This document shows, piece after piece, positions 1-44,694 of a DNA stretch of 44,694 bases; positions within the stretch are counted from its first letter, which is position 1; each line of letters opens with the position of its first letter. Below the pieces are notes generated by a model. It had not been told where the DNA came from and did not search any database. It worked only from the letters and a program-made list of their open reading frames with translations. The stretch is taken from the NCBI GenBank assembly GCA_024693225.1, contig JAILLI010000030.1, forward strand, positions 1-44,694, given 5' to 3'. This DNA comes from Lachnospiraceae bacterium (GTDB lineage Bacteria; Bacillota; Clostridia; Lachnospirales; Lachnospiraceae). The translations under genes were made by a program, and so were the position numbers.

Positions 1-80
1 TCCTTAAATCCCTTTTCCAGGAACTCTTCCTTTATAGCCTTATTAACCTTAATATGACTTAATGTTTTATCTCTTGGCAT
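1..80 (-). CDS. TetR/AcrR-family regulator, N-terminal 26 codons only
   Basis: Partial gene running off the left edge. From an ATG at 78-80 the minus strand reads MPRDKTLSHIKVNKAIKEEF and continues open to position 1. This is the helix 1 pattern of TetR/AcrR DNA-binding domains (short basic start, then an amphipathic helix with an 'FLEKGF' turn before the recognition helices, which lie outside the window). Such proteins are dimeric ligand-responsive repressors, often of a neighbouring gene. A TTGACA promoter lies 40 nt upstream. The ribosome binding site is weak. The family call rests on only 26 residues, so the ligand and targets are unknown. The alpha/beta hydrolase upstream is a natural candidate target. 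Confidence 0.6.
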   Translation of the reverse strand, partial: MPRDKTLSHIKVNKAIKEEFLEKGFK

Positions 81-119
81 TATTAAAATCCACGATAAGC
101 TATCATTGTTCGCTATCGC

Positions 120-148
120 AGATTACAACATTTATGTCTCCTTGTCAA
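120..148 (-). promoter_or_regulatory. Promoter for the partial TetR gene, with a flanking inverted repeat
   Basis: On the minus strand TTGACA (143-148, perfect -35) is followed after 17 nt by TAATCT (120-125, a weak -10). The predicted start is near 113, about 33 nt before the ATG. TGTCA/TGACA arms at 143-147 and 160-164 form an inverted repeat touching the -35, a place where a repressor could bind. The -35 and spacing are good, but the -10 matches only partly. Confidence 0.45.
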
Positions 149-198
149 GTCATGCTTTCTGACAATATCACTGCTAAAACGAAAATAGCCACACACTT

Positions 199-276
199 TT
201 ATTTAGATAGTTCTTCATTTTCTGCTCCCAATCCCAGGAAATTAATAAAAAACCAAATGATCATGCTCTCGCTCAT
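199..276 (-). CDS. Possible 25-residue membrane microprotein
   Basis: A short frame starting ATG-AGC-GAG at 274-276 encodes 25 residues. A two-residue polar start is followed by a very hydrophobic middle (MIIWFFINFLGLG) and an acidic/polar tail ending in ELSK. That composition fits a single membrane helix. It sits alone between the hydrolase and the TetR gene. The upstream GGGCTG is at best a poor ribosome binding site. It could equally be chance in AT-rich DNA or the relic of a longer gene. No family is recognised. Confidence 0.2.
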   Translation of the reverse strand: MSESMIIWFFINFLGLGAENEELSK

Positions 277-338
277 CAGCCCATTAGTAAACTATCACAT
301 GTTAGCAATCACTAATCGTTTGGCAAAAAATAATAATT

Positions 339-1250
339 CTACTGTAACGCTTTAAAATACTCCTGTCTCACCGCCCGGGCTTCCGGCACAAATTCCATGG
401 CGCCCCAACAATGCATCATTCCTTTGCCGATATGCACATTAAGCTTCACTCCATACTTCCCGCATACATCCTGAAAATCCTTAAGATATGCGATCATGAC
501 CTCTCTTGTTCCGTAGAAGACATCAATCTCCGGGAAGCCTGTCAGATCACAAAGGAGAGGACTGAGCAGATATGCTTCATCTCCCGTAGCCAGTACAGGA
601 GCAATATTGTCAAAGAAGCGGGGAGATATCATTACATCGAGTTTCCTGCGCTTCTCCATTTCCGCCTTCTGGCTTTCACTGGGCGGAACCTGCGGTCCCG
701 GTGACTGAAGCACGAGCTTTCCCGGTAACGGAACATCTATATCCTCGTGTCTGATATATACACATAAAGACATCGCCTGTCCGCCACCGGATGAAGTTCC
801 GAAAAAACGTACCGACGATGCATCATATTCTGTTAGTATATCCTGATATACTTTAAGCGTGCTTTGAAGGGTCTCTATAAGCCTGTGTTCAGGAGCCATG
901 GGATAAAGCGGAAACCACACCTTGGCATGACAGTTCTCTGTTATCTGTCCGCAGAGTATGATATCTCCGGGATCCGGCGGCAAGATATATCCGCCTCCAA
1001 AAAGATACAGCACGGCTCGCTTGGGTGTTGCCCCTTTCCTGCAAACCGTATAACAGGTTGTCCCGCCGATCACCCTTGTTTGAATGTCAAAGGCTTCCAT
1101 CTTGGAATATGGGATCTTTAGGGGTTTTTTCTGTTTCTCCTTATAGCTCTCAAGGAGCTTTTCAAAATCCGCTCCCTGTTTATCCAGCATCTTATTTACC
1201 CCGATCAGCTTAAACAGACCGCTGATCATTTTTGCCTGAATACTTGGCAT
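339..1250 (-). CDS. Alpha/beta hydrolase, HSL-like esterase
   Basis: A 303-residue alpha/beta-fold hydrolase expected to cleave a carboxylic ester in the cytoplasm; no signal peptide is seen. The oxyanion-hole element FGGGY is near residues 84-88. The nucleophile elbow GTSSG (151-155) puts the catalytic serine at 153. A C-terminal GMMHCWG supplies the likely catalytic histidine near residue 280. The third member of the triad is probably the acidic residue after FYGTR. This layout and length match the hormone-sensitive-lipase-like family. The start follows AGGAGG by 6 nt. It has its own promoter with a palindrome at the start site, so repression by a TetR-type regulator is likely. The substrate cannot be inferred. 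TetR fragments of one subfamily lie on both sides. Confidence 0.8.
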   Translation of the reverse strand: MPSIQAKMISGLFKLIGVNKMLDKQGADFEKLLESYKEKQKKPLKIPYSKMEAFDIQTRVIGGTTCYTVCRKGATPKRAVLYLFGGGYILPPDPGDIILCGQITENCHAKVWFPLYPMAPEHRLIETLQSTLKVYQDILTEYDASSVRFFGTSSGGGQAMSLCVYIRHEDIDVPLPGKLVLQSPGPQVPPSESQKAEMEKRRKLDVMISPRFFDNIAPVLATGDEAYLLSPLLCDLTGFPEIDVFYGTREVMIAYLKDFQDVCGKYGVKLNVHIGKGMMHCWGAMEFVPEARAVRQEYFKALQ

Positions 1251-1266
1251 ATCGTCCTCCTTTTTG

Positions 1267-1282
1267 GTTAGCCATGACTAAC
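1267..1282. promoter_or_regulatory. Palindromic operator in front of the hydrolase
   Basis: GTTAGCCATGACTAAC is a 16-bp palindrome with a single non-matching base pair between the arms. It begins immediately downstream of the -10 box, covering the predicted transcription start and ending about 17 nt before the ATG. The size and place are typical of a TetR-dimer operator. The binding protein is inferred from the TetR sequences nearby. Confidence 0.5.
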
Positions 1283-1289
1283 ATTATAT

Positions 1290-1318
1290 ATAATAACACT
1301 CGTTTGCATCTCTGTCTA
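1290..1318 (-). promoter_or_regulatory. Promoter of the alpha/beta hydrolase
   Basis: On the minus strand TAGACA (1313-1318) and TATTAT (1290-1295, five of six consensus bases) are separated by exactly 17 nt. The transcript would start near 1283, giving a leader of about 33 nt with AGGAGG before the ATG at 1250. A second -10-like TATAAT at 1284-1289 lacks a -35 at proper distance. Confidence 0.6.
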
Positions 1319-1329
1319 TAATCCGAACG

Positions 1330-1364
1330 AAAAAAGGGTAGCCACGCCGGAAACGCAGCTACCC
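1330..1364 (-). terminator. Rho-independent terminator after the TetR fragment
   Basis: GGGTAGC (1336-1342) pairs perfectly with GCTACCC (1358-1364) around a 15-nt loop that itself can pair partly. On the minus strand the stem is followed by six T (1330-1335). It separates the decayed region upstream from the hydrolase transcript. Confidence 0.75.
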
Positions 1365-1386
1365 GCCTTAACTCTATGAGATGTTA

Positions 1387-1689
1387 TTACGCCTTTACAT
1401 ACTCCACCGCTTCAATTTTTATATCATCTCCTTCTATCACTTCCAGTATTTCATCGTAAACCAGATGTCTTAATACTGAACCCTCGGAGCAACAGATCAG
1501 CAGCTTAAAACCTTCATAATGCTCGAATATGAAGTCCACCCAGAAGCTTTGATAATTCTGCCGGGCGATCGGGTCCTTTTGAATAGCATCGGGAATATCT
1601 TCAGGTAAGACAAACAAAGACGCACGCAGATCCTCGACTGACGGTCTTACTTTAGGATTGTATGTATAAACCCTTGCGGACCGAGCCAT
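1387..1689 (-). pseudogene. C-terminal fragment of a TetR-family regulator
   Basis: The 100 residues from the ATG at 1689 resemble only the ligand-binding C-terminal half of a TetR regulator. The useful signature is FIFEHYEGFKLLICCSEGS, which matches the 'yiyehfdaFKLLLCCSeGt' stretch common in clostridial TetR proteins. No helix-turn-helix is present. The frame stays open upstream to about 1770, overlapping the end of the STT3 fragment, but no DNA-binding domain appears there either. The last 25 residues diverge from the family pattern. It ends just before a good terminator. I read it as a relic left after a deletion; a stand-alone small protein is possible but less likely. Confidence 0.5.
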
Positions 1690-1727
1690 TTCAAGCGTTC
1701 GATATTTGGCTGCGAATACGCTCTTTA

Positions 1728-2605
1728 CTACCAGCTGAGCTTCCAGATCATGAAGCCGACACAGCCGTCGTCCTCTTCAAATACTTTCTCGAAGGCCGGC
1801 TCGTCGGCATATGCCTCGTCATCTTCAGAGTCCGATACTTCGCTCTTCTTTATTATATCACCTGAGATATAGAGCCTCCACAGTATTTCTTTCTGTCTCT
1901 TCTCGAAGAACTCCTGCACCTTGGTATCGGTCGAGCTCATATCAGCGCTCCCATCCGGCAGCGACGTGTGCACAGTTTTAACCGGCACCGTGTTATCTCC
2001 GTCATAGTTCCAATTCCCGTAGTACTCGAAGACCCCGAGCTGTTCGGTCATGGTCTCATACATCGCGAGGTAGACTTCCATCGGGTCGCTCGGATGCAGT
2101 AAAGCCTCGAGCTCTGCAGCCTCACTGCCGCCGAAGCCATACTCATCCGTCAGGGCTTTGATCGAGTTGTCCTTATCCATCACCACTACTTTAAACAACG
2201 CATCAAAGCCTTCTGCTTTCCCGAGCTTGTCCGTGAACATATTGACCGGCTTGTTGCCCGACGTCGAAATCATCTTTATCAGTGAGTAGCAGAGCTTCGG
2301 ATCATCGGTCGAGAGTATCCTTCCGACTATGTTCAACCTACTCGCAGTCCCTGTACCTCCGTCCCAGAGAGCGGGGTGCTCGGAATCAGGCTCATAGTAA
2401 TAGCCGTAGTCCCACCAGGAGAGCACCACCGCATCTTCAGTCTCGGCATTGTCCTTCACCCACTCCATGCTGTGCGCGAGCGAGTCGCTCATCATGCTCC
2501 TTATTTCCCGGCCCCACAGGAAGGAGCCAATCAGATCCAATACCACCGCCGCTCAATTTTCATGTTATTGTCTTTCATACGATTTTCTTCATTGAAATTC
2601 CTCAT
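1728..2605 (-). pseudogene. STT3/AglB/PglB-type oligosaccharyltransferase, remnant
   Basis: The main frame (1728-2546) reads SWWDYGYYYEPDSEHPALWD; WWDYG at residues 44-48 is the hallmark of STT3-type oligosaccharyltransferases. Downstream comes a soluble region (ALWDGGT, GRILSTDD, ending in FMIWKLSW) as expected for the outward-facing C-terminal domain. The roughly 400-500 residue multi-span membrane half that carries the catalytic site is missing. The only start in frame is a GTG right after a TGA. A 24-codon N-terminal-like frame (ATG at 2603-2605, ending in RRWYWI) overlaps it out of frame. This suggests that an internal deletion joined the gene start to its tail. Intact members transfer lipid-linked glycans to asparagine; this copy should be inactive. 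Confidence 0.65.
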
Positions 2606-2671
2606 CCATCTATTCGAAAAAAGTAATTCTAAAGTCACAACCCGGCTTGAGTAAGTTTCACAACTGATTTC

Positions 2672-3980
2672 CTATGATATGTCAGCGAGATTATATCCAT
2701 TATGATCCTGAAGGATCGCACTTTCCGGAAAGCCCAGTATCGCCACTTCAAGTACATCACGCAGGTTCAGATGCCACACGAACTTGAGGCCGTGTTTTGA
2801 GGAAAACAGAAAAGTAAGCTTTATCGATAATGCGACCACAAGGGATATGATCGATGCCAGGCCTATGCCCGTAACTCCCATGCTCATGCCAAGCTGCCAC
2901 GAAAGGAACACATTTATTCCGATCCGGCAGATAATGGCAGAATAAAAATGCAGATATCCTCTCCGGTACAGCACGTATGCAAACATGAAGGTATCAAACA
3001 CATCCAGAAGAGGATAAAAGCGCATAGCCCTAAAGTACTCAAGGGATGTTTCATATACAGCCGGATCATCCGCCACAAGCCGGACCAGCTGCGGTGTGAA
3101 GAACACAGCCACGGCAACGATCTGTGCCAGGAGCATACCTATACCCATTCCGACGATCCCGCCGTCCAGGATAAAGGTCACGCAGAACAGGATGGGAAAA
3201 AGGGCTGTGCGGAAGGCTACCATCATACATGACCACAGGGGCTTTTCCGTATCACCGTAATAATCACTTAAGAAGCCTCCCACGGAAGCTGCGATCAGGC
3301 CCACGGAACAGTATCTGATGCATTTGACGAGTTCACCCCCAAACGGAGAATCTTCTATCCCGTACAGCATAAGCACCAGATTGGGCCTAAGGAGCAGAAG
3401 GAGGGAAAATATCATGCCTATGAACACACAGGCGGTCAAAGCTTCCTTAAAGAGGATCTTTATTCCTTCACCGTTCTTTTCACCGGTGTAGGTGGCAAAC
3501 AGATATTCCGCCGCTTCGGAAGGCCCGTTCATTATCTGGTATATTTCCAGCATGGCACATAGTACCGTATTGGCAATGAGATAATCGCTCCCCATGAATA
3601 AGAGGATCGCTTTTGTAAATGCGACTGACACTACGAACATGCAAAGACCGGCGGAATTGGTCTTAAGCGAAAACTTGGCGAATACGAAGAGATCCCGGAT
3701 GGAGAAATACGGCTTCAGCCTATAGGTGTTGCTCTTCTTGAGGAAATGGATCGAAACAACAAGCAGATAACAGACATAGCTAATCTCATCCAGAAATACC
3801 GTCACTGCCATAAAGGGTGGTACCAGCACATAATACCGGTAATACTCCCTGGCAAAAGTTCCTATATTGCCGGGGGCCGCATAGTAATCAAAATACAGAG
3901 AACCTGTCCGGAAACCACTCCGTCAACCATGCTTAGGCAACCGCAAAAAGAAAACCTACGGAGTATTCTTCTTCTGTCAT
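2672..3980 (-). pseudogene. MATE-type efflux transporter, rearranged remnant
   Basis: The 385-codon open part (2672-3829) is a polytopic membrane protein of MATE type, but the pieces are out of order. Residues from about 35 to 250 resemble the second half of a MATE protein (FSIRDLFVFAKFSLKTNSAG onward). Residues from about 255 to 365 resemble the first half, up to the inter-half linker ending in GFPESA. Upstream, a start ATG at 3978-3980 opens MTEEEYSVGFLF and then stops. A second frame contains MVDGVVSG, and a third leads into the long frame. At least two frameshifts or deletions are therefore present. It begins 4 nt after the SpoIIE gene stop. Two tandem MATE genes collapsed by recombination would explain it; a functional permuted transporter is less likely. 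Confidence 0.6.
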
Positions 3981-3984
3981 CCTT

Positions 3985-6084
3985 CTACTTTAACTGTACA
4001 CACATCATGGTAAGGTCATCAAACTGAGGAGCGTCCCCGACAAAACCGTCCACATCCCTGCGCAGGTTCTCGAGGAGCTGTCTGGGGCTGTCTTCCTTAT
4101 GTCTGTTGAGCGATTCTATCATCCTGTCGGTACCAAAAAGCTTATTGTCCGAATCCGTGGCCTCGGCAACACCGTCTGTATAAAGGAAGAGCCCTCCTCC
4201 TCTCTCAAGCGTGAACTCGTAATCCTGATACTTTGTATCTTCCATGGAGCCCACCGGCAGTTTGTGCTTGTCCTTGAATATCTCATATTCCCCGTTTGCT
4301 TTTCTGAGTATAGGGTATTCATGCCCGGCATTTGTTGCTATAACATGACCGGTTGATATGGTAAGAAAACCAAGCCAGACGGTAACGAACATGCTGTTTG
4401 CATTGTTCTTGCAGATCTGATTGTTGACCTTTATAAGGGTATCGGCAGGCGATGAGCTGAGCATTGCGTAGTTGCCGACAAGGATCTTGGACATCATCAT
4501 GAACATGGCTGCCGGTACTCCCTTGCCCGATACATCCGCCATCACGAGTGCCAAATGATCATCATCTATCAGGAAGAAATCATAGAAATCCCCTCCGACC
4601 TCCTTGGCCGGATCCATGGATGCATATATGTCAAAATCATTCCGTGTGGGAAATGCCGGATAGATATTGGGCAGCATGTCTGCCTGTATCTGGGCCGCTA
4701 CCGACAGCTCCGTTCCTATTCTTTCCTTCTCGGCAGTGACCTTGGTGATGTTTTCCATGTACACCTTGAGGTTATCCTGCATCTCATTGAACCTCTCGGC
4801 CAGCATCCCGACTTCATCCTGGGTATCCACAGGTATCTTCCTGTCAAAATCACCCTGCCCTATGGCTTTTACATTGGCTGTGAGTTTTTTGATGGGATTA
4901 GTGATGGTCCCTGATACCGCAAAGCTTATCATCGTTATGATGATACCGACGAGGGCAAAGAATATCATGAACATCCTGTATGTGGCAAAGAGTCTGTCCT
5001 GCATGCTCTGCTGGGTCGTCTCGGTCAGCTTGTCGCTTTCCTCCTTTGCCTTTACAGCGGGAGCCGTTACCTCGGCGGAATCAATGGAAGCACAGAAGTA
5101 CCACCCCGTCTCGTCAAGATCCGAAAAAGCTATGTAGCAGTCTTTTCCCTCATAATTACACTCAATTATCCCGTCTGTTCCGGACCTGAGCTGATTGATG
5201 AGATCATAGTCACTGACATGGTTTTCCAGCATGGGATCAAAGCCTTCGTCCGCCATATCGGCATGCGCTATAAAGCTTAAGTCGCTCCCCAGCAGGAAAC
5301 AGGATCCGGTCTGGCCTATACGCAGGCTCATGACATCATCGATGACATCCTGGAGCAGGATATCCGATGCCACGACCCCTATGGGATTGCCGCTTGCGTC
5401 GTTGTAGGTCATGGCTGCAGTGATACAGGTATTACCGTATGAATCAAGGTATGTCGGCAGCCAGACGAGTGTGCCGGGCTTTTCCATGGCGGCCTTATAC
5501 CAGTCTCTCTCCCTGGGATCATAGTCCTCATTGTATTTGTTCGATCTCGAATATCTGTAGGATATCCCGCTTTTGGTACCTATGTAGATATTGTCAAGAA
5601 TATCGTTGTTATCAAGATAGGGAGCAAATGCATACTCACAGTTTGAAAGTGTCTTTACTTCCTGCATGATGGCAGGCGTCCTTGCAACTCCCTTTACCAG
5701 GAAATACTTGGAACAGGCCACTCCCGCCTCGGTCTGATCGGGTCTGGGCATGTCCCTGCCCACAAAATTGGTCCTGTTCTTAAAAAGGCTTGACGTATAC
5801 TCTGCCGACTGGGTGACTATCCTGTTGACACTGTTAAGCCTGATGTTCGTTGCCTGTGCCTGCTTCGTTACCAGCTGCTTTAAGTACTGCTCCGTCTGGT
5901 CTATCAGCGAATCTTTTGTGACATCGGATGAATTGATCCCCAGGGCGATATTGGCCTGCTCGAATTCATCCACCATGGAGTTCATAAAATAGAATGACTC
6001 TCCGAAAACGATGAGCAGTGACCCCAGAGACATTATCAGTATGACCAGGAGTATCTTTATACTGATCTTCATATTTTTAAACAT
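3985..6084 (-). CDS. Membrane sensor phosphatase: Cache-HAMP-SpoIIE (PP2C)
   Basis: A 699-residue sensor. One membrane helix lies at about 8-31, and a long extracellular Cache-type region at about 40-345 has the RERDWYKAA and LLQDVIDDV elements of double Cache domains. A second helix is at about 366-390, a HAMP linker ends with DEVGMLAERFNEM, and a SpoIIE/RsbU-type PP2C domain runs from about 480 to the end. The phosphatase core GGDFYDFF...MADVSGKGVPAAMFM and the late FDDLTMM keep the metal-binding aspartates. Such enzymes usually dephosphorylate an anti-anti-sigma (STAS) protein to release a partner-switching pathway; no STAS or anti-sigma gene is in the window. The start follows GGGAGGG by 8 nt. 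It follows the ATP-grasp gene by 25 nt. Confidence 0.88.
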   Translation of the reverse strand: MFKNMKISIKILLVILIMSLGSLLIVFGESFYFMNSMVDEFEQANIALGINSSDVTKDSLIDQTEQYLKQLVTKQAQATNIRLNSVNRIVTQSAEYTSSLFKNRTNFVGRDMPRPDQTEAGVACSKYFLVKGVARTPAIMQEVKTLSNCEYAFAPYLDNNDILDNIYIGTKSGISYRYSRSNKYNEDYDPRERDWYKAAMEKPGTLVWLPTYLDSYGNTCITAAMTYNDASGNPIGVVASDILLQDVIDDVMSLRIGQTGSCFLLGSDLSFIAHADMADEGFDPMLENHVSDYDLINQLRSGTDGIIECNYEGKDCYIAFSDLDETGWYFCASIDSAEVTAPAVKAKEESDKLTETTQQSMQDRLFATYRMFMIFFALVGIIITMISFAVSGTITNPIKKLTANVKAIGQGDFDRKIPVDTQDEVGMLAERFNEMQDNLKVYMENITKVTAEKERIGTELSVAAQIQADMLPNIYPAFPTRNDFDIYASMDPAKEVGGDFYDFFLIDDDHLALVMADVSGKGVPAAMFMMMSKILVGNYAMLSSSPADTLIKVNNQICKNNANSMFVTVWLGFLTISTGHVIATNAGHEYPILRKANGEYEIFKDKHKLPVGSMEDTKYQDYEFTLERGGGLFLYTDGVAEATDSDNKLFGTDRMIESLNRHKEDSPRQLLENLRRDVDGFVGDAPQFDDLTMMCVQLK

Positions 6085-6109
6085 GGCACATTCCCTCCCT
6101 ATATTCTGA

Positions 6110-7024
6110 TCAAAGAGCAGCCTTTAATATATCTTCTATCATATCGGCATAATCTATACCGGCTATCATGGCCTCTTTGGGCATCAGGCTCGCCCGCTTC
6201 AGCCCGGGTACGGCGTTTATCTCAAGTACATATGGTACAAGGTTAGCATCGACCATAAAATCGACCCTGGCCAAAGCTCTTGCACCCGTTATCTCAAATA
6301 CTTTCCGGGCCATATCCTCCATCCTGCCGGCAAGCTTATCGTCCAGGCTGCTTTCTCTTGCACTGTATGCTCCGGTAAAACTGATAAGGTCTCCGCCGGT
6401 CTCTTTTTCCTTCTTCTCAAGGTCTATCCCCTCCACCACGGGCAGGGTTATGAGCTTTCCGTTGCTTTCATAAAGGCCCACCGTAAAGAACCTTCCATCG
6501 ATATAGTCTTCTATGAGCAGGGGATCATCATATTCAAAAACCTTTCCGATATTGGGCAGATCCTCCCTGCTTTTGATCAGTTCGATCCCGAAGCTTCCGC
6601 CCTGGGTAGGGGCTTTTGCCACAAAGGGATAATCCGATGCGTCAAAAGAGAAGTCGCCATTTTCATAATCCTTCCTGCCAAGTATCCTCCATTTTGGGGT
6701 TGATATGTCATATTTATCAAAGAGCAGCTTGCAGAGTATCTTGTCATTTATAAGACTGGCCGCTCTCATACCCGATCCCGTAAAGGAAATCTTTTCATGC
6801 TCCAGTATACCCTGAAGGGTACCGTCACCGTATCCCTTACCCTGAACGCAGAGGTAGACCACATCGGTACTTTCCCTGCGCAGTGTATTTATTATATCAT
6901 GTTCGAAAGGGATGAGTATTGCCCGGTATCCCCTTTCCTTTAGCACCTCGGCTATATCCTTCGCGTTCTTATATGAGGCATCGCGTTCTTCTTTTGTCCC
7001 CCCGTACACGACACTTACATTCAT
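6110..7024 (-). CDS. ATP-grasp ligase of the D-Ala-D-Ala ligase family
   Basis: The 304 residues match the length and fold of Ddl-type enzymes, which join two amino acids with ATP in the cytoplasm. Visible are the N-terminal VVYGG strand, GYGDGTLQGILE, the substrate-lid region PTQGGSFGIELI, the ATP-site strand LLIEDYIDGRFFTV, and the C-terminal metal ligands RVDFMVD and EINAVPGLKRASLMPK. One difference stands out: the usual HG before the 'GEDGT' segment is QG here (CVQGKGYGDG), so the second substrate may not be D-alanine. It overlaps the MFS gene by four bases (ATGA), so the two are translationally coupled. It is placed with a transporter rather than with murF or van-type genes, so the role in peptidoglycan is uncertain. 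Confidence 0.75.
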   Translation of the reverse strand: MNVSVVYGGTKEERDASYKNAKDIAEVLKERGYRAILIPFEHDIINTLRRESTDVVYLCVQGKGYGDGTLQGILEHEKISFTGSGMRAASLINDKILCKLLFDKYDISTPKWRILGRKDYENGDFSFDASDYPFVAKAPTQGGSFGIELIKSREDLPNIGKVFEYDDPLLIEDYIDGRFFTVGLYESNGKLITLPVVEGIDLEKKEKETGGDLISFTGAYSARESSLDDKLAGRMEDMARKVFEITGARALARVDFMVDANLVPYVLEINAVPGLKRASLMPKEAMIAGIDYADMIEDILKAAL

Positions 7025-8928
7025 GATACCTTCTCTCCCTTCTTCCGGGTCACTTTGTCCAGCAGGACAAAAGCAAGAGCCATTACCGCAAACGATATGG
7101 CAAGAGCCCTGATCCCCGCCTGGTATCCAAGTACCAGTATGGCGGCAAAAACAAGGGGGCCTGCCATCTCAAGAAGCTTTTTGATAAAGGACAGGACCGA
7201 GAGCGATCTTGAGGCGCCCAGCCTTCTGACCGCGGGAAGGGCCAGGAAATAATTGTTCTGAACCCCGAAGCCGAAGGAGTCGGCAGTACCTAAAAGTGCT
7301 GATCCTATGAATGACGAAAGCATTCCTGACCCTATGCCGGGAAGGAAGAGGGAAAGTGATATGAGCAGATTGTAGATCAGATTGATCCTCTTTAAGGCCC
7401 TTTCCTTAAATACCGCTATGCCCTTTGAAAGGAGCGGGCCGGCATATACTATGACGATACCGTACAGAAGCTGCGCCCTTCCGACATCCGTTACGGTCTT
7501 CCCCATATCCTCAAAGTAGACGGGCAGGAAGTAGCTGGTAAATGAAGCGGCGATCGAAGCGGGTGCTATCATCAGGATTACAAAGAGTACGGCCGATATG
7601 ATGTTCATTCTCGAAGAGCCTTCTTCATCAGGAGCCGTATCCTGCTCTTTTGCCTCTTCTTCCGCCCTTTGCGAAAGCTTCGCATTTTCCATCTTCATGA
7701 TAAAGAGGGTCGTAACAAGTGTTGCCACTCCCGAAATGACAAATACTGTCTTATAGCCGAATATATCGGCAAGGATGGCTCCGAGCGATGACCCGCAGTT
7801 CATTCCGGCATATATACCGGCATTGAGCAATGCAAAGCCTACAAGCTGTTCCTTCTGATCCTTTCCGAAAAGCGAAAGATTTCTCATGGTCATCCAGCAA
7901 AAGCCGTACCCCAGACCCACGATCGCTCTTGACAGTATGAACATGGGAAGGTTTACCGAAAACGCCGACAGGAAGGTTCCCGCGGCTACCATCAGCACTC
8001 CCGAGACAAAGGGGAGTTTCCATCCCTTTTTCTCCAGTATCAGGGTCGTTATGAATATAGCCGAACATGTCAGAAGGGTCTCTGCAGACTGGGGCAGTCC
8101 CGCCGCAGTATTGCCTGACATCCCCCCGAAGGGATTAGGCAGGGATTTTGCCATGATAGGGATAAAGGCCGAGGATAATCTCGATGCAAAATAAAAGAGA
8201 AAGGATATCTGCCTTATATAGTAAAGCGATGTTGTCATACCAACGCTTCCCGTCATCCTTCTTGCGATCACCCGGGTCATCATTATCACTATCTCAACGG
8301 AAAAGAAAACACTGGTAACGAGCACGGTGATCAGGTTGAGGATCACAGATCTCATCTGGGTGCTGTTATACGATCCGTCAACCATATAGCATATGGATGT
8401 ATCTCCCGTGAAGGGATAAGTGTAGGAAGTTGGCGAGAGCCTCTCTCCGATAAGATGCCGGTCGGAGGAATATAAGATCTTGCCCCCTTCAGCGGTTATT
8501 GCAATATCCGTTATGGCTCCGGACCGCATGTCCGTAAGGACTACGTTCAGATCCTCAGGCTCCACCTTTTCCGCCAACGTTGTATAGTGTCTTATGTTCA
8601 TGTAGAGCTCATAATTCAGTCTCTGATTCCTTACCGATATTATCTCAAAGAAAAAGGAGACCTGGATGATGACCAGCACAACGAGGAGCATGGCATTGAT
8701 ATTGACACTCTCGATATTGCCGTCCTCATCAAAGACCGGTCCTCTGGCAAAGAAGGCACCGAGTGCCAGGCAGGCTATCGCCGATACTATGAAGAGGACC
8801 GAAAGCGGGACCCTCGTGTATTCCTCCGGTTCCCTTATGTTAAGTATCACAAGGAAAGCCACAACAACAGCAAGAGTTGCGGCTGATCCTATGAACAGAA
8901 ACAGTCTTGTTTTCTTTTCGGTATTCAA
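7021..8928 (-). CDS. MFS transporter with N-terminal Cache-like extracellular sensor loop
   Basis: A 635-residue membrane protein. Three hydrophobic segments (about 10-28, 42-60 and 78-97) precede a hydrophilic stretch at about 99-190 with the Cache/PAS-like phrase ITDIAITAEGGKILYSSDRH. After a fourth segment an MFS unit follows with the typical loop motifs (SRAIVGLGYGFCW, LSLFGKDQKEQLVG). A cytoplasmic linker rich in E lies near 425-445, between its two halves. The start is TTG at 8926-8928, seven nt after GGAGGA; an ATG nearby runs straight into TGA. Ordinary MFS proteins have about 400 residues, so the front third is an added sensory module. The substrate is unknown. It is coupled to the ATP-grasp gene. 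Confidence 0.7.
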   Translation of the reverse strand: MNTEKKTRLFLFIGSAATLAVVVAFLVILNIREPEEYTRVPLSVLFIVSAIACLALGAFFARGPVFDEDGNIESVNINAMLLVVLVIIQVSFFFEIISVRNQRLNYELYMNIRHYTTLAEKVEPEDLNVVLTDMRSGAITDIAITAEGGKILYSSDRHLIGERLSPTSYTYPFTGDTSICYMVDGSYNSTQMRSVILNLITVLVTSVFFSVEIVIMMTRVIARRMTGSVGMTTSLYYIRQISFLFYFASRLSSAFIPIMAKSLPNPFGGMSGNTAAGLPQSAETLLTCSAIFITTLILEKKGWKLPFVSGVLMVAAGTFLSAFSVNLPMFILSRAIVGLGYGFCWMTMRNLSLFGKDQKEQLVGFALLNAGIYAGMNCGSSLGAILADIFGYKTVFVISGVATLVTTLFIMKMENAKLSQRAEEEAKEQDTAPDEEGSSRMNIISAVLFVILMIAPASIAASFTSYFLPVYFEDMGKTVTDVGRAQLLYGIVIVYAGPLLSKGIAVFKERALKRINLIYNLLISLSLFLPGIGSGMLSSFIGSALLGTADSFGFGVQNNYFLALPAVRRLGASRSLSVLSFIKKLLEMAGPLVFAAILVLGYQAGIRALAISFAVMALAFVLLDKVTRKKGEKVS

Positions 8929-8949
8929 CGCATGATCCTCCGCGCCCGT

Positions 8950-9744
8950 CTATTTTACCTGTGTGAACTTGATCACACTCTTTTTGTCTCTATCGGCAAT
9001 GAGCTTCTTAAACTCTTCCGCCCCGCCCGTATATTCCTTATCATTGTCGAAATCGTTCGTTTCCCGTACGAAACCGAAATACAAGGTTTTACCGTCTTCT
9101 TCATCCTCCTCGATGCTGTCCTTCATCATGAGGCTTCCGTATTCTTCCGATACGAAGTAGGTTTCATAGCATTTGTCATCACCGGCATATAAAAGGCCGT
9201 CGTCCGCCCTTAAAGGAAATTCGGGACCGTATCCGCCCACAGAACTCATAAAGGAACAGATACCGTCTTCCATGCGGTAAATACTGGCCTCATCTGCAGA
9301 CCCGTCCGTTCCCGAAAGGCTTTCACTTACGGCAAGCAGGTCTTCATCAAGTCCCTGGAGTCTGATATAGGCATACCCCTGTCCGCTCTTGAGGGACGAG
9401 ATTATCTCATCAAAATCCTTAAAATCATACTTCTGGGACTGTTCCTGCACAAAGTCGTCATAATCGGTCCACTCTTCATCCTCGGACATATCCTCGTCTT
9501 CTGCAGGGTCCTCTTCGTCTGAATATTCCTCATCCTCTGCAAAATCCTCTTCTCCTTCCGCATCATCTTCCGCATCATCTTCGGACATATCCTCATCTTC
9601 TGCAGCCGCTGCCTGTGCTGCATTGTTGATGTCGGCACCTTCCGGGGCCTTTTCATCATCATCCTTTCCGCAGCCTGCAAGAAGGATCCCCGTAAGGACC
9701 AGGGCCAGCATCAGAGCGTATCCTTTATATCGCATCTTCATCAT
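8950..9744 (-). CDS. Acidic lipoprotein of unknown function
   Basis: A 264-residue exported lipoprotein. A basic start is followed by a hydrophobic stretch and the lipobox LLAGC, with the modified cysteine at about residue 25. Residues about 45-105 are almost entirely Asp, Glu, Ala and Ser and contain two copies of AEDEDMSED from a DNA repeat. This should be a flexible, highly charged spacer on the outer face of the membrane. The remaining C-terminal 150 residues look folded (LYAGDDKCYETYFVSEEYGS) but match no family I recognise. The start follows AAGGAG by 5 nt. It lies 21 nt before the MFS gene and 11 nt after the aminotransferase gene, inside the long gene run. Confidence 0.75.
   Translation of the reverse strand: MMKMRYKGYALMLALVLTGILLAGCGKDDDEKAPEGADINNAAQAAAAEDEDMSEDDAEDDAEGEEDFAEDEEYSDEEDPAEDEDMSEDEEWTDYDDFVQEQSQKYDFKDFDEIISSLKSGQGYAYIRLQGLDEDLLAVSESLSGTDGSADEASIYRMEDGICSFMSSVGGYGPEFPLRADDGLLYAGDDKCYETYFVSEEYGSLMMKDSIEEDEEDGKTLYFGFVRETNDFDNDKEYTGGAEEFKKLIADRDKKSVIKFTQVK
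9482..9605. repeat. Imperfect direct repeats in the acidic lipoprotein gene
   Basis: A 25-bp unit at 9482-9506 recurs at 9581-9605 with one mismatch. Between them a 12-bp unit (CTTCCGCATCAT) occurs twice in tandem at about 9555-9578. All repeats are in frame and encode the acidic DMSED and DDAE stretches. Slippage could change the spacer length. Confidence 0.8.
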
Positions 9745-9755
9745 ATGATCTCCTT

Positions 9756-10850
9756 TCAGAAAGCATTTACAGCTTCTATCACTTTTGTTATCTCATCCTC
9801 TTCCATGTATTCCATCATGGGAAGCGTAACGATATGTGCGCATATATCCTCGGTAACCGGAAAGCTGCCCGGTCCGTATCCGAACTTTTCCATCATACAG
9901 GGCTGGAGATAGGGCGGCGTCTCCCATGAGATATCCGTTGCAACCCCTTCATTTTTCATATGGTCCATAAAGGCTTTGCGGTCATCGACACGGACTATGA
10001 ACTGGTACCAGGTATGCGAGCATCCTTCGGCGGTCTTCGGAAGCTCCACTTTTGGGTTTTTCATCTCATTCAGATACCTGTCTGCTATATGTCTTCTGTT
10101 GGCTATAAGTTCCTCCATATGAGACAGGCGTACACGCAAAAGCCCTGCCTGCATCTCGTCCAGCCTCATGTTGTATCCTATGTCTATGTTATGGTATCTT
10201 CTGTCGCTACCGTAGTTTCTTAGGATCCTGACAGCATCTGTTATGGCGCTGTCCTTTGATACCACGGCCCCGGCATCTCCGAAGGCTCCCAGGTTCTTGG
10301 TCGGATAAAAGCTGAAGAAGGAGGCCTTGCCGAAAAGCCCCGTATTTACTCCCTTAAAAGAAGCAAAATGGCTCTGTGCACAGTCTTCGAAAAGCATCAG
10401 GCCAAGGTGCCGGCACTCATCGCATATCCTGTCCATACGGGTCGCCTGCCCGTACAGGTGGGTCACCATCACGGCTTTTGTCCTTTCGGTCACAGCCTTT
10501 TTAATGGCATCAGCATCAAGCTGATAATACTCATCCGGCTCTACGAATACAGGAGTGGCCCCGCAGTTCATTATACCCAGCATGGTCGCTATATAACCGT
10601 TGGCCTGTACTATGACCTCATCACCTGCTCCTATGCCTGCGGCCCTAAGGCCCAGCCATATGGCATCAAGGCCATTATCAACCCCGGCACAGTCACAGTC
10701 TTCGCCAAGGGCTGCGGCAAACTCCTCTTCAAAGGATGTCATCTGCCTTCCCAGGATATACCAGCCGCTTCGCAGTACCTCAAGGGCCCTGTCCTCATAT
10801 TCCTTCTGATAAAGCTTAAATCCTCTTGCAAGTTCATTGACGGGTATCAT
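9756..10850 (-). CDS. DegT/DnrJ/EryC1/StrS sugar aminotransferase
   Basis: A 364-residue PLP enzyme of the fold-type I sugar aminotransferase family, which converts a nucleotide-linked ketosugar plus glutamate into an aminosugar. The Schiff-base lysine is K185 in FYPTKNLGAFGDAG. The FEDCAQSHFA motif gives the aspartate (156) that contacts the PLP ring nitrogen. The N-terminal GWYILGRQMTSFEEEFA and DNGLDAIWLGL segments are typical of members making 3- or 4-amino-deoxysugars (FdtB/QdtB-like). The start lies inside the end of the YfhO gene (17-nt overlap). No sugar epimerase or dehydratase gene is in the window, so its nucleotide-sugar substrate must come from elsewhere. Family confidence is high, the exact substrate unknown. 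Confidence 0.88.
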   Translation of the reverse strand: MIPVNELARGFKLYQKEYEDRALEVLRSGWYILGRQMTSFEEEFAAALGEDCDCAGVDNGLDAIWLGLRAAGIGAGDEVIVQANGYIATMLGIMNCGATPVFVEPDEYYQLDADAIKKAVTERTKAVMVTHLYGQATRMDRICDECRHLGLMLFEDCAQSHFASFKGVNTGLFGKASFFSFYPTKNLGAFGDAGAVVSKDSAITDAVRILRNYGSDRRYHNIDIGYNMRLDEMQAGLLRVRLSHMEELIANRRHIADRYLNEMKNPKVELPKTAEGCSHTWYQFIVRVDDRKAFMDHMKNEGVATDISWETPPYLQPCMMEKFGYGPGSFPVTEDICAHIVTLPMMEYMEEDEITKVIEAVNAF

Positions 10851-12843
10851 CTTCTTTATCCCCCTTCCCCGAAGGTCTTTTACCCTTATATCTTATCACA
10901 AGCTCCAAAAGCATATAGGCAATAAGTGAAAGCAGGGCGGCAACTGCTCCTGCCATAAGACCGGGTGTCACATAATGTAATGTAAATATATCACCTTTTG
11001 AGATATTTTCGGCACTTATTTCAAGAAAACCATCCCTGTTCTTTGTGGGAGCCGGCTCCCCGTTTATATATGCCCTCCATCCTTTTGTATAGGGGAAGGC
11101 CGTCATTATCCCCGCACTCTTTGCATCTTCCGGTATCCTGCAGGAAAAATCGTTAACGGCATATGTACAGTCTTCGCAGTATCCTCTTATAAGGCCGTCG
11201 TCGCCGGCAAGATAGGCAAATCCACCGAAGTCATCATTTACAAAGACCTGCCAGTCTTCACCCTTGTATTCAAATCTCTCCGCAGGAGAAAACCCCTGCG
11301 GGGCCCGGCCGGACTTTGACAGATAATACTTGACCGCAGCCGCACTGTTATACCTGTTTTCATCTCCGAGACCGAAGCTCCTCCAGTCGTTTGAAACCTT
11401 TGTGGCTTCATCAACAAAAGCCTGTGTATTCTCATTTACTACCGAAAACCAGTAAAAGGTCCCGTAGTAACCGGCGTTCATGCCGTCATTTAAAGGGCGG
11501 CCGTTAAGCCCGCTCGTAAACTCTCCCGATACCCGGAACAGGCCCGTATCTTCCCTTATAAGGGCTGAAGCGCTCACAGGCGATGTTGTTGAGGCCATGA
11601 CAGAGCCTGCATCTGCATACAGAGCCTTCTCATTATCCCCAAGGCCTGAATACCTGCCCCAGAAGGAAAGAAGGATATTGCACGCTGCAAGGATCAGGCC
11701 CGCCCTGTACACATGAGCCCACCCCATGTCCCTTATCCTGTCCGCGGCGACCGCAAAGGCCACGCAAAGGATCAGCTGTGCCTCGAAGACCCACCTGTCC
11801 CTGGGATTGGAAAAACCGTTCATGACTATTGCGGTTATCGGAAGATACAAAAGGACCAGAAGGGCGGCTACGGCTATCCTAAGCTGGACTATCCTCCTGT
11901 CCTTACTGACAAAGAAAAGAGAGGCTGCACCTATCATGACCGGATAGTTTCTCATCCCGTTCATTACATTGACATCACTCACAAACCTTCTTGTAAGCGA
12001 GGGTATATAGTTGGACAGGATAAAAAGCTGTCCTGCTCCAAGTGAGCCTGATCTGGCGCTTGATAAAAAAGACATAAGGGATGGCAGAAGGACCGGGGAC
12101 GCCAGGCATAGCCCCAACAGGAATATCCCGGCACATTTACCGCACGCCACGGCTGCCTGCCACACCCCTTCCCGGGTAAAGAGGGCTCTTACAGCGCAGT
12201 AGACAATGAGGCCAAGGGCACACATATATGTAAAATAAAAGCCGCAAAGTCCCAGATATGCAGCAGATACATAGAGTATCCATCTTCCTTTTTCCCTGCC
12301 CATCACCCTTTCACAGCCTGTAAGCAGAAGGGGAAATACATAGAGCATGGCCCCGTACTGGGTGTACATGCCGGCAGCATATATGCCGTATCCGCAAAAG
12401 GCATAACATAAGGCAGCCGCTGCAGACGACAGCTTCGAGATCCCGAACCTTCTACAGTATACAAGAAAGGCAAGACCTCCCAGATAGAGTCTAAGGTAAT
12501 AGACAAAGGAAAAAAGGTAAGGCCCCGATGTCCCATCGGAAAAGACGGCTATAATGTTCAGGGGATCCCCCAGGCCGTAATAATTCAGTGTCCCCAGTAT
12601 ATCCTCCCCCATACCCACGCTCAGGTCATAAAACCTGAAGGGGGCGCCGGAGGTTATGCCGGATAAGGATTCCCTTATCAGCCTTCCGATATGAAGGAAT
12701 ACGGGATAATACTGTCCTATCCCGTCAATACCGTATACAGGCAAAAGGCCCTTATGCCAGAAGCAGGCATAGCAGAGCATAAAGACCGGGATGAAGGCCG
12801 CCGAATATATGATGATGATATTTGCCTTTTCGATCTTTTTCAT
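10834..12843 (-). CDS. YfhO-family GT-C membrane glycosyltransferase
   Basis: A 669-residue polytopic protein with about a dozen hydrophobic helices. An early DGIGQYYP loop after the first helix carries the acidic residue expected for GT-C enzymes. A soluble C-terminal part at about 440-630 is followed by one last helix and a basic tail. YfhO proteins of Bacillus and Listeria act with a GtrB-like glycosyltransferase and a small flippase to decorate surface polymers with sugar from a polyprenyl carrier. The same trio is present here: GT2 (13182-14141), SMR-like (12850-13185) and this gene. It is shorter than many YfhO proteins (about 850 residues). The acceptor (teichoic acid, peptidoglycan or protein) is unknown. 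Confidence 0.78.
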   Translation of the reverse strand: MKKIEKANIIIIYSAAFIPVFMLCYACFWHKGLLPVYGIDGIGQYYPVFLHIGRLIRESLSGITSGAPFRFYDLSVGMGEDILGTLNYYGLGDPLNIIAVFSDGTSGPYLFSFVYYLRLYLGGLAFLVYCRRFGISKLSSAAAALCYAFCGYGIYAAGMYTQYGAMLYVFPLLLTGCERVMGREKGRWILYVSAAYLGLCGFYFTYMCALGLIVYCAVRALFTREGVWQAAVACGKCAGIFLLGLCLASPVLLPSLMSFLSSARSGSLGAGQLFILSNYIPSLTRRFVSDVNVMNGMRNYPVMIGAASLFFVSKDRRIVQLRIAVAALLVLLYLPITAIVMNGFSNPRDRWVFEAQLILCVAFAVAADRIRDMGWAHVYRAGLILAACNILLSFWGRYSGLGDNEKALYADAGSVMASTTSPVSASALIREDTGLFRVSGEFTSGLNGRPLNDGMNAGYYGTFYWFSVVNENTQAFVDEATKVSNDWRSFGLGDENRYNSAAAVKYYLSKSGRAPQGFSPAERFEYKGEDWQVFVNDDFGGFAYLAGDDGLIRGYCEDCTYAVNDFSCRIPEDAKSAGIMTAFPYTKGWRAYINGEPAPTKNRDGFLEISAENISKGDIFTLHYVTPGLMAGAVAALLSLIAYMLLELVIRYKGKRPSGKGDKEDDTRQ

Positions 12844-12849
12844 AAAAAT

Positions 12850-13185
12850 CTATACAACCAGCATGACACCGGCTATGACAAGGGCCATTCCGGCTATCTT
12901 GCGCTTTGATACTTTTTCCTTCAGCATGATCCGCCCCAGTATGGTAACGAAGACATAACCGCTGGCCTCGAGCATGGCCCCTAGTGAGAGCGGGACGACT
13001 TTGTAGCAGTATACGGTAAGGATCGTTGCCGCAAAAAATATGGCATATGCGCTTATGACCCTGACATTGAGGTACTCATATATCCAGGAACTGTAGGTCA
13101 CCAAGGCCGCCTTTTTCAGGAGGATCTGGGAAAAGGCGGATATCAGCGATGCCGATATGAATATGATGATGTATGTCGTCATCAT
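12850..13185 (-). CDS. Small four-helix SMR/EamA-type membrane protein, likely sugar-lipid flippase
   Basis: The 111 residues form four hydrophobic helices. The IISFISASLISAFSQILLKKAA-like opening and the final GMALVIAGVMLVV match half of an EamA/DMT protein or one SMR subunit (ArnE/ArnF and EmrE type). Proteins of this size work as dimers with inverted topology. Placed between a GtrB-type glycosyltransferase and YfhO with 4-nt and 6-nt junctions, it most likely flips the polyprenyl-linked sugar outward. A second protein of the same kind at 18206-18580 could be its partner. Drug efflux cannot be excluded from the sequence alone, but the context argues against it. Confidence 0.7.
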   Translation of the reverse strand: MMTTYIIIFISASLISAFSQILLKKAALVTYSSWIYEYLNVRVISAYAIFFAATILTVYCYKVVPLSLGAMLEASGYVFVTILGRIMLKEKVSKRKIAGMALVIAGVMLVV

Positions 13186-14141
13186 AAGCTTGCTCCCTTG
13201 TCATCCTTTTGGGCCCTGCGCTCTTTTACTACCTTATCGATGATGAACACCGGCCTGTTCCTTGTTGCATCAAGTGTCCTCCACAGGTACTCTCCCAGGA
13301 CACCCAGCATGAGCAGGATGACCCCGGATGAAAAAAGAACCAGGCACATAAGGGTGGACCATCCCTTTACGGGAGTCCCTATTGCGAAATATTCAATCAG
13401 GACCTCCAGTATCCATATGAAGGCCAGTATGGCCATGACAACACCCATGCCCGACATGAACTTGATCGGGAAATATGAAAAACTCATCATGCTGTCAACC
13501 ACAAGCTTGAACTTTTTGGAGAATGTCCAGCGCGAACTGCCCACCTCCCGGTCTTTTCTGTGGAAATAGACCATATCGGACTTAAATCCTATCCACAGCA
13601 CCTGGAGTGAGAGGGAAGAATTCTTCTCATCAAGCTTAAGGAGGACTTCTATGGCCTGACGGTCAAGCAGATAACAGTCAAAGCCTCCCTTGGGCATCTT
13701 CTCGTCTATGGTCTTGCGTACTATGGAATAGTAGAGGTTTGCGAAGAATTTCTTGATCGCCGGCTCATCTCTTTCGGCCCTGACGGCCAGGACCACCTTG
13801 TTGCCCTCTTTCCATTTATCGTACAGCTGCACGATCAGTTCCGAATCCTCCTGCAGGTCGGCCTGCTTGGTGACGGCGCAGTCACCAGTACATACGGACA
13901 GGCCGGCGAGTATGGCCGCATGTTCGCCGAAGTTACGTGAAAGCCTTACCAGCTTTACATTCTCATCCCTTTCCCTTACTCTCTCCATAACTGAAAAGGA
14001 ATCATCTCCGGAACCGTCATCCACCATGACGATCTCGTAATCCCCCAGGGTGGTAAGGATCTTCTCCTTCATGTCCTCGTACAGCATCATAAGGGTATCG
14101 GAATTGTAATATACGGGTATTATGATCGATATCCTGCTCAT
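13182..14141 (-). CDS. Family 2 glycosyltransferase, polyprenyl-phosphate sugar synthase (GtrB/DPM1-like)
   Basis: The 319 residues hold a GT-A catalytic domain followed by two C-terminal membrane helices (about 228-255 and 264-290). The catalytic domain shows DDGS at 41-44 for the nucleotide, ADLQED at about 94-99 for metal and sugar, and GSSRW near 208. This is the layout of GtrB, CsbB and bacterial dolichol-phosphate-mannose-like synthases, which move a sugar from UDP or GDP onto polyprenyl phosphate on the inner membrane face. It overlaps the SMR-like gene by four bases and lies 4 nt after the ThDP enzyme gene. The sugar could be the product of the upstream enzymes or a common hexose. Confidence 0.85.
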   Translation of the reverse strand: MSRISIIIPVYYNSDTLMMLYEDMKEKILTTLGDYEIVMVDDGSGDDSFSVMERVRERDENVKLVRLSRNFGEHAAILAGLSVCTGDCAVTKQADLQEDSELIVQLYDKWKEGNKVVLAVRAERDEPAIKKFFANLYYSIVRKTIDEKMPKGGFDCYLLDRQAIEVLLKLDEKNSSLSLQVLWIGFKSDMVYFHRKDREVGSSRWTFSKKFKLVVDSMMSFSYFPIKFMSGMGVVMAILAFIWILEVLIEYFAIGTPVKGWSTLMCLVLFSSGVILLMLGVLGEYLWRTLDATRNRPVFIIDKVVKERRAQKDDKGASL

Positions 14142-14145
14142 ATCC

Positions 14146-15975
14146 TCATCCTTTCAGGTATTGCCTGACCTCTTCATATTCTTCCTTGGGAAGGAAGGGG
14201 AACATATCATCATTGGCAGCGGAAGTGATACTCCCGTCCGGATGGACCTTGGATGAGAGCTTGGGCTCAAAGTTCTGCCCCTCATCCACGACCGCTTCTA
14301 TAAGGACCGGTCCCGGTCCGTCTATGGCAGCCTCCAGTCTCTTTTTAAGATCCTCTTCCCTGTCTATACGTACATAGGGTATATCAAAAGCATATGCCAC
14401 CTTTTCAAAATCCGGGAAGGATATCCCGTTCCCGTCACACACTCCTATAAGGGGACGGCCCGAAAAGAGGTTCTGCTGTGTCTGTCTGATGGAATGATAA
14501 CCATTGTTATTCAATATTATGATTCTCATATCAAGATCGTTGTACCTTACGGTCTGAAGCTCCTGCAGGTTCATCATGAAGCTTCCGTCACCGTCAAGAC
14601 AGATGACCCTTGTCGAAGGGGTCTCCTGTCCTTTAGCATTCCTTCTGGCAACAGCTGCCCCGAGAGCTGCCGGAAAACCGTAGCCCATTGCCGCGCATCC
14701 CGAGTTGGTGAATATCCTCTGGCCCGCCTTTACTTTCGCTGCCTGAAAGCCCATAACGCAGGCACCGCCGTTGCCGCATACGACCACATCATCCTCCCGG
14801 AGGACATCATACATAGCCTCAAGAAAAACATAGGGATTAAGCTTGGCACTCTTCCTGTAGCTGTCAAGGACCGCGGGATACCTGGCATCGACATCCCTTG
14901 CCCGGCCAAGCCAGCCCTCATGCTTACGGCTGTCATATGAGGGATTCTTTCGGGCACACTCGCCAAGGCTTCTTAAGACATCCTTCACATCTGCGTTAAC
15001 GGCCATATCCACCTTCACGGTAGGCTTCTTAAGCTCGTTCTCATCAATGTCCACGACTATCTTGTAAGCATCCCCTGCAAACTCATGCTTATTATAGCTG
15101 ATCATCCTTATGTTCATCCTGCATCCCAAAACGAGCAGGAGGTCAGAGGCCTGTACTGTGAAATTGCCGCCCCGAAGACCAACAGTGCCGGGCTTGCCGC
15201 AAAATAATGGATGATCCCACCTCATGAGGTCATGGGCGTTCCATGCGGTTACGACCGGTATGCCCAGGCTGTCGGCACATTCAAGGAACTCTTCCCTTGC
15301 ACCGGCCACGTTTATACCCGTACCCGCAAGTATCAGGGGCCGCTTAGCCTTCACGATCTTCTCAAGGATAAGGTCCGATATCTTTTCGTCATAAACCGGC
15401 TTGCTATACCCGTCTCCCCCGTATCCCTCCAGCCTGGCCGGATCTATGAGTGCCGCCTGCACATCAAGAGGGATATCCAGCCACACGGGGCCGGGCCTGC
15501 CGCAAAGGGCCAGATGCCAGGCCTTTTCAAGATGATATCTCACAGTCTTTGCATCCTCTATCATGACCGCATACTTTGTCATGTTGCGTACACTGTCGAT
15601 GATCTGGAATTCCTGGTCACCCAGCTGCCTTAAGGGCACAGACGTCGATGCGGTCGTGGTCTCGAACTTGACCTGTCCGGATATGACGAACATGGGGATC
15701 GAATCCTGCCAGGCTCCAATAACGCCCGTTATGGCATTTGTTCCACCCGGTCCGCTCGTAACTATGACAGGTGCTATCCTTCCTGTAAGCCTTGCATAGC
15801 CTTCGGCGGCTATGGAGCAGGCCTGCTCATGGTGATCGTATATGCAGCTGATCCCCTCTTTGTGTCCTATGGCATCATCAAGATGCATGGCTCCGCCTCC
15901 CGTTATGAGGAAGGCATCGGTCACGCCCTGTTTTACGAAAAAATCAGCTATGTATTCTGAAACCTTGGTCTTCAT
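14146..15975 (-). CDS. Thiamine-diphosphate enzyme, acetolactate synthase-like
   Basis: A 609-residue ThDP enzyme of the IlvB/decarboxylase fold. The cofactor-activating glutamate is E50 in HHEQAC, and SGPGGTNAITG follows. The central domain has LGCRMNIRM, and the C-terminal pyrimidine/diphosphate motif is GDGSFMMNLQ ending at NNNGYHS. No ilvN, ilvC or ilvD is nearby, so branched-chain amino acid synthesis is unlikely. Relatives in surface-sugar clusters (YerE type) add a two-carbon unit to a ketosugar to make a branched sugar; others decarboxylate 2-ketoacids. The gene is coupled to the HAD phosphatase (4-nt overlap) and sits two genes from a DRE-TIM aldolase, which may provide or use the same ketoacid. 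The family is certain, the reaction an inference. Confidence 0.85.
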   Translation of the reverse strand: MKTKVSEYIADFFVKQGVTDAFLITGGGAMHLDDAIGHKEGISCIYDHHEQACSIAAEGYARLTGRIAPVIVTSGPGGTNAITGVIGAWQDSIPMFVISGQVKFETTTASTSVPLRQLGDQEFQIIDSVRNMTKYAVMIEDAKTVRYHLEKAWHLALCGRPGPVWLDIPLDVQAALIDPARLEGYGGDGYSKPVYDEKISDLILEKIVKAKRPLILAGTGINVAGAREEFLECADSLGIPVVTAWNAHDLMRWDHPLFCGKPGTVGLRGGNFTVQASDLLLVLGCRMNIRMISYNKHEFAGDAYKIVVDIDENELKKPTVKVDMAVNADVKDVLRSLGECARKNPSYDSRKHEGWLGRARDVDARYPAVLDSYRKSAKLNPYVFLEAMYDVLREDDVVVCGNGGACVMGFQAAKVKAGQRIFTNSGCAAMGYGFPAALGAAVARRNAKGQETPSTRVICLDGDGSFMMNLQELQTVRYNDLDMRIIILNNNGYHSIRQTQQNLFSGRPLIGVCDGNGISFPDFEKVAYAFDIPYVRIDREEDLKKRLEAAIDGPGPVLIEAVVDEGQNFEPKLSSKVHPDGSITSAANDDMFPFLPKEEYEEVRQYLKG

Positions 15976-16625
15976 ATGATATACCTTTGTATCCCTTCAG
16001 GCTTATCTGCCCATCCGACATTTGAAAAACATTCTACATCACCCTGTCTTTCAAAGCCGAACCCGTAGGTCACACCTATAAAATCCACTCCGATCTCTTC
16101 AGCTCCCATGGCATCGTTATCACTGTCACCCACCATCACTGCCCTTTTCTTATCTGTCACTCCCACTGCCTTTATGGCATTTTCTATGATGTCCTTTTTG
16201 GTAAGTTTTCCTTCAAAGTCAGCCCCGCACATGGCACCAAGCAGTCTGTCGAAGCCGAAATGGACCAGTATCCTCTCGGCATAGTCCTGTCTCTTGTATG
16301 TTGCGACCGCACATTTTACCCCTGCCCCGTCAAGCGCGCGTAAGGTATCGTATATACCGTCATAGGGCCTTGCAAGGAGAAGGTCGGTATCCTTGTATCT
16401 GTTCCTGAAATCATCTGCCGCAGCATTTGCCGTAACCGCATCCATACCGAAAACCCTTGCAAAAGACCTCTGCATGGGTGGTCCTATAAAGGTTCTGATC
16501 ACATCCTCACCTATATGGGGAAGGTTTCTAAGCTCTATCACATGACTGACCGATCTTATTATCCCCTCGGATGTATCAAGCAGTGTCCCATCAAGGTCAA
16601 ATATGACCGCATCATAACGTCTCAT
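15972..16625 (-). CDS. HAD-family phosphatase, phosphoglycolate phosphatase-like
   Basis: The 217 residues carry the full set of HAD motifs: DLDGT at 10-14, a threonine in AVATYK, a lysine in the GKLTKKDI region and GDSDNDAMGA. The helical cap (about 17-85) is of the Gph/PGMB type. Such enzymes remove phosphate from small sugar or acid phosphates in the cytoplasm. It overlaps both neighbours (14 nt with the aldolase, 4 nt with the ThDP gene). This suggests that it dephosphorylates an intermediate made by that pair, or removes a side product. It is a different type from the HAD at 18564-19205. The substrate is unknown. Confidence 0.85.
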   Translation of the reverse strand: MRRYDAVIFDLDGTLLDTSEGIIRSVSHVIELRNLPHIGEDVIRTFIGPPMQRSFARVFGMDAVTANAAADDFRNRYKDTDLLLARPYDGIYDTLRALDGAGVKCAVATYKRQDYAERILVHFGFDRLLGAMCGADFEGKLTKKDIIENAIKAVGVTDKKRAVMVGDSDNDAMGAEEIGVDFIGVTYGFGFERQGDVECFSNVGWADKPEGIQRYII

Positions 16626-18216
16626 ATATACTCTCCGTTACAAATACGGGGGGCTTTGCAAGGCCTGCCTTCCTGATTCCCCTGACTGTATCCCTGTTTA
16701 TATTGTCTGCCTCCTTGCTGCTGTATGAATATTCCATGTTTGGATTGACGTAGTTTGATACGCTCGTCTGCCTGTACCCGTCAAAGCCCGCAAGCCCAAT
16801 TGATGAGGCCCCGGATCTTTTAAGGATCTTAAGCAGCATGATAAGAGGATTATCGGGCATCAGAGCCTCCTCATCCAGAAGGTCGCCATAATTGAGCGTA
16901 TAATCAAATTCTCCGCTTGTCCTTGTGATATTGCTGGTCGCTATCAGCTTCGATCTCTTCTTCTGCTCACAAAGGGCCGAACTCAGTCCCACATACCGCT
17001 TGGCATTGCTCATGAAAACATAATCGATATCGTAACCTTCCGGGATAAAATTGATCGAGATAAGGGTACAGTTCTTACCCTCAAGATATCTTTCCACCCT
17101 GTCCCTCTGAGCGTATATGTTCTTTCCGGGACCGAGTATCAGTATATCCGCTCCGGCCAGGTCCTTATAAAGCTCCGATACCGATTCCGAATCGGCACAG
17201 CTGCGCTTCTGGTAATCAAAATATAGGTCACGGATATGATCAGCGTCATATAAGAGCTTCTTTTCATCCTCAAGAGATGACAGAATCTCATTTATGGACC
17301 TGACAGACAGTTTGCCCGTGTCCATCAGATAGGTCACATAGTTGGGATGGCAGTCATGGGAAGCCGCAAGGAAGAACTTGAAGGAATATCCCCATCCGAC
17401 CTTACGGTACATCTCTAGCATAGTCACCTCTATGGCTTCGAGTATCTGGGAATTGTGATATGCGGCCCCCTTGGAGTTCATATGCATGACCAGAAGCTCT
17501 ATGGGGGTGTTTCCCGCACTCTTTCCCATCCCGTACAGGGTCCCGTCAACGATCAGCATCCTGTCCCCGGGCGGATCATCAAGAAGTTCTATGGAATTTG
17601 CATAAGCAAGCTGGAAATTGTTATGGGCATGATAACCTATACCTATACTCTTCTTAAGGTGACAGCAGGCAAAATCGAAATAATGACGCAGTGTCCCCTT
17701 GTGAAGCAGGCCGTAGGTATCCACCAGTGAAAAAGCGTAGGGTTCAAGATCGTTTACAAGACCGATAAGCTCCGAAAGTTCCTCATCATTGTAACTGGTA
17801 ATGGATACGGCCTGGGCAAAGACCTTGTATCCTTTTTCCTTGATAAGGCGGCAGAAGTCTATGGCTTCATGCATCTTCTGTTTCTTGAATATGATCCTGA
17901 TCCCGTCAAGAAAGCAGTCTTTGGCCGGATCTATCCTGTCGGCGCAGCAGGTACCGTAATCTATCATCCCAACTATCATGGACCTGCCCCGTTCAAGACC
18001 CATATAGGTCCTGTTTACGGCTGCGGTATCCGGAAAAATGGTCCGGTCCCTGTCATATTCGCGTCTTTCATCTATAAATCCGGTTTCTATGATATCAATC
18101 CCGGCACTGACAAGCCTTTCAAATATGTTTATTATGTTGGACCTGCCGAACTGCCAGTCATTGAGGTAACCTCCGTCACGGAGGGTACAGTCAAGAAGCT
18201 TTATATCATTTGCCAT
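16612..18216 (-). CDS. DRE-TIM metallolyase-type aldolase with extra C-terminal domain
   Basis: A 534-residue two-domain enzyme. Residues 1 to about 320 form an HMGL-like barrel: LLDCTLRDGGYLND near the start carries the RD pair of this superfamily, and GYHAHNN carries the HxH metal ligands. Relatives cleave or form C-C bonds at 2-keto acids (4-hydroxy-2-oxovalerate aldolase, HMG-CoA lyase, isopropylmalate synthase). Residues about 345-534 are a Rossmann-like domain (ADILILGPGKNIYAQRDRVE, then YVFMSNAKRY) found with these aldolases in surface-polysaccharide loci but of no assigned function. No acetaldehyde dehydrogenase partner is present, so the catabolic role is unlikely. It overlaps neighbours on both sides. 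Confidence 0.8.
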   Translation of the reverse strand: MANDIKLLDCTLRDGGYLNDWQFGRSNIINIFERLVSAGIDIIETGFIDERREYDRDRTIFPDTAAVNRTYMGLERGRSMIVGMIDYGTCCADRIDPAKDCFLDGIRIIFKKQKMHEAIDFCRLIKEKGYKVFAQAVSITSYNDEELSELIGLVNDLEPYAFSLVDTYGLLHKGTLRHYFDFACCHLKKSIGIGYHAHNNFQLAYANSIELLDDPPGDRMLIVDGTLYGMGKSAGNTPIELLVMHMNSKGAAYHNSQILEAIEVTMLEMYRKVGWGYSFKFFLAASHDCHPNYVTYLMDTGKLSVRSINEILSSLEDEKKLLYDADHIRDLYFDYQKRSCADSESVSELYKDLAGADILILGPGKNIYAQRDRVERYLEGKNCTLISINFIPEGYDIDYVFMSNAKRYVGLSSALCEQKKRSKLIATSNITRTSGEFDYTLNYGDLLDEEALMPDNPLIMLLKILKRSGASSIGLAGFDGYRQTSVSNYVNPNMEYSYSSKEADNINRDTVRGIRKAGLAKPPVFVTESIYETL

Positions 18217-18580
18217 CTGTCATCTCCTCTTTTGCATCTGCCGTGACTATGAGTATGACACCGGATATTATGACGGCAGCCCCTGCAAGCTTTTTTAAGG
18301 TGACAGGCTCGTCAAATATCACGTATCCCCACAGTATCCCCCAGATCACTGTCACACCCTTGTTGGCATAGGCGGTTATCAGCGGCATGTGCTTTATGAC
18401 CTGCTGCCAGGCAAAGGCATAAACGACAAGACCTGCCATGGATATCCCGTAGAATATCAGGAAGCGCAGGGACAAAAACTCCTCGCCTCCCGCAAACTTT
18501 GATGCTATTCCGGTAAGGGAATATACTGCCAGGATCAGATGCAGAATGATCATGTATTTTATGTCAGATCTCATAGTCAA
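18206..18580 (-). CDS. Second small SMR/EamA-type membrane protein
   Basis: The 124 residues span the membrane four times. The pattern ANKGVTVIWGILWGYVIFDE, followed by KKLAGAAVIISGVILIV, is the C-terminal signature of an EamA half or an SMR subunit. It resembles the 12850-13185 protein in size and layout but not closely in sequence. Overlaps of 17 nt with the upstream HAD gene and 11 nt with the aldolase gene place it firmly in the sugar cluster. Being next to the UbiA/HAD pair, it may flip their polyprenyl-linked pentose, or may pair with the other small protein as ArnE does with ArnF. The charged tail KEEMTD probably faces the cytoplasm. Confidence 0.7.
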   Translation of the reverse strand: MTMRSDIKYMIILHLILAVYSLTGIASKFAGGEEFLSLRFLIFYGISMAGLVVYAFAWQQVIKHMPLITAYANKGVTVIWGILWGYVIFDEPVTLKKLAGAAVIISGVILIVTADAKEEMTDGK

Positions 18581-19205
18581 GGGTCCTCCTGCCGATATGC
18601 CGCGGCAGTATCAGGCAGTCCGCTCCGGCGCCTTTAGCACACTCTCCGTCCTTTTCTTCGCGGTCTCCTATCATAAGTATATCTTCCGGAGAAACACCAA
18701 AGTCTTCCATGATGACAAAGAGCCCCTTGGGGGACGGCTTCAGCTGACCTATGCGCTCATCAGCCGTACAGTACTGGCCTCCTACCGAAAGGGAAAGGGC
18801 CCGAAGCTTATCCTGCGTCGGATAGTCCGAAAGGACAAGAACGGTTTTGCCGGCTTTTTGCAGCTTTTCGATCCATTCTCCTATCCTCCTGTCCCTGGTT
18901 CTTCCTATGACGGAAAGAGGTTCATCATATATCCATTTTCTTACGATCATACGTACACTGTCGGCATCCGTATTTATGTCGGATGCGACTTTTTTGATGA
19001 TCTCATCTTCACAGGAACTCCCGGTCCAGGAGTCCTTGACCTTCCTGAAATACCGGAGGATGTACAGCTGTCTTACGGCAAAAGGATGAAAAAGGTAATA
19101 CCGTATCAGACGGAGCGCCATCAGGGTCCGCAGTTTCGGCTGATCGTAAAGCGTTCCGTCAAGATCAAAAACATATACCTTGTACTCATTTATCCTTTTT
19201 CTCAT
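18564..19205 (-). CDS. HAD-family phosphatase next to the UbiA-type transferase
   Basis: The 213 residues include DLDGT at 14-18, SDYPTQDKL as motif II, a lysine in GQLKPSPKG and the acidic motif GDREEKDGE. It has a long helical cap (about 25-95) with many arginines. It begins 3 nt after the UbiA-type gene. In mycobacteria the UbiA enzyme makes decaprenyl-phosphoryl-5-phosphoribose, and a separate phosphatase removes the 5-phosphate. The pairing here makes that second step a reasonable proposal, although the mycobacterial phosphatase is not a HAD enzyme. A role on a soluble sugar phosphate is the alternative. Confidence 0.75.
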   Translation of the reverse strand: MRKRINEYKVYVFDLDGTLYDQPKLRTLMALRLIRYYLFHPFAVRQLYILRYFRKVKDSWTGSSCEDEIIKKVASDINTDADSVRMIVRKWIYDEPLSVIGRTRDRRIGEWIEKLQKAGKTVLVLSDYPTQDKLRALSLSVGGQYCTADERIGQLKPSPKGLFVIMEDFGVSPEDILMIGDREEKDGECAKGAGADCLILPRHIGRRTLDYEI

Positions 19206-19208
19206 ATC

Positions 19209-20135
19209 CTATACCCCGAAAAGGGTCGGGCTGGTCCAGTAGGAAGGCATCGGAATGTCAACTATTGTAAGTATCAGGAGGATGATCACAAGGACGGCTA
19301 TATATGCAAGGAGCGATCTCTCCTTATAGAGCTTCTCCGGCTTCTGTACGGCAGAGTCGGGCTTGAAGGCTATATAGAGATAGAAGCAGAAAAGCCCGAA
19401 TACAAAAGGCATGGCGATTATGTATTCCATCCTGTACTTGATCATGAAAACACCTATGAAGAAGGTTGCGCACATGGCATAAAAGAAGGATGAGACCAGA
19501 AGGCTGGTCTGTGTATAGTAGGCAAAGCTCTTCCTGTAAAGGCCGGCTACGGACGGATCTCCTATCATCCTGTACTCGGCGAATCTCTTGGTCGCCATAA
19601 GGAATGCTCCGGCAAACCAGTATCCGATCAGTATGCTTATTGGCGGCTGGAATTCCTGGGTGATTATGAACCATCCCAGAAGAAGCCTTATCATGTTGTT
19701 TATGGATTCGGACAGAACGTCAAGATAGGGGATGTCCTTGGTCCTGATGGGCTTGACATTATAAAGGACCCCCATGATGAGGAGCCAGAGCTCCATGTAG
19801 AGGAAGACCCTTCCGACAAACCACGAGAGCACGACACCGAGTATGATAAGAACAAAATACTCTGTGAGGACAAGTGACAGTTTCATGTTCTCGGAGACCA
19901 CAGGCCTGTACTTCTTGGTCGGATGAAACTTGTCAAAGTCGGCATCAAGCCATTCGTTTATCACGTAATTGGCTGAAGCTATAAAGCAGGTCGCCATAAA
20001 ACCCAGAATGAACTTGACTATGACATTTGCCGAAAATGTAAAATCCGTGAGCAGTATGGCTATGGCCAGCCCCGGAAGGATAAAGGCATTTTTGACCCAG
20101 TGATCGGGGCGTGCGATCTTTATGTAGTTTTTCAT
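19209..20135 (-). CDS. UbiA-family polyprenyl-phosphate phosphoribosyltransferase homologue
   Basis: A 308-residue membrane prenyltransferase with about eight or nine helices. The first Asp motif is NEWLDADFDKFHPTKK (N60, D64, D68). The preceding RPDHWVKNAF and following YRPVVS fit the decaprenyl-phosphate 5-phosphoribosyltransferase branch (Rv3806c-like) better than the quinone branch. Those enzymes join PRPP to polyprenyl phosphate and release diphosphate. It overlaps rpe by four bases (ATGA) and is followed by a HAD phosphatase. Quinone or heme biosynthesis genes are absent. The product would be a lipid-linked pentose for a cell-surface glycan. The second Asp motif typical of UbiA (DxxxD) is less clear here. 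Confidence 0.75.
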   Translation of the reverse strand: MKNYIKIARPDHWVKNAFILPGLAIAILLTDFTFSANVIVKFILGFMATCFIASANYVINEWLDADFDKFHPTKKYRPVVSENMKLSLVLTEYFVLIILGVVLSWFVGRVFLYMELWLLIMGVLYNVKPIRTKDIPYLDVLSESINNMIRLLLGWFIITQEFQPPISILIGYWFAGAFLMATKRFAEYRMIGDPSVAGLYRKSFAYYTQTSLLVSSFFYAMCATFFIGVFMIKYRMEYIIAMPFVFGLFCFYLYIAFKPDSAVQKPEKLYKERSLLAYIAVLVIILLILTIVDIPMPSYWTSPTLFGV

Positions 20136-20815
20136 GACATACTCCCTTTCTGATCCCTGTTGCGTTTTTGGAACAAGTCCGTAAAATAAGCGGCATTGGC
20201 TCTTATGTCACCTGAAAATACCGAAGAGCCCATCACTATGACGTTTGCTCCGACATCAAGCACCACTTCTATGTTCTCCCGTGTGATCCCGCCATCCACC
20301 TGGATGTCCGTGTCAAGTCCGGCATCCGTCAGGTCTTTTCTTAAGCTCCTGACCTTGCCGGTACACTTGTCCATATACTTCTGGCCTCCGAAGCCCGGCT
20401 CGACAGTCATGACCAGGAACATATCAGCGCTCCCATAGTATTCTTTCAGGACCCCTGTATACGTATCGGGCTTTATGGCAAGGCCGGCCTTAAGTCCTCT
20501 TGCGTGGATATGATCCAGGGTCTTGTCTATACAGTCACATGCCTCCTGATGAATGGTTATTATGTCTGCTCCGGCATCGGCGAATTTATCTATATACCTC
20601 TCGGGGGCCTGGACCATCAGATGGACATCAAGTACCTTCCTGGTGGCTCTTCTTACCGATTCAAGGACCGGGATACCGAAAGATATGTTGGGAACGAACA
20701 TCCCGTCCATGACATCAAAATGAAAATAATCACAGCCTCCGGCTTCAACCATCTTTATCTGCTCGCCAAGGACCGTAAAATCAGCCGCAAGCAATGAAGG
20801 GGACAGAATGACCAT
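20132..20815 (-). CDS. rpe: Ribulose-phosphate 3-epimerase
   Basis: A 227-residue TIM barrel that interconverts ribulose 5-phosphate and xylulose 5-phosphate in the cytoplasm. All signatures are present: SPSLLAADF at the start, HFDVMDG (metal ligands H32 and D34, catalytic D37), the HLMV histidine, VEPGFGGQ, and the phosphate-binding DGGI and GSSVF. The rsgA-rpe order is conserved in Firmicutes, where thiN normally follows; here a sugar cluster follows with a 4-nt overlap. Supplying or draining pentose phosphate next to a phosphoribosyl-lipid enzyme may be useful, but rpe sits here in many genomes without such genes. Two nt separate it from rsgA. Confidence 0.97.
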   Translation of the reverse strand: MVILSPSLLAADFTVLGEQIKMVEAGGCDYFHFDVMDGMFVPNISFGIPVLESVRRATRKVLDVHLMVQAPERYIDKFADAGADIITIHQEACDCIDKTLDHIHARGLKAGLAIKPDTYTGVLKEYYGSADMFLVMTVEPGFGGQKYMDKCTGKVRSLRKDLTDAGLDTDIQVDGGITRENIEVVLDVGANVIVMGSSVFSGDIRANAAYFTDLFQKRNRDQKGSMS

Positions 20816-20817
20816 TT

Positions 20818-21690
20818 TCAGTACCTCCTTGACTTTGACAGTTCAGTATATATGTATACGTAATCATCATATCTCATACGTGATATAAGGCCGTCTTCCA
20901 CAGCAGATCTTACGGCACAGTCCGGCTCATGGACATGTGAACACGGTCTGAAGCGGCAGGATCGAAGATCATTAAACTCGGCATAGAGATCGGACAGGTC
21001 TTCGCATCTGATATCATTAAGCTCAAAAGACCCGAAACCGGGTGTATCTATGATATAAGTATCTTCCCCTATCGGGATGATCTCGGAATGTCTTGTCGTA
21101 TGCTTTCCCCGAAGGAGCTTTTCGGAGATCTCACCGGTCTGCATGACATAGGACCCCGTAAGGCAGTTTATCAGTGAGGATTTTCCGGCCCCCGAAGGTC
21201 CCGCGACAACGGATGTCCTGCCGGCAAGATGGGTCTTCAGTTCATCGACCCCCTCATTCTCTTTGGCGCTTGTCACAAACAATCCGCATCCGCTTCCCAT
21301 GTAATCCGAAAGGACTGCGGCAACATCTTCATCCTTTACGATATCCTCTTTATTAAAGCATATTAGCACAGGTATTCCCTGTGCCTTATATTGCAGGATC
21401 ATCTTATCGAGAGTAAGGAAGTTGGGTGCCGGATCGGTAAGGGCAAATATGATGACTGCCTGATCCACGTTTGCCACCATTGGCCGGATCAGCTCATTGG
21501 ACCTTTCCCTGATGCCGGTGATATTACCTGTATCATCGGCGTCATCTATTATATCTATGTCCACCATATCCCCGACAAGGGGTTTGGTACCATCTAACCT
21601 GAATATCCCCTTAGCCCTGCATGTATATGTCCTGGTGCCGGTATGGACGTAGTAGAAGCCGCCGATACCCTTTACTATCCGTCCCGTCAT
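20818..21690 (-). CDS. rsgA: Ribosome small-subunit-dependent GTPase A
   Basis: A circularly permuted GTPase of 290 residues that assists late 30S maturation. An N-terminal OB fold is followed by the permuted G motifs: FNKED (G4), then the P-loop GPSGAGKSSLIN, then DTPGF (G3). A C-terminal zinc knuckle is CRFRPCSHVHEPDC. I start it at ATG 21688-21690, which shares one base with the kinase stop codon (TGATG). A longer frame to 21741 would lie inside prkC and adds residues the family lacks. The coupling with prkC is conserved; in Bacillus the kinase PrkC phosphorylates this GTPase (CpgA). Confidence 0.96.
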   Translation of the reverse strand: MTGRIVKGIGGFYYVHTGTRTYTCRAKGIFRLDGTKPLVGDMVDIDIIDDADDTGNITGIRERSNELIRPMVANVDQAVIIFALTDPAPNFLTLDKMILQYKAQGIPVLICFNKEDIVKDEDVAAVLSDYMGSGCGLFVTSAKENEGVDELKTHLAGRTSVVAGPSGAGKSSLINCLTGSYVMQTGEISEKLLRGKHTTRHSEIIPIGEDTYIIDTPGFGSFELNDIRCEDLSDLYAEFNDLRSCRFRPCSHVHEPDCAVRSAVEDGLISRMRYDDYVYIYTELSKSRRY

Positions 21691-23963
21691 CACTGTGGCT
21701 GTTCCGTAAATGTCACCGCTGTGGGCGGTGTGGTCTCCCATGTTCCTTCCGCGGACAGATAGGTCACGCTGACGACCCCGCTGGCAACATTTTCTATACC
21801 GGTCTTGGATACCGTGTAAGGGAATGCTGTGGTATTAAATCTACCCAGTTCCGCCCCGTCGGGACCAAGGAGGACGATGACTGCTTCCGATCCCTCCACA
21901 AATCCGGGAGGTGAGTTCACATCCACGGAGCACGAATAGAGCTTGGTCTTCTTGCCCAGGCTTACCTTGAGGTCTATGCTCGTACCCTTGTCTACCATGC
22001 CCTCGGCAGCCGGTGTCTGGGATATTATCTTGCCCTTCTCGACCTCGTCACTCTCCTCTTCGGTAACAGATCCTACCGACAGGCCTTCTTCTTCTATGAC
22101 GACCTTGGCCTCTTCCTCGGTCTTGCCCGTAAGGTCAGGCACCTTGATCTGCTCCTGGCTTATGCCCGAGCTGATCACGACAGTGACCGTGCTTCCCTTT
22201 GCCGCCATCTCGGCACCCAGGGGACTTTGTGAGATGACTATGCCCTTTTCGACGGAATCGGAATCCTGCAGCTGTTTCTGCATGGCGAAGCCCTCTTCCT
22301 CCAGCTTGACCTTGGCTTCGGCCTCGGTCTTGCCAACAACATCGGGTATGGCTACCCCGACTATCTTGCCGCTCGATACTACCAGTTCAAGCACGGTACC
22401 GCTCGGCACTTCGGTATTGCCTTCAATATTCTGTGATACTATATAATCCTTTTCGTAATCTGTGGATTCCTTGTAGGTTGCTTTGGCCGTAAGTCCTGCC
22501 TTGGTCAGGGCTTCGCTGGCCTGGGTGACGGTCATCCCCACAACGGAAGGAACGACTGTCGTGGCAGATGATGTCTCGATCTGAAGCTCCTCCTTCTTGT
22601 CATCATCCGCGGATGAGCCCGAAAACATCCCGAAGACCTTTCCTATGACGATCACAGCTATTATCGTGATGACGATGGCTGCGACCACAAGAAGGATGGT
22701 GACGGCCTTTTCCATCTTGGGATCCACGTCATCTATCTCATCCTCATAGTATTCTTCCCTGTTCTTGTATGCGTTCTGTCCCTTTCTGGGGGCTCTTCTT
22801 TGAAGTTCCTCACGCTCACGGGCCTTTTTACCGCTCATCTTGGGTTCCCTGACAGGTTCTCTTACCGGTTCCCTGCTCTCTTCGGCCCTCTGTCCCCGTG
22901 CCCTGGACCTGGATCCCCTGACACCGAACACATCTTCAAAGTCATCCTCATCATATATATCCTCATTCTGGGGATAAGGATCCTGATAAGCCGGACCTGC
23001 CACTCTTTCCTCCGGAATATGGCCCATATCCGGTTCGGCCTTGTCATATACGAGCTGTTTTCTTATCTGCTGCTTGTCGACATCAGAGATATTCTTGGTC
23101 CCGCCTTCCGATGCCGGCTCCTGGATGACCACAAAATCATCATCCGGATTGGTAAGGGAATGCTTGAGGTCATGTATCAGCTGGCCCACATTTGCATACC
23201 GTCTGTCCGGATTCTTCTGACAGCATTTGAATATGATCTGTTCCACCGATATGGGAACATCGGGAACATAAATGCGGGGAGAAGGCATCTCCTCCTGTAT
23301 GTGCTTTATGGCAACAGCCACCGTTGTCTCCCCGTCAAAGGGAACATGACCGGTGATCATCTCAAACAGGGTGATACCTATGGAATATATGTCGCTCTTG
23401 GCGTCGGAATATCCCCCTCTTGCCTGTTCGGGTGACGTGTAATGGACCGATCCCATGGCATGACTGGTAACGGTATTGCTCGTCGCAGCCTTGGCTATTC
23501 CGAAGTCGGCGACCTTTACCTTACCTTCCTTGGATATGATTATGTTCTGGGGCTTGATGTCACGGTGGATTATACCGTTATTGTGCGCCGCTTCGATACC
23601 CATGGATACCTGGATGGCGATACTGACCGCCTCCTTGAAGGTAAGGCGGATCTTCTTCTCGATATAGTGCTTGAGCGTTATGCCCTCTACGAGTTCCATT
23701 ACGAAGTAGTACATGCGCCTCTCTTCGCCGACATCGTAGACATTGACTATATTGGGATGCATAAGGCCGGCTGCAGCCTGGGCCTCAGCCTTGAATTTTG
23801 ATACAAAAACGGAATCGGATGAAAACTCCGACTTGAGAACCTTGATCGCAACGAACCTGTTCAGTTTATGGCATTTGGCCTTGTAAACGTCGGCCATCCC
23901 GCCACTTCCGATCAGCTCGAGTATTTCGTACCGATCCCCTAAAAACGTTCCTACTTCAAGCAT
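21690..23963 (-). CDS. prkC: PASTA-domain serine/threonine kinase
   Basis: The 757 residues comprise a cytoplasmic Hanks-type kinase at 1-270. It has the glycine loop GSGGMADVY at 19-27, the lysine K41, HRDIKPQN and DFGIAK. An Arg/Glu-rich linker follows, then one membrane helix at about 420-440 and three extracellular PASTA repeats between about 470 and 680. The repeats each start with a VPSVVGM-, IPDVVGK- or VPDLTGK-like phrase. A final 75-residue beta-rich domain follows. PASTA repeats bind muropeptides or lipid II, so the kinase links cell-wall state to phosphorylation of division, metabolism and ribosome factors. The partner phosphatase gene lies 36 nt upstream and rsgA overlaps the stop. 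Confidence 0.97.
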   Translation of the reverse strand: MLEVGTFLGDRYEILELIGSGGMADVYKAKCHKLNRFVAIKVLKSEFSSDSVFVSKFKAEAQAAAGLMHPNIVNVYDVGEERRMYYFVMELVEGITLKHYIEKKIRLTFKEAVSIAIQVSMGIEAAHNNGIIHRDIKPQNIIISKEGKVKVADFGIAKAATSNTVTSHAMGSVHYTSPEQARGGYSDAKSDIYSIGITLFEMITGHVPFDGETTVAVAIKHIQEEMPSPRIYVPDVPISVEQIIFKCCQKNPDRRYANVGQLIHDLKHSLTNPDDDFVVIQEPASEGGTKNISDVDKQQIRKQLVYDKAEPDMGHIPEERVAGPAYQDPYPQNEDIYDEDDFEDVFGVRGSRSRARGQRAEESREPVREPVREPKMSGKKAREREELQRRAPRKGQNAYKNREEYYEDEIDDVDPKMEKAVTILLVVAAIVITIIAVIVIGKVFGMFSGSSADDDKKEELQIETSSATTVVPSVVGMTVTQASEALTKAGLTAKATYKESTDYEKDYIVSQNIEGNTEVPSGTVLELVVSSGKIVGVAIPDVVGKTEAEAKVKLEEEGFAMQKQLQDSDSVEKGIVISQSPLGAEMAAKGSTVTVVISSGISQEQIKVPDLTGKTEEEAKVVIEEEGLSVGSVTEEESDEVEKGKIISQTPAAEGMVDKGTSIDLKVSLGKKTKLYSCSVDVNSPPGFVEGSEAVIVLLGPDGAELGRFNTTAFPYTVSKTGIENVASGVVSVTYLSAEGTWETTPPTAVTFTEQPQ

Positions 23964-23999
23964 TGCATTCTCCTTATAGCAGGCATATCACTTCGTCTG

Positions 24000-24725
24000 C
24001 TATGAATTCTCGATTATTACAACCCCTATATTATCCTTCCCACCGTTATGATTGGCCATCTTGATAAGGTTCTCCGCGATCTCCGGAACATCAACCCCCG
24101 TCCTTACGATGCGGAGTATCTCATCATCCTCGACCATGTTTGTAAGGCCGTCGGTACACATCAATATGATGTCACCGGGGGACAGCTCCACTTCGAAAAA
24201 GTCTATCTCAATGGTCGAAGCGGCTCCTATGGCCCTTGTTATGATATTCTTGTCGGGATGTGCCTTGGCCTGGCTCTCATCAAGCGAACCCTTTCTTACA
24301 AGCTCCGCAACCAGCGAATGATCCTTGGTCACCTGGGTGATGGCCCTGTCTATCAGATACAGTCTGCTGTCGCCCACATTTGCAACATAGAGGGTATCAT
24401 CCTCTATGGTGGCGGCAACGCATGTCGTACCCATGCCTGCAAAGTCCGGTTCGGAACAGGCCTTTTCATACACCTCGATATTGGCTACCGTTATGGCCTC
24501 CCTGAGTATCTTGATCGGAGATCTGTCATCACAGACCTCTACCTCTCTCTCTATGGCCTTTACGGTATAAGCCGAAGCATAATCCCCTGCTTTGTGTCCA
24601 CCCATGCCGTCGGCAACGATAAAGAGATTGTTGAGGTTGCCGATAGGATGCTCACAGGAATAGACGGTATCCTGGTTCAGCTTCCGCTTTCTCCCGATAT
24701 CCGTCATCGAATAAGTTTTAAGCAT
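24000..24725 (-). CDS. prpC: PP2C-type serine/threonine phosphatase
   Basis: The 241 residues form a complete bacterial PP2C enzyme: KRKLNQDT near the start, VADGMGGHKAGDYAS with the metal-binding aspartate, VGDSRLYL, TRAIG and the C-terminal DNIGVVI. It is cytoplasmic, with no membrane segment. The family (PrpC/Stp) reverses phosphorylation by the PASTA kinase encoded directly downstream, and the gene pair is nearly universal in Firmicutes. The start ATG lies inside the rlmN 3' end with an 8-nt overlap (ATGCTTAA), which suggests translational coupling. Confidence 0.96.
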   Translation of the reverse strand: MLKTYSMTDIGRKRKLNQDTVYSCEHPIGNLNNLFIVADGMGGHKAGDYASAYTVKAIEREVEVCDDRSPIKILREAITVANIEVYEKACSEPDFAGMGTTCVAATIEDDTLYVANVGDSRLYLIDRAITQVTKDHSLVAELVRKGSLDESQAKAHPDKNIITRAIGAASTIEIDFFEVELSPGDIILMCTDGLTNMVEDDEILRIVRTGVDVPEIAENLIKMANHNGGKDNIGVVIIENS

Positions 24726-25776
24726 CTGTTTCTCCTGAAACGTTTTCTCGGATGAAGCCGCGACGCAGCTGCCCGCAGGCGCCCTGTATATCCCGGCCCA
24801 TTTCCCTTCTTATAGTAACATTTATCCTGTTTTTTTCAAGTTTATTTTTAATAGCGGATACCGCTTTCGCGCCTGTTGAGCGGTAATCTCTCTCATCTAT
24901 CGGGTTGACCGGTATAAGGTTTACGTGTCCCCCAAGCTCCTTTGCAATCCTGATAAGGCCGGATATATCCTCCATACGGTCATTTACGCCCTCTATCAGG
25001 CTGTATTCGAGCGTGATCCGCCGCCCGGTGGTATCAAAGTAATACCTGCAGGCATCCGTCACCTCCTTAAGGCTGTAACTGTTGGCGATCGGCATGATCT
25101 GCCTTCTTAAGTCATCATCTGCCGCATGAAGGGAGAGAGCAAGGGTGATCGCATATCCTCTGTCGGCAAGCCTTCTTATGTTCGGTGCTATGCCGCATGT
25201 GCTGACGGTGATGTTCCTTCCCCCTATACCGGCACCCCGTCCGTCCGTGATGATGTCGATAAAGTCCGTGAAGCTGTCATAGTTGTCAAGAGGCTCTCCG
25301 CTTCCCATGACAACAACATGTCCGACCCTCTCATTTATATCGGCTTCGACCGAATAGATCTGACCTGCCATCTCGCCTGCGGTAAGGTTCCTTTCCAGGC
25401 CGTCTATTGTAGAGGCGCAAAAACGGCACCCCATCCTGCATCCGACCTGGGAGCTTATGCAGACGCTGTTCCCGTAATCGTAGCGGAGGAGGACGGTTTC
25501 GATGACATTACCGTCCTTTAGCATATGGAGATACTTTCTGGTCCCGTCAAGCCCGGATGACAGTATCTTTACGGGGCTTACAGTATATATGTCATATGCG
25601 GCGCATATCTCATCCCGAAGCTTCTTTGGAAGGTTGGTCATATTATCAAAAGATGTCTCCTTCCTTTTGTGAAGCCACTCAAAGACCTGGTCGGCCCGGT
25701 ATCTCTTTTCCCCCATGTCCGCCATAAGGCCGCACAGTTTTTCATATGTAAATGATCTTATATCAACTTTGTCCAA
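24718..25776 (-). CDS. rlmN: Dual-specificity RNA methyltransferase RlmN
   Basis: A radical-SAM enzyme that methylates C2 of A2503 in 23S rRNA and A37 in some tRNAs. The cluster motif CRMGCRFC (CX3CX2C) and flanking SSQVGC are present. GSGEPLDN, STCGI, ALSLHA and the late catalytic-cysteine region GACGQLR are also visible. I place the start at TTG 25774-25776, seven nt after GGGAG, giving 352 residues, the usual length. The frame is open 45 codons further, but those codons overlap rsmB and add a sequence unlike the family. It overlaps prpC by 8 nt. Confidence 0.95.
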   Translation of the reverse strand: MDKVDIRSFTYEKLCGLMADMGEKRYRADQVFEWLHKRKETSFDNMTNLPKKLRDEICAAYDIYTVSPVKILSSGLDGTRKYLHMLKDGNVIETVLLRYDYGNSVCISSQVGCRMGCRFCASTIDGLERNLTAGEMAGQIYSVEADINERVGHVVVMGSGEPLDNYDSFTDFIDIITDGRGAGIGGRNITVSTCGIAPNIRRLADRGYAITLALSLHAADDDLRRQIMPIANSYSLKEVTDACRYYFDTTGRRITLEYSLIEGVNDRMEDISGLIRIAKELGGHVNLIPVNPIDERDYRSTGAKAVSAIKNKLEKNRINVTIRREMGRDIQGACGQLRRGFIRENVSGETDA

Positions 25777-25798
25777 ATCTTCGCTCCCATAGCCTGTA

Positions 25799-27118
25799 TC
25801 AGTTGGTAAATCCTGCCAGGAAAAACCCGTCCGTAAGCTTGTCCTTACCGAAAAGCTGCAGATACCCTTCATGAGCAGTATCATCTTTAAGCATATCGGG
25901 AAGCAGGTCATAAAAGGCGGCCGGTTTTAAGTGGCACTCCTTTATGAGGAAGTCCCTGTTGCCTTCATTCTCCTCCCGTGAACATGTACAGGTTGAAAAC
26001 ATGAGTCTTCCGCCCGGTCTTAAGTATCTTACCGCATTTGTCAGTATGGACCGCTGGAGCGACACAAGGGATCCTACCGCATCCTCCGTCAGATTATACT
26101 TGATATCATTTTTGCGGCCCATGACTCCAAGGCCGGAGCAGGGGACATCCGCTATCACGACATCGGCCATACCCTCCATGGTCTCGTCAAATACCGTGGC
26201 GTCATTAAGCCTTACCTCAATGTTTGAGAAAGCGCACCTTTGTATGTTCTCTTCGATCAGGGAGAGCTTTTTTTCCGATACGTCACATGCCACGACTCTT
26301 CCCTCCACAGCCAGATCGGCTGCATGAAGGGCCTTCCCGCCGGGGGCCGCGCAAAGATCCAGCACAATATCCGTCTTCTGTATGCCTGCGACAAGGCACA
26401 CCAGCATTGAACTTATGTCCTGGATACATATAAGGCCTGATGCAAAGGCCCGGCTTTCTGTTATGTTCTTATGTGCAGGAGCCATGACGGCAAAGGCGCA
26501 AATGTTGGAGGCCACGCCCCCGCTAAGAGCGCAGGCTTCTTCGACCGTGGTCTTTGACAGATTGACCCTGGCTGTTACGGGCCGCTTTGTTACCGACAGT
26601 TCAAGAAGGCTTTCAGCCCTGTCCGTCCCGTACTCGCCGATAAGCTTTTTTACTATCCACTCCGGACAGGAATAGACGACTGACAGATACCTTATCTCAT
26701 CCTCTGATCTGTCCGGCCATGCAATCTTATCCCTGTTCCTGTCAACGGTCCGAAGCACGGCATTGACATAGCCGGAAAGGTTGCTAAAAGGAGTCTTTCG
26801 GATCAGTCTTACTGTCTCGGAAACTGCGGCATGAGCCGGCACCCCGTCCATGTAGAGGAGCTGGTAGACCCCCATCCGAAGCATTACCCTTACTTCCTTT
26901 TTCATCTTCCTGACGGGTGTCCTGCTATACAAATCAAGGACATGATCGATTGTGATCCTCCTCTCGATCGTGCCCTCGATTAGTCTTTTCAGAAAGCTCC
27001 TGCTTTGTCTGTCAAGATATGAGTACTTGTCCAGAACCTGCCCGGACAGGTTGACACCGGCCCTGCCCTCTTCGGCAAGAAGGAGGGCATCGGCCGCGAT
27101 CCTTCTGACATCAGTCAC
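25799..27118 (-). CDS. rsmB: 16S rRNA (cytosine-967-C5)-methyltransferase
   Basis: The 439 residues join an N-terminal NusB-like RNA-binding domain (about 1-135) to a SAM-dependent RNA cytosine methyltransferase. The SAM site is DLCAAPGGKALHAAD. The two functional cysteines are in DVPCSGLG and FSTCTCSREEN, as in all Fmu/RsmB/NOL1 enzymes. The start is GTG, preceded by a double AGGAGG/AGGAG, and overlaps the zinc peptidase end by 8 nt. Position 967 lies near the P-site of the small subunit. The order fmt, peptidase, rsmB, rlmN is standard for this lineage. Confidence 0.95.
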   Translation of the reverse strand: MTDVRRIAADALLLAEEGRAGVNLSGQVLDKYSYLDRQSRSFLKRLIEGTIERRITIDHVLDLYSRTPVRKMKKEVRVMLRMGVYQLLYMDGVPAHAAVSETVRLIRKTPFSNLSGYVNAVLRTVDRNRDKIAWPDRSEDEIRYLSVVYSCPEWIVKKLIGEYGTDRAESLLELSVTKRPVTARVNLSKTTVEEACALSGGVASNICAFAVMAPAHKNITESRAFASGLICIQDISSMLVCLVAGIQKTDIVLDLCAAPGGKALHAADLAVEGRVVACDVSEKKLSLIEENIQRCAFSNIEVRLNDATVFDETMEGMADVVIADVPCSGLGVMGRKNDIKYNLTEDAVGSLVSLQRSILTNAVRYLRPGGRLMFSTCTCSREENEGNRDFLIKECHLKPAAFYDLLPDMLKDDTAHEGYLQLFGKDKLTDGFFLAGFTN

Positions 27119-27830
27119 GTCTGCTCCTGCCTCCCTGCGCGATAAGGATCAGCCTTATCAGGGACAGTATCGACGCTGCAGCCGATGCGACATAAGTCAT
27201 GGCTGCGCTCTTTAAAACCTTCCTTGCCCCTTCTCTTTCGTTTTCACTGAGTATTCCCATTTCCTGTATTATCTCAAGTGCCCTTCTTGATGCATCGAAC
27301 TCCACCGGAAGGGTCACTATCTGAAAGAGGACCCCGAAGGAAAAGAGGACGACCCCGATGAATACAAGGGGTCTGAAAAAGCTGATGATAAGACCCGCTA
27401 TCACTATCCACAGCCCGAATTTGGAACCGAAATTGGCTGCAGGCAGTATGGCACTCCTGACTTTGAGGGGAAAATAATCCTCATTATGCTGGACCGCATG
27501 CCCGCACTCATGGGCTGCAACGCTTATAGCTGCAACACTGGTGCTGTCATATACCGTCTCGGAGAGGTTGACGACCTTGGTGGCCGGATTGAAATGATCG
27601 GTAAGACTTCCGGCCACACGCTCCACCTTTGCATCATATATGCCTTCCCTGTGAAGTATGGCAGCCGCCACCTCTCTCCCGGTCATTCCCGAAGAAGCTG
27701 CGATCTTTGAGTATTTATTGAACGTACTCTTGACTATCCCCGATGTGATAAGACAGAGCAGGGCACCTATCAGTACAAGGATGTAGCTTGCCCCGCCGTA
27801 ACCGAACCCGTATCCGTATCCGTATCCCAT
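27111..27830 (-). CDS. Membrane zinc metallopeptidase, YugP type
   Basis: The 239 residues contain a zinc-binding HECGHAVQH in the middle of a protein with three or four hydrophobic helices. This matches the 'putative neutral zinc metallopeptidase' family (YugP). The N-terminus alternates glycine and tyrosine before the first helix. I choose ATG 27828-27830, preceded by GGTGA at good distance. A GTG nine bases upstream would add three residues. Its substrate is unknown in any species, though it is regularly carried between fmt and rsmB in Clostridia. A role in membrane-protein turnover is only a guess. Confidence 0.85.
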   Translation of the reverse strand: MGYGYGYGFGYGGASYILVLIGALLCLITSGIVKSTFNKYSKIAASSGMTGREVAAAILHREGIYDAKVERVAGSLTDHFNPATKVVNLSETVYDSTSVAAISVAAHECGHAVQHNEDYFPLKVRSAILPAANFGSKFGLWIVIAGLIISFFRPLVFIGVVLFSFGVLFQIVTLPVEFDASRRALEIIQEMGILSENEREGARKVLKSAAMTYVASAAASILSLIRLILIAQGGRSRRD

Positions 27831-27944
27831 TATTTTCACCCGCTTTCTGTTTATGATGTTATATGCGCCGGTTGTCAGGCATCGCAGATGCCCCTCCTGT
27901 CGCGATCGTGTGTATCAGATGTCAGGATCCCGTATCCGCCTGCT
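27831..27944. other. Largest gap in the long gene run; small hairpin and seven-codon frame
   Basis: The 114 nt between fmt and the peptidase gene is the only gap above about 40 nt in the run from priA to the SpoIIE gene. It holds a hairpin GCATC-gca-GATGC (27879-27891). On the minus strand it has a strong AGGAGGGG, followed after about ten bases by ATG and six sense codons to TAA. No promoter is convincing. It may be spacer or an mRNA processing site. Confidence 0.3.
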
Positions 27945-28871
27945 TCATCCCAGCCGCATTCCGGTCTCTATCCTGTTACCGAGCAGAAAATCGCCCGTTT
28001 TCATCTCCTTTTTACCTTCAAGCTGTACCCTTCCAATCATAAGGGCATCCTTACCGCAGGCAACGCTGATATGGTCCTTTCCGACTTCTATTATCTCGCC
28101 GCAGCTTCCGCTGCCCTGACAGACCCGGCATTCCTTGATCTTGAACATCTTTCCCTTAAGGTATGTATATCCTCCCGGCCATGGGGTAAAGGCCCTTATC
28201 ATCCTCTCGATCGCGGCGGCATCCCTGCCAAAATCTATAAGGCCCATCTCCTTTTTCAGGATCTTTGCATATGTGGCCTTTGTCTCGTCCTGGGGCCGGG
28301 CCTCCGCCCTCCCCTCTTCTATGGATGTCAGCGTTGTAAGGATAAGTTCCTCTCCTGCCACCATGAGTTTGTCAAAAAGAGTGGCTCCGGTCTCGTCAGG
28401 TGCTATCGCAACCTCTCTGACCGATATGATATCTCCCGTATCCACTCCTTCGTTCATCTGCTGTATGGTCACTCCGGTGACTTCCTTTCCGTCACAGATG
28501 GCCCACTGTATAGGCGCTGCACCCCTGTACTCGGGAAGAAGGGATGCATGAACATTGATGCAGCCAAACCTCGGCATATCAAGTATCTCTTTGGGAAGTA
28601 TCTGGCCGAATGCCGCCACCACGAATATGTCGGCATCGATCGCAGACAGCTTTTTTATCTCCTCTTCCGTCCTTATACGCTCCGGCTGCAGGATATCGAT
28701 ACCATGCTCTTTTGCATAGACCTTTACGGGGCTCGGAACAAGATCCCCGCTCCTTCCCCTGGGCCGGTCCGGCTGGGTTACTGCCGCAACGATATCATGC
28801 TGTTTGCTCTCATATATGGATGCAAGGATCCCGGCGGCAAAGTCCGGCGTTCCCATGAATACGATCTTCAT
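27945..28871 (-). CDS. fmt: Methionyl-tRNA formyltransferase
   Basis: The 308 residues transfer a formyl group from 10-formyltetrahydrofolate to initiator Met-tRNA. The N-terminal FMGTPDFA, the catalytic block INVHASLLPEYRGAAPIQ and the aspartate motif GVDTGDI are intact. The C-terminal OB domain that grips the tRNA acceptor stem is also present. It is coupled to the deformylase gene by a 4-nt overlap (ATGA). Formylation and deformylation are thus made from one message. Length and motifs are standard. Confidence 0.97.
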   Translation of the reverse strand: MKIVFMGTPDFAAGILASIYESKQHDIVAAVTQPDRPRGRSGDLVPSPVKVYAKEHGIDILQPERIRTEEEIKKLSAIDADIFVVAAFGQILPKEILDMPRFGCINVHASLLPEYRGAAPIQWAICDGKEVTGVTIQQMNEGVDTGDIISVREVAIAPDETGATLFDKLMVAGEELILTTLTSIEEGRAEARPQDETKATYAKILKKEMGLIDFGRDAAAIERMIRAFTPWPGGYTYLKGKMFKIKECRVCQGSGSCGEIIEVGKDHISVACGKDALMIGRVQLEGKKEMKTGDFLLGNRIETGMRLG

Positions 28872-29401
28872 TTCTTCTTACCGTCTTCGGATCCCTTCTC
28901 TTCTTCCTCTTTCTTTAATATCTCGGCAAGCTCCTCGTTGGTAAGAAGAGCCCCCTCCACCTTGTCAACATACATCTTGCCGTCAAGATGCTCTATCTCA
29001 TGCAGAAGTGCCCTCGCCAGGAGGCCTTCCCCCTCTATGGTATATTCATCCATATCGGTATCATATGACTTTACCTTAACGTAATAGGGTCTGGTAACGG
29101 TCCCCACCTTACCGGGCACGCTAAGACACCCCTCATAGTCCGTCTGCTCACCGTCTGTTTCGATCACTTCGGGATTGATGAGTATTATGGGCTCATCCTG
29201 ATATACTTCCCCCGCATCTATGACGGCGATACGCTTGAGCACCCCTACCTGCGGTGCGGCAAGTCCTACTCCCTCCGCGTCATACATGGTGTCGAGCATA
29301 TCCTCTATGAGTTCGGATATCCTTTGATTTACTTCCTTAACCGGTTTACATACCTTCTGAAGGCACGGATCACCGAGTTTCCTGATCTGCCTTAATGCCA
29401 T
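28868..29401 (-). CDS. def: Peptide deformylase
   Basis: A 177-residue metalloprotease that removes the formyl group from new proteins. The three signature motifs are present: GVGLAAPQVG, EGCLSVPG (with the metal-binding cysteine) and HEIEHLDG (both histidines plus the catalytic glutamate). The usual HExDH has Glu instead of Asp, a mild change. The acidic/lysine-rich tail (EEEEKGSEDGKKK) is an extension. I start at ATG 29399-29401, right after GGAGGAG; six extra codons upstream are probably not translated. It lies 21 nt after priA. Confidence 0.95.
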   Translation of the reverse strand: MALRQIRKLGDPCLQKVCKPVKEVNQRISELIEDMLDTMYDAEGVGLAAPQVGVLKRIAVIDAGEVYQDEPIILINPEVIETDGEQTDYEGCLSVPGKVGTVTRPYYVKVKSYDTDMDEYTIEGEGLLARALLHEIEHLDGKMYVDKVEGALLTNEELAEILKKEEEEKGSEDGKKK

Positions 29402-29422
29402 TTCTCCTCCTTGCGGCAACTG

Positions 29423-31651
29423 TCAATATCCGTTCATGGGATCCAGATCAAAGCTGACCCTGATGTTTTTTTCGGGGTTCTTTTCACAGTATTCTTCGAT
29501 CTTATCCTTTAAGTCTGTCAGGATACCGATATCGGCCGACTTGATATATATCATCTGCCTGTATACATCCCTTATCTTACTTATGGATGCCGCAACAGGC
29601 CCGATCACAGAGCCCATTATACCATTACAGACCTTTGATGCCAAATCTTTGGCATATCTTATGCCTTCCGCTTCATCCCGGCTCTCCGTGATGACAGCCA
29701 GCATATGACCGGCGGGCGGGTAGGAAAGAAGGCGTCTGTATGTCATCTCCTCCTCGAAAAAGGCCTCATAGTCCTGCGAAAGGCTTGCCATGACCGCATA
29801 GTGCTCCGGTCTGTATGTCTGGATCACGACCTCTCCGGCTCTCTCGTCACGCCCGGCCCGGCCTGCAGCCTGAACCAGCAGCTGGAAAGTCCTCTCACCT
29901 GCCCTGTAGTCATTGGCGTACAATGACATATCCGCGGCAAGTATGCCGACAAGGGTGACATAGGGAAAATCGTGCCCCTTGACTATCATCTGCGTACCGA
30001 TCAGTATGTCCGCCTCACGGTTTGCAAACTTTGAAAGTATGGCCTCATAATCACCCTTCTGCCTGGTCGTATCCGCATCCATACGAAGTACCGATGCATA
30101 CGGGAACATGGTCTTTACCGCATCCTCTACGGCCTGGGTCCCTATACCGGTACCCATGGCGCCTATGAGGGAACTGCCGCACTTTTCGCACTTTTTAACA
30201 TCACTTGTCTCGTAGCCGCAGTAGTGGCACATGAGCTTTCCCTTCCTGTGCCTTGAAAGCGCCACATCGCAGTGGGGACATTTTACAGCCTCTCCGCACG
30301 ACCTGCAGGAGACAAAACCGGACAGGCCCCTGCGGTTTAAAAAGAGCATGACCTGTTCCCCTTTTGTCAGTTTCTCATCGATGGCCAACTTCAGCTTTTC
30401 GGAAAAGATGGTCCTGTTCCCTTTTTTCAGCTCTTCCCGCAGGTCCGCTGTCTCTACCTTTGGAAGGCCGGCCTTCTTAGCACGCTGTTTGAGGGTATAG
30501 AGCTTATACTCTCCGCTCTTTGCGGCCGCATAGGATTCTACGGAGGGTGTGGCGGAGCCTAAGACTACGGATCCCCCATGGAGCATAGCCAGGCGGCGTG
30601 CCACATCCCTTGCATGATAACGGGGCATCTGGTCGGACTTGTATGTATGCTCATGCTCTTCGTCTATCACTATGAGGCCCAGGTCGTCAAAGGGGGTAAA
30701 AAGGGCCGATCTGGGGCCTATCATTATATCTATCTCATGCTTGCGCGCCCGTTCGAACTGGTCATATCTTTCTCCCTCGGACAGTCTTGAATGCAGGGTC
30801 GATACCCTGTCACCAAACCTTTTGTAAAACCTCATGACCGTCTGATAGGTCAGTGATATCTCCGGTATCAGGACTATGACCTGCCTTCCGGATGCCACCA
30901 CATGATCTATCATCTCCATATAGACCTCGGTCTTACCGCTTCCGGTTATACCGTAAAGCAGATATGTCCCTCTTATGCCCCGGTCATACTCTGCGATAAA
31001 ATCGCCGGCTATATGCTGCTGCTCATCAGTCAGTCTTACAGCCGCCCTCTCATGCTCGCCGCTTACGGTATTACGGTAGACCCTGTGGCTTACTATGTCG
31101 ATGATCTTCTTTTCGCAAAGAGCCCGAAGTGTCGCCGGTGAGATATTGAGCTTACCGGTAACGAGACGGTAGTCTATGCTCCCCTCCTTTATGAGCTCGG
31201 TAAGAAGGCGCTCTCTTGCCACATTTTGTTTTCTGGCAAACTCGGCAAGTGCAGCCTCTGCTTCATCAGGAGGAAGGATAAGTATAACATCTCTCTTTTG
31301 CACTGTCCTGACATTCTTTTTGACCGGGAGCACGGTCGCGAGTGCCCTGTTCATGGTCGACCCGTATCTCTTCCTCATCCAGTAGGCCAGCATGATGAGC
31401 TTCTGCTCAACAAGGGTGTCATCGCTTTGTACCGATATGATAGACTTAGTCTTTTCCGGATCATACTTCGGCCTGTCTGTGATCTCAAGGACAAAGCCCC
31501 TGATCTGTCTGTTGCCCCTTCCGAAGGGGATTATCACGCAGCTGCCAACGGCCGTACGTTCTTTTAGTTCTTCCGGTATCCTGTATTGAAATGTATGATC
31601 GAGATTCTCATGGGAGATATCAACGATTATGTCGGCATATAATCCACTCAT
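29423..31651 (-). CDS. priA: Primosomal replication-restart helicase
   Basis: The 742 residues form a superfamily 2 helicase that reloads the replisome at stalled forks. The N-terminal 3'-DNA-binding and winged-helix regions lead to Walker A GITGSGKTEVY, the DEEH box and GSATPS. A zinc-binding insert has four CxxC pairs (CRSC, CPHC, CHYC, CEKC), and helicase motifs V-VI include QAAGRAGR. It is the first gene of the 24-gene run. Its ribosome binding site is weak, and a hairpin lies 22 nt before the start. I could not find a convincing promoter, so transcription may come partly from read-through of the HDOD gene. Confidence 0.96.
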   Translation of the reverse strand: MSGLYADIIVDISHENLDHTFQYRIPEELKERTAVGSCVIIPFGRGNRQIRGFVLEITDRPKYDPEKTKSIISVQSDDTLVEQKLIMLAYWMRKRYGSTMNRALATVLPVKKNVRTVQKRDVILILPPDEAEAALAEFARKQNVARERLLTELIKEGSIDYRLVTGKLNISPATLRALCEKKIIDIVSHRVYRNTVSGEHERAAVRLTDEQQHIAGDFIAEYDRGIRGTYLLYGITGSGKTEVYMEMIDHVVASGRQVIVLIPEISLTYQTVMRFYKRFGDRVSTLHSRLSEGERYDQFERARKHEIDIMIGPRSALFTPFDDLGLIVIDEEHEHTYKSDQMPRYHARDVARRLAMLHGGSVVLGSATPSVESYAAAKSGEYKLYTLKQRAKKAGLPKVETADLREELKKGNRTIFSEKLKLAIDEKLTKGEQVMLFLNRRGLSGFVSCRSCGEAVKCPHCDVALSRHRKGKLMCHYCGYETSDVKKCEKCGSSLIGAMGTGIGTQAVEDAVKTMFPYASVLRMDADTTRQKGDYEAILSKFANREADILIGTQMIVKGHDFPYVTLVGILAADMSLYANDYRAGERTFQLLVQAAGRAGRDERAGEVVIQTYRPEHYAVMASLSQDYEAFFEEEMTYRRLLSYPPAGHMLAVITESRDEAEGIRYAKDLASKVCNGIMGSVIGPVAASISKIRDVYRQMIYIKSADIGILTDLKDKIEEYCEKNPEKNIRVSFDLDPMNGY

Positions 31652-31673
31652 ATGTATCCACTGAACAAACGAA

Positions 31674-31695
31674 GCTCCCCCGCATGCGAGGGAGC
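31674..31695 (-). terminator. Hairpin between the HDOD gene and priA, weak terminator or attenuator
   Basis: GCTCCC (31674-31679) pairs with GGGAGC (31690-31695), extended inward by two pairs across one mismatch. On the minus strand it is followed by TTCGTTTGTTC rather than a clean T run. Termination should be incomplete. It lies 22 nt before the priA start codon. Confidence 0.5.
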
Positions 31696-31722
31696 CTGTG
31701 ATCTTATGAAGCAGTCTTTATA

Positions 31723-32961
31723 TCATTTCTTCTCTTCCATGGCCCCGAACAGATCCCTGTACCAGGAAAGTGCATCTATATAAGCATCATACACGGCGGC
31801 TTCCTTGACATTGTATATGATCATCTGTCTGGAAAGCTCGGCCCAGGATGCCAGTTCATATCTCATGATGAAGTCAAGTACCCTTGCCATATCACCGTTC
31901 TGGTTGACCAGCGCTTCGGTTATCTCCTTGGACACGTTGACCATCGCAAGGGCTTCCTTCATGGGCTTGTCAAGGATGATATCGAGTACCGAGAACAGAC
32001 CCATCAGGAAGAGCTCTGACGAAACGGCTGCCATCTCAAATGCAGGTGCCAGATTCTCCGCAAACTTGGCCCGCAGCAGTGACAGTCTGGTGATCTCATT
32101 GGGCTTGTCCGCGCACAGCTGGTGAGATACAACGGCATTGATCCACTTCTTGAGTTCCTTCTGTCCCAGCATGGCCGCTGCATGTCTTATCGAAGTGATC
32201 TCCGAATTGATGGCCATATGGTTGACCATCCTGAGGAGTTCTATGACAAGAGCCGTATCCCTTCCAATGATATCCGCGGCTTTGGTCAGTTCAAAGTCGG
32301 GGTTGTTCACTATCTTGAGAAGCTCAATGTAGTTGACCTTGAGGGGTGCGACCTTTGTGGTACCCTTTGTGACGGGCAGTCTGTAGAAATCTCCTTCATA
32401 AAGCGAATATGCAGCACCCTTGGCAAGCTGCTCATAATCTTCGAGAGAATCGACATTGACCGCGATCAGCTTCATGTCCGGATAGACCTTTGAGAAGAAA
32501 TTCTTGGCCGCGTTCATGTCCAGCTTCTTGTAATCGAGCATTATATAGTCAAGGAGCTGCAGTATGGGTGCATATTCCTTGAACTGCTCTATGGCCAGGC
32601 TCCTGATGGCCAGCTTGTAGCCCATGAACTTGAGCTGCTGGAGCCTCTTTATATACATATCCTCTGCGGGCACGCTGTGATCGAACAGGAGCACCACCTT
32701 GTCGTGGGGCATCGAACAGTTCTCCTCAATGGCAGAGAACATCGATATCTTGGAAAGCTCAACGAAGACCTCCTGATTGTCCGAAAGTGTCCCTGCGCCC
32801 ATACTTTCCACGACCTCAAGGCCAAGTATGGTACCGGCGCCGTCAAGCGCTCCCGTACCGAGCATGCTCGGGTTGAGCAGATAATTCTGCTTCTGTGCGA
32901 AAAGTGAATATGCACATACAGCAGTCTTGTCATCAAATAAAGGTATCAGTGTCGCAAGCAT
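31723..32961 (-). CDS. HDOD-domain protein with degenerate EAL-like N-terminus (YuxH type)
   Basis: The 412 residues split into an N-terminal EAL-fold region (about 1-195) and a C-terminal HDOD domain (about 200-400). The first lacks the EAL motif and the catalytic acidic residues (LDYIMLDYKKLDM keeps only the barrel pattern). The second shows NYIELLKIVNNPDFELTKAA and LRMVNHMAINS. HDOD domains resemble HD phosphohydrolases without the metal ligands and serve as signalling scaffolds. This makes the protein a likely c-di-GMP-related adaptor, not an enzyme. It has its own promoter and a strong AAGGAGGAG site. It lies next to two EAL genes but is a separate transcription unit. Confidence 0.82.
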   Translation of the reverse strand: MLATLIPLFDDKTAVCAYSLFAQKQNYLLNPSMLGTGALDGAGTILGLEVVESMGAGTLSDNQEVFVELSKISMFSAIEENCSMPHDKVVLLFDHSVPAEDMYIKRLQQLKFMGYKLAIRSLAIEQFKEYAPILQLLDYIMLDYKKLDMNAAKNFFSKVYPDMKLIAVNVDSLEDYEQLAKGAAYSLYEGDFYRLPVTKGTTKVAPLKVNYIELLKIVNNPDFELTKAADIIGRDTALVIELLRMVNHMAINSEITSIRHAAAMLGQKELKKWINAVVSHQLCADKPNEITRLSLLRAKFAENLAPAFEMAAVSSELFLMGLFSVLDIILDKPMKEALAMVNVSKEITEALVNQNGDMARVLDFIMRYELASWAELSRQMIIYNVKEAAVYDAYIDALSWYRDLFGAMEEKK

Positions 32962-32987
32962 TTTGTCTCCTCCTTACCTGTCTATCT

Positions 32988-33016
32988 ATTCTAACAGAAA
33001 TCTGATGATTTTCCAA
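32988..33016 (-). promoter_or_regulatory. Promoter of the HDOD gene
   Basis: On the minus strand TTGGAA (33011-33016) and TAGAAT (32988-32993, five of six bases) are spaced by 17 nt. The predicted start near 32981 gives a 20-nt leader containing AAGGAGGAG. It sits in the 82-nt gap after the EAL gene. Confidence 0.6.
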
Positions 33017-33043
33017 CAACAATTATAGATATCTCTGCCATCC

Positions 33044-34978
33044 TCATGCGGTCAGTTTTTCCCTTATGAACCTGATATAGGCCGATTTGGTCAGGGGTCT
33101 GGAATAATAGAAGCCCTGTATCTCATCGGCTCCCATCTGTATGAAGCTGTCCACCATCTCTTCGGTCTCTATTCCTTCGACCACTACTTTGAGCTTCATG
33201 TTTTTGAGCATCATGATCAGGTTCCTGATGATCACATGATGTCCCCCGCTCTCCTCCATCAGCACGAAGGCACGGTCAAGCTTTACTATGTTAAGAGGCA
33301 GGGATGCTATCCTCATCAGGTTCGAATAACCGGTCCCGAAATCATCAAGAGAGAATGAAAAACCGTGATCGGCAAGGGTGCGGATATTTCCGTAAAGCTT
33401 TGACTGGGAATAGGCACTGGCCGTCTCCGTTATCTCAAGGTTGATCTTTGACGGATCCACTTCGTATTTTCCCGACAGACCTATGATCTCATCAGCCAGG
33501 TCGTTACGAAGGCACTGCATGGCCGAAAGGTTTATCTCTATGTAATCAACACCTAAAGGGGCAAAATCGGGAGATGCTATGAACTTGATGACTTCCTCAA
33601 GGACAAAGCTTCCTATGGCGTGTATGGCCCCGCTCTTTTCCGCGATGGGGATGAAAAGAGCCGGTGATATATAGCCGTACTTGGGATCACGAAGGCGCAC
33701 AAGAGCCTCGGCCGAGGTGTATTTCCCGGTGACCGTATCATATATGGGCTGATAGAAGACCGAGAAATAGTGATTAGCCAGCGCCCTGTCAATGATGGCG
33801 GACATATCCTTTTTCATCAGAAATTCCTTTGTCCGGGTAATACTTGAAGCAGAAAGGGATCTTCCGTTAGAAACAGCCTGGTCCATATCCGATATGAGCA
33901 TAAACAGAGATTCCACATCCGAAATGTCATCGGGGCAGCTTGCCAGGCAGGTCCTGATGTCAAGTTCAAAGTCGGATATCTCCATCTTTACATTCCTGTG
34001 TATGGATGTGCCGATCTCATCCACTATGGATGAGGCCATGGCGGAGAGCCTGCGTGACAGCTCAATTGCGAACTTGCCGTCACCTATGTAATAACACATA
34101 AACGGGGCATGATGCCTTCGCATTATGCGCAGTATCTCATCTGATACAGGTCTCATCATCTTAAGCACCTGATCATATCCCACAAGCCTCAAGGCATACT
34201 TGTAGTTGACTATGTTGAGGAGTATGATCTGCATCTTCTTGCCGCTCTTGAAATTGGTGGTCATATCCTCGGCAAAGACCTTATAGGTGTGCATGCCGGT
34301 GGCAAAATCGATGGCATCTTCCGTTCTCCTGCTGATAAGGACCAGCATGAGTATGCAGAGGGTTATGGCCATGCACAGAACATGCTGGGAAGGATTGATA
34401 AGATTTACGGCAAGACCCGTAACACATATGTAAACGGGAGCAAGAAATACCCTGTACCTTTTTGTGTCTATGGGCTTTACGAACCTTCCCAGGAACCATA
34501 CCGTGAGCAGATTGTACAGGATATAAAGCATCTGGCCGACATAATAGCCCCAATGCGGCTCAAGATCCCTTCCCGGCATGACCGAAAAGGCTGCGGGATA
34601 AAAGAAGTTGACTGTCAGGATGACAATATATGCAACGGAAGGTGCGAACCAGAACACGACTCTGTGCAGAAATCCGCGAAGGACATGCCACAGATCCAGG
34701 TCTGCGATTATATAGAGAAGATACAGGGGCGGGATGATCGAAAAGAAAAGGTAATATGCCGAATTTACCATAAAGAACCGCCTGTCCGATCCAATATCGG
34801 GCGCAGCGAACCTGACCCTCGTCGCATCACAGACGGATGCGGCAACGGTAACGGCAATGATCAGAGCCAGTATGGCTCCCCTGTAACTGCCCTTTATCCC
34901 CGAACGGAAATAATAGTAGGCAATGATCATGAGCAGTATGAAAGCACAGTAATCATATGCGACAATATGCGCTGCCAT
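33044..34978 (-). CDS. Membrane EAL-domain c-di-GMP phosphodiesterase with degenerate GGDEF
   Basis: A 644-residue protein whose first 215 residues form about seven membrane helices, beginning with the YDYCAF phrase shared with the next gene. A GGDEF-fold region at about 220-375 has no GGDEF signature. The EAL domain from about 395 is intact: SAEALVRL, INLSAMQC, LEITETA, LDDFGTGYS, KLDRAFV, VEGIET and IQGFYYSRPL hold the metal and general-base residues. It should hydrolyse c-di-GMP to pGpG under control of a membrane-side signal. It follows its paralogue by 7 nt and ends the lipoprotein-XpaC-TelA operon. No clear terminator follows. Confidence 0.88.
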   Translation of the reverse strand: MAAHIVAYDYCAFILLMIIAYYYFRSGIKGSYRGAILALIIAVTVAASVCDATRVRFAAPDIGSDRRFFMVNSAYYLFFSIIPPLYLLYIIADLDLWHVLRGFLHRVVFWFAPSVAYIVILTVNFFYPAAFSVMPGRDLEPHWGYYVGQMLYILYNLLTVWFLGRFVKPIDTKRYRVFLAPVYICVTGLAVNLINPSQHVLCMAITLCILMLVLISRRTEDAIDFATGMHTYKVFAEDMTTNFKSGKKMQIILLNIVNYKYALRLVGYDQVLKMMRPVSDEILRIMRRHHAPFMCYYIGDGKFAIELSRRLSAMASSIVDEIGTSIHRNVKMEISDFELDIRTCLASCPDDISDVESLFMLISDMDQAVSNGRSLSASSITRTKEFLMKKDMSAIIDRALANHYFSVFYQPIYDTVTGKYTSAEALVRLRDPKYGYISPALFIPIAEKSGAIHAIGSFVLEEVIKFIASPDFAPLGVDYIEINLSAMQCLRNDLADEIIGLSGKYEVDPSKINLEITETASAYSQSKLYGNIRTLADHGFSFSLDDFGTGYSNLMRIASLPLNIVKLDRAFVLMEESGGHHVIIRNLIMMLKNMKLKVVVEGIETEEMVDSFIQMGADEIQGFYYSRPLTKSAYIRFIREKLTA

Positions 34979-34985
34979 AATACCT

Positions 34986-36908
34986 CTATCCCATCAGTAT
35001 AAATCTGATGAACTCCTTCTTCTCCACGGGCCTGCAGAACCTGTATCCCTGAAGATAGTTGCAATTGAGGGCACAAAGACGGCTCTCCATCTCTTCGTCC
35101 TCTACTCCCACAGCCACCGAATCGATGCCCAGATCTTCTATCATGCGGAGACTTCCTTCGAAGACGGCTGTATTATCATCCTTCAGACCTTCCCTTACAA
35201 AAGTCCGGTCCAGTTTGATGCCGGAAAGGGGCATCCTGGCTATCCTCTCCACCTCAAATATGCCGGCACCGAAATCATCCATGTATATGCCGAAGCCCAC
35301 CTGGGACAGGGCTTCTATGTTGTCATGCATTTTTTCAAATATTTCCGGGCTGTCCACATCCGTGATATTAAAGCATATGTTCTTGGGCTGTACATTATGG
35401 CTCTTTACGGCGGACAGAAGCACCGAAAGAAATTCACTCCACATACACTGGACCGGAGACAGGTTGATCTCTATATGCTCAAGGCCCAAAAGCAGAAAGT
35501 CCGGCTGGGAGATAAAACTGCATACCTCCTCTATCACAAAGGTAGTTATGGCATGTATGGAGTTGATCTTTTCGGCCTCTCCTATAAGCAGATCGGGCGG
35601 GATCTGGCCGTAATCCGGATCGTTCAGTCTCAAAAAGGCCTCAGCCCTTACATACCTTTTATCCTTTACGGAATATATGGGCTGGTAGTGGAGGGCAAAA
35701 AGCTTCTTCGTAAAAGCCCTGTCTATTACGGCCCCTATATCCCGTCTCAGCTCAAAGCGCTTCTTGTCAAACAGTTTTTCGGCATACCGCAGTTCGCCCG
35801 TATAGGTTTCCATATCAAGGCGGCTGTCAAAGGAGAAAAGGAAGCGGGGGTCATCTATATCATCGGGGCAGCTGACAAAGCACACGTTGTTCATGGCCTT
35901 GACCTGCATATCTCCGACCGATACATCCCTGTTCACCACTTCGTTAAATCCGTGCGCGATGGCGAGCACGGTATCCTCGTACCTCTCATCCGCTATGACG
36001 GCAAACCTTCCTCCGCCCAGATAATACAGATCCACGTCCACCTTTGATGCCGATGCCCATAATTCAAGCCTTGCCGCAAGTGTCGCGATGATATCCTGGA
36101 CCGTAAAGTAACCGAGCATCTCAATAAGGGCATTGTAATTGGTCATCACGGACAGGGTCACCCCGATGGGAGTATTCAGCTCCTTGTATTTTATCACGTC
36201 ATTCACATAGGCGTTCATGGACAACAGTCCTGTCCCCCCGTGAAGCCTCTCTTCGGGTGACTGTATACCCAGCACCGTTATCAGGAAGGCCGCGGCAAGA
36301 AAGAACATATAGGGATAATATGAATAATACACAAGCTGCAGTATCCCTGTGATGAACATTATGCCGAGCACAACAGCCACACTGAACATCCTGCGTACCG
36401 AAAAGAGTCTCCGGTATCTGATGACGCCGGAAAGTCCCAGCAAAAGGTAGGCAAAGGACATGACAAAAAGTGCAAAGAGAAGGGGGCCTCTCCGGTATGC
36501 CCCGTCCCCGTCTATGTAAAATATGATACGGGCAAAAGGATTGACCAGCATTATCACAGTCATGATCACGACGGGTATGTTGAAGATATAGCCTGCAGCC
36601 CTCCTGTTACGGATCTTGTGCCATATCCCTATCATGGCAAAGAGATATCCGCAGAACATCACCGGTATCATGCTGATGGCCCATAATCTCACTGTATTGG
36701 CTATGACCTTCCAGATAATGTAACGTGCCCCGGACCCATCCACCACAAGGGCACATATATCCGCTACGGTCGCCATTATTATGGTTCCGATAAGACCAAG
36801 AGCCCATCTGTTGAGACGGCCCCTTGTCATCTTTCGGATAAAGATTGCTACGGTTACCAGCACCTCCACAACGAGAGCGCAGTAATCAAAATAAATAAAA
36901 CTAGTCAA
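34986..36908 (-). CDS. Membrane EAL paralogue with lost catalytic residues
   Basis: The 640 residues repeat the architecture of the neighbouring 644-residue protein: seven-helix N-terminus, degenerate GGDEF, EAL fold. Several catalytic positions are changed. EAL reads EAF. The EITE motif reads NITD, so its first metal-binding glutamate is lost. The VEGIE motif reads VGVED, replacing another glutamate with Val. The DDFG and LDRTF segments remain. It is therefore probably a c-di-GMP-binding or purely regulatory protein, perhaps a partner of the active paralogue. The start is a TTG (36906-36908) overlapping the telA stop by 8 nt. Spacing and fold speak against decay. Confidence 0.82.
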   Translation of the reverse strand: MTSFIYFDYCALVVEVLVTVAIFIRKMTRGRLNRWALGLIGTIIMATVADICALVVDGSGARYIIWKVIANTVRLWAISMIPVMFCGYLFAMIGIWHKIRNRRAAGYIFNIPVVIMTVIMLVNPFARIIFYIDGDGAYRRGPLLFALFVMSFAYLLLGLSGVIRYRRLFSVRRMFSVAVVLGIMFITGILQLVYYSYYPYMFFLAAAFLITVLGIQSPEERLHGGTGLLSMNAYVNDVIKYKELNTPIGVTLSVMTNYNALIEMLGYFTVQDIIATLAARLELWASASKVDVDLYYLGGGRFAVIADERYEDTVLAIAHGFNEVVNRDVSVGDMQVKAMNNVCFVSCPDDIDDPRFLFSFDSRLDMETYTGELRYAEKLFDKKRFELRRDIGAVIDRAFTKKLFALHYQPIYSVKDKRYVRAEAFLRLNDPDYGQIPPDLLIGEAEKINSIHAITTFVIEEVCSFISQPDFLLLGLEHIEINLSPVQCMWSEFLSVLLSAVKSHNVQPKNICFNITDVDSPEIFEKMHDNIEALSQVGFGIYMDDFGAGIFEVERIARMPLSGIKLDRTFVREGLKDDNTAVFEGSLRMIEDLGIDSVAVGVEDEEMESRLCALNCNYLQGYRFCRPVEKKEFIRFILMG

Positions 36909-38085
36909 CGTTCAGGCTTTCCTTGCTGATCTGCAAAATCTTATCTTTCATCTCATTCTCGATGCGGACAAGCTCTGTTTCGGCCGCAGCCCTCTTGGCT
37001 CTGCCGTCTGCCTGTATCTGCATGACTTCATCAAAAGTCTCGATGAGCATCTGGTTGGTCGTTGTGAGGGTCTCTATATCCACTATTCCTCTCTCACTTT
37101 CCTTGGCACTCTCTATGGTCGCCGTCTTGAGGGCTTCCGCATTCTTCTTCAGAAGCTCATTGGTCATATCGGTGACCTCACGCTGGGCCTTTGCGGCATC
37201 CTGTGAATGATCGAGGCCTATGGCTATGACCATCTGGCTCTTCCACAGAGGTATGGTATTTACCAGGGTAGACTGGATCTTCTCAGCCATTACCGTGTCA
37301 TTACTCTGTATCAGACGTATCTGGGGAGCCATCTGCATGGATATGTTCCTGGTAAGCTCCAGATCATATATCTTCTTCTCAAAGCGCTCGATCATGGAAG
37401 CATAATCCCTGGCCGCCTGGCTGTCCTCCTGAAGCCCTGTCTCCTCAGCCTTTGCAAGTAGCCTTGGAAGCTCGGTCTTCTTCGCTTCTTCAAGCTTCTT
37501 CTTTCCCGCTATTATATAAAGGGACAGCTGCTTGAAATACTCCAGGTTCTCCTCATACATCTTGTCAAGCATTGCTACGTCCTTGAGAAGGACCTGCTGA
37601 TGTCCCTCCATGGCCTTGCATATCTTGTTGACATTGACCTCAGCCTTGTCATACTTGGCCTTCAGTGAGGTGAGCTGATTTGATGTCTTTTTGAAGAGGC
37701 CGAATAAGCCACCCTTCTCTTCCTCAACAGAGAAGCCTTTAAGCTCCGTTACAACACCGGTGAGCATGGACCCTATCTCTCCCATATCCTTGGTCTTGAC
37801 ACTGTTGAGTGCCCCCTCGGAAAACTCGGCAACATTCTTCTGGGCGGCCGCGCCGTAAGTAAGTACCAGCTGTGAATCCCTTATGTCGATCTGGGACATG
37901 AACTTTTCCACCTGCGCCTTGTCTTCAGGCGACAGTTCCTGTTCTTCCGTCGCTACGATCTCAGCCTTGGGGGGCTGTGCAAGAAGATCCGCCAGAGGAT
38001 CTGCGGCCGTCTTTTCGGCGACCGTCGCATCAGCGCCCGCAACGACCTGTCCGTCAACTACCTGTGCATCGATAACTTCACTCAT
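36901..38085 (-). CDS. telA: TelA/YaaN-family protein (tellurite/toxic-anion resistance family)
   Basis: The 394 residues are largely long helices and belong to the TelA (YaaN) family, recognisable by DIRDSQLVLTYGAAAQKNVA near the start and AIGLDHSQDAAKAQREV later. An acidic N-terminal tail precedes the helical body; no membrane segment is seen. The family is named for tellurite resistance but is widespread where no such phenotype exists. It appears regularly with XpaC in membrane stress responses, and its molecular action is not established. I start at ATG 38083-38085 after AGGAGA; six more codons upstream are likely untranslated. It overlaps xpaC by 8 nt, so the two are probably made in fixed ratio. 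Confidence 0.88.
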   Translation of the reverse strand: MSEVIDAQVVDGQVVAGADATVAEKTAADPLADLLAQPPKAEIVATEEQELSPEDKAQVEKFMSQIDIRDSQLVLTYGAAAQKNVAEFSEGALNSVKTKDMGEIGSMLTGVVTELKGFSVEEEKGGLFGLFKKTSNQLTSLKAKYDKAEVNVNKICKAMEGHQQVLLKDVAMLDKMYEENLEYFKQLSLYIIAGKKKLEEAKKTELPRLLAKAEETGLQEDSQAARDYASMIERFEKKIYDLELTRNISMQMAPQIRLIQSNDTVMAEKIQSTLVNTIPLWKSQMVIAIGLDHSQDAAKAQREVTDMTNELLKKNAEALKTATIESAKESERGIVDIETLTTTNQMLIETFDEVMQIQADGRAKRAAAETELVRIENEMKDKILQISKESLNVD

Positions 38086-39412
38086 CTTTATCTCTCCTTT
38101 CATCTCTTACCTCATCCATACCGTTTGTAAGTCCTTTCTGGACAAGTACCGTTTTTAATACCTGGGCATCCGTCGTCACATCAAGCACCGAATCGCGGAA
38201 GAGCTTGTTTAAGAGCTTCCCCAGTGCGGAATTGATGGTATCCAGCGTGTTTTCTATATCTTTCTTTGCAGACAGTATCTCCTTACCCGGTTCGCTCACC
38301 CGGTCATATTCCCTGTAGGCATCAACCAGCTTGACTGCAGTCGGCAGGTAATAGTCCATGAGTTCGTGGATCCTTCCCATCTGTTCCGGATGCTCCCTTA
38401 CCCTGTCAAAGATCTCCTTAAGGAGGCCCTCAAGCCTGTCGAGCTTGGCCGATATCTCAACACCCGGTATATCATTGTTTAAGGACCGGATCCTTAAAAT
38501 GTAATCCTTTCCGTCCCTTATCATCTGGGACAGCTCGGCTGATTCTTCGAGTGAAAGGGTCGGGAATTCCTGTTCATCCTCTGACCTTGCCGTCGTATCG
38601 ATGACATTTGCGCTCCCCCGTCCGGTCTCAAGTTCTATATAATGTCCGAACACTTCATCCGTAAGGATAAGTGTCCTGTTGTCCCGGTCAAGGTGTCCCT
38701 GGGGAAAATATCCCAGCTTTATGAGCTTTTTCAGCTCCCTTACGACCTTTCTCTCCGACTTGCCCAGTGACAGGGCCAGGGTCGTAACATCGATATACTG
38801 CCTTTTGCCTATGATCTGAACATATCTCCTTGAAAGGGCTGTCATCTTGGACTGCCCTATCCCTTTGCCTGTAAGAAATCCGAAAAAGGCAATGGCAAGG
38901 CCCGCAAAGGCAACTCCCACAGGTGATATGGTCCCCAGCAGGATGGCTGCAAGCCCCTTCGTTATGGTAACGGCTGCTGTGATCCCAAGGCCTATGCCTC
39001 CCGTGATCGACAGAGCGGTCGATGATCCCGCGGCTGCGTTCCTGTAAGGATACGGCAGGCTGACTGCCTCCGGGATGGTCTTTCTGGCAAGTCTCTTTGC
39101 CTTCCTTTCCTCTTCCCGCTGCCTCCTCTCCTGCTCCATCCTCTCCCGGACGATCTGCCTTTCGGCATGAAGCTGTCTCTGTGCTTTGGCTGTCCGGGTG
39201 TTGCCGGAAAAATCCTCTTTTCGTTTTGACAGGGGGACTGCGTTAGATGACGGTGCCATGGCACTGTTCATGCGGTCTCCCACATCATCGAGGAAATTGT
39301 CCACACTCTTTACTATGACATCATTAAGAACAGTCCAGTCGTTATTTACTATCCCCTCGGTAAAGGCTTTTTCAAAATCCTTCCCGATCCCGTTTCCTTT
39401 CTTTTCGGACAT
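38078..39412 (-). CDS. xpaC: XpaC-family membrane protein, TelA partner
   Basis: The 444 residues start with a charged region rich in Arg, Glu and Gln (about 55-105). Two close membrane helices (about 130-182, TGGIGLGITAAVTITKG and SPVGVAFAGLAIAFFGF) follow. A winged-helix-like stretch comes next (QYIDVTTLALSLGKSERKVV), then a long helical C-terminus. This is the XpaC layout (the '5-bromo-4-chloroindolyl phosphate hydrolysis' family; the name reflects an old plate phenotype, and no enzyme is proven). XpaC and TelA genes are adjacent in many Firmicutes. The gene lies 3 nt after the lipoprotein gene. The family and pairing are well supported, the function is not. Confidence 0.8.
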   Translation of the reverse strand: MSEKKGNGIGKDFEKAFTEGIVNNDWTVLNDVIVKSVDNFLDDVGDRMNSAMAPSSNAVPLSKRKEDFSGNTRTAKAQRQLHAERQIVRERMEQERRQREEERKAKRLARKTIPEAVSLPYPYRNAAAGSSTALSITGGIGLGITAAVTITKGLAAILLGTISPVGVAFAGLAIAFFGFLTGKGIGQSKMTALSRRYVQIIGKRQYIDVTTLALSLGKSERKVVRELKKLIKLGYFPQGHLDRDNRTLILTDEVFGHYIELETGRGSANVIDTTARSEDEQEFPTLSLEESAELSQMIRDGKDYILRIRSLNNDIPGVEISAKLDRLEGLLKEIFDRVREHPEQMGRIHELMDYYLPTAVKLVDAYREYDRVSEPGKEILSAKKDIENTLDTINSALGKLLNKLFRDSVLDVTTDAQVLKTVLVQKGLTNGMDEVRDERRDKDE

Positions 39413-39415
39413 TGT

Positions 39416-40882
39416 CTATTTATCCTTCCGTCCGTGATAAAGCCTGGGCTTAAAATCATCGGTTTCTTCTTCGTCTATCACATAGGTAGCGGATACATAT
39501 CTGATATCGGACAAGGCCGTATCATATGCCACAAGCCTTCCGGCCCTTCCCTCATCAGGATCTCCTTCCACTGTAAAGAAGACATCCTGCGAGCCGTCAT
39601 CCTTTACGATAAATCCCTTGTATGTGATCAGGCCCGGATCCCCGCCCGGGTCGTCCTTCATGTAAAGATCCTTCACTTCCTCTGCTATCAGGTCCGTATC
39701 TTTTCCCGCAAGCTCCTTAAGGTCACTCTCCTCAAGGGGCCTTTTCTTGCTCTTGTTAAATGCATAACAGCGTATATCGGGATCCGTCCCGTCAGCCGGA
39801 CATACCTTAAAAGTTACGGCAACCTGGACATTCTCAGAAGTCGTAAGAGGGTATGACATGATCTCGACCCATTGTCCGTCTTGCCGCGGGGCATCCGCTA
39901 ATCCGACTATATCCTCTTCTATGGCCTCGTTTAAAGCCTTTATCCCCGGTTCATTCTCATCAAAAGATGAAAACTTCAGAATCTCCACTATATTACCATA
40001 GCCCTCATCTTCCTCCTCAAGATCCTTCCAGCCGTATTGGCGGCGGAAACACGCAAGGAAGGGGACCCCGTTCAGCTTATCCTCCGTCAGCCGGTCAGCG
40101 GCTCTTGCCCCTGTTATCTCATAGTCAAAGAGGGCACCTGTTGTGGTGTCCCTGGTATTGGCCCGGAGTGTATATATAAAACTTACGCTCTCTTCACCTG
40201 TTGAGGCATCCTCAAGAGCCACCTCCATCTCAAGCGTACTGTCGGGATATTTGTTAACAGTCCTTATCTCGGGAAGGAAGGACCCGGGGTCCTCATCCTT
40301 GAATCTGTACTTAAGATCCGTACTGACGCTGACATGATCCCCGTCCTCCTCACCGTATGCCGCTATTTCCGATACGGTCGGAAGCTCCTTTAGCTTGCCG
40401 AACATGGAATATCCTATCTTCGTTATCGTATCCGGATCGGCATCAAGTGTATCACCGACCCTTTCAAAACCAAAACTGTCCTCACCGTACCTGCAGGCAA
40501 AGGCATGGATGCAGTGCCAGATAAAGGCGGCATCATCTTCGGTATACCCCTTCCCCATCTCGACACTTGCGATATTAATGGCATCACAAAGACCAGCCAC
40601 GGACTTAAGATCGTCTGACAGTCTCCTTACATCGATCTCTTTCGGCTCATCACCACTTTCCGTGGCAGATACATCCTTATCCCCAGCCCCGTCTTTTTTC
40701 TTATCTGTCTTTTTTGCCATATCCTTGCGCGGATCGGTGATACCGGTCAGGATATCCCCGTCCTTCATGGCATCGACCTGACCGAAAGGGGTCTTCTTTA
40801 CAGGTTCTTCCTTACCGCAGGAACATATAAGAACCGGCAGGATCATTATGATGACTGGTATAGCGTATACGAACTTCTTCAT
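39416..40882 (-). CDS. Lipoprotein of unknown function heading the XpaC-TelA operon
   Basis: The 488 residues begin with a lysine pair, a hydrophobic stretch and the lipobox LICSC, so cysteine 23 or so should be lipidated. A Lys/Asp-rich linker to about 90 leads into a mixed alpha/beta domain. It has several Asp/Glu-rich loops and an EIDVRRLSDDLKSVAGLCDA segment. I recognise no family. Its place at the head of a five-gene operon with XpaC, TelA and two EAL proteins suggests an extracellular component of the same membrane process. No Shine-Dalgarno sequence precedes the ATG. AT-rich -10-like boxes lie only 8-18 nt upstream. Confidence 0.75.
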   Translation of the reverse strand: MKKFVYAIPVIIMILPVLICSCGKEEPVKKTPFGQVDAMKDGDILTGITDPRKDMAKKTDKKKDGAGDKDVSATESGDEPKEIDVRRLSDDLKSVAGLCDAINIASVEMGKGYTEDDAAFIWHCIHAFACRYGEDSFGFERVGDTLDADPDTITKIGYSMFGKLKELPTVSEIAAYGEEDGDHVSVSTDLKYRFKDEDPGSFLPEIRTVNKYPDSTLEMEVALEDASTGEESVSFIYTLRANTRDTTTGALFDYEITGARAADRLTEDKLNGVPFLACFRRQYGWKDLEEEDEGYGNIVEILKFSSFDENEPGIKALNEAIEEDIVGLADAPRQDGQWVEIMSYPLTTSENVQVAVTFKVCPADGTDPDIRCYAFNKSKKRPLEESDLKELAGKDTDLIAEEVKDLYMKDDPGGDPGLITYKGFIVKDDGSQDVFFTVEGDPDEGRAGRLVAYDTALSDIRYVSATYVIDEEETDDFKPRLYHGRKDK

Positions 40883-40890
40883 ACACAGTT

Positions 40891-40901
40891 ATTTTATCAT
40901 A
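40891..40901 (-). promoter_or_regulatory. Overlapping -10-like boxes directly before the lipoprotein gene
   Basis: TAAAAT (40891-40896) and TATGAT (40896-40901) each match the -10 consensus in five of six bases. They end 8 and 13 nt before the ATG at 40882. No good -35 is seen; TTGCGT lies 19 nt upstream of the second box. The leader would be almost absent. Confidence 0.35.
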
Positions 40902-40924
40902 ATTTTGGATTTTGTATAGCACGC

Positions 40925-40950
40925 AAAAAGGGCATTGGTTAATGCCCTTT
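40925..40950 (-). terminator. Rho-independent terminator after the H-cluster/EAL gene
   Basis: GGGCATT (40930-40936) pairs perfectly with AATGCCC (40941-40947) across a four-base loop. On the minus strand five T follow (40925-40929). AAAA on the other side extends the stem. It begins about 24 nt after the stop codon at 40974. Confidence 0.85.
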
Positions 40951-40973
40951 TAAAGCAGTTGATATGGTATATC

Positions 40974-43541
40974 TTACATGAACTTGACGAATTCCTCTTC
41001 GGGTACGGGCTTGGAATAATAATAGCCCTGGATCACGCTGCACCCCATTCCCGTCAGCAGATCCGCCTGATCTTTTGTCTCAACACCCTCTGCTATTATA
41101 TCAAAACCCAGTTCTTTTGTCATATTGACCACTGAAGATATGATCACATTACCTCTTCCGAGAGTATCCTCTCCCCGCAGAAATCCCATATCAAGCTTGA
41201 CTATGTCTATGGGAGCACTCTTTAAGAGATTGAGCGAAGAGTATCCGCTTCCGAAATCATCCATATTGACCTTGAAGCCCATCTGCCTTATGGACTGTAC
41301 CCGCCGGAATATCTCCTCCACATTTCCCGCATATGCGCTCTCGGTTATCTCGAACTGTATATGATCACAGGCATCCGGGAAAGCTGCGGCAACTTCTCCT
41401 ATATAGTCGGCAATGCCCTCATACATAAGGCTTATCCTTGAGATATTGACGGAAACGGGAACCGCCTTTCCCGTACTTTTTATCCAGGAGGACACTTTCT
41501 CAAAGGAAGACTTCCATACATACCTGTCAAGTTCGGTTATATATCCGTTCTTTTCAAAGACCGGTATGAATACCCCGGGACTTATCATGGTCCCATCGGA
41601 CTTTATCCATCTTGAAAGTGCTTCCGCCCCGACCAGTTCGCCTGTCACATGATCGTATTTGGGCTGGAAATAGAGTACGAACTCTCCCCTTTCCATCGCA
41701 GGCTTCATCTTCTGTGTTATCTCCGCCTCCAAAGACATGTTCCTGGACATCTCTTCCGTATAGAGCACATATGTGTTCCTGGACCTGTCCTTTGAGGTCC
41801 TGTAGGCATATGTCGCATACAGCATGGCCCTTGAAACATTGGTGGACAGTTTCTTTATCTCAAACATACCGAACTTCATGGTAAGAGGAAAATCTATATT
41901 GAGATGGGCTACGGATATCTGTGTATCGGCCTTGAACTTTTGAAGATTCTCCCGGGTATTCTCAAAGATGCAGCCAAATGCCCCCGCTCCCAGTCTGCCG
42001 CATATTCCTCTCCTGTCGGCAAATTCCTCCATGATCTTTGCAATATACTGGATCACTATATCGCCGCCCTTATTGCTGTACAGATCGTTTATGCCTCCGA
42101 GCCCGTTTATGTCTCCGACCACCAGGAGGAAGTCCTTGTCCGGCTCATCGGCTATAAAATGACCGGCGGCCTTGATGAAACCGATCTGGTTATAGAGGCC
42201 GGTAAGGGGATCCAGACCCAGCTGGACCTTGAGCTCGTCATTGAGATAATGTACACAGTCTTCTATGCGCGAGTATCCGTTTGCAACGGCGCAGGCCATC
42301 TCATGACAGGTTACGTATCCGCAGGCCTGACAGTTGAGTTCTTTCTTGACCTTTGTGGTCTTGTGCATGGCTTCAAATATCTCTTCAACAACATTTTCCG
42401 GAACGGAACACTTCTCGTGATAATTCTCCTCCCCCTGCCACTCGAAATCCATCATGTTTATGAAGGAGTACTGTTGGCACAGACTTTCGTACCTGTCATT
42501 GGGCGACATGTCTCCCTTATCTTCCGGGTCCATGGAATCTGTGAGTTTCTTTTCGTATATCGATATGCTCTTCTCATAATCAAGGGACGAACTGTCTAAG
42601 GCCGGTCCTCCCATACAGCCTCCGGCGCACAGATCGACCGTGACCATGGTCGGATGATGCTCACTCTTTAAAAATTCTCTCGATCCGATCAGTTCGTTGT
42701 ATCCGTCTTTGAGCCCTCTGTTAGCCTTAAAGATATATCCGGACGGGAAATACCTTGCCACGGCTACAGAAAATGCATCATTCTCTGCAGCGACAGTACC
42801 CATGCCGTCAATCTCCATATCAAATCCGGCACTGTATCCCGAAATATCCTTATCTGCCAGATACTCGAAAAGCGTCTTGAACCCGATCAGGTAATTGATG
42901 TTCCTTCCGGTATTGTATGAACTGAACTCATCGTAGATGGCTGTACATGGGGACAGAAGGGCAAACCTTCCCTTTACGTTCATGTATTTGCGGTAATATA
43001 TGGCGGCACATACAGCCGGGAGCTGTACGGGGATGAAGGAGTCGAGTGCCTCCGGAGCATAACGGGATACGTAGTTGGAAAAGCCCGGACAAGTGTGAGC
43101 GAAAAACCTGTCGCATTTCCCCCTCTCATCCATATGATCCCGAAGATATCTGGCATGACAGTATATGCTGATATTCCCTCCCACGGTACCATCGTATATG
43201 CCCTTTATGCCAAGGGATTTAAGATATCCGAAAACCTTCGAGGCTGTCTCGGCCCCGTATGCGACCACAAATGTCGGATCCGCGATCAGCGACACCTCGT
43301 TCCCCCTCTTCAGATCGGTAAGAAGGTCCTCAAGGCTGTCCCTGTACATTCTGGCATCATGAACACACTCATTGATACAGGACCCGCAGTGGATACAGTT
43401 CCTGTCCGAAACATCTATGCTGATCTTACCGTTCTCGGTAGCGGTAACATTGGCTCCTACGGCAGGGCATACATGGACACAGTGGTTACAGGCCACACAC
43501 TTGTCATTGGTATATATCATCCCGTCATTGTATCTTCTCAT
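40974..43541 (-). CDS. Ferredoxin / [FeFe]-hydrogenase-like H-cluster / GGDEF-EAL fusion protein
   Basis: The 855 residues contain, in order: two [4Fe-4S] motifs (C15/18/21/25 and C49/52/55/59); a hydrogenase large-subunit-like domain (about 75-330) that keeps the four H-cluster cysteines (C151 in HTCPGF, C199 in SPCTA, C305 and C309 in LCAGGCMGG); a CX2CX4C...C Fe-S domain (C404/407/412/429); a GGDEF fold whose signature is GAGAF (518-522); and an EAL domain from about 605 with AEALSRW, FEITESA, MDDFGSGYS, AEGVET and IQGYYYSKP. It has no membrane segment. The proton-shuttle cysteine before C151 is Thr, and the lysine after C199 is Ile. A sensing rather than H2-metabolising role is therefore likely, with output through c-di-GMP hydrolysis. 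It starts after AGGTGA, 11 nt from the FIST gene. Confidence 0.88.
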   Translation of the reverse strand: MRRYNDGMIYTNDKCVACNHCVHVCPAVGANVTATENGKISIDVSDRNCIHCGSCINECVHDARMYRDSLEDLLTDLKRGNEVSLIADPTFVVAYGAETASKVFGYLKSLGIKGIYDGTVGGNISIYCHARYLRDHMDERGKCDRFFAHTCPGFSNYVSRYAPEALDSFIPVQLPAVCAAIYYRKYMNVKGRFALLSPCTAIYDEFSSYNTGRNINYLIGFKTLFEYLADKDISGYSAGFDMEIDGMGTVAAENDAFSVAVARYFPSGYIFKANRGLKDGYNELIGSREFLKSEHHPTMVTVDLCAGGCMGGPALDSSSLDYEKSISIYEKKLTDSMDPEDKGDMSPNDRYESLCQQYSFINMMDFEWQGEENYHEKCSVPENVVEEIFEAMHKTTKVKKELNCQACGYVTCHEMACAVANGYSRIEDCVHYLNDELKVQLGLDPLTGLYNQIGFIKAAGHFIADEPDKDFLLVVGDINGLGGINDLYSNKGGDIVIQYIAKIMEEFADRRGICGRLGAGAFGCIFENTRENLQKFKADTQISVAHLNIDFPLTMKFGMFEIKKLSTNVSRAMLYATYAYRTSKDRSRNTYVLYTEEMSRNMSLEAEITQKMKPAMERGEFVLYFQPKYDHVTGELVGAEALSRWIKSDGTMISPGVFIPVFEKNGYITELDRYVWKSSFEKVSSWIKSTGKAVPVSVNISRISLMYEGIADYIGEVAAAFPDACDHIQFEITESAYAGNVEEIFRRVQSIRQMGFKVNMDDFGSGYSSLNLLKSAPIDIVKLDMGFLRGEDTLGRGNVIISSVVNMTKELGFDIIAEGVETKDQADLLTGMGCSVIQGYYYSKPVPEEEFVKFM

Positions 43542-43552
43542 ACGATCACCTA

Positions 43553-44677
43553 TTATTCAAAGGACAGTATCAGCATGGTCTGGTTCAGGTGCTTATAGGC
43601 ATACTGCTCTCCGTGTCCCGACAGACCGATGTAAGTTCCGTAGTCAGCTTTGAGCGTTTCGTTATAATCCATCAGCTTTCCCGTCTGGGTAAAGTATCTG
43701 ATCCTCTGGACGCAGTTTATGATCAGAGAAAATGACACCTCGCCGATGGCCTCGTGAACTTTTGCGGCCGTTTCTGCCCATACGGTCTCCGGAGGATCTA
43801 TGGGATCGAGGAGTACCACCCTTGTCTGATTGTATATCTTGGAAAAGAAGCTCAGGCTTCCGTCACTGTACTGTTCACGAAAACCTATTATACCCAGATC
43901 ACCGTTCTCGATCCTTCCGAGCGGATGATAGAAAGAGTTGGCGGAAAGCTCGTCCTCGGGTATCTTCAGCGCACGCGCATATACCCCGGCTGCACTCTTG
44001 TGATCAAACTCATATACCTTTCTCTCATCACAGTCCACATCGGTTGCCGTAAAGAAATGATTGGAAGGTGAAAACATGTTTTCCTTGAAAAGATTGATCC
44101 TTCCCCTCTCGTTATGGACGAACGCGAACACGCTTGCATCCATATAGAGTATCCCGTTAAGGGATACGGCGGACTGTCTGTCGGGATTGGTGGCAAAAGA
44201 GGCACTGCACCCGCATATGGGAACACCGGTGTCGCCTATCACCTGCCGGTATGTATCCATCAGCAGTTCTTCACAGTTGTCTGCAGAGGCGTTAAACTCC
44301 AGACAAACGGTGTTCTCGGCTTCGACCTGCCTGTAGGCTTCGGCTATGGCATCGGCCGACCGTCTCGGATGCCGGCTGACCTCAAAGACCACTCCCGACG
44401 ATACGCTTATACCCTCTGTTATGGCCATGACGCTAAGACCGCTTCTTGTAACACCAAACGGTGAATACGTGACATCGGTCGTCGCTCCTATGACCGTTGC
44501 TTCAGGGAATGAATTGGACAGCATACGGGAATACCATCCGAAATTGGCATTATCCGATGCGAAGATCACGAGCAGGGGTTTAATGCTCTCGCCGTTTTCC
44601 TTAAGCTGTTCCAGGATCTGAGGGTAGGCTCTGGTACCTATCTTCTCATCCACCTGGGCTATATAACATCGTTTCAT
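43553..44677 (-). CDS. FIST-domain sensor protein
   Basis: The 374 residues consist of a FIST N-terminal domain and a FIST C-terminal domain. The N-terminal part (about 30-220) contains the PEATVIGATTDVTYSPFGV turn and GVPICGCSAS. The C-terminal part (about 225-372) contains FYHPLGRIENGDLGIIGF and ends SGHGEQYAYKHLNQT. FIST proteins are cytoplasmic sensors thought to bind small ligands, and some (NosP) bind NO through heme. No kinase or output domain is attached, so the signal is probably passed to the H-cluster/EAL protein encoded 11 nt downstream. The start follows GGGAGGT by 3-4 nt. Only 17 nt of upstream sequence are in the window, so its promoter is not visible. Confidence 0.85.
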   Translation of the reverse strand: MKRCYIAQVDEKIGTRAYPQILEQLKENGESIKPLLVIFASDNANFGWYSRMLSNSFPEATVIGATTDVTYSPFGVTRSGLSVMAITEGISVSSGVVFEVSRHPRRSADAIAEAYRQVEAENTVCLEFNASADNCEELLMDTYRQVIGDTGVPICGCSASFATNPDRQSAVSLNGILYMDASVFAFVHNERGRINLFKENMFSPSNHFFTATDVDCDERKVYEFDHKSAAGVYARALKIPEDELSANSFYHPLGRIENGDLGIIGFREQYSDGSLSFFSKIYNQTRVVLLDPIDPPETVWAETAAKVHEAIGEVSFSLIINCVQRIRYFTQTGKLMDYNETLKADYGTYIGLSGHGEQYAYKHLNQTMLILSFE

Positions 44678-44694
44678 GTAACCTCCCGGGAAAT

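What the first reader, a model, noticed from the sequence alone, without database searches (positions are those of the whole stretch)
40974..43541. H-cluster domain wired to a c-di-GMP phosphodiesterase in one polypeptide
One protein joins two ferredoxin clusters, an [FeFe]-hydrogenase-like domain, another Fe-S domain, a dead GGDEF and an intact EAL. The four cysteines that hold the H-cluster are kept (C151, C199, C305, C309). The residues around them needed for fast proton transfer are changed: Thr before C151, Ile after SPCTA, and Asp two before C305. This suggests a redox, H2 or CO sensor that sets c-di-GMP turnover. Known sensory hydrogenases usually carry PAS or kinase/phosphatase outputs; I do not know of a described EAL-output member.
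Basis: partly seen in the sequence, partly recalled or inferred. Interest (0 to 1): 0.82.

Follow-up and report, generated by a model that had tools for sequence, protein, structure and literature searches.

The report
Hydrogenase-derived sensor controlling c-di-GMP breakdown
A bacterium appears to carry a hydrogen-enzyme domain reused as a sensor and fused to an enzyme that destroys the signal molecule c-di-GMP; the sensor seems to have lost the part that would handle hydrogen and travels with a fixed partner gene.

Summary
Window 40974-43541(-) encodes 855 aa: two ferredoxin clusters, an [FeFe]-hydrogenase-like H-domain, a PF04060 Fe-S domain, a degenerate GGDEF and an EAL with intact catalytic residues. 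HydDB's group C lists kinase, chemotaxis and phosphatase links, no EAL. It is not alone: 15 EAL-linked sensors with a FIST gene directly upstream form one clade (99/99). Another 14 EAL-linked sensors have no FIST seen and keep the Lys. The Ile is at CpI Lys358, by recall an anchor of the di-iron subsite. That Lys is kept in 95 of 96 other sensors but 1 of 15 here, while the cubane cysteines stay. Best reading: a [4Fe-4S]-only redox sensor, partnered by FIST, that sets c-di-GMP hydrolysis; probably not an H2 sensor. Maturases occur in the window's genome, yet in only 5 of 16 EAL-carrying genomes searched; that clue is weak, since intact HydA also occurs without them. New variant of a known kind.

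The parts
40974..43541 (-). 855-aa Fer4x2 / H-domain / FeS / GGDEF (degenerate) / EAL protein
43344..43520 (-). two [4Fe-4S] ferredoxin motifs (residues 8-66); the 8 Cys are invariant in the 35 aligned sensors
42603..43277 (-). hydrogenase-like H-domain (residues 89-313)
42936..42938 (-). codon of I202, at the place of CpI Lys358
42252..42338 (-). C-terminal Fe-S domain PF04060 (C404, C407, C412, C429; kept in 15 of 15 of the clade)
41775..42215 (-). GGDEF domain, signature GAGAF (degenerate in 15 of 15 FIST-linked members)
41007..41708 (-). EAL phosphodiesterase domain, nine catalytic positions intact
43542..43552 (-). 11-nt gap between FIST stop and EAL-protein start, holding AGGTGA (likely ribosome-binding site): probably one operon
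   Evidence: sequence printed; the reading is inference
43553..44677 (-). 374-aa FIST protein (FIST_N, FIST_C), conserved partner; NosP-like but far below the NosP cut-off

Best explanation
A one-piece c-di-GMP phosphodiesterase whose input is a former sensory [FeFe]-hydrogenase module. SHOWN by sequence: the domain order; the retained cysteines for two ferredoxin cubanes, the [4Fe-4S] part of the H-cluster and a C-terminal cluster; the EAL residues; the altered di-iron pocket; the FIST gene directly upstream. INFERRED: the protein no longer binds the di-iron subsite. Electrons from the ferredoxin pool, or damage by O2 or NO, change the charge or integrity of the cluster chain. That moves the C-terminal Fe-S domain and, through the degenerate GGDEF, switches EAL activity. 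The probably co-translated FIST protein docks on it as a second, small-ligand or heme sensor, as NosP does on its kinase. Result: c-di-GMP falls or rises with fermentative redox state.
For: Domains and catalytic residues. K358 place I9 M3 R2 K1 in 15 clade members against K in 95 of 96 others (Fisher p 1e-15; the sequences are related, so p is only a guide). Co-changes in the 15: place 88 is D in 14 (A in 93 of 96 others), place 174 is L or V in 12 (S or T in 96 of 96 others), place 303 is D or E in 10. C151, C199 and C309 kept in 15 of 15, C305 in 14 of 15. Graded series: G076 (no FIST seen) and G241 (FIST) keep the six pocket places read, G206 and G290 have R, G249 has M and lost one Cys, the window genus has I or M. 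A FIST gene lies directly upstream on the same strand in all 15; the label was given by FIST, and the tree then shows these 15 as one clade (99/99) with no EAL-linked row without FIST inside it. HydE, HydF and HydG are missing together from 11 of 16 EAL-carrying genomes searched, 6 of them 95-99% complete. Paralogues that were read from genomes of clade members keep the Lys. NosP proteins act as partner sensors in c-di-GMP operons (PMC12570481, passages).
Against: The window's own genome has HydE, HydF and HydG, though this MAG has 6.76% contamination and HydE lies on another contig. Genomes without maturases still hold HydA with intact H-cluster motifs (10 of 10 long HydA read from 8 such genomes), so absence of the genes does not prove absence of the di-iron site; sensors with the Lys also live in genomes without HydG, and G241 has an intact pocket without maturases. 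TmHydS and TamHydS carry changes at the C299 place, and TmHydS at the M497 place, and still bind the full H-cluster. In TamHydS the C-terminal cluster does not change redox state under H2, so a signal path through it is unproven. One clade member (G290) has a decayed EAL. The role of K358 is recalled. No measured redox, Fe content or enzyme activity; FIST ligand unknown.
Confidence: 0.5

Rival explanations
1. One reading: a true H-cluster (cubane plus di-iron) is assembled, and the protein senses H2 or CO and sets c-di-GMP.
For: All four H-cluster cysteines kept; HydE, HydF and HydG in the window's genome; sensory hydrogenases tolerate changes at the C299, M353 and M497 places.
Against: The Lys place is Ile here and non-Lys in 14 of 15 clade members, while 95 of 96 other sensors keep it. 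PMC10055695 says the residues that hold the di-iron site by H-bonds are conserved in sensory types (passages). 11 of the 15 clade members live in genomes where no maturase was found.
Confidence: 0.2
2. The FIST partner is the real sensor, and the Fe-S/H-domain is now only a docking or structural body; the EAL output follows FIST ligand binding.
For: FIST lies beside all 15 clade members and was not seen at the other sensor loci read (flanks there are often only about 1.5 kb). FIST was there before the pocket changed: G241 has FIST and an intact pocket. NosP is a partner sensor of a kinase in c-di-GMP operons.
Against: The Fe-S cysteines read are kept in 15 of 15, but for one in G249, which a mere scaffold would not need. 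The clade's sister EAL0 L010 shows no FIST on the 1.2 kb of contig before it.
Confidence: 0.17
3. O2 or NO damage sensor: the cubane chain is lost on exposure and the EAL is switched, rather than a reversible ferredoxin redox sensor.
For: Four predicted cubanes in an anaerobe's protein (inference); FIST proteins of the NosP type bind heme and sense NO; DosP, named an O2-sensing EAL enzyme in NCBIfam, is among the structural neighbours of the output half, which says nothing about the input.
Against: No direct evidence; the ferredoxin pair is the usual electron entry of hydrogenases (recalled).
Confidence: 0.1

Closest known systems
Sensory [FeFe]-hydrogenases, HydDB group C (C1 kinase, C2 chemotactic, C3 phosphatase)
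   Same: Ferredoxin pair, H-domain, C-terminal FeS domain, replaced C299, signalling output; an MCP-linked and a kinase-linked paralogue in the same genome
   Different: EAL output, FIST partner, di-iron pocket altered incl. the K358 place
TmHydS and TamHydS (groups C and D, characterised)
   Same: Changes at the C299 place in both, at the M497 place in TmHydS; C-terminal FeS domain
   Different: They bind the full H-cluster; here the Lys is gone. TmHydS ends in a PAS domain, TamHydS lacks one
[NiFe] group 2c, diguanylate cyclase-linked (putative)
   Same: Idea of a hydrogenase wired to c-di-GMP
   Different: Different metalloenzyme family; proposed to act through c-di-GMP production, not hydrolysis
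NosP / FIST partner sensors
   Same: FIST_N + FIST_C protein beside a c-di-GMP enzyme
   Different: 89.5 bits against the NosP cut-off of 450; its neighbour is the H-domain EAL protein; no kinase beside it in the window, but the window ends just upstream of FIST; heme binding not tested
DosP and other GGDEF-EAL phosphodiesterases
   Same: GGDEF followed by EAL; nearest folds of the output half
   Different: Fe-S/H-domain input here; heme-PAS in DosP (recalled)
Nar1/NARF-type hydrogenase relatives (recalled, not searched)
   Same: Hydrogenase fold that kept cubane cysteines and lost the di-iron site
   Different: Eukaryotic Fe-S assembly factor, no signalling output

Membership tests
[FeFe]-hydrogenase group C (HydDB) | H-domain profile match | tested here: met
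   PF02906 61.6 bits, cut-off 22.1; but no NCBIfam hydrogenase model shown reached its cut-off
[FeFe]-hydrogenase group C (HydDB) | four cysteines of the [4Fe-4S] half of the H-cluster | tested here: met
   C151, C199, C305, C309
[FeFe]-hydrogenase group C (HydDB) | di-iron pocket residues, CpI K358 place above all | tested here: not met
   I202; K in 95 of 96 other sensors, 1 of 15 in this clade
[FeFe]-hydrogenase group C (HydDB) | ferredoxin pair before and FeS domain after the H-domain | tested here: met
[FeFe]-hydrogenase group C (HydDB) | linked output kinase, MCP or phosphatase | tested here: not met
   EAL output; classes from the HydDB table
[FeFe]-hydrogenase group C (HydDB) | maturases HydE, HydF, HydG in the genome | tested here: inconclusive
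   present in the window's genome, not found in 11 of 16 EAL-carrying genomes; but HydA intact without them
[FeFe]-hydrogenase group C (HydDB) | H2 conversion | not testable with these tools
   needs protein
EAL c-di-GMP phosphodiesterase | EAL profile and catalytic residues | tested here: met
   203.1 bits; 9 of 9 positions
EAL c-di-GMP phosphodiesterase | c-di-GMP hydrolysis | not testable with these tools
   needs protein
GGDEF diguanylate cyclase | GG[DE]EF signature | tested here: not met
   GAGAF
NosP | NCBIfam NosP equivalog score | tested here: not met
   89.5 bits, cut-off 450
NosP | heme binding | not testable with these tools
   needs protein
FIST domain protein | FIST_N and FIST_C profiles; FBXO22-like fold | tested here: met
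   profiles over cut-offs; FBXO22 chains are the best fold matches, TM 0.43-0.52

The most novel reading that the evidence does not exclude
A bacterial hydrogenase caught on its way to becoming a pure iron-sulfur signal relay: a FIST + H-domain-EAL two-gene module in which the FIST partner came first and the di-iron site was then lost step by step (G076, G241, G206/G290, window genus), leaving a ferredoxin-wired redox switch on c-di-GMP. More widely, half of the sensor-bearing genomes in the family sample (33 of 64) show no HydG, so many 'sensory hydrogenases' may not be H2 sensors at all.
Probability: 0.35. Interest if true: 0.75.

Novelty: new variant of a known kind. Interest (0 to 1): 0.6.

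Why it matters
It adds c-di-GMP hydrolysis to the listed outputs of hydrogenase-like sensors and ties it to a conserved FIST partner. It also gives a natural test of what such sensors detect: the clade holds members with and without the di-iron anchor, while the paralogues read from the same genomes keep it. If the pocket-less members still signal, H2 is not their input. In fermenting bacteria that would link ferredoxin redox state to the processes that c-di-GMP governs, such as motility or attachment (recalled).

Tried and rejected
Maturase absence as proof of no di-iron site: rejected as decisive, because G308, G333, G241 and five more genomes lack HydE, HydF and HydG yet carry HydA with intact motifs (10 of 10 proteins), and because sensor presence and HydG are not associated in the family sample (64 sensor-bearing genomes of 299, 31 with HydG; Fisher p 0.48). 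In the family search at most 5 candidates per genome were scored, in the class and phylum searches at most 4, so sensor counts are lower bounds.

One clade of all EAL-linked sensors: rejected (p-AU 0.00012 for 26 rows held together; the group was tested with the tree already seen). One early gain followed by several losses is not excluded by this.

NosP identity of the FIST protein: rejected by score. A solved relative of FIST by sequence: none but a chance hit (E 0.35); by fold FBXO22, with modest TM-scores.

EAL members outside the family: none of the seven new loci of the phylum sample (L178-L184, all MCP by query score), and none of the loci fetched from other families in the class sample, scored with the window's EAL (five of these were also read with Pfam as sigma-54 outputs). 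Rows not fetched were judged by length only, so rare cases may be missed.

Papers: no EAL-linked [FeFe] sensor in the listings (20 of 50 listed; 0; 4; 0; 10 of 45 listed); a library of open papers only. A search on missing maturases gave nothing on the point (3 listed; passages of PMC4478896 were not used for it).

Pocket modelling: the model is good in its domains (mean pLDDT 87.5) but domain placing is unsure (pTM 0.57); no coordinates were seen in the box, so the pocket was judged from alignment alone. The fold search listed only GGDEF-EAL and EAL chains in its first 50 rows, so the H-domain fold was not confirmed by that route.

Full report
Observation. The ORF at 40974-43541 on the minus strand is real: 855 aa, ATG start. 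Pfam finds Fer4_10, Fe_hyd_lg_C (61.6 bits), FeS PF04060, GGDEF and EAL, in that order, over their cut-offs. NCBIfam hydrogenase models match the first part, but those shown stay below their cut-offs (best TIGR04105, 90.2 of 450). The four H-cluster cysteines are there, as are T150, I202 and D303. A direct match to solved iron hydrogenase 1 chains puts I202 at residue 358, a Lys. The GGDEF signature is GAGAF; all nine EAL positions checked are intact.

Own genome. The window's assembly (85.1% complete, 6.76% contaminated) holds four PF02906 proteins: a HydA of the long type (called A3 here from its neighbours and length, not by a classifier), an MCP-linked sensor, a hybrid-kinase-linked sensor and this one, the lowest-scoring. 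It has 16 EAL matches and HydE, HydF, HydG. Two relatives found by name are Lachnospiraceae MAGs RUI156 and RUI387; their contig lengths equal those of contigs of two genomes of the window's genus, so the window very likely comes from that family.

Relatives. Searches of 299 genomes of the family, 37 of the genus, 391 of the class and 398 of the phylum gave the loci studied. In the set of 111 sensors (113 less 2 fragments), 27 are EAL-linked: 15 with a FIST gene directly upstream on the same strand, 12 with none seen; two more of the second kind turned up later. FIST was sought only in the DNA held, often about 1.5 kb on each side. FIST-linked members: 6 of 299 genomes in the family sample (G000, G193, G206, G241, G290, G249) and 11 of 37 in the genus. 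These are lower bounds.

Tree. The 15 FIST-linked members form one clade (99/99 in the careful tree; 99 in the quick tree). The label was given by FIST and the tree was made from the sensor part alone, so the two agree without being forced to. Its sister is EAL0 L010 of G076 (100/94), which keeps the Lys and shows no FIST on the 1.2 kb of contig before it. The other FIST-less EAL members sit among MCP and kinase sensors; holding all EAL rows together is rejected (p-AU 0.00012). The simplest reading is that EAL was joined to such sensors at least twice. Long branches (G249, G290) make details inside the clade unsure.

Pocket. At the K358 place the clade has I in 9, M in 3, R in 2 and K in 1; the 96 other sensors have K in 95, R in 1. 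In the clade, place 88 is D in 14 of 15 (A in 93 of 96 others), place 174 is L or V in 12 of 15 (S or T in 96 of 96 others), place 303 is D or E in 10 of 15. The C299 place is T in 10, N in 2, S in 2, P in 1, but it is also not Cys in 91 of the 96 others. The four H-cluster cysteines stay, but for C305 in G249. G241 has FIST and an unchanged pocket, so FIST came before the pocket loss if the tree is right. PMC10055695 (passages) says that residues which hold the di-iron site by H-bonds are conserved in sensory enzymes; that K358 is one of them is my recall.

Maturases. HydG, HydF and HydE are over their cut-offs in the same 5 of 16 EAL-carrying genomes searched (15 FIST-linked and G076): G000, G193, G323, G328, G076; in none of the other 11. 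Six of the 11 are 95-99% complete (G308, G333, G290, G249, G206, G241). This looked decisive until the HydA proteins were read: 10 of 10 long HydA from 8 genomes without maturases keep the C299, K358 and M497 places and the cysteines. Either another maturation route exists, or the genes are missing from the assemblies, or these HydA do something else. HydG is found in 132 of 299 family genomes and 21 of 37 genus genomes. Counted by hand, HydG is in 4 of the 11 genus genomes with the FIST-linked protein and in 6 of the 11 genus genomes with the FIST-less kind (G311 has both). Of 64 family genomes with a sensor hit down to E 5e-45, 33 have no HydG, 23 of them at least 95% complete. I leave this as unexplained.

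FIST partner. FIST_N and FIST_C match; the model is confident (pLDDT 92.2) and its best solved neighbours are FBXO22, by recall a eukaryotic FIST protein. The NosP score is far below the cut-off. In NosP systems a FIST protein binds a kinase whose regulator handles c-di-GMP (PMC12570481, passages). The 11-nt gap with AGGTGA points to one transcript.

Mechanism, and how sure. Shown: domain order, residues, FIST linkage, clade, pocket change. Inferred: cubane-only H-domain, redox as the signal, FIST docking, EAL switching. Against it: the genome's own maturases, tolerance of sensory enzymes to other pocket changes, a C-terminal cluster that in TamHydS does not respond to H2, and one clade member (G290) whose EAL has decayed.

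Known kinds. HydDB lists C1 kinase, C2 chemotactic, C3 phosphatase for [FeFe], and a diguanylate-cyclase link only for [NiFe] 2c (passages). No EAL-linked [FeFe] sensor appeared in the listings. I call it a new variant of a known kind: it works like a sensory hydrogenase module, but as a member of group C it fails the pocket and output features.

Noticed in passing
L113-L123 (12 loci with L010; also L174, L175): EAL-linked H-domain sensors with no FIST seen and the Lys kept (12 aligned, 2 seen): better candidates for true H2-to-c-di-GMP sensing than the window protein.
   Followed up: partly
G308, G333, G241 and others (L148-L157): Long-type HydA with intact H-cluster motifs in genomes where HydE, HydF and HydG were not found, some 95-99% complete.
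   Followed up: partly
window 33044-36908: Two more EAL proteins in tandem (644 and 640 aa), EAL the only Pfam hit at E 1e-5, beside the TelA gene.
   Followed up: no
window 36901-40882: TelA, XpaC-like (Halogen_Hydrol) and a 488-aa lipoprotein-like gene with no Pfam hit follow the EAL gene; ORFs of like size follow in G193.
   Followed up: no
L094, L099, L127, L131, L138: H-domain sensors with sigma-54 activator output, another output not in the HydDB list.
   Followed up: no
L040 (G290): FIST-linked member with a decayed EAL (most catalytic places changed in the alignment) and a PAS match near its end.
   Followed up: no
L046 (G249): FIST-linked member that has lost the cysteine at C305; its genome's only other PF02906 match is a short piece with stops inside.
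   Followed up: no
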